Assembly (NCBI GenBank): GCA_003554945.1
Contig: PWHN01000009.1
Span: 1 to 56,494, forward strand
DNA length: 56,494 nucleotides
From: a bacterium
Lineage (GTDB): Bacteria; T1Sed10-126
Direction: 5' to 3'
The notes beneath the pieces are model-generated. The model was not told where the DNA came from and did not search any database. It worked only from the letters and a program-made list of their open reading frames with translations. The translations under genes were made by a program, and so were the position numbers. Positions 1 through 56,494 of this stretch are shown piece after piece. Position 1 is the first letter of the stretch. Every line of letters starts with the position of its first letter.

Positions 1-1
1 A

Positions 2-140
2 GCTTTATTTGGCAAATAAAGCAAATTAAAATAAGCATGCCAATTTTACAGGGTGTTTTTTCCCTCCGCATGGCAACAGCTTGAGTGCTCGGTGCGCCCC
101 TACGGGCGAATAATTCACGACAGTTGTGCTGTCGGGAATT
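2..140. repeat. Left-end hairpins
   Basis: The first 185 bases hold no gene. A perfect hairpin lies at 2-22 (9-base arms GCTTTATTT, 3-base loop). A second lies at 112-140, with arms AATTCACGACAG and CTGTCGGGAATT (one mismatch), followed by AATTATCC. The second resembles the hairpin at 34025-34054, so it is probably a dispersed repeat. The 2-22 hairpin could end transcription of the leftward operon that begins with the GH94 gene, but it has no clear U-tract. Confidence 0.5.
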
Positions 141-185
141 ATCCGGGTTAGGGTGAGGGGGGAAGCTTTTCGGATAGGGGTTAGG

Positions 186-428
186 CTACTCTTCTTCCTC
201 TTTTGAACGCTGGATCAATCGATCCTGGAGGTCTCTAACCCGTTCACGCCGTTCCTCCTCAATATCGGGCCGAAGTTCAAAATCAATCTTTAGCGCCGCT
301 CCCTCGTGAACTTCCGGCAGCAGTTCGACCGGGAAATCAAAAGTATAACGTGACTCAACAAACTCAAGCACAGCCTTGTCACCGACTATTCTGTCAACTA
401 TGGCTATCAATGACTTTTGTTCACTCAC
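186..428 (-). CDS. DUF3006-family small acidic protein
   Basis: An 80-residue protein with the DUF3006 pattern: an N-terminal beta-rich part around IVDRIVGDKAVLEF followed by a charged helix ending in a run of Glu. The family is common in Firmicutes and has no established function. The GTG start lies inside the end of the exonuclease gene (overlap 421-428), with a good Shine-Dalgarno sequence (GGGGAGGTGA) just upstream, so translation is probably coupled. It is the last gene of a four-gene leftward operon. There is no signal peptide or membrane segment, so it is probably cytosolic. Confidence 0.75.
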   Translation of the reverse strand: MSEQKSLIAIVDRIVGDKAVLEFVESRYTFDFPVELLPEVHEGAALKIDFELRPDIEEERRERVRDLQDRLIQRSKEEEE

Positions 429-2202
429 TGTATTTCACCTCCCCTATTATTTGTAAAACCGGCTGCTGGTTTCCTATCAGACCAGCCGTTGGTATCCCCA
501 GCAGCTCCACTTCTGAATCTGTTTTTATCTCCTCAAGCTCCTGCGAAGAACAAAAAGCAACTGCAGTCAACCACTGGCTGCCATCAGCTACTGTCAACTG
601 ATAAAATTTACCGGCCGGGCTCTCTCTCAAACGACAGTTTATAACCCGGACTCCGGTGAGTTTAACAGTAAAGGGCGGGCTGTCAGCGTCGAAAGGCAAC
701 TCCGGGTAGATTTTCAGCAGACTGTTTAAGTTCAGCTCAGCATCGTAAACGTTTCCCGATTCTTCGATCCACTGCTCGTAATTTTTTTGAAAATAATCCG
801 ACTTACCATTACTGGAGGAAAAACCGGAAAAATCTTTATCCTCAGCGCTGTCGGTGAAAGAAAAAACTAATTTCCCCCGCTTCGCCCACTTCCGCCAGTG
901 CAGGTGGAGGTTAACCAGCAGATCAAGCGGCCAATTCCGGTAGCGCACCAGACCCGGTTCTGCCAGTGACTCAAGATTTTTTGGAAAGCGCCCCGGTTCT
1001 TCTTTCAGAATCCGCTGACCGTAACTGAAAAGATTTCGCTCATCAGCAGAAGAAAAGTCAGCAGCACTTAACATAGCGAGAGAGGCCAGTGGGGCCAGTG
1101 CGTCCAGCACTTCTCGCACCTGGCGAGGAGTTTTACAGCGGGCCAGTTTGTAAATTTCACCGGCGGCGCGAGCGTCATCCATCGCCCGGTGATGGCTCTC
1201 AAGTTCGACGCCGAGATACCCGGCGACATCGCTTAAACCGTAGCCCGGCAGACCGGGGAAAGATGACTGAGCCGCTCGCATCGAGTCGCCGGTTGAATTG
1301 TTCAGAGAGGCTCCACAATGTTTTTTTAGATGATATTTGAGGAAAGGTATGTCGAAGCCCTTGTTATGAGCAACTAACCGGTAATCTGAAAAAAAATCTT
1401 TGAACTGATTTAGCGCCTCTTCAGGCGCCGGTGCTCCCATGAGGTCTGAATTCTCGATCCCGGTCAAATCCGATATCCCGTCCGGGATGGTATCTACAGA
1501 GCCGACAAAAGATTCAAACTCTTCGATAACACAGCCGTTTCTGTATTTGACCGCTCCTATCTCAATAATTTCAGAAGTGCGTGGACTCTTGCCGGTTGTC
1601 TCAAGGTCAAAAGCTACAAAAGAAGGCAGCTCGGCCCCATAAATTTTACGACTTACCGCTTCACTTAGACGATAGGAAATAATCGGTAGAGAAATGTGAT
1701 CCTCCGATGGACAAACGACTTTAATATCCTCTGCCAGCGGCCCGTTTTGTGGTTCCGGGGTGATTAAGGCCGACTCCCCAGTTTTTATAGCGGACAGGCT
1801 TTCTTCAAGCTCGGTCGAACCATCAAGGAAAATAAGTCCGGGGCTGCTAAAATCATCAACGCATGAACAGCAGTGCACGCTACCGCCAAGTTTATTGAGG
1901 GCAAAACCAACCAGTGAGAGGGATAGATAGGCGGTGGCAGAATCTGCTGCGGCCAGATTAATCGTCTCACCACGACGCAGCAGGGGAACGAGAAACTGCG
2001 TCAGTTCAAGAAGCCCAACCAGTGGTTTATGAAAACGGGGCGGTTCATCACCGGAGGAAGCCTCCTGCTGCGGACTAAAATCTTCACCAGCGCGGCGCAG
2101 ATAGTAGCGAGCCAGCGGAAGCGAAAGCTCCTCGTCGACGACCAGACTTCTAAGCCTCTCCTCCGGCAGGTCGGCTTCAACCCAGTCGCGGGCGGAATTC
2201 AA
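421..2202 (-). CDS. RecJ-like protein with inserted DEDDh 3'-5' exonuclease domain
   Basis: 593 residues. Residues about 194-352 form a DEDDh exonuclease domain (DNA polymerase III epsilon/RNase T type): DLETTG (D199, E201), AHNKGFDIPF (D284) and HRAMDDA (H338, D343). The flanks resemble RecJ. Residues 84-115 line up with the DHH nucleotide-binding start but lack DYDxDG. SLPIISYRLSEAV (171-183) resembles the RecJ GVAFKLAxAL segment. LAPLASLAMLSAADFSSADE (369-388) resembles LDLVALGTVADVVPLxGEN. Residues 486-590 resemble the RecJ C-terminal OB fold. No DHH motif is visible, so the DHH active site appears lost and the inserted domain probably supplies catalysis. A role in DNA repair or processing is inferred. 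The TTG start overlaps the stop of the purine nucleoside phosphorylase gene. Confidence 0.75.
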   Translation of the reverse strand: MNSARDWVEADLPEERLRSLVVDEELSLPLARYYLRRAGEDFSPQQEASSGDEPPRFHKPLVGLLELTQFLVPLLRRGETINLAAADSATAYLSLSLVGFALNKLGGSVHCCSCVDDFSSPGLIFLDGSTELEESLSAIKTGESALITPEPQNGPLAEDIKVVCPSEDHISLPIISYRLSEAVSRKIYGAELPSFVAFDLETTGKSPRTSEIIEIGAVKYRNGCVIEEFESFVGSVDTIPDGISDLTGIENSDLMGAPAPEEALNQFKDFFSDYRLVAHNKGFDIPFLKYHLKKHCGASLNNSTGDSMRAAQSSFPGLPGYGLSDVAGYLGVELESHHRAMDDARAAGEIYKLARCKTPRQVREVLDALAPLASLAMLSAADFSSADERNLFSYGQRILKEEPGRFPKNLESLAEPGLVRYRNWPLDLLVNLHLHWRKWAKRGKLVFSFTDSAEDKDFSGFSSSNGKSDYFQKNYEQWIEESGNVYDAELNLNSLLKIYPELPFDADSPPFTVKLTGVRVINCRLRESPAGKFYQLTVADGSQWLTAVAFCSSQELEEIKTDSEVELLGIPTAGLIGNQQPVLQIIGEVKYSE

Positions 2203-3017
2203 AGCTCGGGTATGATCTCACGAACAAGAGTTTTAAACTTGCTTTTCGCCCGTTCGGTCGTTTCAATGACTTCTTTGTGGTCGAGCGGCTGATCCAGAAT
2301 ACCGGCACCCATATTGGTAATACAGGAGAGTCCGAGGACTTTCATGCCAACGTGATTAGCTGCTATCACTTCGGGCACGGTTGACATTCCGGCGAGGTCA
2401 CCGCCAATTCGTCGATACATTTCAACTGTAGCCGGGGTTTCATAAGATGGTCCCATGGAAGCAACGTAAACAGCTTCCTCCAGTGTTATACCCAACTGCT
2501 GCGCTTTTTGTCGCGCAAGATCCTGCAGATCAGTATCATAAGCGTAAGTCATGTCCACAAACTGTGGACCCACTTCCTCGTCGCTAACACCTATCAACGG
2601 GTTGTTCCCAAGAAAATTTATGTGATCAACCAGCAGAGCCAGGTTCCCGACAGAAAAGCGTTCGTTTACGGCACCACTTGCATTGGTCACCAGCATGGTT
2701 TCACAACCAATTCCTGCCATCACCTGCACAGGGAAAACAATTTCCTGGATCGGATGCCCCTCGTAGTAGTGGTAGCGTCCCTGCATAAGATAGACCTTCC
2801 GGCCCTCCAGCTCACCAAGCACAAGCTGGCCGGCATGGCCCTCCACCTTTGAGGCTAAAAAACCGGGAATATCTTCGTAAGATATAACCGTGGTATCCTC
2901 AACTTCATCACCGAGTTCGCCCAGACCCGAGCCCATAATCATGCCCAGCTCCGGCTGAAAATCTATCTCCTCTTCAAGAAAATTGACGGTCTTTTCAATT
3001 TTTTCTGATAGTTTCAT
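2199..3017 (-). CDS. punA: Purine nucleoside phosphorylase (inosine/guanosine type)
   Basis: A 272-residue protein of usual length for trimeric type-I purine nucleoside phosphorylase, which splits inosine and guanosine with phosphate to base plus ribose-1-phosphate. Diagnostic segments are visible: MGSGLGELGD near the N terminus (phosphate loop), GRYHYYEGHP, VTNASGAVN, the GPSYETPATVEMYR substrate motif, and SCITNMGAGI near the C terminus. The gene overlaps the GH94 gene upstream by four bases (ATGA) and the exonuclease gene downstream. The function is purine salvage in the cytosol. Nothing is missing from the family pattern. Confidence 0.93.
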   Translation of the reverse strand: MKLSEKIEKTVNFLEEEIDFQPELGMIMGSGLGELGDEVEDTTVISYEDIPGFLASKVEGHAGQLVLGELEGRKVYLMQGRYHYYEGHPIQEIVFPVQVMAGIGCETMLVTNASGAVNERFSVGNLALLVDHINFLGNNPLIGVSDEEVGPQFVDMTYAYDTDLQDLARQKAQQLGITLEEAVYVASMGPSYETPATVEMYRRIGGDLAGMSTVPEVIAANHVGMKVLGLSCITNMGAGILDQPLDHKEVIETTERAKSKFKTLVREIIPEL

Positions 3018-5404
3018 TCTACAAACACCTCCACGTGAATTTCGTCCTTATCCTCATAATCTTCCAGCTTAATTAAGTTCCCTTGATGTTCTTCCGCCTC
3101 CACCTCAATGTTTTTCACTTTTCCTTCGCCGCCGGGGGTCTGGTTAAAATCTATAATCCACCGTTTCCCACGGTAATCACGTTCCACCGTCAATTCCTCC
3201 CAGTCCGGAGGCAGGGCCGGGTCTATTTTAAGGCCTTCCCAGTCAGGTCTAACTCCTAGAATATAGTCAAGTACGGCTCTGTAAACCCAGGAGGCAGTGC
3301 CTGAGAGCCAGTGGTAGTTTCCCTGCCCGAAGTCCTCCGAATCGGGTCCGGTCACGTTCTGACAGTAGGCGTAAGGTTCAAGCCTATAAAGATCGGGGTC
3401 CTCAGCGGCATGGGTTGTCGGACTAATTTTCCGCCAGAGATCAAACGCTTCTTCACACCAGCCCATTTGGGCCAGAGCAACTAAAGCAAAGGCGGCGGCA
3501 TGGCTAAAGATGGAACCATTTTCCTTTTTGCCGGGATAAAACTGCGTTATAACACCAATCTCAGGGTCTAACTCCTTGTAGGCGGGAGCGAAATAGCGAA
3601 GACCCCAGCGAGTGTCCAGTCGCTCCATAACCGCCTCGAAGGCCTTCTCGGCTCGCATCGGCGAAGTAGTGTCAGAAAGCACGGCCCAGGTCTGAGTGTT
3701 CAGATAAAGCTGTCCGGCCTTGTTGTCCTTACTCCCGATCGGTCGATCTTCGTCAGTAAAAGCGCGCAGAAACCAATCGCCGTCCCAACACTGCTGGTAG
3801 AGGGTTTTTCTAACTTTTTCGCTTTCCTGGTGGTACTCCTTAATTTTGGACTGGTCATAACCATATTGACGCATGATATCCACTGCCAGGTCAAGAGCCA
3901 GGCAGAGGAATTGACCGATCCATACCGACTCCCCCTTGCCATCCTCGCCAAGCGTGTCGAGGGCGTCGTTCCAATCGCCGTAGCGAATCAGCGGCAGACC
4001 ACGCTTTCCCCGCTGAGTTAACACATAGTCTAAACCGTTGATCATATGTTCAAGAACGGTCTTCTCTTTTTCAGAGTCCAGGCAGCCTACTTCCTCATCA
4101 AGCAGGTCCCAGTCGCCGGTCTCGCGCAGGTAAGCATCGAGCGCGAAGGGAACCCAGAGCGGATCGTCAGCGTTGTCGCTCTCGTCATAGTCACGCGCTC
4201 CACGAGGAGTCCGGTGTGAGTTTAAACCGTTTTCAAAAGTAAACGATAGGATATGCTTGATTTTTTCACGGGCGTCTTCCGGAGCAAAGGGAGCACTGCC
4301 GAACGATTCGTGGCAGGCGTCTCGAAAACCGGTGTAACCCTGGGAAGAGTGCCAGAAGGACGGTGCACGTCCAAACCAGGTGTTTATGGTCACCTGGTAG
4401 GGAAGCCAGGTGTTGACCAGAGTTTCCAGTTCCTTGTCTGGCAGCGATACCTGAACGTGTTGGAAGCGTTCCTGCCAGAATTTTTCAGTCTGTTCACGAG
4501 CTGAATCGACGTAATTAGCGTCCTGGAATTTGTCCCAGCTAACGGTCTCCAGCTCATCCCGGCTTACCACACCGACCATGCAGGAGAGTTGTTCATTACT
4601 CTCTTTATCCAGCTCCAGTTTCCAGTCAAAGGCGCCTACAGCCTCACCGCCTTCAACTACGTTTTCACCCAGGCGGGCATGTTCAAGAGCCCGGGGATTA
4701 TGGTAACTGCGGTAGGTGCCAAAAAACTCGTCCCGGCTGGCCTCCCAGGATTGGGGAGACCGAGTGGCGGTCATATACATAGCATAGGGCCACTCCATAA
4801 TTTCACGCGGTGTATCTGTCTGGGTCTCCCAGTGACGCTTCTTACCTATTAACGCTTCGTTTTCTGAGTCATAACGGACATCCTTGAAGAGCTGATCCCA
4901 CTGGCGATCAGTGGCGTCTCGCTCGGTATTGCCCATTAGCCACTCCCCCACGGCTATGACACGCAGATGACGGGGGCGATCCGAGTGGTTTATCAGCTTT
5001 AAGGACCAGATCTCGTGATCCTCCCCGGGCGGAACAAAATACTCAATATTGGCCTCTATTTCCTGGTAAACTGATTTTATTCGGGTGAAGCCCGGTCGGT
5101 GTACACAGGTGTAATCCTTGATCGGGACGTCCATCGGCACACGATTAGGAGACCAGGCCACCTGCTGCTTCTCATCAACTATGTAAAAGAAACGGCCGGG
5201 GCAGTCACGCTGCAGGCCCGACATTTCACGGCGCAGAGTTCCGTGGCGGGCGGGATCAACGTAAAAGGAAAATCCACCGCCGTGCTGACTTATCAGGGCA
5301 CAATAGTCGCCGTTGGTAAGATAATTTGTCCAGGGTAAAGGAGTGTCCGGGTCATTAATAATAAATTCCCCGTCTTCTCCGAAATCTCCATATTTGTAGC
5401 TCAT
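3014..5404 (-). CDS. Glycoside hydrolase family 94 phosphorylase (cellobiose phosphorylase-like)
   Basis: 796 residues from the ATG at 5404, chosen because a GGAGG site sits 9 bases upstream and because MSYKYGDFGEDGEFIINDPD is the family-type start; a longer 816-residue reading is unlikely. The N-terminal beta-sandwich (PLPWTNYLTNGDYCALISQHGGG) and the barrel with RYGDWNDALDTLG, which holds the catalytic acid in DWND, are typical of GH94. The C-terminal half has HWLSGTASWVYRAVLDYILG. The family cleaves beta-linked disaccharides with phosphate, or runs in reverse. The acceptor cannot be decided by eye: cellobiose, laminaribiose, chitobiose and cellobionate enzymes all look alike here. First gene of a leftward operon with punA. 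Confidence 0.85.
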   Translation of the reverse strand: MSYKYGDFGEDGEFIINDPDTPLPWTNYLTNGDYCALISQHGGGFSFYVDPARHGTLRREMSGLQRDCPGRFFYIVDEKQQVAWSPNRVPMDVPIKDYTCVHRPGFTRIKSVYQEIEANIEYFVPPGEDHEIWSLKLINHSDRPRHLRVIAVGEWLMGNTERDATDRQWDQLFKDVRYDSENEALIGKKRHWETQTDTPREIMEWPYAMYMTATRSPQSWEASRDEFFGTYRSYHNPRALEHARLGENVVEGGEAVGAFDWKLELDKESNEQLSCMVGVVSRDELETVSWDKFQDANYVDSAREQTEKFWQERFQHVQVSLPDKELETLVNTWLPYQVTINTWFGRAPSFWHSSQGYTGFRDACHESFGSAPFAPEDAREKIKHILSFTFENGLNSHRTPRGARDYDESDNADDPLWVPFALDAYLRETGDWDLLDEEVGCLDSEKEKTVLEHMINGLDYVLTQRGKRGLPLIRYGDWNDALDTLGEDGKGESVWIGQFLCLALDLAVDIMRQYGYDQSKIKEYHQESEKVRKTLYQQCWDGDWFLRAFTDEDRPIGSKDNKAGQLYLNTQTWAVLSDTTSPMRAEKAFEAVMERLDTRWGLRYFAPAYKELDPEIGVITQFYPGKKENGSIFSHAAAFALVALAQMGWCEEAFDLWRKISPTTHAAEDPDLYRLEPYAYCQNVTGPDSEDFGQGNYHWLSGTASWVYRAVLDYILGVRPDWEGLKIDPALPPDWEELTVERDYRGKRWIIDFNQTPGGEGKVKNIEVEAEEHQGNLIKLEDYEDKDEIHVEVFVE

Positions 5405-5517
5405 AAATAAACCTCCAGTTGATAGTATTATTTCTACATATTTTCCCCTACCTTCTTTTTTCAATCAAGGTTCCCGTCCGTCTTCGCTCTAAATTAACAT
5501 TTTCACCCGTCTCTCAC

Positions 5518-5600
5518 TACGTCAAAGTATTTTGACGTAATGCACAACCCCCCAACGTCATTCCGGACAAGCGACCGAAGGGAGCGCGATTCGGAATCCA
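5518..5600. repeat. Solo palindrome and dispersed repeat in the 5405-5773 gap
   Basis: The gap between the divergent GH94 and cysQ genes holds two repeats. Bases 5518-5539 are a palindrome with arms TACGTCAAA and TTTGACGTA, matching the terminal sequence of the element at 48855-49075. Bases 5557-5600 begin GTCATTCCGGACAAGCGACC and recur, diverged, at 48912-48955 and interrupted at 18961-19075. An open frame on the minus strand (5517-5732) runs through these repeats and is not considered a gene. The promoter for cysQ lies in the rest of the gap. Confidence 0.7.
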
Positions 5601-5660
5601 GCGCTTTTGACCTCCGTTTTTTTGGCACTCATCCATGATGACCATTCTTGACTTACAATC

Positions 5661-5689
5661 GTTACAACCAGGATAAATTAGGATATAAT
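5661..5689 (+). promoter_or_regulatory. Predicted sigma-70-type promoter upstream of cysQ
   Basis: A perfect TATAAT box (5684-5689) is preceded at 17 bases by GTTACA (5661-5666), a weak -35 match. It lies about 85 bases upstream of the cysQ start. Confidence 0.45.
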
Positions 5690-5773
5690 CGTAAAATGAA
5701 AAACGGTTCTGGAGAATTTTTTCCTTTCCCATAGAGTAATCTCCATAGAACCAACCAATTAAGGAGGCAAAAC

Positions 5774-6577
5774 TTGAAAACGTTATCGACTCTCATTGAC
5801 GATGTTGAATCAATAGTCCGCGCGGCGGGGGATGAAATTCTGGAGGTCTACCAGGAGGATTTTGAAGTTGAACATAAGGACGACGAAATTAACTCGCCGC
5901 TCACCGAGGCGGACAAAAGGTCGCACAACCTGATCGTCTCCCGTCTGAAAAAGCTCACTCCCGAAATACCGGTAATTTCGGAGGAATCTTCGGACAATAT
6001 GGCCTACGAGAAACGGCGAGAGTTCGAACGCTTCTGGCTCGTCGACCCGCTGGACGGGACGAAGGAGTTCGTCAAGAAAAACGGCGAATTTACGGTAAAT
6101 GTAGGGCTTATTGAGGAAGAGACACCACTCTCCGGCGTTGTTTATGTCCCGGTTACCAAAGCGCTTTATAAAACAGCCGGCAAGGAAGCAATAGCAGTTT
6201 CAAATAACGGTACCGAGACGATCAGCGTCTCCCCGGTAAGCGACCCAAGCCAGGCCACGGCTGTCTGCAGCCGCTCGCACAAGGACCCAAAAATTGTAGC
6301 GGTGTTTGAACAGCTAAATATAGCGAATACTCAGGGCCGGGGAAGCAGTTTAAAAATTTGCCAGGTAGCCGAGGGCAAAGCGGAAATATACGCCCGCTAC
6401 GGGCCAACCTGGGAGTGGGACACGGCGGCGGCAGACGCCGTCTTGCGGGCCGCCGGCGGACGCGTCACCGAACCCGACGGCACTCCCCTCACCTACAACA
6501 AGAAAAGCCTGAAGAACTTAAACGGTCTCGTCGTCACCAACGGTATATTACACGAGCAAGTAGTCGATGCCATGTGA
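5774..6577 (+). CDS. cysQ: 3'(2'),5'-bisphosphate nucleotidase CysQ-like (inositol monophosphatase superfamily)
   Basis: 267 residues starting at TTG, supported by AAGGAGG six to seven bases upstream. It carries the superfamily metal-binding motifs: EESSD near residue 71, WLVDPLDGTKEF near 92-103 and WEWDTAAADAVL near 213-224. EFVKKNGEFTVNVGLI after the DPLDGTKEF motif is the CysQ pattern rather than the SuhB pattern. CysQ enzymes remove the 3'-phosphate from PAP made during sulfate assimilation; inositol phosphates are an alternative substrate. It is monocistronic, bounded by repeat-filled gaps, and no sulfate-assimilation genes are in the window. Confidence 0.85.
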   Translation: MKTLSTLIDDVESIVRAAGDEILEVYQEDFEVEHKDDEINSPLTEADKRSHNLIVSRLKKLTPEIPVISEESSDNMAYEKRREFERFWLVDPLDGTKEFVKKNGEFTVNVGLIEEETPLSGVVYVPVTKALYKTAGKEAIAVSNNGTETISVSPVSDPSQATAVCSRSHKDPKIVAVFEQLNIANTQGRGSSLKICQVAEGKAEIYARYGPTWEWDTAAADAVLRAAGGRVTEPDGTPLTYNKKSLKNLNGLVVTNGILHEQVVDAM

Positions 6578-6763
6578 TCGATGTATGGTGCGACTGGCTT
6601 CTGTTTTGTCTTGACAATTTTGGATAAAACTATTATTCTACATTTCCTTGGGTTGAAACGGTGGGTGCTTACCCGAATAGATTCCCGTCCTTTTAAAAGG
6701 AGTTTATTCCAAAAAAATCTCCTCAGACGGTAGAGGTCGAGTGATGGTTTTGAATAACCAATT

Positions 6764-6804
6764 CACCCCCCTTTGTCTTTCCCCCCGTCAAGGGGGGAAA
6801 AAGA
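6764..6804. repeat. Pyrimidine/purine palindrome in the 6578-6905 gap
   Basis: A C-rich arm (CACCCCCCTTTGTCTTT then C6) and a G-rich arm (AGGGGGGAAA) form a long hairpin around GTCA. It belongs to the same family as the sequences at 19113, 24630, 27530 and 28316. The rest of the gap holds AT-rich sequence and a GGAGG at 6850-6854 not followed by any usable start codon. It separates cysQ from leuC. Confidence 0.7.
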
Positions 6805-6905
6805 AACGGAGCTTTCTTTGTTTTTCTTTCCGTGTAGGTAAAAATTTTGGGAGGAATTAAAAAAACTTTCTAATCTAAAAATTCAAAAGAGTAGGATGAT
6901 CAGCT

Positions 6906-8315
6906 ATCAGTACAGAAGAAAAGACGCTTTTTGAGAAAATTTGGGACAAACACATCGTCCACTCGCCGGAGGAAGGAGCCGACCTTCTATACATTGACCG
7001 CCACCTCATGCATGAAGTTACTTCCCCACAGGCCTTCGACGGCCTGCGAGTAGCCGGGCGGCAGGTGAGGCGACCTGATTTGACGGCGGCAACAATGGAC
7101 CATAACGTCCCGACCGATCCCGACGACATGGAAATTCGTGATCCTGTCTCCCGGAAGCAGATCGAAACCCTGCGAGAAAACTGTAAGGAATTCGGGATCA
7201 AGCTCTTCGCACTGGAAAACAACGATCACGGAGTTATTCACGTGGTTATGCCCGAACACGGGATTATCCAGCCGGGAATGACGGTTGTCTGTGGAGACAG
7301 CCACACGGCCACCCACGGCGCTTTCGGCGCTCTTGCCTTCGGGATTGGCACGAGCGAGATAGAACACGTTCTGGCCACACAAACTCTCCCCCAGAACAAG
7401 CCTAAAACTATGGAAATCCGGCTGACCGGGCAACCGGATGATTCTATCGCAGCTAAAGATCTGATCCTTTACATTATTAGAGAAATTGGCACCAGCGGGG
7501 GAACCGGCTACGCAATTGAATATACCGGTGAAGCCGTGCAAAACACCAGCATGGAGGAACGGATGACGCTCTGCAATATGGCGATTGAAGCAGGCGCGCG
7601 CTCCGGTCTCGTCGCTCCCGACCAGACTACTTACGACTACCTGCGTGGGCTCCCCTATTCCCCGTCCGAGGAAGAACTTGATAAAAAAATAGCTGAGTGG
7701 GAAGAGCTTAAAACCGACTCTCCGGCGGCTTACGACCGGAAGGTCGAACTGCCGGTCGACGGTCTGGCTCCCCAGGTGAGCTGGGGGACCAACCCGGCAA
7801 TGACGGTCGACGTGAATGACACAGTCCCTGACCCAAGTAATTTGAAACGGCAGGAAGAGCGCCAGGAAGCTCAAAGAGCTCTCGAATATATGGGTTTAAA
7901 ACCGGGGGAACCAATTACCGGTATTGAAGTGGACACGGTTTTTATTGGTTCCTGCACCAACGGACGGCTTGAGGACCTGCGCCAGGCGGCCGAAGTTGTC
8001 GAGGGGAAAACAGTGGCTAATAACATTCGAGCTATGGTAGTCCCCGGGTCACAATTAGTTAAGAAACGGGCCGAGAAAGAAGGGCTTGATGAAATCTTCT
8101 TGGAAGCCGGTTTCCAGTGGCGTAACTCCGGCTGCAGCATGTGCCTGGCAATGAATCCCGACCGGCTGGAGGCGGGGGAACGCTGCGCCAGCACCTCCAA
8201 TAGAAATTTTGAGGGACGAATGGGAACCGGCGGACGGACCCACCTGGTCAGTCCCCGAACGGCAGCAGCAACGGCACTGGCAGGACATTTTGTCGACATC
8301 AGGAAACTACAATAA
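6906..8315 (+). CDS. leuC: 3-isopropylmalate dehydratase large subunit
   Basis: Aconitase-family iron-sulfur enzyme, large subunit of the leucine-pathway isomerase (2- to 3-isopropylmalate). Coding similarity to E. coli-type LeuC is clear from [12 protein letters not shown] and [20 protein letters not shown] onward. Cluster cysteines lie in FIGSCTNGR and in the SGCSMC segment; [22 protein letters not shown] is the signature. The first in-frame ATG (7008) would remove 34 conserved residues. In-frame TGA is at 6897-6899, and no ATG, GTG or TTG lies between it and 7008. I place the start at ATC 6906, giving 469 residues (E. coli LeuC: 466), with AGTAGG about ten bases upstream. A one-base indel after ATG 6896 is the alternative. 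leuD follows after 36 bases; leuA and leuB are absent. Confidence 0.85.
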
Positions 8316-8351
8316 ATCCATTAATGAGGCGTAGAATGAGGAGTTTTACAG

Positions 8352-8960
8352 ATGGAAGCTTTTGAAACTTTTGACGGCATAGTCGCACCGCTTGATCGAT
8401 CAAACGTCGACACCGACGCGATAATTCCAAAACAGTTTTTGAAGCGGGTCCGCAAGACCGGTTTCGGTGCTTATCTTTTCTTTGAGTGGCGTTTTGACGA
8501 AGAAGGCGAGCCAAAACCCGATTTTGTCCTCAACCGCGAACCCTATGACCGGGCTTCAATTTTACTTGCCAGGGAAAATTTTGGCTGCGGTTCGTCTCGC
8601 GAACACGCCCCCTGGGCGCTTAAGGACTTCGGTTTTAAAACTATTATTGCCCCTTCATTCGCAGATATTTTCTATAACAATTGTTTTAAAAACGGCTTAC
8701 TCCCGATTGAACTTCCCGCTGACAGGGTAAAACAGCTATTTGCGCTGACTGATAAGCATCAAGGCTACCGTCTAACCGTCGACCTCGAGAATCAACAACT
8801 TCGTGACGAACACGACCTGGTTATTGATTTCGGCGTTGACCCTGAGCGCAAGCGCCGCTTGCTGGAAGGACTGGACGAAATAGATTTAACTCTAAAGTTG
8901 GAGGATAAAATAGCCGCTTACGAGAACTCGGAGCGAGCTCCCGCTCCAATTATGAACTGA
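8352..8960 (+). CDS. leuD: 3-isopropylmalate dehydratase small subunit
   Basis: 202 residues, the length of E. coli-type LeuD (archaeal/Firmicutes short forms are about 165). The swivel domain motifs are visible: VDTDAIIPKQFLKR near residue 20, ENFGCGSSREHAPWAL near 75-90 and SFADIFYNNCFKNGLLPI near 104-121. It pairs with leuC to form the isopropylmalate isomerase. The ATG is preceded by GAGGAG with 8-base spacing. No leuA or leuB is nearby and repeat-rich DNA lies on the 5' side of the pair, so the rest of the leucine pathway must be elsewhere. Confidence 0.92.
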   Translation: MEAFETFDGIVAPLDRSNVDTDAIIPKQFLKRVRKTGFGAYLFFEWRFDEEGEPKPDFVLNREPYDRASILLARENFGCGSSREHAPWALKDFGFKTIIAPSFADIFYNNCFKNGLLPIELPADRVKQLFALTDKHQGYRLTVDLENQQLRDEHDLVIDFGVDPERKRRLLEGLDEIDLTLKLEDKIAAYENSERAPAPIMN

Positions 8961-9087
8961 CTCTTACAGTTTTTTTCACACCTTTTTACTTCAGTCCTCT
9001 TCTAAGATTTACCAGCTCGCGCAGCGACAAACAATAGAGTAATAAAACTAATTATTCAGTTTTTACAACTGAGGAGGAAATAATCAA

Positions 9088-10005
9088 ATGCAAAACGGTA
9101 AACTGGACAGGGAATTTGACAAACTAACTCCCACCTATCCTGACGAGCGTTTCCAATTGGAATACAGACCAGACGAATACACCTCGCGTATTCTGGACAT
9201 TATATCACCAATTGGGAAAGGACAACGCTGTCTGCTCGTTTCACCCCCAAAAGCGGGAAAAACCACGATACTACAGAAAATATCACGTTCTCTACATAAA
9301 AATCATCCTGAGGTCCAGCAACTGGCGCTTCTTATCAACGAGCGACCGGAAGAGATCACTGACTTCAAAAGAAACGCCAATGCCAGAGTGATGCACTCTT
9401 CCTCCGATAAAAATCCAAAGAGTCACGTTAAGACGGCAGAAAAGGCAATAAGACAAGCAAGAGAATCCCTGGTCAACGGTGATGATACCGTTATTTTGCT
9501 CGATTCAATTACCCGGCTGGCCCGAGCCTACAATCTTTTCGCTGATTCCCAGGGAAAAACCCTCTCGGGCGGTCTGGATTCAAAAGCAATGGAAAAACCC
9601 CGGCAGTTTTTTGGGGCCGCAAGAAATGTAGAAAATGGGGGCAGTCTGACAATAATTGGGACGGCGCTTGTTGAAACCGGTTCACAGATGGACCAGATTA
9701 TTTTCCAGGAATTTAAAGGAACGGGTAACATGGAACTGGTTCTTAGCCGACATCTGGCTGAAAGACGTTATTACCCGGCGGTCTCCATCAGCCAGTCCGG
9801 AACCCGAAAGGAAGAGGTTTTATTCAACGAAAACGAATACCGTATTGTTTCGCGATTGCGGCGCTACCTTGGCGAGCTTGACGATGAGCTGGCGTTGAGA
9901 TTTTTACTCGATCAGTTGGAAGAATATTCTTCGAACGGGGAGTTCCTGCAGGCGATTGCAACAGGTGAGCTGGATCTTAATCAAATAAGTCCTAACAACA
10001 ATTAA
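9088..10005 (+). CDS. Rho-family transcription termination ATPase lacking the N-terminal RNA-binding domain
   Basis: 305 residues; full Rho is about 420. The C-terminal RecA-like motor is complete: Walker A PPKAGKTT (53-60), Walker [16 protein letters not shown] (135-149), Q-loop [10 protein letters not shown] (156-165), R-loop SQSGTRKEE (235-243) and FKGTGNMEL. The N-terminal helix bundle and OB-fold that bind rut RNA are absent. The ORF begins just before the linker ([13 protein letters not shown], Rho LTPLxPxxRxxLE). A strong GAGGAGG site precedes the ATG, and only 127 bases separate it from leuD, so no lost N-terminus is hidden upstream. It may be a paralogue, a Rho needing a partner, or a functional short Rho. 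Convergent with the HD-GYP gene. Confidence 0.88.
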
Positions 10006-10031
10006 CCGTCCTACCCCCCATTACAATTGAG

Positions 10032-11459
10032 TCAAACTAATTCATAGACGTCATAATTGTGTTCGTTGTCATTTAATATCCCCGCAATGGACTGACGAGA
10101 ACGGTTTAAAAATAGACGATAAGGCCTTTCCAGTCGCTGGTCTTTTTCCCTCAGCACCCGGACAATAGGATCAAGCGGGTTGTCGGGGTCGGCCTCCATC
10201 ACAATGGCAAGAGCTCCCGACGTCAATCGGACGACACCCCCCGGCGGAAAAACCCCCATTACAGATAAAAATACGTCCAATATTTCAGGATCATAACGCT
10301 CCTTCTGATCATAAATTACATTTCGTATACTCTTTCGAATCCCGTATTCCGGCCGGTTAGGTCGCGGCTGATTGAGAGCAACATAGGTCATCGTCAGGTT
10401 GACGATACGAGCGTGCAGATGTATTTGTTCCCCTTTCAGTCCGGAAGGATACCCCGAGCCGTCATAACGCTCGTGGTGCTGCAGCATCACTTTCTGAATG
10501 TCTGCCGGACACGCCTTCAGCCCATTTATTACCCGCGCTCCCATGAGCAGATGCTTTTTCATTTTTTGGCGTTGTTCCTGATTTAATTGCCCACTTTTCT
10601 TACGTATAGCCTGTGGGATTTTGAGCATCCCGGTGTCATGAATTAAGGCTCCCACGCCCAGACGCCACAGCTCACGGTCACCCATGTTCATTTCGTTTCC
10701 AATCACCATTGACAGCAGCGCCGTCTGTAAACTATGTTTATAAATGTAATCCTCTCCGCGAATTTTATCCACTGCCAGAAGGTAAAGGACAAGCTGTCGC
10801 TGGTCCTGAACAATTCTGGCCAGAGGCTTAACCAATTCGTAAAAAGGATCTATCTTATCGAGCTGCGACCGACCAAAACGATCCAGAAGCTCTGTAAAAT
10901 TGGCCAGACTACTGCGATAAATTCTCTTGACTTTCTTTTTTTCAACCGGTTTGTAATAGTGAGGTGATTCTGTTTCCGGCTCATCATGTGACTTTTCGGG
11001 AGGTTCTTCCGGTTCTTTTCTTTCTTCATCCATCTGTTTTTCGACACTCTTAGCCTGATCACGCAGCGTCTCAATGTCTGAGGGACTTAGCGGAGAGTTG
11101 GCAGCCCTGATTTTTTTTATCCCCCAGCGGCGCAGACGACGTATTTGCTCGGCACCAATAACCACAAAAGGTTCAATAACCTTTACCCCATCTTCATTAA
11201 AAACCGGGCAGTCAAATATTATGGGCGGCTCAATATTTTCAAGCAATAGTTTGTCCTTTTCGGCTTCACGAAGCTCCGATATCGGTTCAGGCAGCGGTTC
11301 TTTCACAGCCACCAGGGTATCTATACCCCAGCTTAGCAACTTTTCCTTAACATCCTGGTCTACGACAAGTCCGCTACCGCTGAGCTTTTTACCCGAATCA
11401 GCATAGACAGCACAGGGAAAGCGACTGCCCTCGTCCAGCTCTTTAACTTTGAACTTCAT
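10032..11459 (-). CDS. HD-GYP domain protein (putative cyclic-di-GMP phosphodiesterase)
   Basis: 475 residues. The C-terminal half is an HD-GYP domain: HSLQTALLS, GALIHDTGMLKIP, KKHLLMGARVI and HHERYDGSGYP (all metal-ligand positions seem kept; HDxGM replaces the common HDxGK, as in a subset of the family). The N-terminal region (about 1-140) contains two similar stretches ending in LSWGIDTLVAV and RRWGIKKIRAA, which look like a duplicated small domain. A Lys/Glu-rich linker (about 140-180) follows. HD-GYP enzymes usually hydrolyse cyclic-di-GMP and thereby affect motility. The start overlaps the end of the FlhB-tail gene by 17 bases, so it is the last gene of the ylxM-to-ylqH run. Confidence 0.85.
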   Translation of the reverse strand: MKFKVKELDEGSRFPCAVYADSGKKLSGSGLVVDQDVKEKLLSWGIDTLVAVKEPLPEPISELREAEKDKLLLENIEPPIIFDCPVFNEDGVKVIEPFVVIGAEQIRRLRRWGIKKIRAANSPLSPSDIETLRDQAKSVEKQMDEERKEPEEPPEKSHDEPETESPHYYKPVEKKKVKRIYRSSLANFTELLDRFGRSQLDKIDPFYELVKPLARIVQDQRQLVLYLLAVDKIRGEDYIYKHSLQTALLSMVIGNEMNMGDRELWRLGVGALIHDTGMLKIPQAIRKKSGQLNQEQRQKMKKHLLMGARVINGLKACPADIQKVMLQHHERYDGSGYPSGLKGEQIHLHARIVNLTMTYVALNQPRPNRPEYGIRKSIRNVIYDQKERYDPEILDVFLSVMGVFPPGGVVRLTSGALAIVMEADPDNPLDPIVRVLREKDQRLERPYRLFLNRSRQSIAGILNDNEHNYDVYELV

Positions 11460-11673
11460 CTTTATTCACCACATTTATCAATTCGGATAGAATACTGGCA
11501 AAGGAGCCGGGAATACGTTCTTCAAAATCAAGATCAAACAGCTCATCGATTAACTTCCGGTCCTCATAAAATGAAACATCCATCTGTTTCGCCAGTTGCT
11601 GCATTTTATCAATTTCCTCTTCCCGCGTCAGAGACTTTTCAAAGCTTGCATCTTTTTCATCATCCGTCTTCAT
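11443..11673 (-). CDS. ylqH: FlhB C-terminal-domain homologue (YlqH/FlhX-like)
   Basis: 76 residues resembling the cytoplasmic C-terminal domain of FlhB: IDKMQQLAKQMDVSFYEDRKLIDELFDLDFEERIP follows the family pattern (helix, VPIYEDRELAxxLxxLxxGxxIP, helix). The N-terminal ~20 residues lack the usual ALRYD segment and are acidic. Such stand-alone copies, together with a FliK-like partner, sit downstream of rplS in Bacillus subtilis (ylqG-ylqH); the same order is seen here. Its role is unproven; in other bacteria FlhX can partly replace the FlhB tail in flagellar export switching. ATGA overlap with the FliK-like gene. Confidence 0.75.
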   Translation of the reverse strand: MKTDDEKDASFEKSLTREEEIDKMQQLAKQMDVSFYEDRKLIDELFDLDFEERIPGSFASILSELINVVNKDEVQS

Positions 11674-12866
11674 ATCAGTAAATTAACCCCCGCAGGATCA
11701 CTGCTCTGGTGGCGACCGGGTTCCGGAAGCACAGGGTCGGGTAAGCCATCGGGTTCTGTCTGCTCCAATTTTACTTCACAATCATACCCGGCTTCATCAA
11801 GCATATTTTTGAACCTCTGCATTTTTTGAGACAATTTCTCCCGCGTTTCAGGGCTTCCAGTTTTGAAAACAACGGCCAATTTTTCGGCCGCTTTATCAAG
11901 ATCAACCCGAAGGTATTTCCGGCCATTTTGATAGATTAAAACAGAACCTCGCCAATCCGGCTCCCGCCAGCCTGGTGGGCGCTCCCCCGTTTTCAACCAG
12001 AGGTGAAGCTCTCTGAACTGATCTCCAGCAGTAAGCGGTAGGATTAAATTTACTTCATTTTTATTATCCGCGTTGCTCAGAGCCTGGGCCAAAAAAAATG
12101 AGAGCAACATCTGCTCGCCGGGGCTGGCAAGACCTGATTTTGCTCTTCCAAGCAGAGTGGAACTAACACTACGGGAAGCAGTTTTAGGGCGCCGCCCCAA
12201 AAGCGCCGGCAAATCTAACCCCATTTTTACCAGTAATTTTTTCAAATCAAACCGGGGAGAACTGGCGCTTGCGCCGGATGATAAAAGGGGGGTCCAGTCA
12301 ACTGCTTCTGAACCGCGCGGCAGCGACTCAAGACATTTCAAAGCCTCAATACTAATTTCAAGATCACGCCGCTGTAAAAAGGTAAAAGCACGCATTCGAC
12401 CGGGAGAGGTCTCACCGTCGGCAAACAACTTCTCACGATGACGATCAACCGCTTCCAGCAATTCGCCGTCTAACCGAATTCCGGACTCCAGAAGACTGCA
12501 GGCGGCTTTGTTTAACCTCTCGTTAGGCTTAAGACCAAATGATTTTACTATCGTATCTACTTGCTCCGCACCCAGCTTCTCGCCAACTTCATCCGGTGCA
12601 AAAACCTTGAGCTCAATTGGATGCTCAATAGATTTCACACGGACAACAATGGAATCTCCAGCGTTAATTTCAGGACGACTGGCTGCTACAACTCTTTCAC
12701 CTTTAATATTCAGCAGTAACTTATTTTGCTCGCCCGGTATAATAGATTCCACATACGCATGAATTATCTCTCCGGGCTTCAGGTTAAGTTCTGCCGCCAG
12801 ATCCTCGGTATCGGTATAAACCCGGGGCACTCCCCCGCCGCTACCGTCCCGAGAATAAGAGGACAA
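11670..12866 (-). CDS. ylqG: FliK-like protein (YlqG-like)
   Basis: 398 residues. The N-terminal part (about 25-110) is beta-rich with repeated short segments (GEIIHAYVESIIPGEQNKLLLNIKG, split here over residues 32-57), as in the N-terminal region of FliK-type proteins. The C-terminal part (about 270-385) contains LILPLTAGDQFRELHLWLK and KLAVVFKTGSPETREKLSQK, resembling the hook-length-control C-terminal domain. Assignment rests mainly on synteny: it lies directly after rplS and before the FlhB-tail gene, as ylqG does in Bacillus. The function of ylqG is not established. A TTG start two bases after the rplS stop is used; the ylqF and rnhB genes that normally intervene are absent. Confidence 0.6.
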   Translation of the reverse strand: MSSYSRDGSGGGVPRVYTDTEDLAAELNLKPGEIIHAYVESIIPGEQNKLLLNIKGERVVAASRPEINAGDSIVVRVKSIEHPIELKVFAPDEVGEKLGAEQVDTIVKSFGLKPNERLNKAACSLLESGIRLDGELLEAVDRHREKLFADGETSPGRMRAFTFLQRRDLEISIEALKCLESLPRGSEAVDWTPLLSSGASASSPRFDLKKLLVKMGLDLPALLGRRPKTASRSVSSTLLGRAKSGLASPGEQMLLSFFLAQALSNADNKNEVNLILPLTAGDQFRELHLWLKTGERPPGWREPDWRGSVLIYQNGRKYLRVDLDKAAEKLAVVFKTGSPETREKLSQKMQRFKNMLDEAGYDCEVKLEQTEPDGLPDPVLPEPGRHQSSDPAGVNLLI

Positions 12867-12869
12867 AGG

Positions 12870-13448
12870 TTACTCTTCCTTTGCCTCTTCCTCTTCTTCC
12901 TCGGTTTCTGCTTCCTCGGAGTCCTCCGCAGTTTCCGCCCCTTCTTCTACCGGTTCGGTACCGGCCTCTTCCTGTTCGGTCTCATCGGCAACTTCCGGGG
13001 CTTCAGCGGTTTCCTCGTTGGCCTCTTCGACAATTTCTTCTTCGAAAGTTTCTTCCTCTTCGACGGAACCGGACTGCACCCGGTTGATAGCATCCAGGTC
13101 GGCCCGGCGTTCTTCAATTCGCGCGTCGCGGGAAGACTTTTCAGCCAGGTAATTAAGCTTGGCCCGGCGCACTACACCTTTGCGAAGAACCCGTATAGAC
13201 TCAATAATTGGCGAGTGTAGAGGAAAAATTCTCTCAACACCAACACCGAAACTATCCTTGCGGACTTTAAAAGTCTGGTCAATCCCTTCGCCTTTTCGGG
13301 CTATGCAGACCCCCTCAAAGAAACGAGTGCGCATATGGCCACCTATATCCTCACGGGTTTCAACCCGTATCTTATCACCGGGTTGAAAGTCGGGATATTC
13401 TCCCTGGGAAAGCTCTTCGTTCAAAACTTCGCGTGTTGAACCTTTCAT
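12870..13448 (-). CDS. rplS: 50S ribosomal protein L19 with acidic C-terminal extension
   Basis: Residues 1-117 are a complete L19 (family length about 115): FQPGDKIRVETREDIGGHMR, FEGVCIARKGEGIDQTFKVR, SFGVGVERIFPLHSPIIESI and VLRKGVVRRAKLNYLAEK. L19 sits at the 30S-50S interface. Residues about 129-192 form an added tail of mostly Glu, Asp, Ala and Thr with no Lys or Arg before K190. Such a tail is not normal for L19. It is in frame with no sign of frameshift, and its codons use GAA/GAG freely, so it is likely real. The ATG has an AGGAGGAG site. The gene is between trmD and ylqG in a translation operon. Confidence 0.95.
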   Translation of the reverse strand: MKGSTREVLNEELSQGEYPDFQPGDKIRVETREDIGGHMRTRFFEGVCIARKGEGIDQTFKVRKDSFGVGVERIFPLHSPIIESIRVLRKGVVRRAKLNYLAEKSSRDARIEERRADLDAINRVQSGSVEEEETFEEEIVEEANEETAEAPEVADETEQEEAGTEPVEEGAETAEDSEEAETEEEEEEAKEE

Positions 13449-13475
13449 CTTAATCTCCTCCTGTGTATAACTTCA

Positions 13476-14150
13476 TTAATCTAAAAGTTCGGGTCTTTCT
13501 TCTTCAGTTCTTTCCATTGCTTTGTTCCGGCGCCAGCGTTTAATCGCCTCGTGGTCACCGGACAGCAGCACCTCCGGGACCACCATCCCCCGATAATTAT
13601 CTGGACGGGTGTAAACTGGTGGCGCAAGCCGATTATCCTGGAAACTATCCTCTTTGACAGAGGAGTCATTACCAAGCACTCCCGGCAGCAAACGTGCAAC
13701 TGCTGAGATGATGGTCAGCGCGGGGAGATCACCGTCCGGCGTTACAAAATCTCCCAGCGACCAGCATTCATCGACCAGATTATCCTTTACACGCTGATCA
13801 ACACCTTCGTATCGACCCGTAAGGATAATCATTTCTGAGCGTTCAGACAAGTATTCTGCCGCGTCCTGGTCAAATTTTTTCCCTCCGGCATCGGTTAACA
13901 AAACCGGAGCGCCGGGACAGTAATTTTGCAGGTGCTCAACTCCTCGAAAATAAGGTTCTGGTTTCATCACCATGCCGGGTCCACCACCATAAGGGCGGTC
14001 ATCCACCTCGCCATAACTGTCGTCTGTAAAGCGGCGCAAACTCCAGCAGCAGAGCTCAAGTTGTTCTTTTTTAATCGCCCGGGCAATCATACCGTATTCT
14101 TTGAAAGCACGGTATAACTGCGGAAAAACTGTCAGAACGTGAATCTGCAT
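13476..14150 (-). CDS. trmD: tRNA (guanine-N1)-methyltransferase
   Basis: 224 residues, on the short side for TrmD (typically 230-250). It methylates G37 of tRNAs with S-adenosylmethionine. Seen motifs: IHVLTVFPQLY at the N terminus, DDRPYGGGPGMVMKPEPY, LTGRYEGVDQRV, and EECWSLGDFV-like DECWSLGDFVTPDGDLPA, which form the trefoil-knot cofactor site, followed by DSFQDNRLAPPVYTRP and VPEVLLSGDHEAIKRWRR. The C-terminal helical tail is somewhat shortened. It is placed between rimM and rplS, the standard operon order. Confidence 0.95.
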   Translation of the reverse strand: MQIHVLTVFPQLYRAFKEYGMIARAIKKEQLELCCWSLRRFTDDSYGEVDDRPYGGGPGMVMKPEPYFRGVEHLQNYCPGAPVLLTDAGGKKFDQDAAEYLSERSEMIILTGRYEGVDQRVKDNLVDECWSLGDFVTPDGDLPALTIISAVARLLPGVLGNDSSVKEDSFQDNRLAPPVYTRPDNYRGMVVPEVLLSGDHEAIKRWRRNKAMERTEEERPELLD

Positions 14151-14196
14151 CGCTCATCACCAGCTATCCTCTTCTCGAGCTAAAAAGTGTGACTGC

Positions 14197-14730
14197 TTAC
14201 GGTCGAATCAACTTCTCCCAACCGGAAGGTAACTTGAGAATAATTTCTCCCGCTTCAATGTCAACTTGATCAATCAGATCAAAGGCGGCCGGAAAATCAA
14301 TGATTCGACCGTCGTTGTTTTCTATTTCTAAAATAGACCGACCGGCAGCGTCTTCAATCCCAACAATTTTTCCCAACTGCTGCCCTTCTCTGTTGAAAGC
14401 GGTCAAACCAATAATCTGAAAACCATAGTAATCTCCAACGGGGAGCTCAAATGCTTCTGTTTCTGACACCAACAGCTCCTGACCGGCAAGCGACTCGGCC
14501 CGGGTTCGATCGTCAACTTCTTCAAAACTTATTAGAAGCCTATCGTTCTGCGGCCGAACAGACTGAACGGTCAACTTCTCCCGGGGACTACTGTTAAAAA
14601 CTGATCCGGGAGCAAATCTTTCGGCGATAAAATCCGTCTCCGGCACAACGGCAACTTCACCCGCTATGCCGTGAGCTTTGACAATCCGGCCGACTGTGAT
14701 AAAGTCCTCTTCCGCCGGACAATCTCCCAT
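14197..14730 (-). CDS. rimM: 16S rRNA processing protein RimM
   Basis: 177 residues, normal for RimM, which binds ribosomal protein S19 and helps 30S head maturation. The N-terminal beta-barrel has VGRIVKAHGIAGEVAV; the second PRC-barrel domain has YYGFQIIGLTAFNREGQQLGKIVGI and ends in a DLIDQVDIEAGEIILKLPSGW-like segment (positions about 150-173), followed by the typical short C-terminal tail. It starts nine bases after rpsP. The khpA (KH-domain) gene normally found between rpsP and rimM in Firmicutes is not present. Confidence 0.93.
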   Translation of the reverse strand: MGDCPAEEDFITVGRIVKAHGIAGEVAVVPETDFIAERFAPGSVFNSSPREKLTVQSVRPQNDRLLISFEEVDDRTRAESLAGQELLVSETEAFELPVGDYYGFQIIGLTAFNREGQQLGKIVGIEDAAGRSILEIENNDGRIIDFPAAFDLIDQVDIEAGEIILKLPSGWEKLIRP

Positions 14731-14739
14731 CAGTAGCCG

Positions 14740-14994
14740 TCAATCGCCGTTCAAGTCGGCTTTTCGCAGCAAATCACGGACTGAACTTGACGGTTGAGCA
14801 CCACTATCCAGCCAGTGTTTCACTCGCTCTTCATTTAGCTCTAACTCCGTCTCTTCACCGGAAGCCACTGGACGATAAAAACCCAGTTCTTCGATACAGC
14901 CGGCCTGAGGGCCGACAGCTCGATCGGTAGCGACTACCCGGTAGTAAGGCTCTTTCTTCTTACCGCGCCTCTGCAGTCTAAGTCTAACTGCCAT
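14740..14994 (-). CDS. rpsP: 30S ribosomal protein S16
   Basis: 84 residues beginning MAVRLRLQRRGKKKEPYYRV at the ATG at 14994, which has AGGAG upstream; a GTG three codons earlier is less likely. S16 is a 30S assembly protein. The segments YYRVVATDRAVGPQAGCIEELGFYRP and WLDSGAQPSSSVRDLLRK are diagnostic. It is preceded by ffh across a short repeat and followed by rimM. Confidence 0.96.
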   Translation of the reverse strand: MAVRLRLQRRGKKKEPYYRVVATDRAVGPQAGCIEELGFYRPVASGEETELELNEERVKHWLDSGAQPSSSVRDLLRKADLNGD

Positions 14995-15050
14995 ACCAAT
15001 CACTCCTTGTAAAAAATCGTCTCACTAATTCTACACAATAATATTTTCTA

Positions 15051-15122
15051 ACTTTCACACTTTCCCACTTTCTAACTTTCCAACTTTCACACTTTCACAC
15101 TTTCACACTTCATAACTTTCCC
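15051..15122. repeat. Nine-copy 8-base tandem repeat between ffh and rpsP
   Basis: Nine consecutive units of ACTTTCAC with variants (ACTTTCCC, ACTTTCTA, ACTTTCCA, ACTTCATA) occupy 15051-15122, ending one base before the ffh stop codon complement at 15124. In the transcript it reads as repeated GTGAAAGT, that is a purine-rich tract. It could be slippage-prone. It sits between ffh and the rpsP leader. Confidence 0.9.
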
Positions 15123-15123
15123 A

Positions 15124-16485
15124 CTACAACCCAGGAATCCCACCGGCTCCACCCAATCCCATCTGCGATGCCATTTTCTGCACCATCCCCTGGTTGTTAC
15201 GCAACTTTTCCATCATTTTTTTCATCATGTTAAACTGTTTAAGCAACTTATTAACCATCTGACGTGAAGTGCCGCTGCCTTCAGCAATACGGCGGCGGCG
15301 TGAACCATCTATAATTTCGGGATTTCGCCGTTCCTGCGGTGTCATAGATCTAATAATGGCCTGCATCCGATCAATATCTCGTGGACTCATGTCGCTCTGC
15401 TGAAGCTGATCTTTGAGCTGAAAACCTCCGGGCAGTTTCTCCAGTATCCCTTCCAGCGGTCCCATGTTTTTCAACTGGTCAAACTGCTTGTCTAAATCTT
15501 CCATCGTGATTTCACCTTCCATGAACCGCTGCTGCATCTCCTGCTGCTGCTTCTCGTCCGCAGCTTCCTCAGCCTCTTCAATTAGTGAGAATACATCCCC
15601 CATTCCCAAAATACGCGAGGCCATGCGCTCCGGGTAAAAGGGCTGCAGGTCATCAATTTTTTCGCCGGTTCCAATGAAGAGGATGGGGACACCGGTAACT
15701 TCACGGGCACTAATTGCCGCTCCACCGCGAGCGTCACCCTCCATTTTTGTGAGAACAAGACCGTCCAGTTCAACCGAACCGGCAAAATCGTCAGCAACAT
15801 TCAGAGCTTCCTGACCCATCATCCCATCAATAACCAGTAAAACCTTCATCTCCGGTAATATCTGGGTAAAATCGCTAATTTCGTCCAGCATTGGCTCGTC
15901 GATGTTCAAGCGTCCAGCCGTATCAATAATTAAGGGATTCATTCCCCCCCGGCGCGCATGCTGACGCAGTTCCTCTAAATCCTGCCGCGGATCATCATAC
16001 TGATGTTTATAGTAATTAAAATCATTACCGTCCGCTATTTGCTGCAGTTGCTCACGAGCTGCCGGCCGTTTGTAGTCCGCCGAATAGAGAAGCGGTTTTT
16101 TGCCATCTTTTGAGTAATAGTTGGCCAGCTTACCACAGGTAGTGGTTTTACCGGTTCCCTGTAAACCAACAAGCATCACGGGCAGCGGATTCGCCGCCCC
16201 GAGATCAAGCTCGGCCTGGTCACCACCGAGAATTTCTTCCAGTTCACTGCGAACAATTTTGATAATTTGCTCGCCCGGTGACAGACTTTCAAGCACTTCT
16301 TCCCCCACTGCCTTCCCCTCAACTCCATTTATGAATTTTTTTACCACCGAGTAATGAACGTCAGCCGCCAGCAGGATCCTGCGTATCTCTTTAAGCCCGT
16401 CCTTGACTTCATCTTCTGATAGTTTTCCCCGGCCGCGCAATTTTTTGAATGTCTCGTTTAGTTTTTTTGTTAGCGAATCAAACAT
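15124..16485 (-). CDS. ffh: Signal recognition particle protein (Ffh/SRP54)
   Basis: 453 residues, full length. N domain and GTPase G domain: GLQGTGKTTTCGKLA (P loop), DTAGRLNIDEPMLDE, TKMEGDARGGAAIS and GTGEKIDDLQPF. The Met-rich M domain, which binds SRP RNA and signal peptides, runs from about 320 and ends MVQKMASQMGLGGAGGIPGL. Ffh delivers nascent membrane and secreted proteins to FtsY. ylxM lies immediately upstream, as in most Firmicutes. No SRP RNA gene was recognised in the window. Confidence 0.97.
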   Translation of the reverse strand: MFDSLTKKLNETFKKLRGRGKLSEDEVKDGLKEIRRILLAADVHYSVVKKFINGVEGKAVGEEVLESLSPGEQIIKIVRSELEEILGGDQAELDLGAANPLPVMLVGLQGTGKTTTCGKLANYYSKDGKKPLLYSADYKRPAAREQLQQIADGNDFNYYKHQYDDPRQDLEELRQHARRGGMNPLIIDTAGRLNIDEPMLDEISDFTQILPEMKVLLVIDGMMGQEALNVADDFAGSVELDGLVLTKMEGDARGGAAISAREVTGVPILFIGTGEKIDDLQPFYPERMASRILGMGDVFSLIEEAEEAADEKQQQEMQQRFMEGEITMEDLDKQFDQLKNMGPLEGILEKLPGGFQLKDQLQQSDMSPRDIDRMQAIIRSMTPQERRNPEIIDGSRRRRIAEGSGTSRQMVNKLLKQFNMMKKMMEKLRNNQGMVQKMASQMGLGGAGGIPGL

Positions 16486-16531
16486 TAGTTTTCATCTTCC
16501 TCCTTTTTTCAGCAAAAATAAACGAAGCCTT

Positions 16532-16858
16532 TTAAAGGGCCTCCAGGTGTTGTTTTAATTTTTTACGGGCCAATTCTAACTCCTCTTCCTCCAGCAGACT
16601 TAAAATCTGTTTTAGTTCTACCTGACGGTGACGTTTCTGATCAAGAAATTTCAGCTCTGATTCTAATTTTTCCAGCTTACCCACAGCCCGCTTCAGAAGG
16701 TCGTGCACGGCCTGCCGGGAACAGTTTTCCGACTCCGCTATTTCTCCCAGGCTGAGGTCGCCCTGGTAATAAAACTCGAATATTTTCTGCTGGCGGGAAG
16801 TAAGCAGATTTCGGTAAAAATCAAACAGTCGATTTACCCGAACGGTTTTTTCTAACAT
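16532..16858 (-). CDS. ylxM: YlxM/p13-family helix-turn-helix protein
   Basis: 108 residues from the ATG at 16858, supported by GGAGAG just upstream; a GTG four codons earlier is the alternative. The sequence LLTSRQQKIFEFYYQGDLSL followed by GEIAESENCSRQAVHDLLKRA is the conserved sigma-70-region-4-like helix-turn-helix of the family. YlxM is typically cotranscribed with ffh and has been linked to SRP function. The C-terminal third is a charged helix. Confidence 0.93.
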   Translation of the reverse strand: MLEKTVRVNRLFDFYRNLLTSRQQKIFEFYYQGDLSLGEIAESENCSRQAVHDLLKRAVGKLEKLESELKFLDQKRHRQVELKQILSLLEEEELELARKKLKQHLEAL

Positions 16859-16981
16859 TTCACTCTCCACTGAAGTGTTAAGTAATAATGGTTAACAGTA
16901 ATATATTAAGCAAAAAAATGCAAGAGAAATCGTTTAGCGTCAAAACCTACCGAAGGGTTCCAAACTTCCTTCCCCCCGGAG

Positions 16982-17153
16982 GGCGGAATTTTGCAGGAGA
17001 GCAAAATTCGATTTCCCGCTTAGCGGGAAAGTCGAAGACCGCCGTTCCATGGACGGGATAAGTCCGAAGGTTAGGATGGGGGGAATAAGGAGTTGAATTT
17101 GGGTTCAAAAGACATTTTCCCCCTCCCCTTAATCCCCTCCCTCCAGGGGAGGG
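16982..17153. repeat. Clustered hairpins in the 16859-17269 gap
   Basis: Three strong inverted repeats follow each other: GAATTTTGC/GCAAAATTC (16986-17009), TTTCCCGCT/AGCGGGAAA (17012-17030, extendable through TTCGA/TCGAA), and an outer GGCGG/CCGCC pair (16982-16986 with 17039-17043). A further C-rich/G-rich hairpin (CCCCTCCC, loop TCCA, GGGGAGGGG) lies near 17133-17153. No gene is seen. This may be a decayed miniature element. A promoter for ylxM may lie near 16890-16915 but is not convincing. Confidence 0.65.
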
Positions 17154-17269
17154 GAGATGCTTCGGTGGGTTCTGTTTAGCGTGACCCTGATAATTTATCC
17201 GGGTTAGAAGGTTTTGGGTCTGGCACTGAAGCCGGAGATGAGAGTTGAAGAAATTGGGGAGAGAAAAAT

Positions 17270-18889
17270 TCAGTTACATCTGCGTTTAAAAACAGCCGAA
17301 AGTAGATTGTCTCCCGGATTAAAATGAATTTCGCCGGTCAATTGATCGGCGACAAGAGTGTGAGCCAGGCGGCCGGCAAGCGACTTTTCAAACTTTTCGA
17401 ACAGTTTCTGCAAGGAACCGGGGTGATCAAATTCAATTTGCAGCCGGCAGTCCTCCGTGTCAGAAACTGTATCCATCTCAAGCCCAACCCGAACAAACTC
17501 ATCACTGCCGGTAATTTCAGGCAGGAAAAATCCCAGGATCTCATTACAAAATAGTCCAAGATAGACCGCACTATCCAGGTCAAGATAAATTTCTTCTGTC
17601 AGTTTACAGTCAATGGCTACCTCTGAATGAAAATCAGACAGCGAAATAATATTGCTGCAAAGCTCCTTCAGAAATTTTTGGGCTTCAACATTATCCCGGG
17701 TATGTCCGGAGAGTGCATGGTCATGGACCGTTGACATAGTCTCAATTCTGCGGCGGGTTGAATCAAAAGCCTCCTGTAAAGCAGGCGATATCTCTTCGCC
17801 CAGTTCAAACTGCTGCAGACGCAGTAAACTGGTAATAACCTGGAGGTTGTTGCCAACACGGTGATAAACTTCACGCAGCAGGTTTTCTTTATCCGTCAGC
17901 AGCTCCTCCAACCGGCGCTCGCGCTGTTTGCTTTCCGTAATGTCTCGCACTATTCCCACTATCTGTTCTACCTGATGATCTCTATATACCGGCGAGAGTG
18001 TAATTCGAAAATCTTTTTCTCCTGTCTTGACAGTTAATTTTTCCTCGTAAGTAATGGTTTCTCCTTTTTTTACACAACGTGCATAGTCAGCACAAATTTT
18101 CTCCGCCTGGTCCGGCCCAAAAACATCGGACGGGGTCAACCCTGAAACCTTATCTGAATCGACGCCAACAAGTGCCTCCTCGGAGGCGTTAAAGCGTCTA
18201 TAACTGAAACGAAACTCATCACCGCTCCGCTCAACGTCGGCAAGAAAAATCCCGTCATCAACCCCCTGAAAAATAGTCTCGTATTCTTTGGTTAGCTCCT
18301 GCAGTTCTTGCTCCCTATCCTCGCGTTCTTTTATTTCTGCCTTCAGTTGTTGTTCCAGCGCCTCAAGCTGCTGCACGTAAGCTTCAAGTTCCTGGTTTTG
18401 AGCTTCAAGCTGTTGATTGGCCGCATCAAGCTGTTGATTGGCAGCATCCAGTTCTTGTTCAGCCTGGACTCTTTCCGTTATATCTACCAGGTAGCCGAGA
18501 AAATGAGTGATTTTTCCAGTTTCGTCTCTCACGGCGCTCGATGTCTCCTGAACCCATAAATGGCCGCCTGATTTTTGCCGTAATCTATACGGACCAATTT
18601 CGAGACACTCCACTCCTTCTGAATAAAACGGTTCGTTTTCCTTTATCATGCCCTCCAGGTCTTCTTCGTGAATAAGATTTGTAAATAACTCACCGACCAG
18701 TTCGGAGGGCCTGTAACCAAAAAGCTGCTCGGTGTTTTCAGAGACGAACTCAATTGGCCAGCCTTCACCATCTCGCCACTTAAAAATTACCATGGGGCCA
18801 CGTCTAAACATCGCAAGTTCTTCCGCCTGTCCCAATTTTTCCTGAGGGGTTTCAGAACCTGAAGTTTCTCCTCCCTTGCCTGTTTCCAT
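17270..18889 (-). CDS. PAS-domain histidine kinase with degenerate ATPase domain
   Basis: 539 residues from ATG 18889 (GGAGG seven bases upstream). Order: PAS/PAC about 30-140 (FGYRPSELVGELFTNLIHEED, ITHFLGYLVDITERVQ), a coiled coil of Gln/Leu/Glu heptads about 140-195 (QQLDAANQQLEAQNQELEAY), a second PAS about 205-320, then a HisKA_2 dimerisation segment with phosphoacceptor His in REVYHRVGNNLQVITSLL. The following ATPase-like region keeps FCNEIL, but the NALxHAF helix and the DNGxG box of the divergent paralogue are missing. It probably binds ATP poorly or not at all. No transmembrane segment is seen, so a cytosolic sensor is inferred. Confidence 0.85.
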   Translation of the reverse strand: METGKGGETSGSETPQEKLGQAEELAMFRRGPMVIFKWRDGEGWPIEFVSENTEQLFGYRPSELVGELFTNLIHEEDLEGMIKENEPFYSEGVECLEIGPYRLRQKSGGHLWVQETSSAVRDETGKITHFLGYLVDITERVQAEQELDAANQQLDAANQQLEAQNQELEAYVQQLEALEQQLKAEIKEREDREQELQELTKEYETIFQGVDDGIFLADVERSGDEFRFSYRRFNASEEALVGVDSDKVSGLTPSDVFGPDQAEKICADYARCVKKGETITYEEKLTVKTGEKDFRITLSPVYRDHQVEQIVGIVRDITESKQRERRLEELLTDKENLLREVYHRVGNNLQVITSLLRLQQFELGEEISPALQEAFDSTRRRIETMSTVHDHALSGHTRDNVEAQKFLKELCSNIISLSDFHSEVAIDCKLTEEIYLDLDSAVYLGLFCNEILGFFLPEITGSDEFVRVGLEMDTVSDTEDCRLQIEFDHPGSLQKLFEKFEKSLAGRLAHTLVADQLTGEIHFNPGDNLLSAVFKRRCN

Positions 18890-18932
18890 TAAGAACCTCC
18901 TATCCACCTAAAAGATTAAATGCCTGTTAAGC

Positions 18933-19205
18933 ATGATCCGGACAAAATATCCCGGCTTCCGTCATCCCGGACAAGCGCCCGAGCACTCAATCGCAAGTGC
19001 TATGGATAATTAACACCAAGAAGTAAGAGATTGTTCTTACAATTTGATTGAGTGTTCGGGAGCGCGATCTGGAATCCATCTTGAATTTCAAACGGGTATC
19101 GTTCAAAACCATCCCCCCTTTGTCTTTCCCCCCTTGAAGGGGGGAAAGACAAAGGGGGGTGAAAAAATGGATTGCGGATCGTGGTCCGCAATGACGACCA
19201 TTGCC
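18933..19205. repeat. Composite, apparently nested repeat between the two kinases
   Basis: The 18890-19379 gap contains a diverged copy of the interior of the 48855-49075 element: GATCCGGACAAAATATCCC (near 18941), GTCATCCCGGACAAGCG (from 18961), GGAGCGCGATCTGGAATCCATC (from 19059) and a terminal CGCAATGACGA. It is interrupted at 18984-19054 by a 71-base segment with 9-base inverted ends CACTCAATC/GATTGAGTG, and again near 19105-19170 by the purine/pyrimidine palindrome listed separately. It therefore looks like one element with two insertions. Confidence 0.6.
19113..19159. repeat. Perfect 47-base palindrome
   Basis: Two exactly complementary 23-base arms (19113-19135 and 19137-19159) flank a single G. 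One arm is all pyrimidine except one G, and the other all purine except one C. It belongs to the same family as copies at 6764, 24630, 27530 and 28316, and is the most perfect copy. It would form a very stable hairpin in either transcript. Confidence 0.95.
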
Positions 19206-19326
19206 TTCAATTCCCGGTCAGTAGCCAAATAATTACAATATTAAACTGTCCGTTTGCTCTACAGAAAATTATCACTTATTCTACGGCAATTACAACCTTA
19301 TTGAGGAAAATAAAAATTTATCAAAC

Positions 19327-19354
19327 TTGACAATTTTTAGATTTAATATATATT
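19327..19354 (+). promoter_or_regulatory. Predicted promoter of the large PAS kinase
   Basis: Consensus TTGACA (19327-19332), a 16-base spacer and TATATT (19349-19354) lie about 25 bases upstream of the proposed start. The spacer is AT-rich. Confidence 0.65.
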
Positions 19355-19379
19355 TATTGATGACTTTTGGAAATAGGAA

Positions 19380-22241
19380 GTGGCTATTTTGGATAATGGA
19401 TTGTCTTTAGAAGCGGCTCAAGAAATTATTGATGAATGCGACGACCAAAAAGATTTAGAGGCTGAAGTGCAGCGCCTCTGCGATAAAATCAACCAGCAGG
19501 GGAAAAAGATACAATCTCTTGAAAATCAATCGGTAAATAAGAAAACCGGCCATCATGAGTTTGAGAGAAAATACAACGCTTTAATGGATACCTCCCCCCA
19601 CGGAATATTTGTGGCGGACGAAAACGGCCAGTATCTGGAAGTAAATCAGGCGGCTGAGGAACTCACCGGCTACCGGCGGGATGAGTTGCTCGAGATGAAA
19701 ATTATGGACCTTGTTCCCCCAGACAACCGTGAACAACTGCAAGAAAAAATTGCGGCTACCCTGCAGCAGGATAACTCTTCTTTAACAGTTCCCTTTCAGA
19801 CCAAAGATAAAGAAATACGAACCTGGCAGGTAAGGGTTTCCGAATTACCGAACGGTAACTTTCTTGGTATTACTACCGACGTAACTGAGAGAGAAAAACG
19901 AAAAAAAGAGCTTCAATTTAAGGAATCGGCTTTTGACTCCGCTCATGGGGGAATTGGCTTCTGTGACCTGGACGGTCGCATTATTGAAATCAACAGATCA
20001 ATGGTTAAAATGTGGGGCTTTGACACTGAAAAAAAACTGCTGGGAAGACGGGTTGAGCACCTGTATGAGGAGCCGGAGGAAGTAAGAGAACTATTTCAAC
20101 AGTTTGACGAACAGGACGAATGGATGGAAGAGTTAACGGCCCGACGGCCGGGCGGTGAAACATTTGAAGTCCAGGTGACGGCATCTAAAATTTACGACAG
20201 CGAGGGCACTCCTCTGGGCATAATGGCCCATCACCTTGATATCACGCAAAAACTTGAGCGAACGGCAGAACTTCGCAAGTTGAACCGGGCGATAGAGCAA
20301 TCCCCGGCTGTTGTCGTCATCACTGACAAAAGCGGCACAATTGAATACGTAAATCCAAGGTTCACCGAAGTAACCGGCTATCCGGTGGAAGAGGTGATTG
20401 GCGAGGACCCCTCCGTTCTTAAATCAGGCTACCAGGACACTTACTACTACTGGAACCTCTGGTTTACGATAAAAGGGGGCGAGACCTGGGCGGGTGAATT
20501 TCACAATCAGACCAGGAACGGGGATTACTACTGGGAGCAGGCCCGGATTTCCCCGATCCTCAATGGGGAAGGCGATGTCACCCACTTCGTGAAGGTGGCC
20601 GAAGATTTTACAGAGCAAAGACGGGATCGCAAAAATTTGGAAGCGTTAACCAATACTTTCCTGAATTTTGGTGAAGAGCCTGAGAAAAATATTGATCGTC
20701 TAACTGAGCTACTAGCAAATATCTCCGGTCTTGACATAATATTTTACAACCGCATTGAAGAGGGAAAAATGTGGGTCAAGTCTTCCTGCAATCTTCCCCC
20801 GAAAAATCCAAAAAGTGACCAGGCAGAAGGCCACATCTGTAATGAGCTTGTTCAGCGTGAAGAACAGGACCTGGTTGTTATTGACGATCTGCAGAATAGC
20901 AAATATATTGAAACAGATCCCTGGCTGGAAGGCTCCGATCTACAGACTTATGCCGGACTGGTTATCTACCGCCACAGCGAACCGCTGGGAACGCTCTGTG
21001 GTGTTTCCACCGACAAGGTTCACCTGGACACAGAAACTCAAAATCTGTTCAAAGTAATTGCCAAAGCGCTGGCGATTGAAGAGGAGCGCAGCCTGGCACT
21101 TGAGAAACTATGGCAATCAAAGGACCGCCTTGACGCCCAGGTCCAACAGCTCGACGCTGCCAATCAACAACTTAAAGCCACTGAACAACAACTGCGGGCG
21201 GAGGTCGAGGAAAGGAAGAAGACAGAACAGGAACTCGCATCGCAGAACCAGCTACTTGAGGGGATCATCAACGCCATCCCTGACGTGCTTGCAATCCAGG
21301 ACAGCGACCTTACCATCCGCCGTTACAATCGCAAAGGTTATGAGCTGCTGGGTAAAACACCGGAAGAGGTTAAGGGTAAAAAATGTTTTGAACTACTGGG
21401 TCGCACTGAGCCCTGTGAAGTTTGCGCAACCAAAAAAGCGCGTGAGAAAAAAGAATTAGTTGAAATTGAAAAATATGTCCCCGAGTTGGAGACTTACTGG
21501 AGCTGCCGCAGTAATCCAATTCTGGACGACGAAGGTAACATCCTCTACATTGTCGAGCAACTGCGAGATATTACCGACTACGAAGAAGCTATCGCCAGCC
21601 TGGAGAAGGCACTGAAAGAAAAAGAAACGCTGCTGCAGGAGGTCCACCACCGGGTAAAAAACAACCTGCAGGTAGTCTCCAGCCTGCTGAACCTGCAGAA
21701 ATTTGAAATCATGGAAAAAGCAGACGATGAAATTATTGAAGCCTTTGAAACGAGTCGCAGTCGCGTCCACGCCATGGCTCAGGTTCATGATCAGCTCTAC
21801 CGCTCGGAACACCTGGAAACGGTAGAAACCGACAGGTATTTCCGTAATTTGACCAAAGCCATTGTCAGGAGCTACGACCTGCAGCTCGTCCCTCAAATAA
21901 ATTTCCAAATAAACGACCAGGTTGAGATGAACTTTGACGAGGCCATTCACTGCGGTTTGATTCTTAACGAACTGCTTGCTAATGCTCTTGAGCACGCTTT
22001 TGAGGGCGTCTCAAAGCCACGTTTATGGATAGAAATTGATGAAACTGAAGATGAAATAATATTTGTTGTCCGCGACAACGGGACCGGCGTACCTGAAGAT
22101 TTTGACCTTGCTCAAACCGACTCCCTCGGTCTGCAGCTTGCACAGTCGCTGGCCGAGGATCAATTGCAGGGTAGATTTGAATTTCAATCTAACGAAACCA
22201 CAGAGTTCAAAATATATTTCCCAAAACCAGAGATAAATTAG
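19380..22241 (+). CDS. Multi-PAS/GAF sensor histidine kinase
   Basis: 953 residues, no transmembrane segment. Order: PAS about 60-170 (MDTSPHGIFVADENGQ), PAS about 180-295, PAS about 300-415 (IEYVNPRFTEVTGYPVEEVI), GAF about 425-565, coiled coil 575-625 (VQQLDAANQQLKATEQQL), PAS about 630-735 with a Cys pair (CEVCATKKA), HisKA_2 with phosphoacceptor His in LLQEVHHRVKNNLQVVSSLL, and an intact ATPase domain (LNELLANALEHAF, VRDNGTGVP, SLGLQL). Likely autophosphorylating; the cognate regulator is unknown, and the CheY-like protein at 22843 is only a candidate. GTG 19380 is directly after GGAAG; TTG at 19389 has better spacing. Confidence 0.9.
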   Translation: MAILDNGLSLEAAQEIIDECDDQKDLEAEVQRLCDKINQQGKKIQSLENQSVNKKTGHHEFERKYNALMDTSPHGIFVADENGQYLEVNQAAEELTGYRRDELLEMKIMDLVPPDNREQLQEKIAATLQQDNSSLTVPFQTKDKEIRTWQVRVSELPNGNFLGITTDVTEREKRKKELQFKESAFDSAHGGIGFCDLDGRIIEINRSMVKMWGFDTEKKLLGRRVEHLYEEPEEVRELFQQFDEQDEWMEELTARRPGGETFEVQVTASKIYDSEGTPLGIMAHHLDITQKLERTAELRKLNRAIEQSPAVVVITDKSGTIEYVNPRFTEVTGYPVEEVIGEDPSVLKSGYQDTYYYWNLWFTIKGGETWAGEFHNQTRNGDYYWEQARISPILNGEGDVTHFVKVAEDFTEQRRDRKNLEALTNTFLNFGEEPEKNIDRLTELLANISGLDIIFYNRIEEGKMWVKSSCNLPPKNPKSDQAEGHICNELVQREEQDLVVIDDLQNSKYIETDPWLEGSDLQTYAGLVIYRHSEPLGTLCGVSTDKVHLDTETQNLFKVIAKALAIEEERSLALEKLWQSKDRLDAQVQQLDAANQQLKATEQQLRAEVEERKKTEQELASQNQLLEGIINAIPDVLAIQDSDLTIRRYNRKGYELLGKTPEEVKGKKCFELLGRTEPCEVCATKKAREKKELVEIEKYVPELETYWSCRSNPILDDEGNILYIVEQLRDITDYEEAIASLEKALKEKETLLQEVHHRVKNNLQVVSSLLNLQKFEIMEKADDEIIEAFETSRSRVHAMAQVHDQLYRSEHLETVETDRYFRNLTKAIVRSYDLQLVPQINFQINDQVEMNFDEAIHCGLILNELLANALEHAFEGVSKPRLWIEIDETEDEIIFVVRDNGTGVPEDFDLAQTDSLGLQLAQSLAEDQLQGRFEFQSNETTEFKIYFPKPEIN

Positions 22242-22296
22242 ACCGAGAACTTGTAGAGATCCTCGGCATTACTAATATTGGTTTAAACCTGGCTTG

Positions 22297-22690
22297 GTCC
22301 ATGAATACCCGTTTTCAGTTTCCAGTTATGGGTTTAAACCCGCAACCCGTAACTCGCAACAAGTTTTATGAGCACTTAATGAATTTGAATTAGCTTTCAG
22401 CTTTTGGCTTTGAGCTTTAAGCTGGTGTTTTCCGGCTCGGGGGCCGGGGGGCCAGAAAGGGCGAGCGGGAGATAGGGCGAAGAGGCGCAAGCCCCAAAGG
22501 CAAGGTCAAGTTCAAGAGCGACCTTGTTCTATCGGGCGTCATTGTGGGCTTGACCCGCAATCCATTTTTACGGGTTTGAACTATAATCACGTCAAGTTCA
22601 AGATGGATTCCGGTTCGGAGGCCGGAATGACATCAAGTTCAAGAATGATTCCCGGGGCTGTGAGCACTACAGTAGGTTGTCCGGAATGAC
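22297..22690. repeat. Repeat remnants in the 22242-22842 gap
   Basis: No gene is seen. The gap holds GGGTTTAAACCC (22330-22341), a G-rich stretch (22436-22500), three near-identical copies of GTCAAGTTCAAGA (22505-22517, 22591-22603, and 22632-22644 as ATCAAGTTCAAGA), and ATTCCGG/CCGGAAT (22607-22628). Phrases such as GATGGATTCCGG and CCGGAATGAC recall the repeat family at 5557, 18961 and 48912, so this looks like a broken cluster of those elements. Confidence 0.6.
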
Positions 22691-22728
22691 GCTGCAGAGA
22701 TGTGATTGCAGCTCTGATCAGACCTGAC

Positions 22729-22757
22729 TTGCTATTTTGTAGTTCAGGTTTTATAAT
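22729..22757 (+). promoter_or_regulatory. Predicted promoter of the cheY-cheX operon
   Basis: TTGCTA (22729-22734), 17-base spacer and perfect TATAAT (22752-22757), about 85 bases upstream of the CheY-like start. Confidence 0.65.
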
Positions 22758-22842
22758 AGCTTAGGCTTATTCTTGTCTATTGATTATGCTGGCAGCAGCA
22801 AAAATTTCAAACCCATTTTAAGGGAATTATCTGGAGTGAGTA

Positions 22843-23271
22843 ATGGTGGTTACAACAGACGATGAACACCTGTTAACATTAGGTAATAATGAAGACGGAG
22901 AGCCGTTTAAATGCGCCGTGGTGGATGACTCGGCCTTTATGGTGAAAAACCTCGTCAGAATGTTAGAATCATTTGACGCTGAGGTTATAGCCACAGCAGA
23001 AAACGGCAAAGAAGCTGTTGCGCTGGTTGAAGAACACGGCGACGAATTGGACTTTTTAACGCTTGACATCACAATGCCGGAGATGGACGGTCTGACAGCG
23101 CTGGAAGAGATTCTCAAAATTGAGCCGGAACTTAAAGTTTTAATGGTCAGCGCCATGGGCCAGGAGGACACGGTAAAGGAGAGCGTGATGAAAGGTGCCA
23201 AACATTTTGTAGTCAAACCATTTCAACGAGAAGATGTCTTCAACCGCTTAGAAAAAGTTCTGAAAGGTTAG
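22843..23271 (+). CDS. CheY-like response regulator with short N-terminal extension
   Basis: 142 residues: a single receiver domain preceded by about 22 extra residues (MVVTTDDEHLLTLGNNEDGE). Receiver signature residues are visible: VVDDSAFM (acidic pair), FLTLDITMPEMDGL (phosphoacceptor Asp), MVSAMG and FVVKPF (Lys). There is no output domain, so it probably acts by protein contact, as CheY does at the flagellar switch. It is followed five bases later by cheX, whose product family dephosphorylates CheY-P. The ATG has GGAGTGAG upstream. Confidence 0.88.
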   Translation: MVVTTDDEHLLTLGNNEDGEPFKCAVVDDSAFMVKNLVRMLESFDAEVIATAENGKEAVALVEEHGDELDFLTLDITMPEMDGLTALEEILKIEPELKVLMVSAMGQEDTVKESVMKGAKHFVVKPFQREDVFNRLEKVLKG

Positions 23272-23276
23272 ATACT

Positions 23277-23753
23277 ATGAAAGCTGAATATATAAATCCC
23301 TTTGTAACGTCAGCGATTTCCACCCTGAAACAATTTATCCCTGGAATGGAGGTCAACCGTGGCAAGCTTGCCGTTTCCAGTGCGCCCTCTCAAAGTCTTG
23401 GCACGGCTACTTACATTGGAATTTCCGGCGACTTAGAAGGACGTGTTATTTACGACATGAACCGGGTTACCGCTGTAAAAATAGCCAGCGAAATGAACGG
23501 CGAAAAGATACCAGGCCTAAATGAACTTGTCCGCTCCACCATTCAGGAGCTGGGTAATATAATCACCGGCAATGCTTCCGCCAAACTGCACAAGCAACTG
23601 GATGGTAAACACATTGACATAACTCCCCCCTCGTTAATCGTTGGAGAAGACATGGAAATCAGTGACAGCATTTCCGACAAATATCTGCAGGTGCCACTTG
23701 AAACCAACCTGGGAAACATTATTATTAACGTAAATATAAAAGAAAGTTCCTGA
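23277..23753 (+). CDS. cheX: CheX-family CheY-P phosphatase
   Basis: 158 residues, normal for CheX. The start MKAEYINPFVTSAISTLKQF and the helix containing STIQELGNIITGNASAKL hold the ExxN catalytic motif (Glu and Asn of ELGN) used by CheC/CheX/FliY proteins. The C-terminal strands (ISDKYLQVPLETNLGNIIIN) fit the family. CheX removes phosphate from CheY-P in chemotaxis adaptation. Its position directly after the CheY-like gene supports a partner relation. Confidence 0.9.
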   Translation: MKAEYINPFVTSAISTLKQFIPGMEVNRGKLAVSSAPSQSLGTATYIGISGDLEGRVIYDMNRVTAVKIASEMNGEKIPGLNELVRSTIQELGNIITGNASAKLHKQLDGKHIDITPPSLIVGEDMEISDSISDKYLQVPLETNLGNIIINVNIKESS

Positions 23754-23764
23754 GTTTTTCATCA

Positions 23765-24082
23765 ATGTCGTCTACACTGCAACATACCGTCCCTTTGACC
23801 ATTATCCCCCAATCTCCTGAAGACGGCCTGCTTGTCATAAGTCCAACAGTCGGCCGTAAAATTTCCTGCTACCAGACTGTACACGAACTAAATCTCTACC
23901 TGGATAAAGATGATTTCATAAACGCCACCGACGACTCCCAGGAAGTGCGACTGCGCCAGGACAATGATTGCGAAGCCGGCGTAATTAAAATGAAAAACAA
24001 GCTCAAAAAAGAGATAGGCGCAGCCAAGCAGATAAAAATTTTCCGCAAAAACAATAACATCTTCTTAAAACCGGTCGAATAA
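23765..24082 (+). CDS. Unknown protein downstream of cheX
   Basis: 105 residues, not recognised. It starts 11 bases after cheX; no clear Shine-Dalgarno sequence is seen at ATG 23765, so coupled translation or an upstream start is possible. The N-terminal half (VPLTIIPQSPEDGLLVISPT) looks beta-rich; the C-terminal half is basic (KMKNKLKKEIGAAKQIKIFR). No signal peptide or membrane segment. The position suggests a role with CheY/CheX, but nothing in the sequence proves it. Confidence 0.65.
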   Translation: MSSTLQHTVPLTIIPQSPEDGLLVISPTVGRKISCYQTVHELNLYLDKDDFINATDDSQEVRLRQDNDCEAGVIKMKNKLKKEIGAAKQIKIFRKNNNIFLKPVE

Positions 24083-24180
24083 TTCTCCATTCCCCACCTA
24101 TATTTTTCTAAATTATTTTTGCCTTTAAGCCGATGATATTTGTGAACGATAGAAAACTATAGTGCGGGAGGTGATGTAAG

Positions 24181-24390
24181 GTGAGTCAGGAAATCCAGTT
24201 AGATTTTTCCAGCGACGAGAGAGCCCGGGAGACAATGATTGAATACATCCGAGAGAACTTCTCCGACGTCCTGGGCGACCGCATCAACCTTCTTGACGCC
24301 CCTAATGGTCTTGAACTTCTACACCAGGAAGTCCGCCAGATGGTCCGTGAAGAAGGTCTTTCCACCGAAGAGCTTATCAAAGTGGCCTGA
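24181..24390 (+). CDS. Unknown 69-residue acidic protein
   Basis: 69 residues, starting at GTG with a strong GGGAGGTGAT site. It is predicted to be helical and acidic (SSDERARETMIEYIRENFSD, HQEVRQMVREEGLSTEELIK). Not recognised. It is followed 35 bases later by an intrinsic terminator, so it ends the transcription unit begun by the CheY-like gene or forms its own unit. Confidence 0.7.
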   Translation: MSQEIQLDFSSDERARETMIEYIRENFSDVLGDRINLLDAPNGLELLHQEVRQMVREEGLSTEELIKVA

Positions 24391-24424
24391 TTTTATATTT
24401 ATTATCTCTCCACTCTGAACTAAA

Positions 24425-24461
24425 CCCGGATCTCCACCTCTGGAGATCCGGGTAAATTTTT
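24425..24461 (+). terminator. Intrinsic terminator
   Basis: A 12-base stem (CCCGGATCTCCA, loop CCTC, TGGAGATCCGGG) is followed by TAAATTTTT. It closes the cheY-cheX-unknown group. Confidence 0.9.
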
Positions 24462-24557
24462 GTACACCACTTCCCTAACCCGGTCTTCTCAGCAGTTACG
24501 TCATTGTGACCACCAATACGTAATCAAATATCTTCCTCCTGCCCTCCTAAAAGAAAA

Positions 24558-24683
24558 TGGTACCCACTCAACTCTCCCCTCTCCCCTGGAGGGACCGTAA
24601 AACGGCCCAAGGAGAGGGACATTTTTTCACCCCCCCTTTTTATTTCCCCCCTTGAAGGGGGGAAAGATAAGGTGAGTAGTTAC
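24558..24683. mobile_element. Miniature inverted-repeat element, family A, copy 1
   Basis: Ends GTACCCACTCA and TGAGTAGTTAC are near-complementary. Inside are two hairpin halves: a CTCCCCTGGAGGG/GGAGAGGG part and a C7/G6 purine-pyrimidine palindrome. The reverse complement of the 28307-28409 element has the same ends and order of parts. There is no ORF, so any movement would need a transposase in trans. It fills most of the 24391-24797 gap. Confidence 0.7.
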
Positions 24684-24724
24684 AGAAGATGAGCCGATAA
24701 ATTCTGGCGGTAAGGTTTTGAGCC

Positions 24725-24753
24725 TTGTCAACAAACGATTTATGGGGGATAAT
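24725..24753 (+). promoter_or_regulatory. Predicted promoter of the outer-membrane barrel gene
   Basis: TTGTCA (24725-24730), 17-base spacer and GATAAT (24748-24753), 44 bases upstream of the start. Confidence 0.6.
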
Positions 24754-24797
24754 GATAGAAACAGATAAATTCAATCTATTATCGGGGTGAGTCCGTC

Positions 24798-25499
24798 TTG
24801 CTAAAGTTTATCTTAATTATTGTTTTATCATTTCTACCCACAGTTGCGGCAGCGCAGCAGGTTGGTCTGATTGAACACACGCGTGTCCGCGAACCCGACC
24901 TGTCGGCATTCTACTCCTATAGCCGTGCTGATTTTGATCCAAAGGATAACGGTGGCGAGGTAGAAGAACTAATAAATCAGCAACTCGGCGCCAGGATCAG
25001 TTACCGTTTCGACGAAAGATTTGGTATTTACGGAATGTTCGGGAGCACTGACACAGAATTTGGAGACACTGACGTCGAAGACGGCAACGTCTACGGGGGC
25101 GGATTTCAATACGTATTGGAACCTAATCCCGACCTCTACCTAAAACTAACAGCCGCTTACTTTGAGCACGACAAACAGGACTACCGTAATGCAAACGGCA
25201 GTCTTGAAATCAAAAATGACTGGCAGACCGGAGTTATCCTGGGACGAATAACAGAGCGGGCTCGCGGTTTTGAAACTGTTGATAGCTATCACTCCTATCT
25301 TGGAATAATATACTCCGGACGCGAGGTAAGACTACAAAATTCCGACCAGGTAACCTACGAGCTTGACGAATACGCCGGACTCTCTTTAACCGCCGGCTTT
25401 TCTTTTACGGTTGCCGACTACTTAGACCTGGAAGTGGAGGGACAGGGCGGCGCAATTGAAGCGCTCTCAGGCCGCTTGATTTACTACTTCGGCAGTTAA
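24798..25499 (+). CDS. Small outer-membrane beta-barrel protein
   Basis: 233 residues with a clear signal peptide (MLKFILIIVLSFLPTVAAA, cut before QQ). The mature part has many short alternating strands with aromatic girdles (ISYRFDERFGIYGMFG, NVYGGGFQYVLEPNPDLYLK, YAGLSLTAGFSFTVADYLDL) and ends SGRLIYYFGS. This fits an OmpA/opacity-type barrel of roughly 8-10 strands. The function is unknown: porin, adhesin or structural. The TTG start has GGGGTGAG upstream. The next gene, a FliK-like protein, begins immediately at the stop (TAAATG), an odd pairing. Confidence 0.75.
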   Translation: MLKFILIIVLSFLPTVAAAQQVGLIEHTRVREPDLSAFYSYSRADFDPKDNGGEVEELINQQLGARISYRFDERFGIYGMFGSTDTEFGDTDVEDGNVYGGGFQYVLEPNPDLYLKLTAAYFEHDKQDYRNANGSLEIKNDWQTGVILGRITERARGFETVDSYHSYLGIIYSGREVRLQNSDQVTYELDEYAGLSLTAGFSFTVADYLDLEVEGQGGAIEALSGRLIYYFGS

Positions 25500-27500
25500 A
25501 TGGAACAACTGCCGCTATCCCTATCCGGCTTCGCCAGCTCCGACAGCTCTCAGCCGCCAAAAGAGACTCTAAAAGACCTCCAGGGGGAGACGGTGGGCAT
25601 CGAAGTTGGTACAACAAAAAATGACGGAACAACCCATCTGGTTATAAAAAACGAAGTTGAAGTAGTAACGAAGCTTCACCTCGATTTACCCGAGGGCGCC
25701 AGGCTGATTGGTAAGGTTGAAAACGATGGAAGTCTAAAAATATTAAGCGGCAAAGAATTAACTGATTTTACTGATCAAGAGCTGCTGAAACTGCTCCCTT
25801 TAAAAACCCCGGATAGAGATGCTTCGCCCGGTGTTGAAACAAAAGTTTCTGCAAACGAAATCAGACAACAATTAACTGACCAAAACTATTACCTCCCTGC
25901 AAAAAATTCTCGCACAGTGGCTAAACAATCAGTCCCTCCCGATACTGAAAAGAAGACCAGCAGAACAAAAGAACAGGCAGATCGCCCACTAAAAATGCAG
26001 CGCGACGGTGCGAAAGACCGGCAGACTACAAGCTCGCAAACAGACGGTCAAGGGGAGGCTGAAAGAAACACTTATCAGATTATTTCTGAACTCTCCAAAA
26101 AAGAGACAACCGAGAAAAATAGTTTTGAAGTCGAGCTAAAAGAGTCGCCGCCAAAAGAGTTAACAAAAACTGCTGACCAAAAAATTGAAGCGACTGTTGT
26201 AAAAAGCCAAAAAGATGACAGCCACATAGTTGAAGTGGCCGGGGAAAAAATTGAGGTTGAGGGAAAAATACCGGTCGATGAGGGGGAAAGCTTTCCTGCT
26301 GAATTAACCGAGCGAGCCGGTCAATGGCTTTTGAAGGGAAAAATATCAGAACGGTCCGAGCTGCTGGAAAAGGCACTGAAGAAGCTGGCGATGATTACCG
26401 GTGGAGAAAAAGAGAAGCTTGAGCTAACCGATATCGCCCGGGTTATGGACACTCAACCGGAGAAGCCGGCCGAAACGCTGTTAAAACAGCAGGGTATCGA
26501 AAATCCTGATAACAGTACTGTTAACCAAGTCCAACAGGTGCTGGAGATAATTGAATTTGCGCTTGAGAGTCAGAACCAGGAAACACCAGAACTACCCCAA
26601 CTGCTTGGCCGACTGAATTTATGGGACAAAACTGACCCGGCTCAATTTTTCAGCAAAATAAGCAATTCGAACGAGAGTCCCCAGGAAACAATAATACGGG
26701 AACTCTTTTTTTCTCCAGACACCGAAACTGAACTCGAAGCCAACACCGACCAAAACGAACTGCGTTCTCTGCTCTTTCTCAAATTCAACAACCTGCCGGC
26801 AAATAGAGAAAATATTGCGCTGCTGGAACCTGCTTTTAGAGAAAATCTGCTGGAAACTGAAATAAGCCAGCAGTTACCACAAATAGTCCCTCTGCAGGAA
26901 GAACCGGCACCGCAGCAAATTAAAGAACTGGTTGAAGCGATTGGTTTTGACATGGAACAACAGCTAATCAACAATCCAGAAGCCGCTACAGCTTCGCTGA
27001 GGGGGCAAATAAGCCAGCAATTTTCTCAACCATCTGAAAGTCCGGAGTTCCCACGGGCAGCACAAATGCAATCGGAAATCATCAAGCACTCCCTGGCTTC
27101 GGCCTTAAACCCGGACAGCACTTTTATATTCATCCCCTATAACGAAGACGGTATTACCAGATTTATGCAGATGATGATCCGGGACGAACGGGAGGACGGA
27201 AGTCCAGAAAATGAAGAGAGATGGAGTGTAACACTGGAGGTAAACCTCTCGGCGCTGGGGTTAATACAGGCCCGTCTGCAACGGAGAAAGAATTTCCTGG
27301 CTGTAAGTCTTAAGGCGGAAAAACCGGCGACGGTCAGGTTACTGCGAAGTCGAAGTAAAGATTTAAAACAGAGCCTGGAAGCGCTCGATTACCAACCTTC
27401 AGTGCAAACCGGCAAACTACAGCCCAAAGAGAACAACGTTGTCGCTCAAGAGATGTTAAACTTCAGCGCAGAGACACTTAAATTTGACATGCTAATATGA
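25500..27500 (+). CDS. FliK-like flagellar hook-length control protein
   Basis: 666 residues. A long, low-complexity Lys/Glu/Gln/Thr-rich middle (about 100-260) and a helical part are followed by a compact C-terminal domain around 560-650: WSVTLEVNLSALGLIQARLQ and FLAVSLKAEKPATVRLLR match the Flg_hook domain. FliK is exported and switches the flagellar export gate from hook to filament. Some members of the group are not flagellar. No other flagellar structural gene is adjacent, and the other FliK-like gene at 11670 is a shorter relative. ATG starts at the porin stop; only a weak ribosome site is seen, so coupling is probable. Confidence 0.7.
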   Translation: MEQLPLSLSGFASSDSSQPPKETLKDLQGETVGIEVGTTKNDGTTHLVIKNEVEVVTKLHLDLPEGARLIGKVENDGSLKILSGKELTDFTDQELLKLLPLKTPDRDASPGVETKVSANEIRQQLTDQNYYLPAKNSRTVAKQSVPPDTEKKTSRTKEQADRPLKMQRDGAKDRQTTSSQTDGQGEAERNTYQIISELSKKETTEKNSFEVELKESPPKELTKTADQKIEATVVKSQKDDSHIVEVAGEKIEVEGKIPVDEGESFPAELTERAGQWLLKGKISERSELLEKALKKLAMITGGEKEKLELTDIARVMDTQPEKPAETLLKQQGIENPDNSTVNQVQQVLEIIEFALESQNQETPELPQLLGRLNLWDKTDPAQFFSKISNSNESPQETIIRELFFSPDTETELEANTDQNELRSLLFLKFNNLPANRENIALLEPAFRENLLETEISQQLPQIVPLQEEPAPQQIKELVEAIGFDMEQQLINNPEAATASLRGQISQQFSQPSESPEFPRAAQMQSEIIKHSLASALNPDSTFIFIPYNEDGITRFMQMMIRDEREDGSPENEERWSVTLEVNLSALGLIQARLQRRKNFLAVSLKAEKPATVRLLRSRSKDLKQSLEALDYQPSVQTGKLQPKENNVVAQEMLNFSAETLKFDMLI

Positions 27501-27529
27501 TCCGATTGATTACCAAACCGGAATACTGG

Positions 27530-27562
27530 CCCCCTTTGTTTTTCCCCCCTCAAAGGGGGAAA
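27530..27562. repeat. Purine/pyrimidine palindrome copy
   Basis: CCCCCTTTGTTTTTCCCCCC and its G-rich counterpart GGGGGAAAGC surround TCAAA. A partial copy of the family seen at 19113. It lies between the convergent FliK-like and hypB genes and may act as a bidirectional terminator. Confidence 0.65.
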
Positions 27563-27630
27563 GCTTTTCAGTGAGGGCTTATAAAGTAGCCGGTGTCAGC
27601 AGCAGACCCAACCAGGAAACTCTAATCTGA

Positions 27631-28290
27631 CTAACGTCGGCTGAGCTGCTTTAATTTTTCGACGAGCTCATCTATTCCCTGCCCGCTTTCGCAGGAGACC
27701 CGGCAGATGTCCAGGTCGGGATTAACATCGCGTATATCCTCTTCCAGTAGCTCTACATCGACACCACAGTGAGGCTCAAGGTCCAGCTTATTAAGAACAC
27801 AGAGCGTTGAGGCTCGAAAGATAGCGGGGTATTTGGCCGCTTTATCCTCACCTTCGGGTAAACTTAAGACGACCACCTTGTGATCCTCACCCAGGTCATA
27901 CCCGGTAGGACATACGAGATTGCCCACATTTTCAATAAAAAGATAGTTAACCTCGGGGAGAGGAAAATCGGGCAACACCTGGGCAAGCATGTTTGCGTCA
28001 AGATGGCAGGCACCCATCGTATTGATTTGAAGGACGGGGACCGAGAGGGCATGAACACGCTCCGCGTCCCGGGCCGTGGCAATATCACCTTCAATAATTC
28101 CCGCCTTCTCAAGCCGCGGAATAATAGACTCGAGAAGGGACGTCTTACCTGCTCCGGGCGAACCGATTAGATTAAAAACACCCTTGATATCGTGTCCCCT
28201 GTAGAGGTTTTTGTTCTCCTCGGCCAGCTCCTCGTTCTCCTTTAAAATTCTATCCTGAATTTCTATCCTCTTCGGCGCGTCGTCAACCAT
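27631..28290 (-). CDS. hypB: Hydrogenase nickel-insertion GTPase HypB
   Basis: 219 residues. HypB supplies GTP-driven nickel transfer to [NiFe]-hydrogenase (or urease-like) apoenzymes with HypA. Visible motifs: IGSPGAGKTSLLE (P loop), GDIATARDAERV, GACHLDANM (Cys-His metal site), LFIENVGNLVCP, and LNKLDLEPHCGVD. There is no His-rich N-terminal stretch, so nickel storage is unlikely. It is separated from hypA by a family A element. No hydrogenase structural gene is in the window. Confidence 0.95.
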   Translation of the reverse strand: MVDDAPKRIEIQDRILKENEELAEENKNLYRGHDIKGVFNLIGSPGAGKTSLLESIIPRLEKAGIIEGDIATARDAERVHALSVPVLQINTMGACHLDANMLAQVLPDFPLPEVNYLFIENVGNLVCPTGYDLGEDHKVVVLSLPEGEDKAAKYPAIFRASTLCVLNKLDLEPHCGVDVELLEEDIRDVNPDLDICRVSCESGQGIDELVEKLKQLSRR

Positions 28291-28306
28291 TATTATTCCT
28301 CCTTTT

Positions 28307-28409
28307 GTAACTACTCACCTTATCTTTCCCCGCTTGAAAGGGGGAAACACAAAGGGGATGAAAAATTGGCCCTATCCCTCCAGAGGTGAGGGGATAAATG
28401 AGTAGTTAC
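28307..28409. mobile_element. Miniature inverted-repeat element, family A, copy 2
   Basis: Perfect 11-base ends GTAACTACTCA (28307-28317) and TGAGTAGTTAC (28399-28409) bound a 103-base segment with two internal hairpins and no ORF. It is the inverted counterpart of 24558-24683. It lies between hypA and hypB and may interrupt what was one operon. Confidence 0.8.
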
Positions 28410-28435
28410 CTCTTTTTTATGAAAAACGTAAGTAA

Positions 28436-28780
28436 TCAACGGTACTGAATTGAATCAAGATAAAGCGAATCACCTGAGACAATTTTAGTTTTTCGGCTCC
28501 CACAGTCGGGACAATTAAGCGGGCCGGGCTCTATAACTTTTTCAACCTCACAGGCCTGGCAGCGGACCTTCAGAGGCACAGGTTCAATATTCAGTTCAGT
28601 CGATTCAAATTCCGTTCCACGCCGAACCACATCAAAAGCACTTTCAAGCGCTGACGGAGCGGCACAGCTCATTTCTCCGATTTTTAGAAAAATGACTTCA
28701 ACCTGCTGAACGTCATCACGGTCTGCAATTTCTTCCCGCAACCGCTGGATAAGATTGTTAATTATGGAAACTTCGTGCAC
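28436..28780 (-). CDS. hypA: Hydrogenase maturation protein HypA
   Basis: 114 residues. I choose GTG 28780 so that the protein starts M-H-E-V-S-I: the N-terminal Met-His-Glu is the conserved nickel-binding end of HypA, and AAGGA lies ten bases upstream. A TTG two codons earlier would bury the His. The zinc-ribbon cysteines are present (CQACEVEK and CPDCGSRK). FLKIGEMSCAAPSALESAFD is the family core. HypA passes nickel with HypB. The gene follows thiE in an operon with ftsE, ftsX and envC. Confidence 0.93.
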   Translation of the reverse strand: MHEVSIINNLIQRLREEIADRDDVQQVEVIFLKIGEMSCAAPSALESAFDVVRRGTEFESTELNIEPVPLKVRCQACEVEKVIEPGPLNCPDCGSRKTKIVSGDSLYLDSIQYR

Positions 28781-28786
28781 GTTCAA

Positions 28787-29377
28787 TCAGTCCTTCAAAG
28801 CTTTTTTTAGTCGCTCAACCTCGTGCACAGGATTAGCAGCCTCCCAGATCCCGCCAATCAGTGCAACCCCGGCCAACCCGGCCGGATAGCCTTTAATATT
28901 ATCATAAGTTATTCCACCGATAGCATAGACAGGCGTCGTGGTACGATCCAGTAATTCTGCGACGCCTTCCCAACCACAGGGTTCACAATCAAGCTGTTTG
29001 CTGAACGGATTAAAAACCGGGCCGGCACCGTAGTAATCAGCCCCCTTAACCAGCGGGTCGGTGACTCTCTGCGTCGCACCAACTTGAAGATCGGGCCAAC
29101 ATTCTTTTACCTGCTGTGGGTCAACATCCGAAGCACCAAGATGTACCCCGCCGGCTCCGGTTAAAAGGGCGAGATCAGGACGATTATTAACAAAAACTGG
29201 AATATTGTAATTAGATGCGATATTAAGAAGGCTCTTGAGTTCAGCATGAGCGGCCCGGTCTGAAAGATGGGGACGGCGAAACTGTACTAAATCAACACCA
29301 GCTTGAAAAAGGACCGGTAACAGCGAGAGATAATCCCCCCGGGGCGGGGTAAGTAGATATATTTTCGGCCTGGTCAC
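28787..29377 (-). CDS. Thiamine-phosphate synthase family (ThiE/TenI)
   Basis: 196 residues, short for ThiE (about 210). It is a TIM-barrel with VDLVQFRRPHLSDRAA, PVFVNNRPDLALLTGAGGVH, LGASDVDPQQV, YYGAGPVFNPFSKQLD and VYAIGGITYDNI. ThiE joins HMP-PP and thiazole phosphate; TenI isomerises the thiazole. The usual Asn-Asp of NDR is Asn-Asn here, so TenI-type function is possible. GTG start overlaps the envC stop (GTGA). No other thi gene is nearby. Confidence 0.8.
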   Translation of the reverse strand: MTRPKIYLLTPPRGDYLSLLPVLFQAGVDLVQFRRPHLSDRAAHAELKSLLNIASNYNIPVFVNNRPDLALLTGAGGVHLGASDVDPQQVKECWPDLQVGATQRVTDPLVKGADYYGAGPVFNPFSKQLDCEPCGWEGVAELLDRTTTPVYAIGGITYDNIKGYPAGLAGVALIGGIWEAANPVHEVERLKKALKD

Positions 29378-30585
29378 TTTAGCCAGTCCTCGGGGTCGTG
29401 AACCTCCCTACCTTCAATAACCTGGAAGTATAACAGGCGATGGTCGGCACCAGAATCCCCGGCGAGACCAACTTGGTCGCCAACGTTGACGTGGTCCCCC
29501 TCCTCAACCGTTACTTCGGCGAGCTGGGCATAGGTTGTGTTAAAGTCACCGCCGTGACTGATGACTACGACTTTTCCCATGCCGCTAAATTCACGAGCAA
29601 ATCTCACTTCCCCCGTATAAACTGAGTACACCTCCGGATTATCATGAACCCGTAGATCTATTCCCTGATTGTCCTGGGTTAATCCGTCCTCCTCCCAACG
29701 GCCAAAAGGCTGCTCTATGGTATAGTTTTCAACCGGCCAGCTCAGCTCTCCCTCCTGTCGGGCGAACTCATGCTGAAGGGCCTGCAGCCGGGCCTCGGTG
29801 TGGTCTTTCTCGCGACGCAGATCACTTACCACGGTCGTTAACTCCTGCTGCCTGGCCTGCAGTTGATCCAGTTGTTCCTGATAAAATTCCTGACGCTGGC
29901 GCAGCTCCTCCCGGGCCTGCTCGCTGTGACGTAGAGCTTGCTTCTGTTCCTCATAAAGAGTCGCTATTTCCTCCCGGATTCGCCGGCGTTCCTGCAGCCG
30001 TTCACTGCGTTCAGCACGAAGTTGCTCCATCTCCAGCCGCTGACTGCGATATTCCTCAAGCACCTGCTGATCATGTTCAAGAATCTCCCTGTAGTAGCGG
30101 TTGTTAACTACTAAATCAGCAAAAGATTCAGCGCCAACCCAGACACGTGAACGGGCCATTTCTCCCTGTTTATACATTTCACGCAGACGCCGACCGAGTA
30201 ATTTTTCCTGTTTCTCAAGCTTCCTTTGCATTTCATTTAATTCACGAGATGTGCCGCGCAAATTAGCAAGCGCCTCTTCCTTGAGCTGTTCGTGATACTC
30301 AACTCGCTGACGGGAGGACTCCACCCAGACGTCATACTGTTCGATTAAATCCAGCAAAGATTGCTCCTGTTGCTCAATTTGTGCCAGTTCAGCCCTGTAT
30401 TGTCTCTCTTCTTCCTCCTTGGCCTCCATCTCTTCAATATATTCGTTCAAATCTTCGTGTAGTCTTTCAAGCTCAGCGTCCAGTTCACTTCTGTCCGTGG
30501 ATGCAGTCAAAGAACCGGCCGTGATTATGATTACAAAAAAACTACATACGCCCAATAGCACGCCGCACCGCCGTAGCACTTCCAA
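29374..30585 (-). CDS. envC: EnvC-like murein hydrolase activator (degenerate LytM)
   Basis: About 403 residues: an N-terminal hydrophobic signal or anchor (about 7-28), a long coiled coil of Glu/Gln/Arg (about 35-270) and a C-terminal peptidase M23/LytM-like domain (about 285-400). The zinc ligands are missing: QGIDLRV in place of HxGxD, TYAQL for YxHL, and LLYFQVIEGREVHDPEDWL where active enzymes have HLHF. The last segment closely parallels E. coli EnvC. EnvC is recruited by FtsEX and activates division amidases. Start is TTG 30585 or GTG 30579; the latter has better spacing to GGGGGTGA. It overlaps ftsX. Confidence 0.85.
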   Translation of the reverse strand: MEVLRRCGVLLGVCSFFVIIITAGSLTASTDRSELDAELERLHEDLNEYIEEMEAKEEEERQYRAELAQIEQQEQSLLDLIEQYDVWVESSRQRVEYHEQLKEEALANLRGTSRELNEMQRKLEKQEKLLGRRLREMYKQGEMARSRVWVGAESFADLVVNNRYYREILEHDQQVLEEYRSQRLEMEQLRAERSERLQERRRIREEIATLYEEQKQALRHSEQAREELRQRQEFYQEQLDQLQARQQELTTVVSDLRREKDHTEARLQALQHEFARQEGELSWPVENYTIEQPFGRWEEDGLTQDNQGIDLRVHDNPEVYSVYTGEVRFAREFSGMGKVVVISHGGDFNTTYAQLAEVTVEEGDHVNVGDQVGLAGDSGADHRLLYFQVIEGREVHDPEDWLK

Positions 30586-31423
30586 TCACCCCCAGCAGCG
30601 AACCAAGACAAATGATTAAAAAGATCCAGAGCGGAGACAGAAAGAACAACTGCAACTGCATGAACCCAACCTCGGCAACACGGCTTTGCACCAGCCAGTA
30701 AAGAATCCAGAGCAGACCCTGGCCCAGTATACTACCAAAGAAACCATAAGCTATACCGCTGACCACAAATGGAAAACCAATAAACCAGCGGGTTGCCCCA
30801 ACCAGCTTCAATATATCAATTTCAGTCGAACAGGAAATTACTGACAAACGAATAGTATTGAAAATAATAAAGATGGCAACAATAGAAATTATTACTCCAG
30901 TTCCACCAAGAGCCACCTGAATCACGTTACTGAACCCGCGCAAATGTTCGATTATTTCACGCCCGTAGTCGACCGACTCTACACCAGACCACTCCTGAAA
31001 CTCCGCCGCAATGTTCTCAACGTGCTCAAGTGCGGCTGGATCAAGATTCACATGTAAAGAGGCGGGCAACGGATTACCCTCAAGTCCTTCCAGCAAATCT
31101 CCCTCCAGGCGAAGACTGCGGCGAAAAGCTTCCCAGGCCTCTTCTTTGCTTCTGTATTCAACATCTGTAACGTCATCCCGGGCAAGTAGACGGGACTGTA
31201 AATCAGAAACCTCCTCACGGTCCGCCTCATCTTCCAGGTAAAGTATAACCGGTGTCTGTTCAAGCAATCCCTCCAGTGTACGAGCAACGTTTTGGTGAAC
31301 CAGCACCACGCCGGCGACAATGAAGAGAGCCAGCGCCGTAGTCCCCACAGCAACTACGTTCATCAATCTGTTTACTGTTAAATTACGGACCGCAAAACGG
31401 AGCAAATACCGCCAGGTAGACAC
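30542..31423 (-). CDS. ftsX: Cell-division ABC transporter permease FtsX
   Basis: 293 residues from GTG 31423, two bases after the ftsE stop with GGAGAGGAGG inside ftsE; a start 23 codons earlier is unlikely. Four membrane segments: VAVGTTALALFIVAGVVLV near the N terminus, a periplasmic domain (about 50-150), then GTGVIISIVAIFIIFNTI, FVVSGIAYGFFGSILGQGLL and LFFLSPLWIFLIICLGSLLG. FtsX couples FtsE ATP hydrolysis to periplasmic amidase activators. It is followed directly by envC. Confidence 0.95.
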   Translation of the reverse strand: MSTWRYLLRFAVRNLTVNRLMNVVAVGTTALALFIVAGVVLVHQNVARTLEGLLEQTPVILYLEDEADREEVSDLQSRLLARDDVTDVEYRSKEEAWEAFRRSLRLEGDLLEGLEGNPLPASLHVNLDPAALEHVENIAAEFQEWSGVESVDYGREIIEHLRGFSNVIQVALGGTGVIISIVAIFIIFNTIRLSVISCSTEIDILKLVGATRWFIGFPFVVSGIAYGFFGSILGQGLLWILYWLVQSRVAEVGFMQLQLFFLSPLWIFLIICLGSLLGVIGSATAVRRAIGRM

Positions 31424-31424
31424 G

Positions 31425-32144
31425 CTAATCCTCCTCTCCGTAAACGCCCACAAAGGGACGCAGATGATCCGGATCACGCGTCGGTCCCTCAATTAACCTA
31501 CCATCTTTAAGCACAATACAGGGGAAGTCGTAGCGTTGAACGGTTCGATAATCGTGAGTTGCAACAAGAAGTGTTGTCCCCCGCCTGTTAATCGCGTCAA
31601 ACTGATCCATAATATTATCTGCCAGGTCAGGGTCAAGGTTACCGGTAGGCTCGTCGGCAACAAGAATTTCGGGTTCTTTTACTAAAGCGCGAGCCATACT
31701 GACACGTTGGGCCTCGCCTCCCGACAACTGCCGGGGATTCATATCGCGTTTATCGGTCAACTCAACCTGATCGAGAGCACGCATCACTCGACGATTTATT
31801 TCATACTTGTCTTCGCCCTGGACAAGCAGAGAAATAGCCACGTTTTCAAAGACGGAGCGATCGTTGAGCAGTTTAAAATCCTGGAAAACCACACCAACCC
31901 GGCGGCGTAAATTTGGTATTTCCTTTTCCTTCATTTTTCCGATGTTTTTCCCGTCAATAATTACCTGCCCTCGAGTCGGTTTTAAATCTCTGTAAAGAAT
32001 GCGCATTAACGTAGTTTTCCCGGCGCCCGATGGACCAAGAATGAAATAAAAATCTCCCTTGTTCATCGAAAAGGAGACGTCGTCAAGCGCTTCAATTGTA
32101 CTGTCGTGATAAAATGTTTTTGAAACATGATGAAAGCTTATCAT
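31425..32144 (-). CDS. ftsE: Cell-division ATP-binding protein FtsE
   Basis: 239 residues from ATG 32144, chosen for GGGGAG eight bases upstream; a TTG two codons before is the longer option. Standard ABC motifs: [13 protein letters not shown] (Walker A), VVFQDFKLL (Q loop), [18 protein letters not shown] (signature) and [13 protein letters not shown] (Walker B). FtsE powers FtsX at the division site. First gene of ftsE-ftsX-envC-thiE-hypA. Confidence 0.96.
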
Positions 32145-32213
32145 CCACAAAACTCCCCTGTTAAATTGATATCAACATTAATTTTATCGACATATACCGC
32201 CGTTTACCTAACG

Positions 32214-33974
32214 TCAAATCTGGATGTCATCCACTAAAATCAGTCCGCGGACCGAATTGGTAAGAAAAATAGCATCAGCGTTCTTTAAATCCTGGCGGAT
32301 CAACCGCTTCTCTTCAACGTTTTCCTCTTCAATCACTTCCTGACGCTTAATACCAGGCAAAGCTCCACTGACAACCGGTGGAGTGAACAGCTTCCCACCG
32401 GACCGAATGAACAGATTGGTTATGGTCCCCTCGACAATTTCTCCCCGTTCGTTTTCAAAAAGATATTCAAAAATTTCCTCTTCGGCCGCCTTCCGGCGGT
32501 AACGGTTATAAAGCGACCGCCGCGTCGTCTTGTGCCTTCGGAACGGATCAGCACTCAACAAACAATCCGAGGCAATCCGCACCTTGACCTCTGCCGGCGG
32601 TTCAGGAAACTCACTCAGTTCAACCTCGATTTGACCATCTACGTGAACAAGAAGCCTGAGAAGCCGGGATTCAGATAAACCCTCAACCTTACTTAAAACT
32701 TTCTTCCTTACTTCTTTCAGACTGAGTGGGATTGTAAAATAAGAACATGAATTTTCAAGCCGTTCCAGATGGCGTTTTAATCGCTTAATTCCAGTCCCCG
32801 GTTCAAAACACATCGTCTCTATGAGAGCAAACTGTTCATTTTTGTAATTGAGAAAGTTCCCTTTCAGCAGCGCCTCCTTCCACTCCTCTTCGGACCGACT
32901 GTCCGCCACCACGCCTCCTCCCACCCCTACTTCCAGTTCACCTTCCTGATGGATGAAGGTACGAATGGCAACGTTAAAAGTAAAATCACCCCCGGGTTTA
33001 AGCAGACCGATGCTTCCGGTGTAAATTTTCCGCGTTTTCTCCTCTACGTCACGAATGATCTGCATAGTCCGCAATTTTGGGGCACCGGTGACCGAACCGG
33101 AGGGATAAGTCGCCTCCAGTATTTCGCGAAAGCCAACACCGGGGCGGAGGTTTGCCCGCACTTTTGAAACCATCTGGTGGACAGTGGCATAACTGTCAAT
33201 TCGAAAAAGTTCCGGCACCTTCACCTCACCCGCGACCGCCACCCGGCCGAGGTCGTTACGCAGCAGATCAACAATCATCAAATTCTCGGCCCGATTTTTT
33301 TCGGAGTTACGCAGCCACTCTCTTTGTTCCCGATCACTATCAAAATTATTTTCACGCGGGGCCGTGCCCTTCATTGGCAGCGCTTCAAGCAACTGATTTT
33401 CCCGGCACAAAAAAAGTTCCGGGGAAAGACTGCCAATTTGATACTTCCCGGTATTTATCCAGGCGCCATAAGGAACAGGATGGCTGTGGGAAAGTTGAAA
33501 GAATAGCTTCTGCGGCGAGATGGAAGATTCAGACCGTAAACGAAGCGTATAGTTGGTCTGATAGCTGTTGCCGCGTCGTATATGCTCCTTTATCCGTTTG
33601 AATCCCCGTCTGTAGGCACTATAATCTGGGAAAGGCTTAAAATCCAGTGACTTACCGGTAGATCCCCCGGGATAATTAAGTAATCCCTCCCCGGCAGCCA
33701 TGGGGGACGTATAAGCGCCAAACCAGAGATAAGGAAAATTAGTGGAACGGGGCGGCAGACCAAGCAAAATTTCGCCGGCTTCATAAGATAAAAAGCCAGC
33801 GCAATAGTAACCCTGTTTTTGAAGATTCTGAAGCTTATCCAGGGCCGGTAATAATTCATTCGAGCGGGAGCAGACAACAGTCTCCTCCGGCTGCGCAAAC
33901 ATTAGCGGCGTCCCGGTAAAACCGGTGCTAAAATATAGACTCCCGGGTTCCTGAAAAATTACCGCTTCTTCCAT
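32214..33974 (-). CDS. pabB: Aminodeoxychorismate synthase I / aminodeoxychorismate lyase fusion (PabB-PabC)
   Basis: 586 residues in two parts. Residues about 1-375 are a chorismate-binding PabB domain: RRGNSYQTNYTLRLR, EALPMKGTAPR, ENLMIVDLLRNDLGRVA, ATYPSGSVTGAPKLRTMQII and YTGSIGLLKPGGDFTFNVAI. Residues about 395-586 are a class-IV aminotransferase-fold PabC-like lyase: LIETMCFEPGTGIKRLKRHL, NRYRRKAAEEE, FLFENERGEIVEGTITNLFI and PPVVSGALPGIKRQEVI. Together they convert chorismate to p-aminobenzoate for folate, needing a PabA glutaminase not seen here. The fused form is common in Firmicutes and other groups. Confidence 0.92.
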   Translation of the reverse strand: MEEAVIFQEPGSLYFSTGFTGTPLMFAQPEETVVCSRSNELLPALDKLQNLQKQGYYCAGFLSYEAGEILLGLPPRSTNFPYLWFGAYTSPMAAGEGLLNYPGGSTGKSLDFKPFPDYSAYRRGFKRIKEHIRRGNSYQTNYTLRLRSESSISPQKLFFQLSHSHPVPYGAWINTGKYQIGSLSPELFLCRENQLLEALPMKGTAPRENNFDSDREQREWLRNSEKNRAENLMIVDLLRNDLGRVAVAGEVKVPELFRIDSYATVHQMVSKVRANLRPGVGFREILEATYPSGSVTGAPKLRTMQIIRDVEEKTRKIYTGSIGLLKPGGDFTFNVAIRTFIHQEGELEVGVGGGVVADSRSEEEWKEALLKGNFLNYKNEQFALIETMCFEPGTGIKRLKRHLERLENSCSYFTIPLSLKEVRKKVLSKVEGLSESRLLRLLVHVDGQIEVELSEFPEPPAEVKVRIASDCLLSADPFRRHKTTRRSLYNRYRRKAAEEEIFEYLFENERGEIVEGTITNLFIRSGGKLFTPPVVSGALPGIKRQEVIEEENVEEKRLIRQDLKNADAIFLTNSVRGLILVDDIQI

Positions 33975-34024
33975 ACCAACCCTTCACTTTCCCGCTTCAC
34001 CAGAAACTGATTAACCTGGATAGT

Positions 34025-34136
34025 TTACGACATCTCAACTGTCGTCAATTATCCACCCGACGAACACCCGGTTTCTTACCGGGAAAGAACCGATCGATGC
34101 ATCCCCACTCATTCGTTGAATGGGTGGACCGGTAGA
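34025..34136. repeat. Run of three hairpins between pabB and the small ORF
   Basis: ACGACA/TGTCGT (34027-34043) followed by CAATTATCC resembles the 112-140 hairpin; then CCCGGT/ACCGGG (about 34067-34083) and CCACTCATTC/GAATGGGTGG (about 34105-34130). No gene is present. The order may be a relic of a mobile repeat or a transcription stop for the leftward genes. Confidence 0.6.
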
Positions 34137-34169
34137 TAAAGCTCATACAGTGACCGGGCTTAGTCTCAG

Positions 34170-34349
34170 CTATTCCTCGCGGTATTCGTCTTCAATGCCC
34201 TCTTCGCCATAACGGGCAACTCGACCATAAATTTCATAGAGCTTATCCCATCCCAAGTTTTCAACCTCTTCTTCCGAAAAATCTGTAATTTTCAAAATTT
34301 CGGCACGAATAGTGTCACGATCAGGATACTCAAAATCATCAGAACACAT
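34170..34349 (-). CDS. Small acidic protein of unknown function
   Basis: 59 residues. ATG 34349 follows GAGGAG with ten-base spacing and ends at TAG 34170-34172. The sequence begins MCSDDFEYPDRDTIRAEILK and ends EEGIEDEYREE; it is rich in Glu and Asp and looks helical. An open frame with good translation signals in a short gap supports a real gene; I do not recognise the family. Confidence 0.6.
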   Translation of the reverse strand: MCSDDFEYPDRDTIRAEILKITDFSEEEVENLGWDKLYEIYGRVARYGEEGIEDEYREE

Positions 34350-34461
34350 AAATAAATCACTCCTCAGAAAAATTTAATTAATTCCGTTATAAAATTATAG
34401 CAATGTCCCTGCTGCTATAACAGGTTTTTCTATGTTAAAACAAAATTTACCAGCAATTCCG

Positions 34462-35316
34462 TCATTGCGGACTAAGTTCAATAGACTGCCGGGCAGCATG
34501 ATAGGAGGAACGGACGAGAGGTGCCGACTCGACGTTACTAAAACCCAGTTTCAGAGCCCGCTGTTTCCAGAGTTCAAACTCCTGCGGACGCACCCAACGG
34601 CGGACCGGAATATTCGCGGTCGCCGGCTGCAAATACTGCCCTATAGTCAAAGAATCAACAGCTATCGAGCGTAAATCTTCCAGCAGCGCTGCCACCTCTT
34701 TTTTTTTCTCCCCCAGCCCAAGCATAAACCCGGACTTTGTTTTTACACCAGATTTAGCCGCCTTATCAAGCAGCGCAAGCGACCTTTCGTATGAAGCATC
34801 CGGTCTGATTTCAGGATAAAGACGGGGAACGGTTTCAAGGTTATGATTGAGCACCTGTGGCTCGGCGGCAAGAATTTTACTCAGTGCAGTTTCATCACCC
34901 TGAAAATCAGGTATGAGCACCTCGACACTAACACCGGGGTTCTGCTCCTTTACTGTCCCGATCACCTTAACCCAATGAGCGCTCCCGCAATCAGGTAGGT
35001 CGTCTCTATTAACAGAAGTCAGAACAACGTAATCAAGCTCAAGCTCCCCAACTGCCGCAGCAATACGCTCGGCTTCAGTGCGGTCCGGTTCTTCCGGCGT
35101 CCCAGATTTTACGCCACAAAATGCACAGTCGCGAGTACAGATATCTCCCAGCAACATAAAGGTGGCTGTTCCTTCACTCCAGCATTCAAAACGATTGGGG
35201 CAACCGGCTTCTTCACAAACCGTATTAAGAGATTTTCTCGAAAGGATCTTCCGGACCCGGTTGTTACTTCCGGGCTCCCTCACTTTCACACGAAGCCAGT
35301 CCGGCTTGTTAAACAT
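34462..35316 (-). CDS. lipA: Lipoyl synthase
   Basis: 284 residues, radical-SAM enzyme that inserts two sulfur atoms into octanoyl groups on lipoyl domains. Auxiliary cluster ligands lie in CEEAGCPNRFECW; the radical-SAM triad is in DICTRDCAFCGVKSG; the C-terminal RSSYHA is the family end. LTIGQYLQPATANIPV and KTKSGFMLGLGE are also typical. It starts five bases after the glgC stop, so the two are probably cotranscribed, though functionally unrelated. No lipB is visible. Confidence 0.96.
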   Translation of the reverse strand: MFNKPDWLRVKVREPGSNNRVRKILSRKSLNTVCEEAGCPNRFECWSEGTATFMLLGDICTRDCAFCGVKSGTPEEPDRTEAERIAAAVGELELDYVVLTSVNRDDLPDCGSAHWVKVIGTVKEQNPGVSVEVLIPDFQGDETALSKILAAEPQVLNHNLETVPRLYPEIRPDASYERSLALLDKAAKSGVKTKSGFMLGLGEKKKEVAALLEDLRSIAVDSLTIGQYLQPATANIPVRRWVRPQEFELWKQRALKLGFSNVESAPLVRSSYHAARQSIELSPQ

Positions 35317-35321
35317 TGGAG

Positions 35322-36572
35322 TTACATATTACCAATATCGGAGTGGAACTCGTTATCGGGATAATCTCGCCGCACAACAACAATTCCGTCGCCGGTATAA
35401 TAATGGTCTTTAAGTTTTTCATCAGCATCACCAACCAGGCGGGTTCCCGCCTCAATAGTTGCGTTTTTATCAATTATCGCTCCCGAGATGTAACAGTCGC
35501 GCTCAACAGTTGCATTATCCATAATAATCGAATCCTCTACCAGAGATCCGGAACGCACAGTTACCCCGGAAGAAAGCACAGAACGACGTACTTTTCCACC
35601 GCTTAAAATTACGCCATCTGAAACAATAGAATCAATAGCAACTCCACGGCGATCCTCATCGTCAAAAACAAATTTGGCGGGAGGATATTGCCCGTGATAA
35701 GTTCTAACGGGCCACTTTTTGTCATACAGATTAAACTGGGGCGAAACGCTGACCAGATCCATGTTGGCTTCATAAAAAGAACGGACTGTCCCTACATCAC
35801 GCCAGTAGCGCTTGTCTCCCTCGGTCCCTCGGTTTTCGTCTTCAAACCAGTGGGCCTGAACCCGCGCACCGCTTTCCACCATCTTCGGCAAGACATCTTT
35901 GCCAAAATCATGGCTGGACTTTTCATCTTCTGCATCTTCAAGAAGATAATCCCGGATTATTTTACTTTCAAAACAATAAATCCCCATTGAGACAAGACAT
36001 CGATCAGGATTGTCAGGCATCGGTGTTGGATCATCCGGTTTCTCTTGAAAACCAGTTACTCTAAAATCATCGTCAACCTGCATGACACCAAATTCCGTCG
36101 CCTCCTCCCTGGAGACATCGGTCACAGCTATAGTCGCAATGGCCTCAGTTTCGCGGTGTTCAGAAACCATCTTCTGGTAATTCATTTTGTAAATATGATC
36201 ACCACTCAGTATTAAAACCTGTTCAGGATCTACCGCGTCAATTACAAAAAGATTCTGGTAAATCGCATCTGCCGTTCCCATATACCATGTGTCTCTTACT
36301 CGCTGTTGAGGAGGATGCACTTCAATAAATTCACCAAGGTCACGACTAAAAATATTCCAGGCTGAATTTAAATGGCGGGTCAACGAACTCGACTTATATT
36401 GAGTTAAAATAACTATTTTTCTCAATCCAGAATTAATACAGTTGGAAAGGGTAAAATCAATTAACCTGTAGGGCCCTCCAAACGGGACCGCAGGCTTGGT
36501 GCGGTGTTCGGTTAAGGGCATCAGACGTGAACCCCTTCCACCGGCCATAATTATTGAAAGAACGTCACGCAT
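35322..36572 (-). CDS. glgC: Glucose-1-phosphate adenylyltransferase
   Basis: 416 residues, normal for GlgC, which makes ADP-glucose for glycogen. IMAGGRGSRLMPLTEHRTKP holds the nucleotide loop; FGGPYRLIDFTLSNC, WYMGTADAIYQN, LSGDHIYKMNY and YWRDVGTVRSFYEANMDL follow; the C-terminal part is a left-handed beta-helix (DSIVSDGVILSGGKVRRSVL, VEDSIIMDNATVERDC). Divergent from glgA across a 109-base gap that must hold both promoters. Confidence 0.95.
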   Translation of the reverse strand: MRDVLSIIMAGGRGSRLMPLTEHRTKPAVPFGGPYRLIDFTLSNCINSGLRKIVILTQYKSSSLTRHLNSAWNIFSRDLGEFIEVHPPQQRVRDTWYMGTADAIYQNLFVIDAVDPEQVLILSGDHIYKMNYQKMVSEHRETEAIATIAVTDVSREEATEFGVMQVDDDFRVTGFQEKPDDPTPMPDNPDRCLVSMGIYCFESKIIRDYLLEDAEDEKSSHDFGKDVLPKMVESGARVQAHWFEDENRGTEGDKRYWRDVGTVRSFYEANMDLVSVSPQFNLYDKKWPVRTYHGQYPPAKFVFDDEDRRGVAIDSIVSDGVILSGGKVRRSVLSSGVTVRSGSLVEDSIIMDNATVERDCYISGAIIDKNATIEAGTRLVGDADEKLKDHYYTGDGIVVVRRDYPDNEFHSDIGNM

Positions 36573-36681
36573 TTTTGATAAACCTCCTGTATAAAGTAGT
36601 TAATAACTTACCAAAGAGCAATAATTATGACAAAATATATGGACACTTTACAGGGTAATATTCAACTAAAGGTGATTTTAC

Positions 36682-38115
36682 ATGAAAAAAATTAGATTTG
36701 TTACCAGTGAGGCGGCGCCACTCGCCAAAACAGGCGGTCTGGCAGACGTCTGTGGAACTCTCCCTCTTATCCTTAATCAACAGAATTACAACACCTCAAT
36801 TATAATGCCCTGGTATAAAAACCTCGAAGCAAAAAAAATAGATCGATCAATTGTCCGTTTGGGCAACGAACCCCGATATGCTATTTATGGAAAGACCACA
36901 ATCAACGGTGTAGACGTGATCTTGATTAAAGATCAGCAATTTTTTAACCGGGAAGAATATTACGGAACCGACGACGGTCCCTACCCTGATAACGACAGAC
37001 GATTTATCTTCTTTTCCCGAGCAGCCGTTCAGTATATAAGCAAGCATGACAGCTCTGCTGTAGTACACGCCCACGACTGGTTTACCGGCCTCGTTCCGCT
37101 TTACCTCCGTTCACGTTATAAACGCTCCCGATTCCGGTCCGTATTTACTATTCACAACTTACAGCACCAGGGTATTTTCCCGGCCAGCTCTTTCTATCTG
37201 AGTAATCTTCCCGCCTATCGTTTTTCGCCGCGTTGGACCGAATTTTACGGCAACCTGAACCTGATGAAAGCAGGAATAACAGCCGCCGACCGCCTGACCA
37301 CAGTCAGTCCCACCTACGCAGAGGAAATTCAGACCCAACAGTTTGGCGAGGGACTGGAAGGGGTTATTCGCGAAGAAAATAAAAAACTCACAGGAATTAT
37401 TAACGGAATTGACACCGAAATTTGGAACTCTGAAACTGACCCCTACCTGGAAGAAGACGAACAATTTTCGGCCAGCGATATTTCTGGAAAAAAGCGACTC
37501 AAAAGTAATTTATTGCAGGAATATGGTCTTAAAAACGGCAGTGATTTACCACTGATAGGCACGGTCAGCAGACTGGCCCAGCAGAAGGGAATTGACATGC
37601 TGCTTGACATGAGGCAGGAGCTCAGTCGCCTGCCGGCTCGCTGGATTTTTCTGGGCACCGGAGAACCGGAACTTGAAGCGGGACTGAAACAGTGGGAACG
37701 GGAGTTCCCCGACCGCGTTCGGGCTGTGATAGATTTTGATGAAAAACTTGCCCACAGGATTGTGGCAGCAAGCGACATCTACTGTATGCCCAGCCGCTTC
37801 GAACCCTGCGGTCTTAACCAGCTTTACTGTGCACAATACGGAACTGTGCCAGTTGTCCACCGCACGGGCGGACTGGCCGACACGGTGGCAGACTTCGATG
37901 AAAGTGATCAAAATCAAGCGACAGGTTTTAGTTTTAAAAATCTCTCTCCTGAAAATCTTAAGAAAAAAATCGAACAGGCCGTTAATCTTTACGATAGCAA
38001 ACCGGCGACCTGGAAACAACTACAACAAAATGGCTTTGAACGTGATTTTTCCTGGAAAAAATCAGCCAATCAGTATGCTAAAATTTACGATTCTCTTGTG
38101 GAGGAAATGAAATGA
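36682..38115 (+). CDS. glgA: Glycogen synthase (ADP-glucose type, GT5)
   Basis: 477 residues, full length. N-terminal TSEAAPLAKTGGLADVCGTL contains the KTGGL nucleotide-sugar motif. VHAHDWFTGLVPLYL, FTIHNLQHQGIFP and IDTEIWNSETDPY are conserved. The C-terminal Rossmann domain has IGTVSRLAQQKGIDML, PSRFEPCGLNQLYCAQYGTV and HRTGGLADTV. It extends alpha-1,4-glucan from ADP-glucose. Overlaps the next gene by four bases (ATGA). Confidence 0.96.
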   Translation: MKKIRFVTSEAAPLAKTGGLADVCGTLPLILNQQNYNTSIIMPWYKNLEAKKIDRSIVRLGNEPRYAIYGKTTINGVDVILIKDQQFFNREEYYGTDDGPYPDNDRRFIFFSRAAVQYISKHDSSAVVHAHDWFTGLVPLYLRSRYKRSRFRSVFTIHNLQHQGIFPASSFYLSNLPAYRFSPRWTEFYGNLNLMKAGITAADRLTTVSPTYAEEIQTQQFGEGLEGVIREENKKLTGIINGIDTEIWNSETDPYLEEDEQFSASDISGKKRLKSNLLQEYGLKNGSDLPLIGTVSRLAQQKGIDMLLDMRQELSRLPARWIFLGTGEPELEAGLKQWEREFPDRVRAVIDFDEKLAHRIVAASDIYCMPSRFEPCGLNQLYCAQYGTVPVVHRTGGLADTVADFDESDQNQATGFSFKNLSPENLKKKIEQAVNLYDSKPATWKQLQQNGFERDFSWKKSANQYAKIYDSLVEEMK

Positions 38116-40214
38116 GCGGAAAATTAAAAGTAAATATTGTCTGGCATCTTCACCAACCATATTATCGAGCTGCAGGAGACAAGCTATTTATGCTCCCCTG
38201 GGTCCGACTGCACACCCTCAAGGAATACCATGATATGGCTGAAATGGTTGAAAGACACCCTAAAACGGCCGTAACTTTTAACTGGTCTCCTGCCCTGCTA
38301 AAGCAAGTTGAAGAGTATGTTGACGGCCGCAAGGACGAAATGCAAAAACTGCGCGAAAAAGCTGCCTCGGACCTCACCCCGGAAGAACGTTATCAGCTCG
38401 TTCGAGGTAGTTTCCGGGCCAACCCGGCAACTATGATTAAACCCTACCCTGCACTGGCGAAACTACACGACCGATGGGAAGCTGAGCGACGGGAACGTGC
38501 CGCCGGCCAGGAACTACACTGGAATGATCAGGTTATTAGAGATTGCCAGGTCTGGGGGACCCTTATCTGGTTTGGCTTTTCCGCTTTAAAAAAATATCCT
38601 GAAATTGATGAATTACGAAAAAAAGCGGAAGGTTTTACACCGGAAGATAAAATCAAACTTAAAGAGATAGAACAAAAACTACTGGCTGAACTACTACCCC
38701 GCTGGAAGAACATCTGTCACAAAACAGCCGCAGAAATTTCCGTAAACCCCTATTTTCACCCTATAGCTCCACTGCTTTGCAACTATTCCGATATTGAAGA
38801 AGCAATGCCCGATGTTCCCCAGCCGGAGAGATCTATCAACTGGCCCGGCGATGTCCGCTGGCACCTGCAGGAGGCTAAAAACGCCGCCCAAAAATACTTT
38901 GATATCGACTCGGTGGGTTTGTGGCCTTCCGAAGGTAGTGTTAGCGAGAGCTTCATGAACCTGGTTGATGAGTGTGGATTCCGCTGGGTCGCCACAGACG
39001 AAGCACTACTGCACAGGGCCTTTGGCCAGAAGACGAATAAATTCCAGGCCTATTCCTGGAAGAATAGGCTGCCGGTTTTCTTTCGGGATACCAAGCTCAG
39101 CGACCTGATCGGATTTGACTATTCACGCCTGGAATCGAGTGATGCCGTAAACGATTTTTTTAAACGGCTGGAGCAAATCAAAAATACCACAGAACCGCGG
39201 CCAGAGAGGTTATTAACTGTCATTCTCGACGGCGAAAACCCCTGGGAACATTTTTACGGCGGCGGAGAAAATTTTCTCGATCAGCTTTACTCCCGTTTTA
39301 AAAAATCGGATCAGTTTCAGACTATAACACCGAATAAATATCTGCAGGAAGGACATAATCTCACCAGTTTTGACAGAATGGGCGCCGGTTCATGGATCAA
39401 CGGCGACTTCAATATCTGGGGGGGAAGCAGCGAGGATGTACGTGCCTGGGAACTGCTCGCCGAAACCCGGGAGGCACTCTATAGCTGGGAAAATCTCGAC
39501 GCAGAGCAAGCCAACGACTGCTGGCGTGCTTTATACGCTGCCCAGGGCAGCGACTGGTTCTGGTGGTATGGCGAACCCTTTCACTCGGAAGACGACGAAA
39601 AATTTGATCGCCTGTTCAGAGAAAATTTAATCTACATTTACAAGCGCGGTGGACACCCCGAACCCTCTTACCTGCACTACCCACTGCATTCTACCGAGTC
39701 GCCAGGCTATGAGCCGCCGCGAAATTTCATTTCACCGGAAATTGAAGGGCGGGAGACTCATTACTGGGAGTGGTGGGGGGCGGCAAAAATTATCACCTCC
39801 AGCTCCACTGGCTCAATGGCCCGCAGCACGGACCGTATAAAAACTATCCGCTGTGGTTCTGACGAGGATTACATTTATTTTTATGTCAGCTTTTCACAAC
39901 GTCCGGAGGACGAGGCCCTTTGCCGGCTGGCTGTCAACGGAAGCTGTTTTGAGCTGGGCCCTCTGAAAAACAACAGTGGTAAGCTTGCATTCACCGACAG
40001 TCAGCAGACCGTGGAAGAATCGGCCTGGGCTTACGGGCAAATTTTAGAGTGTAAAATCCCACTTTCTGAAACTAAATTAAAACCTGGTGACTATTGTAAT
40101 TTTCAGCTAATTTTTCGCAAAGATAATACGATTTTTGAACGATTTCCTGTCAGAGAAAAACTGGCTATACCACTATTAGACAAGAAAACGGAGGCAAGCG
40201 AATGGACAGCGTAG
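38112..40214 (+). CDS. GH57 alpha-glucan hydrolase with C-terminal beta-sandwich
   Basis: 700 residues. The GH57 barrel starts with NIVWHLHQPYY; SVGLWPSEGSVSESFMNLVD carries the likely nucleophile Glu and TVILDGENPWEHFYGGGENF the likely acid Asp. A helical insertion (about 75-200) and a C-terminal region (about 560-690, RIKTIRCGSDEDYIYFYVSF) resembling the glucodextranase/DOMON-type sandwich follow. No signal peptide, so intracellular glycogen breakdown is inferred; alpha-amylase and amylopullulanase are both possible. It overlaps the second GH57 gene by 13 bases. Confidence 0.85.
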   Translation: MSGKLKVNIVWHLHQPYYRAAGDKLFMLPWVRLHTLKEYHDMAEMVERHPKTAVTFNWSPALLKQVEEYVDGRKDEMQKLREKAASDLTPEERYQLVRGSFRANPATMIKPYPALAKLHDRWEAERRERAAGQELHWNDQVIRDCQVWGTLIWFGFSALKKYPEIDELRKKAEGFTPEDKIKLKEIEQKLLAELLPRWKNICHKTAAEISVNPYFHPIAPLLCNYSDIEEAMPDVPQPERSINWPGDVRWHLQEAKNAAQKYFDIDSVGLWPSEGSVSESFMNLVDECGFRWVATDEALLHRAFGQKTNKFQAYSWKNRLPVFFRDTKLSDLIGFDYSRLESSDAVNDFFKRLEQIKNTTEPRPERLLTVILDGENPWEHFYGGGENFLDQLYSRFKKSDQFQTITPNKYLQEGHNLTSFDRMGAGSWINGDFNIWGGSSEDVRAWELLAETREALYSWENLDAEQANDCWRALYAAQGSDWFWWYGEPFHSEDDEKFDRLFRENLIYIYKRGGHPEPSYLHYPLHSTESPGYEPPRNFISPEIEGRETHYWEWWGAAKIITSSSTGSMARSTDRIKTIRCGSDEDYIYFYVSFSQRPEDEALCRLAVNGSCFELGPLKNNSGKLAFTDSQQTVEESAWAYGQILECKIPLSETKLKPGDYCNFQLIFRKDNTIFERFPVREKLAIPLLDKKTEASEWTA

Positions 40215-42160
40215 AGAACACACAATTAATTTTTGCCCTGCACGCCCACCAGCCAGTGGGCAACTTCAAGAAAGTTTTTGAGCAAATAACCGACGAATCA
40301 TACCTTCCCTTCCTGCGGAATTTTAAAGAACATTCCTGTGGACCTATCAGCTATCACGCTTCGGGAATACTTTACGACTGGTGGATGAACAACCGGCCGG
40401 AAGTAATTGACCTGATTGGTGAGTTAATTGAAGCGGAACGGCTGGAACCGCTGGTCGGTGGGTTTTACGAACCTATTTTATCTTTAATTCCGCGCGGGGA
40501 CAGACGACGACAGCTTGAAAAACACTGCCGCTTTATCGAGGATACATTTGAGGTATGTCCCCGGGGTGCCTGGCTCACGGAGCGCATCTGGAGTCCCGAA
40601 CTGCCGGCGGATTTGAAGGAGGCCGGCATTGAATATACAACCGTGGACGACTTTCACTTTCAGGCGGCCGGCTGGGACATTGACCGGCTCTCGGGTTACT
40701 ACCAAACCGAATACGACGGCGAAACTATATCTATTTTTCCAATAAGCAAGCAACTGCGCTACAAGATTCCTTTTGCGGAAGTCAAAACCATCTCTGATTT
40801 TCTCAGCCAGCAAGTCGGGAAAGGATTAACCATGGCCGACGATGCTGAAAAATTTGGTAGCTGGCCCGGAACTGACAAATGGGTCTATCAGGACGGTTGG
40901 CTGCAACGATTTCTAACAGCGGCTGATAACGGTGAAATAAATTTGATCAGCCTTGGCGATTACTACGACTCCAATCCCTCCTCAGGTGCCTGCTACCTGC
41001 CCACTACTTCTTACCAGGAGATGCAAGAGTGGGTATTACCACCGGAAAAGAAGCTGGAGTATGAGCAGGTCAAAGAAAAACTAAACGACAGTGAACAGCA
41101 GTATCTACGGGGCGGGCATTTTCAACATTTTCTCGTCAAATACCCGGAGAGCAATCGTATGCACAAGATGGGGTTATGGTTGAGTGGAAAACTTGATCCG
41201 GATGCCGAACCAGAGGCCTACGATCACCTGCTGAAAGCTCAGTGCAATGACTCCTACTGGCACGGTATATTTGGCGGCCTTGCCCTGCCCCATCTGCGGG
41301 CCAGCAACTGGTTAAACCTCGGTCTGGCGCTGAAAAAAAGTAACATTTCTGAGCTCTCCCCCCGGGAAGAGGATTTTAACCGCGACGGCCGCAGTGAAAT
41401 AGTTGCCGCCAACGACTACAATTTACTGGTCTGCTCCCCGGACAACGGTGGCAACCTTGAGAGCTGGATTCTATTGCCGGCCGGCCGAAATGTCTTGGAT
41501 ACTCTGACCAGATGCTGGGAAGCATACCTGGAGGAGGAAACTCCGGAGAGCGATGAAGATTCAGAAATAGACACAATTCATCACCAACGAGTCAAGGTGC
41601 CCGCCGAATGGCTCCAGGATTGGAACGAGGATAGTGTAACCCGCGCCGGATTCCAGCCGCTACAACTACCGGAAAATAGACCACTTGAAGAGACCGTCTA
41701 TTTCATGGAAAATAAACAGCCCTCAAGCGTCAATTGCGAGAAGAAGAACTTTGAAATTCATTACGACGAAGTGGGGTTTGGTGTCAATTATAAACTGGAA
41801 GATAATAAATTGATCTGGCGGACTGATTTTCAAAGCGACTGCCGCTGGGGAACAGAGTTAACTTTCGGTTTTCGCTCTCCAAAAGAATCCGAAGCTCACC
41901 TTGAAATTGACGGAAAAACACTGCCGGTAACCGAACGGCTCTCGACTCAAACCAGCTCACTCGACCTCGTCGATCGAATCGCTAACGTTCGTATGGGCCT
42001 GAAATTGTCGGATACGGTTGAATTAATTACCCGGCCGATAAACTCTATAACCCGCTCCGAGAAGGACGCCGAAAAAATATACCAGGGAACCTCGCTTATA
42101 TTTCTGACTCGCTCAAACAGCCTGGAGATTATAAGTGAGTGGGCCGAATTGGATAAATAA
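40202..42160 (+). CDS. GH57 4-alpha-glucanotransferase / alpha-amylase
   Basis: 652 residues, the size and arrangement of the Thermococcus litoralis-type 4-alpha-glucanotransferase. FALHAHQPVGNFKKVFEQ starts the barrel. The nucleophile is probably E127 in AWLTERIWSPEL and the acid D213 or D214 in MADDAEKFGSWPGT. The C-terminal beta-rich part (about 380-650) matches the family's second domain. It would disproportionate maltodextrins in the cytosol. Whether transfer or hydrolysis dominates cannot be read from sequence alone. Confidence 0.88.
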   Translation: MDSVENTQLIFALHAHQPVGNFKKVFEQITDESYLPFLRNFKEHSCGPISYHASGILYDWWMNNRPEVIDLIGELIEAERLEPLVGGFYEPILSLIPRGDRRRQLEKHCRFIEDTFEVCPRGAWLTERIWSPELPADLKEAGIEYTTVDDFHFQAAGWDIDRLSGYYQTEYDGETISIFPISKQLRYKIPFAEVKTISDFLSQQVGKGLTMADDAEKFGSWPGTDKWVYQDGWLQRFLTAADNGEINLISLGDYYDSNPSSGACYLPTTSYQEMQEWVLPPEKKLEYEQVKEKLNDSEQQYLRGGHFQHFLVKYPESNRMHKMGLWLSGKLDPDAEPEAYDHLLKAQCNDSYWHGIFGGLALPHLRASNWLNLGLALKKSNISELSPREEDFNRDGRSEIVAANDYNLLVCSPDNGGNLESWILLPAGRNVLDTLTRCWEAYLEEETPESDEDSEIDTIHHQRVKVPAEWLQDWNEDSVTRAGFQPLQLPENRPLEETVYFMENKQPSSVNCEKKNFEIHYDEVGFGVNYKLEDNKLIWRTDFQSDCRWGTELTFGFRSPKESEAHLEIDGKTLPVTERLSTQTSSLDLVDRIANVRMGLKLSDTVELITRPINSITRSEKDAEKIYQGTSLIFLTRSNSLEIISEWAELDK

Positions 42161-42181
42161 TTTCAGGAGGTTAACAATAAA

Positions 42182-43207
42182 ATGCCACAGTTCAGGAAAG
42201 ACCCGATAACCGAAACCTGGGTGATAATTGCCGAAGAAAGAGGCCACCGGCCGGAAGATTTTGAGGCCAACCAGTATTTTGAAAAAGACCAGGAATACTG
42301 TCCTTTTGACCCCGGCAACGAGGATATGACTCCACCCGAGATTTTTGCTGTCAGACCGCAGGGGGCCAAACATTCTGAATGGCAGGTGCGTGTGGTACCC
42401 AATAAATATCCGGCGCTCGCTATCGAGGGTAAACTCAACCGCGAGGGACGGGGAATGTTTGACATGATGAACGGTATAGGCGCCCACGAAGTAGTAATAG
42501 AAACGCCGGAACATAACTACGACATCCCTGACTACAAGCTCGAACAGATGGACCGCGTTCTTGAAGCCTACCAGCGGCGTGTCCTTGACCTGCGCAAGGA
42601 CCGCCGGTTTCGCTATATCCTAGTTTTCAAAAATAAGGGGCGCTCCGCCGGGGCAACTCTAGCCCACCCACACAGCCAGATAATTGCTCTCTCTGTCACA
42701 CCAAAACGAGTAAAGGAAAAGTTGGAGGGGGCACGCGAACATTACCTGGATAAGAAACGGTGTATTTTCTGCGATATAATTAGTGAAGAATTGAAGGAAG
42801 AAGAACGAATTGTTTACCAGGACAGCAACTTCGTCGTCTGGTCCCCTTTCGCAGCGAGATTTCCTTTTGAAACCTGGATTCTACCTCGTAAACACAACTA
42901 CGACTTTGCTTCTATATCAAGCGGAGATAGAAAACAACTGGGTCGTGTCCTGCAGGACACTATAACCCGGCTGAATAACGCCCTGCAGTCGCCGGATTAT
43001 AATTTCCTCATCAACACCTCTCCCAATCCAAATATAAAGACTGAACGCCCGGGGCACTTTTCTACCATAGAAAAGGACTATCACTGGCATATTGAGATAA
43101 TTCCCCGTATTACAAGCGTCGCGGGATTTGAGTGGGGAAGCGGCTTTTACATCAACTCTACGCCCCCTGAAGAGGCTGCTCGCTATCTGCGCGAAAATTT
43201 CGGCTGA
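42182..43207 (+). CDS. galT: Galactose-1-phosphate uridylyltransferase family
   Basis: 341 residues of the HIT-fold GalT family. MPQFRKDPITETWVIIAEER, CPFDPGNEDMTPPEIF, RVVPNKYPAL, AGATLAHPHSQIIAL (active-site HPH), CIFCDIISEE (zinc Cys pair) and YHWHIEIIPRIT are all visible. As the last gene of the glycogen cassette, with no galK or galE, it may act on ADP- or UDP-glucose rather than in the Leloir pathway; that is inference. AGGAGG upstream. Confidence 0.9.
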   Translation: MPQFRKDPITETWVIIAEERGHRPEDFEANQYFEKDQEYCPFDPGNEDMTPPEIFAVRPQGAKHSEWQVRVVPNKYPALAIEGKLNREGRGMFDMMNGIGAHEVVIETPEHNYDIPDYKLEQMDRVLEAYQRRVLDLRKDRRFRYILVFKNKGRSAGATLAHPHSQIIALSVTPKRVKEKLEGAREHYLDKKRCIFCDIISEELKEEERIVYQDSNFVVWSPFAARFPFETWILPRKHNYDFASISSGDRKQLGRVLQDTITRLNNALQSPDYNFLINTSPNPNIKTERPGHFSTIEKDYHWHIEIIPRITSVAGFEWGSGFYINSTPPEEAARYLRENFG

Positions 43208-43211
43208 CTTA

Positions 43212-44528
43212 TCAGCCCGTTACCAGCTCAGCCAGGTTTATAATCAATCCTACCTCACCGACTCCATAGCCTGTCTCCTCGGCTATTTCCGCCTCGCTTA
43301 ATCCGCGCCCGTAATATAATTTAAACACCTCACGATAGGCGGGGTCGATTCCATGCTGAACAAGTACCTCGTCCGGATACTGCCAGATCGGTTGACCTTC
43401 CGGCACCTTTTCCTCGACCTCGACGTCGGGGAACTTTTCTCCTTCCGCCGCCTCATCAAATTCTCGCGGATTATATATTTTTGAACCGGTCTCCCCGCCA
43501 CCAACACCGGCACTGGATGTTGTAAATACTTTTGGTTTTCTGAATCGCTGCCAGAGGTAATATAAGCCCAACAAAAATGCTATCGCGCCACCGACAAGAA
43601 TCAGCAAGCGGCGGCGATCTATCTCCGCTTCCTCCGGCTCCACCGGCTCCTCAACTGCGGCCACAGCCGGTGTATCAACCTGGACCTCCTCGGGCCCAGT
43701 CGGCCAGGGAACCTCTTCTTCCTCCAGTCGTGCCTCCAGTGACTCAATTTCAATCGGGTCAATATACATCACCCCGGGTAAAGGTGGTCCTTCGTCAACC
43801 TCAAGCGATGGTGTGACCGGAGTATCGGGTTGAGCCACAGGCGTATCCTCTTCGTCAGTCTCCTCTATCGGTGTGGCAATCAATTCAGGCTCTTCAGGTA
43901 CAGTATCCGGGTCTGGTTCAGGTTCCGGGTCTGGTTCAGGTTCGGGTTCAGGCTCCGGTTCGGGTTCTGGCTCCGGGTCCGGCTCTTCAAGTGCTTCTGC
44001 CGGCAACAGCAGTTCCTGCCCCGGCTGCAGGACGGCATCTTCATCAAGTTGATTAATCTCTAATATCTGAGACAGCGGTATTCCCTTTCTTACGGCAATA
44101 AACCAGAGGTTCTCCCCGGCTTCTACAACATAGGTATCCAGCTCTATTTCGGCCTGGAGATCCGGTTCCGGGTCGATCGGTGGAGTGTCAGGTTCTTCAG
44201 GCGGGGTATCTGGTTCAACTACTGGAGTGTCAGGTTCTTCGGATGGGGTATCTGGTTCAACTGCTGGAGTATCGGGCTCTACAGACGGCGTGTCCACTTC
44301 AACCTCTGGAGTATCGGGGGCGGGTTCCGGTTCAGGTTCCTCTTCGGGCTGGTCAAGATAAGGGAGTTCTTCAAGGTCGGGGGGATCCTCCAGCAGTTCC
44401 GGGGCCGGCTCCTCCTCCGGGATATTCCGCAGATCATGTAGAGGGTCACCTGCAGTGAGGGCAGTAGAGGTAAGGACAAAAAAAATAAAAACTAAAACAG
44501 CTGCGAACCAAAAGCGTAAATTCCCCAC
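43212..44528 (-). CDS. LysM protein with Pro/Glu repeats, one TM segment and C-terminal helix-turn-helix-like domain
   Basis: 438 residues. Signal peptide about 5-25; acidic DTP-rich repeats (about 70-117, PDTPxVEPDTPxEE); LysM 132-176 (DTYVVEAGENLWFIAVRKGI); a (EP/DP)n tract 183-208; a transmembrane segment 308-326 (LLILVGGAIAFLLGLYYLW); then a cytoplasmic tail ending in VFKLYYGRGLSEAEIAEETG and YGVGEVGLIINLAELV. The tail resembles the SwrB/DUF6115-type motif (LYxxGxSxxEIAxxLGxxxGEVxLIL) of motility-linked proteins. The LysM would bind peptidoglycan outside the membrane. The tail could sense or signal inside. GTG start with GGGGGTG upstream; 14 bases after the TPR gene. Confidence 0.72.
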   Translation of the reverse strand: MGNLRFWFAAVLVFIFFVLTSTALTAGDPLHDLRNIPEEEPAPELLEDPPDLEELPYLDQPEEEPEPEPAPDTPEVEVDTPSVEPDTPAVEPDTPSEEPDTPVVEPDTPPEEPDTPPIDPEPDLQAEIELDTYVVEAGENLWFIAVRKGIPLSQILEINQLDEDAVLQPGQELLLPAEALEEPDPEPEPEPEPEPEPEPDPEPEPDPDTVPEEPELIATPIEETDEEDTPVAQPDTPVTPSLEVDEGPPLPGVMYIDPIEIESLEARLEEEEVPWPTGPEEVQVDTPAVAAVEEPVEPEEAEIDRRRLLILVGGAIAFLLGLYYLWQRFRKPKVFTTSSAGVGGGETGSKIYNPREFDEAAEGEKFPDVEVEEKVPEGQPIWQYPDEVLVQHGIDPAYREVFKLYYGRGLSEAEIAEETGYGVGEVGLIINLAELVTG

Positions 44529-44542
44529 ATTAACACCCCCGC

Positions 44543-45694
44543 TTACCGACGAATTCGTGCTTCTCTTTTACGTAAATCCAGCGCCTCTATGTCCAGTAAA
44601 TCACCCAGAGGATGTCTGCTGTAATCGGGATCAATTTCACGGACAAAAGACCAGGTAGAAAGGGCACGGGAAAAATCTCCGCGACGATAGTGAACAAGAC
44701 CGAGACTGTCTTGGAAAAAAGCAACCTCCGGTTCAAGCTCTATCGCCTCACGAATAGAAGAGGCGGCGAGATCAAGTTTTCCTATGCCCAGGTAGGCCAC
44801 GCCAAGGTTGTGATAGGCATTACTTGCCTCGGAGTCATTGATCAAAACGCGGCGAAACTGGCGAATAGACTGCTGAAGGAAATCGACAGCTTCCTGCGAC
44901 CGATCCTGTTGTAATAGAAAGAGACCGCGGCACATAAGGGTGTTACCGAGAAGAAAACGTGTTCGGGCCGAATCATAATTTAAATCTATTGCCCGCTGAA
45001 AATCCGAGCCCGACTGCCACTCTTCGGGGGGACGGCGGTAATCTTCTTTGCGAAAATAAGCCAGCCCCCGGTAGAAGTAATAACGCCCCTCGCCGCCTTC
45101 AAAATCAAGCGCTCTCGTAAATCGATTGACAGCTGTGGTATATTCCTCCCGCAACAGACTAATACGTCCTAAATAATAGTGGACCTCGGCCGCGTCACGC
45201 CGCAGCTCACGGGCCCGAAAAAACTCGTCCCTGGCCAAATCAAGCTTATCCTGTTCAAAAAGGGAAACAGCGTGGTGGAACCTGTATTCATATTCTCTTG
45301 GAGAGTCACGCAGCAGCAATTGAAACTGCTCGGCTGCCGACGACCAGTGCCGGTTGTCAAAATATAAAAAAGCCAAACGGCGGCGCGCCGTTGTATATCC
45401 CGGTTCAAGTTCAAGTGCTTTACGATAAGCGAGCTCTGCCTGTTCTTTACGATTAAGACGGGCAAAAACATTACCAAGGAAAAAATGATGACGGGGGTTA
45501 TCGGGATCCTCGCTGACGGCACGTTGAAAAAAGATACGCGCCCGGTCGAAGTTTTCACGATAATAACTGCGCAGCCCCTCCTGAAAGTATTCGCCGGCTG
45601 AGCGTGCGGAGGCCTCGCCGGCAACCAGACAAAGTATTAATAATAGCCCGATAAGAACTACCAGGTAACGTCTAATCTTCTTCGTCGGCTCCAT
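44543..45694 (-). CDS. Signal-peptide TPR-repeat protein
   Basis: 383 residues. An N-terminal hydrophobic segment (about 11-28, LVVLIGLLLILCLVAGEASA) is followed by about nine tetratricopeptide repeats, e.g. YYRENFDRARIFFQRAVSED, FLGNVFARLNRKEQAELAYR and NLGVAYLGIGKLDLAASSIR. TPR proteins act as scaffolds; no catalytic motif is present. It is probably periplasmic or anchored. The start overlaps yajC by 23 bases; the LysM gene follows after 14 bases, suggesting a shared envelope role. Confidence 0.85.
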   Translation of the reverse strand: MEPTKKIRRYLVVLIGLLLILCLVAGEASARSAGEYFQEGLRSYYRENFDRARIFFQRAVSEDPDNPRHHFFLGNVFARLNRKEQAELAYRKALELEPGYTTARRRLAFLYFDNRHWSSAAEQFQLLLRDSPREYEYRFHHAVSLFEQDKLDLARDEFFRARELRRDAAEVHYYLGRISLLREEYTTAVNRFTRALDFEGGEGRYYFYRGLAYFRKEDYRRPPEEWQSGSDFQRAIDLNYDSARTRFLLGNTLMCRGLFLLQQDRSQEAVDFLQQSIRQFRRVLINDSEASNAYHNLGVAYLGIGKLDLAASSIREAIELEPEVAFFQDSLGLVHYRRGDFSRALSTWSFVREIDPDYSRHPLGDLLDIEALDLRKREARIRR

Positions 45695-46016
45695 CTTTAT
45701 TTCCTTTTACTCTTGAAATCGAGCCTTTCTCAACGGTCAGTTTAAAATCTTTCGTCACTTCTAAGCGAACTGTATTTTCCTGGACCGAATTTACTTTCCC
45801 ATGAATACCACCGGCTGTCACAACCCGGTCTCCCTTGCTTAGCTGTGAAATCATCGACTGGTGTTTATCCTGCTGTTTTTTCTGAGGCCGGATCACAAGA
45901 AAATAAAAAATTCCAAAAATAACTGCTATCATTATCAGCGTCCTGGTTATTCCTTCAGCTCCTCCCCCGTTATTGGTGGCCATTGCGTGGGCCGCGGTCG
46001 GAAAAAACAAATTCAT
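45672..46016 (-). CDS. yajC: Preprotein translocase accessory subunit YajC
   Basis: 114 residues from ATG 46016 (GGAGG nine bases upstream); a start 17 codons earlier is unlikely. One membrane helix (TLIMIAVIFGIFYFLVI) followed by RPQKKQQDKHQSMISQLSKG and DRVVTAGGIHGKV is the YajC signature. YajC associates with SecDF; secD and secF are not next to it here. Confidence 0.93.
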   Translation of the reverse strand: MNLFFPTAAHAMATNNGGGAEGITRTLIMIAVIFGIFYFLVIRPQKKQQDKHQSMISQLSKGDRVVTAGGIHGKVNSVQENTVRLEVTKDFKLTVEKGSISRVKGNKDGADEED

Positions 46017-46081
46017 ACTTGATACCCTCCAGTATGTCTTTTTAAATTTGTTGAGTTCACTAAACAAAATCCAGCATAAAG

Positions 46082-46111
46082 TTGCTGTGACTACTCAGCT
46101 TACGCTATAAA
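46082..46111 (+). promoter_or_regulatory. Possible promoter of the metF-like gene
   Basis: TTGCTG (46082-46087), 18-base spacer and TATAAA (46106-46111), about 75 bases upstream. A second A/T-rich box (TATAAT, 46131-46136) lies nearer the start and may serve instead. Confidence 0.35.
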
Positions 46112-46185
46112 TTCTATAATAGATGTCCTATAATTGCACGGATTTGTCCCGATTACTTATTATTTTCGTCAAGGAGGCTAATTTA

Positions 46186-47175
46186 ATGAACAATAACCCC
46201 CGTATTAAAGAAATTCGAGAACGCTTCTCAGCCGCACCTCTGCTCTTTGAAATTATTCCGCCGGAAGTTGAGGCGGATGAAAAAACTCTCAAAATCAGAA
46301 AAGACAATCTTTTAAAGCTGACCGACCAGGTTGAGGTCAATGGTTTTAACCTGCCGGAGATAAGGGAAGAGTCAGCAAAAAGTGACAAGGGCGAACGTAA
46401 AAGTGACTTCAAACCACGTCTTGCTCCACGTAAATACGCTTCTGAACTTAAAAATTTATTAGGTTCTGAAAGCTACGAATATATCATTTGCCGGGTTATA
46501 GTTCACGCGCGACCGGCCGAACAAGAAAATTGGCTGCTCGAAACGGCTGATGAATACGATATCAGAAATATAGTGGTCGTCGGCGGGGAGCAGGAAGCCG
46601 ATGCTTACGACGGCCTCTCCGTTCCGGAGGGTAACAAACTGATTCGTAACAGTCTCAACCGGGGCAAAACCAAATTCAACTCTCAAGGAGGTAAAACTAC
46701 GGACTATCTCGTGGGCAATATTTCGATACCAACCCGTCGCTTGGAGACGTTAGACGAACCACAGCGCATATCTTATAAGATTAAATCGGGCGCTGATTTT
46801 TTCTCAACTCAGATCATCTGTGAAAAAGAGTCGCCGGTAAAATTGCTCGGGGACCTCGACCGGGAATTGAACGAACAAAACCTTGACGCTCCCGCCTTTT
46901 TCTGGAGTTTCGCACCTATTGCCGAACAGAAAGACGTTAACTTCATGCGCTGGCTGGGTGTTGAAATACCGGAAAAAGTGGAGGAAAAAATTCTTGTAAG
47001 CAGCGACCCGGTAGAGGCTTCAATAGAGCACTCTGTCTCCATTTTTGAATCAATAAAAGAGCAGTCGGCTAAAATGGACAATAAACCACTTAACGGTGTG
47101 AACGTCAGCTTCATGGGCCTGCGCAACTTCGACAACGCCATCCGACTTGCGAAAGAACTCAGTAAAGTCCTTTGA
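46186..47175 (+). CDS. Methylenetetrahydrofolate reductase-like protein
   Basis: 329 residues from ATG 46186 (AAGGAGG eight bases upstream). LLFEIIPPEVEADEKTLKIR at the N terminus recalls the MetF barrel start (FExxPP); NIVVVGGEQEADAYDGLSVP and SGADFFSTQIICEKESPVKL fit the MetF pattern of later strands. It is a TIM-barrel protein predicted to use folate and flavin; similarity is moderate, and a divergent role (one-carbon or homocysteine metabolism) is possible. Convergent with nadB, the stop codons being adjacent. Confidence 0.6.
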   Translation: MNNNPRIKEIRERFSAAPLLFEIIPPEVEADEKTLKIRKDNLLKLTDQVEVNGFNLPEIREESAKSDKGERKSDFKPRLAPRKYASELKNLLGSESYEYIICRVIVHARPAEQENWLLETADEYDIRNIVVVGGEQEADAYDGLSVPEGNKLIRNSLNRGKTKFNSQGGKTTDYLVGNISIPTRRLETLDEPQRISYKIKSGADFFSTQIICEKESPVKLLGDLDRELNEQNLDAPAFFWSFAPIAEQKDVNFMRWLGVEIPEKVEEKILVSSDPVEASIEHSVSIFESIKEQSAKMDNKPLNGVNVSFMGLRNFDNAIRLAKELSKVL

Positions 47176-48816
47176 CTACTCTCCCCTGGCCTCCCAGTCA
47201 ACTATGAGCTCCCCAGAATCCGCAACAAGCGAAACCAGGGAATGTCGGGGCTTACCGGGATCAGGTTCAGGAAAGTCGCTGCGGTAATGTGCCCCCCGGC
47301 TTTCCTCCCGTTTCAGAGCAGTTTCCACCAGACAGCGCCCGAGCTGGAGCATATTAACTGTTTCAACCGCTTCGCGTGAACGGAACGTAGTTCCTGCAGC
47401 CAGCTCCAACCAGCGTTTTATTTCATCACGAGCATAACTAAGTTTCTCTTTTGTTCTTATTATCCCCACGTTACGCCAGAGCAGGCTCTGAAGCGACTTT
47501 CGCAGGTCGACAAAATCTATTTCCTCGCTCTTTTGCTGACCTCTCCCTTCGACAGACGACCTTAAACTCTGCAGTTCTGGTAATCTACGTTCGCAGACAA
47601 CCCTCCCCACCCGACTGCCGGCAACCAACCCCTCCAGCAGTGAGTTTGAGGCCAGTCGGTTTGCTCCGTGAACTCCTGTGGAAGCTACTTCACCGAGAAA
47701 AAATAGATTAGTAAGCTCACTTTCACCGGAAATTGAAGCCCGCACCCCTCCCATGCTGTAATGAGCACAGGGTCGGATCGGAATATATTCAGAACTGATT
47801 TCCAACCCGTAACGACCACAGGTCTCAGTAACGGTTGGAAACCGCTCCTGTAGCGCCGCTCTGGACATGTGAGTTACGTCCAGGAAAACGTAAGGAGAAT
47901 CGTTCTGAATCATCCGCTTCAGGATGCCGCGGCTGACTACATCACGAGGCGCCAGTTCAGCATCAGGATGGATTTTCCCGAGGAACTGTTGGCCGTTCAG
48001 ATCACGAATCTTAGCCCCTTCACCGCGCAGCGCCTCGGTAAGCAGAAAGCGCGGCGCCCCGGCAAAATAAAGTACAGTCGGATGAAACTGGACAAACTCA
48101 AGGTCCCGCAGCGTCAACCCCGCCCGCAGCGCTGCGGCCATGCCGTCACCGGTAACTACCGAATGGTTTGTTGTCTCCCGGTAAATTTGTCCCAGCCCGC
48201 CTGTGGCTATGACAACACCGCGCGCACGAACTACTTCCGGCTGTCCCTCACGCAAAAAAACTAATCCTTTCAATATTTTATCTTCAGATAATATATCAAC
48301 CAGCGGCAGGTCCTGCTCCAGGGTTATTCGAGCGTGATTGCGTGCTTTTCGCAGCAGTATGCTCTCTATCTCTCGACCGGTCGCGTCCCCCCGGGCATGC
48401 GCCACCCGGTTGCGACCGTGGCCACCTTCTCGACCGAGCGACAGTTGTCCATTTTCCCGATTAAAGGCGTTGCTGGAGGAAATTATTTCTTCCACAACCT
48501 CCGGCCCCTCTTCAACCAGACATTTAACAGCCGACCGTTCGCACAGGCCGGCACCGGCACGAAGCGTATCCATAAGGTGTTCTTCCGGGCTGTCTCCCTC
48601 TCCGAGGGCTGCGGCAATTCCTCCCTGGGCAAGCCAGGTATTTGAATCACGCGCTTTACTCTTAGTATAAACCCGAACTGCATACTCGTTTGCTAGGTGC
48701 AGGGCCGCCTGCAGCCCCGCCACTCCAGAACCAACCACGGCCACTTCAACGCTCGACTGTGGCACCTCATCTATTTCGAAGGGAAATAGGTTTCGCATAA
48801 AGCCATTGTGGGTCAT
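47176..48816 (-). CDS. nadB: L-aspartate oxidase
   Basis: 546 residues, normal for NadB, which makes iminoaspartate for NAD with FAD. VAVVGSGVAGLQAALHLANE is the FAD loop; SNTWLAQGGIAAAL, GREGGHGRNRVAHARGDATG, FVQFHPTVLYF, ACHYSMGGV-like PCAHYSMGGVRAS and GEVASTGVHGANRLASNSLL are diagnostic. The first two start choices are ATG 48816 and ATG six codons later. nadA and nadC are not adjacent. Confidence 0.95.
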   Translation of the reverse strand: MTHNGFMRNLFPFEIDEVPQSSVEVAVVGSGVAGLQAALHLANEYAVRVYTKSKARDSNTWLAQGGIAAALGEGDSPEEHLMDTLRAGAGLCERSAVKCLVEEGPEVVEEIISSSNAFNRENGQLSLGREGGHGRNRVAHARGDATGREIESILLRKARNHARITLEQDLPLVDILSEDKILKGLVFLREGQPEVVRARGVVIATGGLGQIYRETTNHSVVTGDGMAAALRAGLTLRDLEFVQFHPTVLYFAGAPRFLLTEALRGEGAKIRDLNGQQFLGKIHPDAELAPRDVVSRGILKRMIQNDSPYVFLDVTHMSRAALQERFPTVTETCGRYGLEISSEYIPIRPCAHYSMGGVRASISGESELTNLFFLGEVASTGVHGANRLASNSLLEGLVAGSRVGRVVCERRLPELQSLRSSVEGRGQQKSEEIDFVDLRKSLQSLLWRNVGIIRTKEKLSYARDEIKRWLELAAGTTFRSREAVETVNMLQLGRCLVETALKREESRGAHYRSDFPEPDPGKPRHSLVSLVADSGELIVDWEARGE

Positions 48817-48854
48817 AGTTTTAACCTACTTTTCTTTAATTAACTTCAACTTTT

Positions 48855-49075
48855 CTCATTACGTCAAAGTGTACTTGTTTAGCTTGGTCCGAACAAAATG
48901 TCCCATAGCCCGTCATTCCGGGCAAGCGACCGCAGGGAGCGCGACCCGGAATCCATCTTGAATTTTAACTTGTTGCTGGAATGCGAGTCGGGGCCCGCAA
49001 TGACGAACGTTGGGTCAAGTCCACAGCGACACTGGGGACCTAAACAATTACCTCAAAGTATTTTGACGTAATGAG
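48855..49075. mobile_element. Miniature inverted-repeat element, family B
   Basis: Perfect 14-base ends CTCATTACGTCAAA (48855-48868) and TTTGACGTAATGAG (49062-49075) bound 221 bases with no ORF. The interior has the dispersed phrase GTCATTCCGGGCAAGCGACC (from 48912) and CGCAATGACG near its right side. The family also appears at 5518-5600 and, interrupted, at 18933-19205. No target duplication is obvious. It fills most of the nadB-kdsB gap. Confidence 0.75.
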
Positions 49076-49115
49076 TGGTTCAAATTTTTTTGGATGCTTT
49101 GCCCCGCCGGCGGCC

Positions 49116-49838
49116 TCAGAGACGATCTTCCACCAGCGGTATGTCTTCGGGTCGATCGACACCTACAGTGGGCTCGGGTAGCGGCACAGTGAGTATGTCG
49201 TGACCGTTCTCCAGCAGTCGCAGCTGCTCCAGTTTTTCGGCCTGCTCAAGCGACGAGGGCTCGGTTTTTACAAACTCCAGCAGGGGAGCTCGCCGGTAGA
49301 GATAAATGCCAATATGCTGCTGGTATTCAGGTTCACGACCGCGCTGATGGGGGATTGTTGAACGGCTAAAATAGAGAGCACGACCATCCGAACGACAGAC
49401 CACTTTTACCACATCCGGATTATCAATATCGGCGGCGGGACAGGGAGCCCTATAGGTGGCGACGCCGGCTTCACTACCACGAAGCGCCCTGATTCCCCGG
49501 TCAAGCACGCTACCTTTAATCAGTGGCTCGTCGCCCTGGACGTTTAAAATTATGCCGGCACTCTCGTATTTTTTGGCCACCTCTGCGACGCGGTCACTAC
49601 CCGAGCTATGCTCCGGAGAGGTCATCACCGGCTCAGCGATAGTCGGTTCAACCGCATCGTAGATTCGCCCGTTATCGGTAGCAACTACAACCGTATCAAT
49701 TTCCTCAGCGGAGGCTGCCGCTTCCACCACCCAGTGAATCATTGGCCGTCCCTTAATTTTGGCAAGTGGCTTGCCCGGAAACCGTGTTGAACCGTAACGG
49801 GCCGGTATTACTGCCAGCACTTCACCCTTAGCCGTCAT
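49116..49838 (-). CDS. kdsB: 3-deoxy-manno-octulosonate cytidylyltransferase
   Basis: 240 residues from ATG 49838; GGGTGG lies upstream. KdsB activates Kdo as CMP-Kdo for LPS core. VIPARYGSTRFPGKPLA, VVVATDNGRIYDAV, SGSDRVAEVA, LNVQGDEPLI, ALYFSRSTIP and QHIGIYLYRRAPLLEF are the family's motifs. The gene overlaps rfaE2 by 11 bases. Its presence indicates an LPS-bearing outer membrane. Confidence 0.95.
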   Translation of the reverse strand: MTAKGEVLAVIPARYGSTRFPGKPLAKIKGRPMIHWVVEAAASAEEIDTVVVATDNGRIYDAVEPTIAEPVMTSPEHSSGSDRVAEVAKKYESAGIILNVQGDEPLIKGSVLDRGIRALRGSEAGVATYRAPCPAADIDNPDVVKVVCRSDGRALYFSRSTIPHQRGREPEYQQHIGIYLYRRAPLLEFVKTEPSSLEQAEKLEQLRLLENGHDILTVPLPEPTVGVDRPEDIPLVEDRL

Positions 49839-50319
49839 CGGTAGTCCACCCGTGAGCCTGCAGAACCCGGGCAATTAGTTCGCTCGTGCCCCGCCCGGCT
49901 TTCAGCTTCCCCCGGTGCACCCGGCCGCCTTCGGATTCGACCAGCTCCGCTCCCACTATCTCTGATTTTTTGTAATCAGCTCCCTTTACCAGCACGTCCG
50001 GGCACAGCTTTTCAAGCAACTGCAGCGGTGTATCCTCCGAAAATATTACGACATCGTCAACCGGTTCCAGCGCATCAATAAGCTCAGCCCGTTCTTCTGC
50101 CGGCTGCAGAGGTCGTGATTTTCCCTTGAGGCGCTGGACGGACTCATCGCTATTTAATCCGACCACTAAATAATCTCCCTGTTGACGGGCCTGCTGAAAC
50201 AAATGAAGATGACCGCTGTGCAAAAGATCAAAACAGCCGTTCGTAAATACTACCGTCTCGCCTTCCTGCCGCTTTTTATTTCGTTTTTCTGCCGCTTCAG
50301 CCACTGTTAGTAGAGACAT
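49828..50319 (-). CDS. rfaE2: D-glycero-beta-D-manno-heptose 1-phosphate adenylyltransferase
   Basis: 163 residues, the nucleotidyltransferase half of HldE as a separate protein. VVFTNGCFDLLHSGHLHLFQ holds the HxGH catalytic motif; DYLVVGLNSDESVQRLKGKS and LVKGADYKKSEIVGAELVES follow. It forms ADP-heptose from heptose 1-phosphate. Start and stop overlap neighbouring rfaE1 and kdsB, giving one LPS-sugar operon. Confidence 0.94.
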   Translation of the reverse strand: MSLLTVAEAAEKRNKKRQEGETVVFTNGCFDLLHSGHLHLFQQARQQGDYLVVGLNSDESVQRLKGKSRPLQPAEERAELIDALEPVDDVVIFSEDTPLQLLEKLCPDVLVKGADYKKSEIVGAELVESEGGRVHRGKLKAGRGTSELIARVLQAHGWTTDDG

Positions 50320-51278
50320 TAATCCAGGACCTCCTTTATTTCCGAGGCACTGACCGACGCCGTGCCCATCCGGCCAACCACCAGGCCAGCAGCAACGTTG
50401 GCCAGCTTGATAACCTGTTCCCGATCCGCTCCCAGGGCCTCGCCCAGGCAGACGACCCCGGCAACCGTATCACCGGCCCCGGTGACGTCATACACCTCGC
50501 GCGCCTCCGTCTCCAGATGCCGGCTGCCGCCGGCTGCATCAAAAAGGGTCATCCCCTTCTCACCCCGCGTGACAAGCAATGCCGCCAGGTCATATCTGTT
50601 TATTGCCTCTTCAGCCAGCCGGGCGAGATCGTAGGCCTGACTCTCACGCACCTGCATGCCGGCGAGAAACTCCTCCTCGTTGGGGGTCATAATTGTCGCT
50701 CCCCGGTAATTGGGAAAGTGCTCCGTATATGGATCAACCACAACGGGTAAATCTGCTTCAGCGGCAAGCTCGATCCAACTCGGCAGGGTATGAGGTGAAA
50801 AAACCCCTTTACCGTAATCAGAGATCAGCAGCGCGTCATGGGTAGATAGCTGTTCGACCAGCTCCGCCTTTATTTTTTCTAACTGCGCTTTTTTTACCGG
50901 CGTCCTATCCTCCTCGTCAATGCGAACAACGTGCTGCCCGCCGGCAATGACACGTGTTTTAACTGTAGTCGGCAGGTCATTGTGATTGGGCAATTGCCGC
51001 AGTTCCACGGAATTTTCGCACAGCAACTGCTCAAATTTTCGAGCGCCGGCATCTGTCCCCAGGCGGCCAAACAGACAGACGCTTGCCTCCAGCGCCCGCA
51101 CAACCTGGGCGGTGTTCCCCGCACCGCCAAGCTTGTCGCTTTTCTCCCGGGCACGAACCACGGGAACCGGTGCCTCGGGGCTAATTCGTGAGACATCCCC
51201 CCAGATGTATTTGTCCAGTATCAGATCCCCGGCGACCGCCACCTTTAGCCGTTTAAACTCTTCGAGTAGCTCTATCAT
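50319..51278 (-). CDS. rfaE1: D-glycero-beta-D-manno-heptose-7-phosphate kinase
   Basis: 319 residues, PfkB-family kinase half of HldE. VAGDLILDKYIWGDVSRISP, LGGAGNTAQVVRAL, ISDYGKGVFSPHTL, MTPNEEEF and the catalytic DVTGAGDTVAGV are visible. It phosphorylates heptose 7-phosphate at C1. In many bacteria this and RfaE2 are fused; here they are adjacent, sharing the stop/start base. A promoter is predicted at 51333-51362. Confidence 0.94.
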   Translation of the reverse strand: MIELLEEFKRLKVAVAGDLILDKYIWGDVSRISPEAPVPVVRAREKSDKLGGAGNTAQVVRALEASVCLFGRLGTDAGARKFEQLLCENSVELRQLPNHNDLPTTVKTRVIAGGQHVVRIDEEDRTPVKKAQLEKIKAELVEQLSTHDALLISDYGKGVFSPHTLPSWIELAAEADLPVVVDPYTEHFPNYRGATIMTPNEEEFLAGMQVRESQAYDLARLAEEAINRYDLAALLVTRGEKGMTLFDAAGGSRHLETEAREVYDVTGAGDTVAGVVCLGEALGADREQVIKLANVAAGLVVGRMGTASVSASEIKEVLD

Positions 51279-51332
51279 TTAATATCCTCCGCTCCTTAAA
51301 ATCAGTTCCAATACAACAGTCTAATTTATTAA

Positions 51333-51362
51333 ATTCTACCAGAGAGCATGTTTAAATGTAAC
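51333..51362 (-). promoter_or_regulatory. Predicted promoter of rfaE1-rfaE2-kdsB
   Basis: On the minus strand, GTTACA (complement of 51357-51362), 18-base spacer and TAGAAT (complement of 51333-51338), about 55 bases upstream of rfaE1. Confidence 0.45.
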
Positions 51363-51543
51363 CGCTAAAACTCTAACAGGGAGAATAAAAAATGATTTTC
51401 AGGTAGGTCTACTTCCGTTCTCGTATTCACAGGTAATTTTTAACGCAAAAACTCATTCGCCATAAGGGTTTATACAAGGGTATTTTTTTTAATACTCAGC
51501 ACCTCGGGGCCAAGCTATCTCCCGACAGTCAGAAAGTTCCGGG

Positions 51544-53160
51544 TTAGCCGGTGGTTAGTTTATTTTTCAGGCGGGTGAGAATACGGGCCGGATAGGTTTC
51601 GCCCAGTAGATGGGCAAGGGCAAAATATACAAGGGCTCCAACAACTACGCCTGTGGCGACAGTGGTAAATTCGTCGAGCGGCAGGTAAAGGATTGGAAAT
51701 AGAGCGACCGACATCAGCAGCGCCAGAAAAAGATGTTTGCCAAACTGACGCCAGGGAAAGGTAAGTTCAGCAGGTAAATAGCGACCCAGCCAGGTGCGCA
51801 GAAAAAACACCTGGAGCCAGACGGCAGCGCTGCCGGCCAGGGTTAAAGCACTAACGCGGTATTCAAGAAAACGGGGCAGTAGCCGCTGCAGAAGCGCAAA
51901 ACGCTCGAAGATGTGGGGCCAGAGAAGCACAAATCCAACGTTTAAAGAACCATTTACAAGTAGAGCAAGTAAAGCTGCCAGCACGGGCCCTTTCGTATCC
52001 TCATAGGAGTAGCAAATCGAGATAAATATACGATTACAGCCGTAAGCAAAAAGACCAAAGAGAGCGGTAAAAAGAACGGCGAAAGTAACGCGCTGATCAG
52101 CGGCGCTAAACTCTCCGCGGCGAAAAAGCAATCCAATTAGAGGATGGCCCAGCAGCCAGAGACCAAAAGCCGAGGGCATCATAAGAAAAGACATCATGCC
52201 GAGTGAGTTACGTGTAGTCGCCAGCACCTCTTCTCCATTTTCTTTAACAACCTGCTGTGAGGAAGTGGGCAACACAACAGTGCCAACGGCAACACCAATC
52301 AGAGCGAAGGGAAACTGAAAAAGGCGATTGGAGTAATAAAGGTGGGAAATACTACCTTCGACAAGATAAGAAGCAACAATGGTATCAACGAGAACAATGA
52401 GCTGCATAATTGCGAGACCAAAAGCCATGGGGCCCATTAGTTTGAGCAGACGTGTGAGCCCTTCCAGCCGCCAGTCAGGCAGCCAGCCGAGCTGAATTCC
52501 AAGGCCGCGCAACCGCAGCCACTGAACCAGAAATTGAAGCAGACCGCCAACAAGAACACCGACGGCCAGCGCCCAGATTTGTTGTTCGGGTTCAAGACCA
52601 AGCCGGGGAGCAAGTAAAAATATCGAGGCAATGAGGGACAGGTTGAAAAAACAGGGGGCAAACGCGGGCACGGCAAACTTCTTGTGAGCGTGAAGAACCC
52701 CCATAACAACGGACGCAAGACTCATCAGGAGAAGAAAAGGAAACATTACGCGAGTCAGCGATACCGTCAGGGGAAAATACCACTGACCGATAAATCCGGG
52801 GGCGGCGACCATAACAAAGTAGCGGGAGAATATCATCCCGAATAAGACGAAACCACCAACCAGTATCAAAACCCATGTAAAGGCCGCACGAACAAGACGG
52901 GCAGCTTTTTCGGGATCGCTGTCTTCCAGGCTGGTGTAGACAGGCACAACGGCAGAAGAGAGCGCTCCTTCGGCGAGCAGTTTTCGAAATAATGACGGAA
53001 TACGATAGGCGGCAAAAAAAACGTCGGAGACCCAGGCCGCACCAAAAAAATAGGCGATACTGATGTCGCGGATCAGGCCAAGCACCCGGCTGGCAAGAGT
53101 ACCAAGGCTGACCACGAGTGCGGAAAGTCCCAGCGTCTCCTCTTTTTTGCTCTGATTAAT
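51544..53160 (-). CDS. murJ: Lipid II flippase MurJ
   Basis: 538 residues with about 14 membrane segments (MVF/MATE-like family), exporting lipid II across the inner membrane. GTLASRVLGLIRDISIAYFF, SDVFFAAYRIPSLFRKLLAE, GALSSAVVPVYTSL are typical. The first in-frame GTG (53115) is inside the conserved N-terminal part (the family usually has some 12-15 residues before SLGTL). No ATG, GTG or TTG occurs between the upstream in-frame TGA and that GTG. I place the start at ATT 53160, seven bases after GAGGTG, giving MNQSKKEETLGLSALVVSLG. CTG in ACGCTG is another candidate, but too close to GAGGAG. Follows priA by 14 bases. Confidence 0.9.
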   Translation of the reverse strand: MNQSKKEETLGLSALVVSLGTLASRVLGLIRDISIAYFFGAAWVSDVFFAAYRIPSLFRKLLAEGALSSAVVPVYTSLEDSDPEKAARLVRAAFTWVLILVGGFVLFGMIFSRYFVMVAAPGFIGQWYFPLTVSLTRVMFPFLLLMSLASVVMGVLHAHKKFAVPAFAPCFFNLSLIASIFLLAPRLGLEPEQQIWALAVGVLVGGLLQFLVQWLRLRGLGIQLGWLPDWRLEGLTRLLKLMGPMAFGLAIMQLIVLVDTIVASYLVEGSISHLYYSNRLFQFPFALIGVAVGTVVLPTSSQQVVKENGEEVLATTRNSLGMMSFLMMPSAFGLWLLGHPLIGLLFRRGEFSAADQRVTFAVLFTALFGLFAYGCNRIFISICYSYEDTKGPVLAALLALLVNGSLNVGFVLLWPHIFERFALLQRLLPRFLEYRVSALTLAGSAAVWLQVFFLRTWLGRYLPAELTFPWRQFGKHLFLALLMSVALFPILYLPLDEFTTVATGVVVGALVYFALAHLLGETYPARILTRLKNKLTTG

Positions 53161-53174
53161 AATTTTTCACCTCT

Positions 53175-55580
53175 TCATAGTACATCGGCGGGATCAACGT
53201 TGGGAATGAGGCGAACCTCGGTCGGATAATCAAGCTGGCCGCCGATTAATTCTCGCGTGCGCCGGCGCCAGCCGCCTGAAAAGTTACCGCGCAGAAGCAG
53301 GTGCCAGCGGTGACGCCCCTTAATTTTCTGCAGCCCGCAGGGGGCAGGACCGAGAACCTCGTAATCTCCTTCAGGAAGTTGTTCAAGTAACTGCTCGAGC
53401 GTAGAAATTACATCTTCTTCACAAGGACCGGTAGCAACAAAATCTATCAAACGCGAAAAAGGAGGATAAGAAAGAGGCTGACGCTGATTGAGCTCCCTTG
53501 TTACAAAATTTTCGTAATCAGCCCGTGCCCCCAGTTGAACGGCGTAATGACGGGGATTATATGTTTGAATCAGGACGGAAGCGTCGGGCTTATCGCGACC
53601 GGCCCGGCCACATACCTGAACGAGCTGTTGGAAGGTTCGTTCACCGGCCCGAAAATCCGGAAACTGTAAACCGGTATCGACATTGACAACCCCAACAAAA
53701 TCAACCCCCTCAAAATCAAGTCCCTTGGTAACCATCTGCGTACCAATTAACAGACTGCTCTTAGTACCGCCAAAACGTTCCAGCAGAGCAAAACGTTGAT
53801 TTTTACGAGTAACCGTGTCAGCGTCCATCCGAATGATTTGAGCCCGGGGAAATAGTTCTCGGGCGACCCGGGTAAGCTGCTGTGTACCGCTCCCCTGCAG
53901 CTGTAACCCGTCCGCCTCACAGCCGGGACAAACGTTGGGTAGAGTGCGGGCATAGCCGCAGTAGTGACAGCGCAGGCGGCCGGGACCGGAGTGATAGGTT
54001 AAACTGACCCGACAACGATGGCACTGGAGAGCCTCGCCGCATTCAGTGCAGAGCAAATAATTGGAGTAACCGCGTCTATTTAAAAACCAGATGGCTCGAT
54101 GCCCGGCGCTTAAGACCTGTTTGGTTTTTTTAACCAGGGTTTTTGTAAATAAACCGTCAGCCGAACGCAGGTCAGCAAGGTTAACCTCGGGCAGTTGACC
54201 ACCGGTCGGACGTTGTTTCATCTCGTGAAGCTGATAACGCCCCTGTAGAGCGTTAGAGTAGCTTTCGAGACCTGGAGTAGCACTGCCAAGAAGAACCGGC
54301 GCTTCGTTTATCTGGGCCCGTTTGACGGCCACGTCTCGCGCGTTGTATCTCGGGCTACTGCCGGCCTTGTATGATGAGTCATGTTCCTCGTCAACGACAA
54401 TCAATCCGAGGTCGCTCAAGGGAGCAAAAACTGCCGACTGAACACCGAGCACGACGCGGGCCTCACCGCGCTGTGCCCGGTGCCATTCGTCCCGACGTTC
54501 TCCCTGCGATAAACCGCTGTGCAGGATGGCTAATTTTTCACCAAAGCGGGCGCGGAACCGCTTGAAAAGGAACACGGCCAGGGTTATTTCAGGGACAAGC
54601 ACAAGGGCCGTCTCGCCGCGAGCCAGAACCTGCTCCACAAGACGAAAATAGACCTCGGTCTTGCCACTGCCGGTCACACCATGCAGCAGATGTGACTCAA
54701 ATTTTCCCGTTTCGATTGAAGCGCTGACAGATTTATAAACCCGTTCCTGTTCAGCGGTTAATTCAAACTCCTCTGCAACAGCGCTCATATCCATCTCTTC
54801 AAGTGGCAGCCGGTAACGGTGGCGCTTCTCCTTCACGATCAGGTCCTCCTCCTGCAGCCGTCTGATAAGATCAGTGCGGCGCAGTGGCGCCGGAAGTTCA
54901 GCCTGAAATTCACCCTCCCGGTCACGCAAATAGTTTATAAGCTCCGCCTGACGGGTGGAGGCATCGGCGAGGAAGGATTCAACCCGGGGTGGTTCGGCAG
55001 TTAATTTTAGATAATTTAGCTTTCGACGCGAGGTTGGCGGTTTACTCAAGCTTACGGTCCGCTTAAGAAGTTCTTCCTCTTCCAACTGCGATAATAAATC
55101 TACGACTTTCCCCTCCGCCCAGCCGACGGCTTCTTTCAACTGCCGCAGCGTAACCAGATCCTCGCACTCTTGTAAAACAGAAGCAATCGAGGCCGGCAAG
55201 GCGTTCACTATTTTTTCAGTCTCTGCCACCAGCTCCCAGGCAGTCTCCGGGCGCGGCAGATAGGCCGACGGCAGCAGGGAACGAAAAGTATCCACGGCAG
55301 AGGTAAGATAATAGCGGCTCATCCAGCGAGCGAGCTCCATCAGTTCGACCGGCAGGGGATCAACGGTACGAACAATTTTAGCTATTTCTTTTAGATCCGA
55401 AGCCGCCTCTTCGCCTGCCGGTTCTGAGCCAATTACCAGCCCGACGGTAAGCTGATTGTGCAGCGGGACAACGACCGGAAACCCCCGGAGGTCCTCCTCG
55501 CCGGTGTAAAGATAGGTAAATGGTTCAGGTATATTACGGCGTAAGAAAACAACCTCAAGTTGCTGTAATTTTTCAGCCAT
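53175..55580 (-). CDS. priA: Primosomal replication helicase PriA
   Basis: 801 residues from ATG 55580, overlapping the UDG gene; an earlier start adds ten residues. PriA restarts stalled forks. GVTGSGKTEVYF (Walker A), VVDEEHDSSYKAGSSPRYNA (DEEH), LLGSATPGLESY, FLNRRGYSNYLLC, the zinc cysteines CTECGEALQCHRC and CHYCG/CPGCEADG, IIRMDADT, LIGTQMVTKGLDFEGV and VCGRAGRD are all visible. Complete family member. Confidence 0.96.
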   Translation of the reverse strand: MAEKLQQLEVVFLRRNIPEPFTYLYTGEEDLRGFPVVVPLHNQLTVGLVIGSEPAGEEAASDLKEIAKIVRTVDPLPVELMELARWMSRYYLTSAVDTFRSLLPSAYLPRPETAWELVAETEKIVNALPASIASVLQECEDLVTLRQLKEAVGWAEGKVVDLLSQLEEEELLKRTVSLSKPPTSRRKLNYLKLTAEPPRVESFLADASTRQAELINYLRDREGEFQAELPAPLRRTDLIRRLQEEDLIVKEKRHRYRLPLEEMDMSAVAEEFELTAEQERVYKSVSASIETGKFESHLLHGVTGSGKTEVYFRLVEQVLARGETALVLVPEITLAVFLFKRFRARFGEKLAILHSGLSQGERRDEWHRAQRGEARVVLGVQSAVFAPLSDLGLIVVDEEHDSSYKAGSSPRYNARDVAVKRAQINEAPVLLGSATPGLESYSNALQGRYQLHEMKQRPTGGQLPEVNLADLRSADGLFTKTLVKKTKQVLSAGHRAIWFLNRRGYSNYLLCTECGEALQCHRCRVSLTYHSGPGRLRCHYCGYARTLPNVCPGCEADGLQLQGSGTQQLTRVARELFPRAQIIRMDADTVTRKNQRFALLERFGGTKSSLLIGTQMVTKGLDFEGVDFVGVVNVDTGLQFPDFRAGERTFQQLVQVCGRAGRDKPDASVLIQTYNPRHYAVQLGARADYENFVTRELNQRQPLSYPPFSRLIDFVATGPCEEDVISTLEQLLEQLPEGDYEVLGPAPCGLQKIKGRHRWHLLLRGNFSGGWRRRTRELIGGQLDYPTEVRLIPNVDPADVL

Positions 55581-56280
55581 TGAGCTGGCTGGCGGCCAGC
55601 TTGAGGTCACTCAAAAATTGTTCCGTCTTCGCCTCGCTGGGGTGATAAAGCATATAGCTGGGGTGAAAGGTAGGAACGACTGTATAGCCTTCGAAATCAT
55701 AAGCTTTTCCACGCGCTTCCATAATTCCTCCGTCCTTGCCGAGAAAATAATTGAGCGCAAAATTACCAAGAGAGAGAATAACCCCGGGGTCAATAAGTTC
55801 AAACTGCCGGTCAAGGTAAGGGCGACAAGCTTCCAGCTCATCAGTGCGGGGATTACGATTATCAGGAGGACGGCATTTTATAACATTTGTAATGTAAAGC
55901 TCTTCTCCCGACAGGCCTACTTTTTCAAATCCACGGCGCAGTAATTTCCCGGAACGACCAACAAAAGGCAGGCCCTGCTCGTCCTCGTTAGCGCCGGGCC
56001 CCTCGCCTACCACCATCACCCGCGCTCCGGCGTCACCTTCACCGAAAACCACGTTAGTCCTATTTTCAGAGAGACGGCAATCAGTACAACCAGAAATTTC
56101 TGCCGCAAGCCGGTTAAGTTCTTCCGAGTTGCCAGGGGAAATTTTATCTTCAGTTTTTGGCAAATCAACTTCACCTTCCGTTTCTCTTTCACCGGCATAC
56201 ACCGGTTGTGGAGGTAGTTCATGATTTGTCTGCGCAAAAATGTAACATCGTAATTCGTAAGCAAGTCGTCTCTTGTCCAT
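55573..56280 (-). CDS. Family 4 uracil-DNA glycosylase
   Basis: 235 residues: an N-terminal unconserved stretch of about 55 residues, then a family 4 iron-sulfur UDG. CTDCRLSENRTNVVFGEGDA holds the first cluster cysteines; GEGPGANEDEQGLPFVGRSG (catalytic motif), TNVIKCRPPDNRNP and EACRPYLDRQ hold further cysteines; PTFHPSYML is the second motif. It removes uracil from DNA. The stop overlaps priA; both act in DNA maintenance. Confidence 0.93.
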   Translation of the reverse strand: MDKRRLAYELRCYIFAQTNHELPPQPVYAGERETEGEVDLPKTEDKISPGNSEELNRLAAEISGCTDCRLSENRTNVVFGEGDAGARVMVVGEGPGANEDEQGLPFVGRSGKLLRRGFEKVGLSGEELYITNVIKCRPPDNRNPRTDELEACRPYLDRQFELIDPGVILSLGNFALNYFLGKDGGIMEARGKAYDFEGYTVVPTFHPSYMLYHPSEAKTEQFLSDLKLAASQLNG

Positions 56281-56366
56281 AAAACATCCCTTTAGAACAA
56301 TTCTATATTTAAAAAGATTTTAACAGAGCCGAAAAAGCGGCTTTATTGAAATCCTTGCTGAAGCCG

Positions 56367-56494
56367 GGCTACTCAAAGGTGTTGGGACTCATTCTTGATT
56401 GGCCTCCGGCCAATCTCCGAGGTATATCTGGCAATAATCAGATCATCCAGGATCTATTGCCAGCTATAAATCCGTCAAACACCTTTGAGTAGCC
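56367..56494. repeat. Terminal inverted repeat at the contig end
   Basis: GGCTACTCAAAGGTGTT (56367-56383) and AACACCTTTGAGTAGCC (56478-56494) are exact 17-base inverted repeats. The 94-base interior holds ATTGGCC/GGCCAAT (around 56399-56413) and a TGGCAATA/TATTGCCA pair. The right arm is the last base of the window, so the contig may have broken at this repeat. It could be a miniature element or the end of an insertion sequence; no transposase is seen. Confidence 0.8.

Follow-up and report, generated by a model that had tools for sequence, protein, structure and literature searches.

RecFOR repair relies on RecJ as its standard 5'-3' nuclease, and PolC carries its DEDDh exonuclease inside its PHP domain. 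Relatives of RecJ that have lost their nuclease activity are known from archaea, where they are believed to play a structural role in replication complexes (PMC3307487), and in Cdc45 a separate domain (CID), placed between the inactive DHH domain and DHHA1, makes the contacts with MCM (PMC4873980). The RecJ-family protein RecJ2 of M. jannaschii has 3'-5' activity (PMC5615345), and DinG of S. aureus is a characterised fusion of a DEDDh domain and a helicase (PMC12345164). A RecJ that itself carries a DEDDh exonuclease has no published account that we could find in the literature searched, which leaves out most subscription journals.

The gene described here lies on the minus strand at positions 421–2202 of the window, that is, the whole 56,494-nucleotide stretch of DNA that was analysed. 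It is an open reading frame with a TTG start and encodes a degenerate RecJ of 593 residues with an inserted DEDDh exonuclease; on the plus strand the same interval is not open. The gene overlaps by 4 bp a gene for purine-nucleoside phosphorylase (PNP; 2199–3017, minus strand; PNP_UDP_1, E 9.4e-49), and a DUF3006 reading frame (186–428, minus strand) lies directly downstream. The only other genome examined from the window phylum, G001, has a 586-residue homologue with the same layout, and the gene order around it is identical, including the conserved DUF3006 gene.

A complete DEDDh exonuclease had been proposed at residues 194–352 (1147–1623, minus strand), and it is indeed there. Pfam finds RNase_T at residues 196–351 (111.9 bits, E 5.8e-32), the five catalytic residues D199, E201, D284, H338 and D343 are invariant in an alignment of 25 DEDDh proteins, and the domain is modelled confidently, at a pLDDT of about 91–98. 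Its best fold matches in the PDB are the exonucleases of DnaQ, PolC and DinG (in Foldseek, the comparison with 8h18 gave E 3.3e-13), and its best profile matches are domains of the PolC/DnaQ type.

Where did the rest of the protein come from? It could be that this is simply a free-standing exonuclease of the common DnaQ type, flanked by unrelated domains that resemble RecJ by chance. Pfam gives no DHH or DHHA1 match on the window protein, and RecJ_OB, at residues 507–571, scores 12.8 bits, below the cut-off of 27. Single-sequence searches with the protein return DEDDh matches only, as does a scan of viral contigs with a two-sequence profile; a TIGR00644 search does not detect the protein, and a PF01368 profile search across the window's genome does not recover the gene. 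An HMM of ordinary RecJs gives 13.9 bits with the joined flanks of the G001 protein and about 1–2 bits with those of the window protein, which is too weak, and a profile-profile comparison was therefore needed. For this, a RecJ profile built from 21 ordinary RecJs was aligned by hhalign with a flank profile made of two sequences, the window protein and its G001 homologue. The joined flanks aligned colinearly with RecJ, starting at its residue 5 and reaching the OB fold, with a score of 57.3 (probability 90.9). The N-flank alone scored 41.9 and the C-flank alone 40.0, and the probabilities were 56–91%, for a flank profile of only two sequences. Column-shuffled controls reached at most 21.6 for the joined flanks and 23.2 overall; for three pairs of unrelated proteins encoded at the same loci, the highest score was 26.3. 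The flanks are thus decayed RecJ, homologous at both ends and in the landmark order that the first-pass annotation had read from them. Chance likeness is very improbable, since both flanks align so far above the shuffled and unrelated controls, and since proteins with an intact DHH site have the identical layout and operon.

The decay is uneven. The N-lobe, or DHH domain (residues 1–190; 1633–2202, minus strand), aligns with RecJ profile residues 5–213, but both of its signature motifs are gone, as had been claimed. In the profile-profile alignment, RecJ motif I (I-x-GDYDxDG) falls on residues 83–91, LAAADSATA (1930–1956, minus strand), where DYDxDG is matched by A86-D-S88-A-T90-A and all three aspartates are replaced; even careful alignment yields only AADSATA there. 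The DHH motif falls on P149-E150-P151 (1750–1758, minus strand). (An apparent "DHH" in the G001 protein was rejected as a DHH motif, since it belongs to the "DHHRALADA" of the DEDDh domain.) After the exonuclease comes a linker, residues 353–402 (997–1146, minus strand), which in the HMM alignment matches the L-x-PLAALAAVADMMPLxxENR...GL segment of the RecJ-DEDDh proteins described below. DHHA1 is eroded or deleted: the region between linker and OB fold (residues 403–480; 763–996, minus strand) is only about 80 residues long, has no DHHA1 match and lacks the GGH motif, so the idea that the whole RecJ scaffold had been retained does not hold. The C-terminal segment (residues 481–593; 424–762, minus strand) is RecJ_OB-like by its sub-threshold Pfam match, by hhalign and by its OB topology. 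In the predicted structure this segment forms an OB-like barrel of five strands, at a pLDDT of about 62, but its structure matches are OB folds at large and not RecJ in particular; neither structure model shows the RecJ N-lobe confidently, since aligned rows were available for the exonuclease part only.

Intact relatives of this protein exist. Whether the query was the window protein or TIGR00644, the search led to one and the same gene in each of two genomes, G029 and G018. These genes encode full RecJs (748 and 756 residues; TIGR00644, 489 and 460 bits) in which a DEDDh insert directly follows the GVAFKLA helix and precedes LMPLAALAAVADMMPLxxENR. When 386 genomes were searched, ten full-length RecJ-DEDDh fusions were found, and family f106 added three more, for a total of 13 genomes in six families, none of them the window's. 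All 13 keep DEDHD, DxDxDG and DHH, and in the three fusions tested the Pfam order is DHH, RNase_T, DHHA1, RecJ_OB, with DHHA1 below the cut-off in the f106 member. The fusion is present in each of the three genomes examined from the phylum to which G029 belongs. The matches of the RecJ-DEDDh proteins to the A1 profile reach columns 401–408, covering the post-insert linker; a scan of viral contigs with the profile of the intact fusions found no relatives. In the window protein the DEDDh domain sits, as in these fusions, after the DHH domain and before the LDLVALGTVADVV segment, and alignment to them confirms the insertion point that had been suggested, between the GVAFKLA helix and that segment.

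The fusions also share a genomic setting. PNP adjoins the fusion gene in 11 of the 13 genomes (f18 being the exception), and f106 fusions overlap their PNP just as the window gene does. Other frequent neighbors, identified by sequence similarity, are pyrimidine-nucleoside phosphorylase (PyNP), phosphopentomutase or an MTAP-like phosphorylase. Among 39 loci of ordinary RecJs, none had PNP, PyNP or deoB within similar flanks, and one had an MTAP-like gene. This setting suggests a link between the RecJ-DEDDh exonuclease and nucleoside recycling. Both intact and half-lost RecJ-DEDDh genes were seen in nucleoside-salvage operons with deoB, PNP, PyNP or MTAP-like genes (L178, L180–L186, L189, L191 and L192).

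The window protein thus probably descends from a two-nuclease RecJ whose DHH side was lost, leaving the DEDDh 3'-5' exonuclease. In a first step, a RecJ that was still functional would have gained a DEDDh domain of the DnaQ/PolC type, placed after its DHH domain and before the inter-domain helices; later, in the window phylum, the 5'-3' DHH site and most of DHHA1 would have decayed. What remained would be a 3'-5' exonuclease with a non-catalytic, DHH-derived lobe on one side and a RecJ OB fold on the other. This order of events is the most likely one because the DEDDh domain coexists with intact DHH, DHHA1 and OB domains in 13 genomes. The first-pass annotation had proposed that DHH was traded for DEDDh, with a reversal of polarity. 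The DHH site is lost and a DEDDh domain is present, but the exchange does not appear to have been made directly, in one step, since those 13 genomes keep both sites. Similarly, a 3'-5' activity has probably taken the place of a 5'-3' one, but this is better put as the loss of one of two nucleases.

Alternatively, the window phylum may have had a DEDDh insertion of its own, into a RecJ that was possibly dead already, and the intact fusions would then be convergent; this would bring the event closer to the proposed trade. In the tree of DEDDh domains, the window protein is not joined to the intact fusions: it and its homologue stand apart from them, with PolC exonucleases as their nearest neighbors by path. 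However, the backbone of this tree is weak, the fork that separates the pair included (45/71), and a single clade of all RecJ-borne DEDDh domains, window included, is absent from the tree and yet not rejected (AU p 0.30). The insertion point, the post-insert linker and the PNP operon are, on the other hand, all shared, with PNP found at none of the 39 ordinary RecJ loci. Common descent is the simplest reading of these shared features, and a separate insertion seems unlikely.

Does the window phylum have another RecJ? No chromosomal RecJ was found in either of its genomes, the window's own (G000) and G001, which are 93.5% and 91% complete, and the absence is likely to be real. A search for a normal RecJ elsewhere in the genome had been proposed, and the sole ordinary RecJ match (308 bits) lies on a phage contig, C2 of G000. 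The match of this gene to phrog_2484, a RecJ-like exonuclease of phages, scores 511 bits, and the neighboring genes are of phage type: a primase, a methyltransferase, a PolIII-type polymerase and the start of a ribonucleotide reductase. It was rejected as a host RecJ on these grounds; the contig (L173:1–8183) is a phage contig that was binned with the window's genome. The other DHH proteins are of about 330, 470 and 890 residues. A DHH phosphoesterase of 463–466 residues, with SHDDPDGV in both copies, adjoins the intact fusion (L183:4636–6948) in G068 (L183:7208–8605, plus strand); the copy in the window's genome is on a separate contig (L075:1408–2799, plus strand). RecO is present in G000 and G001; it thus occurs in genomes in which no chromosomal RecJ nuclease was found.

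Loss of one of the two sites is not confined to the window phylum. The DEDDh domain has been kept and the DHH site lost in the window phylum (G000 and G001) and in f133 (G133 and G270), which belongs to another phylum, and DHH has been kept and the DEDDh residues lost in the families f116 (G116, G381 and G253) and f56 (G199 and G331). The f133 proteins (L168:2889–4517 and L169:900–2519, both minus strand) have 540–543 residues, with an intact DEDDh domain and a RecJ-like N-lobe without DHH motifs; their genomes additionally give ordinary RecJ matches. Against RecJ, the f133 N-lobe scores 39.5 (control 22.9) and the C-flank 23.9 (control 23.2), and only the N-lobe is supported as RecJ-like, because the C-flank is at control level. 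The opposite state, an intact-DHH RecJ in which the inserted DEDDh domain has decayed, is seen at L189:2751–4967 and L191:4387–6366 (plus strand), L192:4217–6232 (minus strand) and L193:4317–6329 (plus strand).

Three genomes (G039, G184 and G345) encode UvrD-type helicases that also contain a DHH-like N-lobe and, after it, an intact DEDDh domain. In these proteins (L172:3586–6720, L170:3027–6077 and L175:923–3904, all minus strand) the dead DHH-like lobe and the DEDDh domain lie between UvrD_C segments. The segment that precedes the exonuclease scores 43.1 against the RecJ DHH domain (shuffles at most 18.7). A RecJ origin was rejected for the segment after the exonuclease, which scores 14.9 and does not match RecJ, and only the N-lobe is therefore claimed to be DHH-derived. 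The window protein's arrangement had been put forward as undescribed, but it is not unique: the f133 and UvrD copies likewise pair a dead DHH lobe with a DEDDh domain. Conceivably, the pair is a portable bacterial exonuclease cassette, derived from the two-polarity RecJ, whose dead lobe cradles 3' ends and guides them to the DEDDh site, and which replaced RecJ in whole phyla and moved into UvrD helicases, a Cdc45-like reuse with a nuclease as the insert; this broader idea is speculative.

What might such a protein do? Judged by its domains, the window protein is most likely an OB-tethered 3'-5' exonuclease, and its 5'-3' exonuclease activity on single-stranded DNA is predicted to be absent from the loss of catalytic residues. 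The DEDDh site would trim single-stranded 3' ends, with the strand bound by the OB fold and perhaps also by the dead lobe, and the released nucleotides would feed nucleoside salvage or DNA turnover, a destination suggested by the linkage to PNP. The dead lobe may instead be structural, as in Cdc45: it would bind a partner in repair or replication, with the DEDDh site acting on ends presented by the complex. This is compatible with descent from a two-nuclease RecJ and differs only on the job of the lobe. There are precedents for it in the inactivated archaeal homologues, thought to be structural in replication complexes (PMC3307487), and in Cdc45, where the foreign domain between DHH and DHHA1 contacts MCM (PMC4873980); the UvrD helicases likewise hold a dead DHH lobe together with a DEDDh domain, and RecO is found in both window-phylum genomes. 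The flanks of the window protein have also remained open and colinear in two genera, which argues against their being completely useless. However, they have diverged faster than the exonuclease (23–31% identity between the window and G001 proteins, against 56%), which fits relaxed constraint, and there is no adjacent partner gene, the neighbors being PNP and DUF3006. A structural lobe is thus possible but doubtful.

A RecJ lineage thus appears to have joined a 3'-5' to a 5'-3' exonuclease in one chain and then to have lost either, phylum by phylum. The intact, half-lost and lost forms are available for testing what polarity and the DHH scaffold each contribute, and the loss in the window phylum is a bacterial counterpart of the inactivation from which Cdc45 arose. 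The closest relatives are the 13 RecJ-DEDDh fusions, which have the insertion point, post-insert linker, DEDDh site and PNP operon of the window protein but keep DxDxDG, DHH and DHHA1, all three of which it has lost. Bacterial RecJ (TIGR00644; DHH, DHHA1, OB) shares with it the order of N-lobe, linker and OB fold; compared with RecJ, the window protein lacks the DHH-site residues and DHHA1 and has an extra DEDDh domain. M. jannaschii RecJ2 is likewise of the RecJ family, but its 3'-5' activity is attributed to its DHH site, because no DEDDh domain has been reported for it, whereas in the window protein this polarity is only predicted, from a separate DEDDh domain. PolC DNA polymerase III and S. 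aureus DinG also join a DEDDh domain of the same type to another enzyme, but there the carrier is a polymerase or a helicase, and here it is a dead RecJ. An inactive DHH domain is common to the window protein, Cdc45 and the inactivated archaeal RecJ homologues, from which it differs in being bacterial and in its eroded DHHA1; and where Cdc45 has an extra domain between DHH and DHHA1, the extra domain of the window protein is the nuclease itself.
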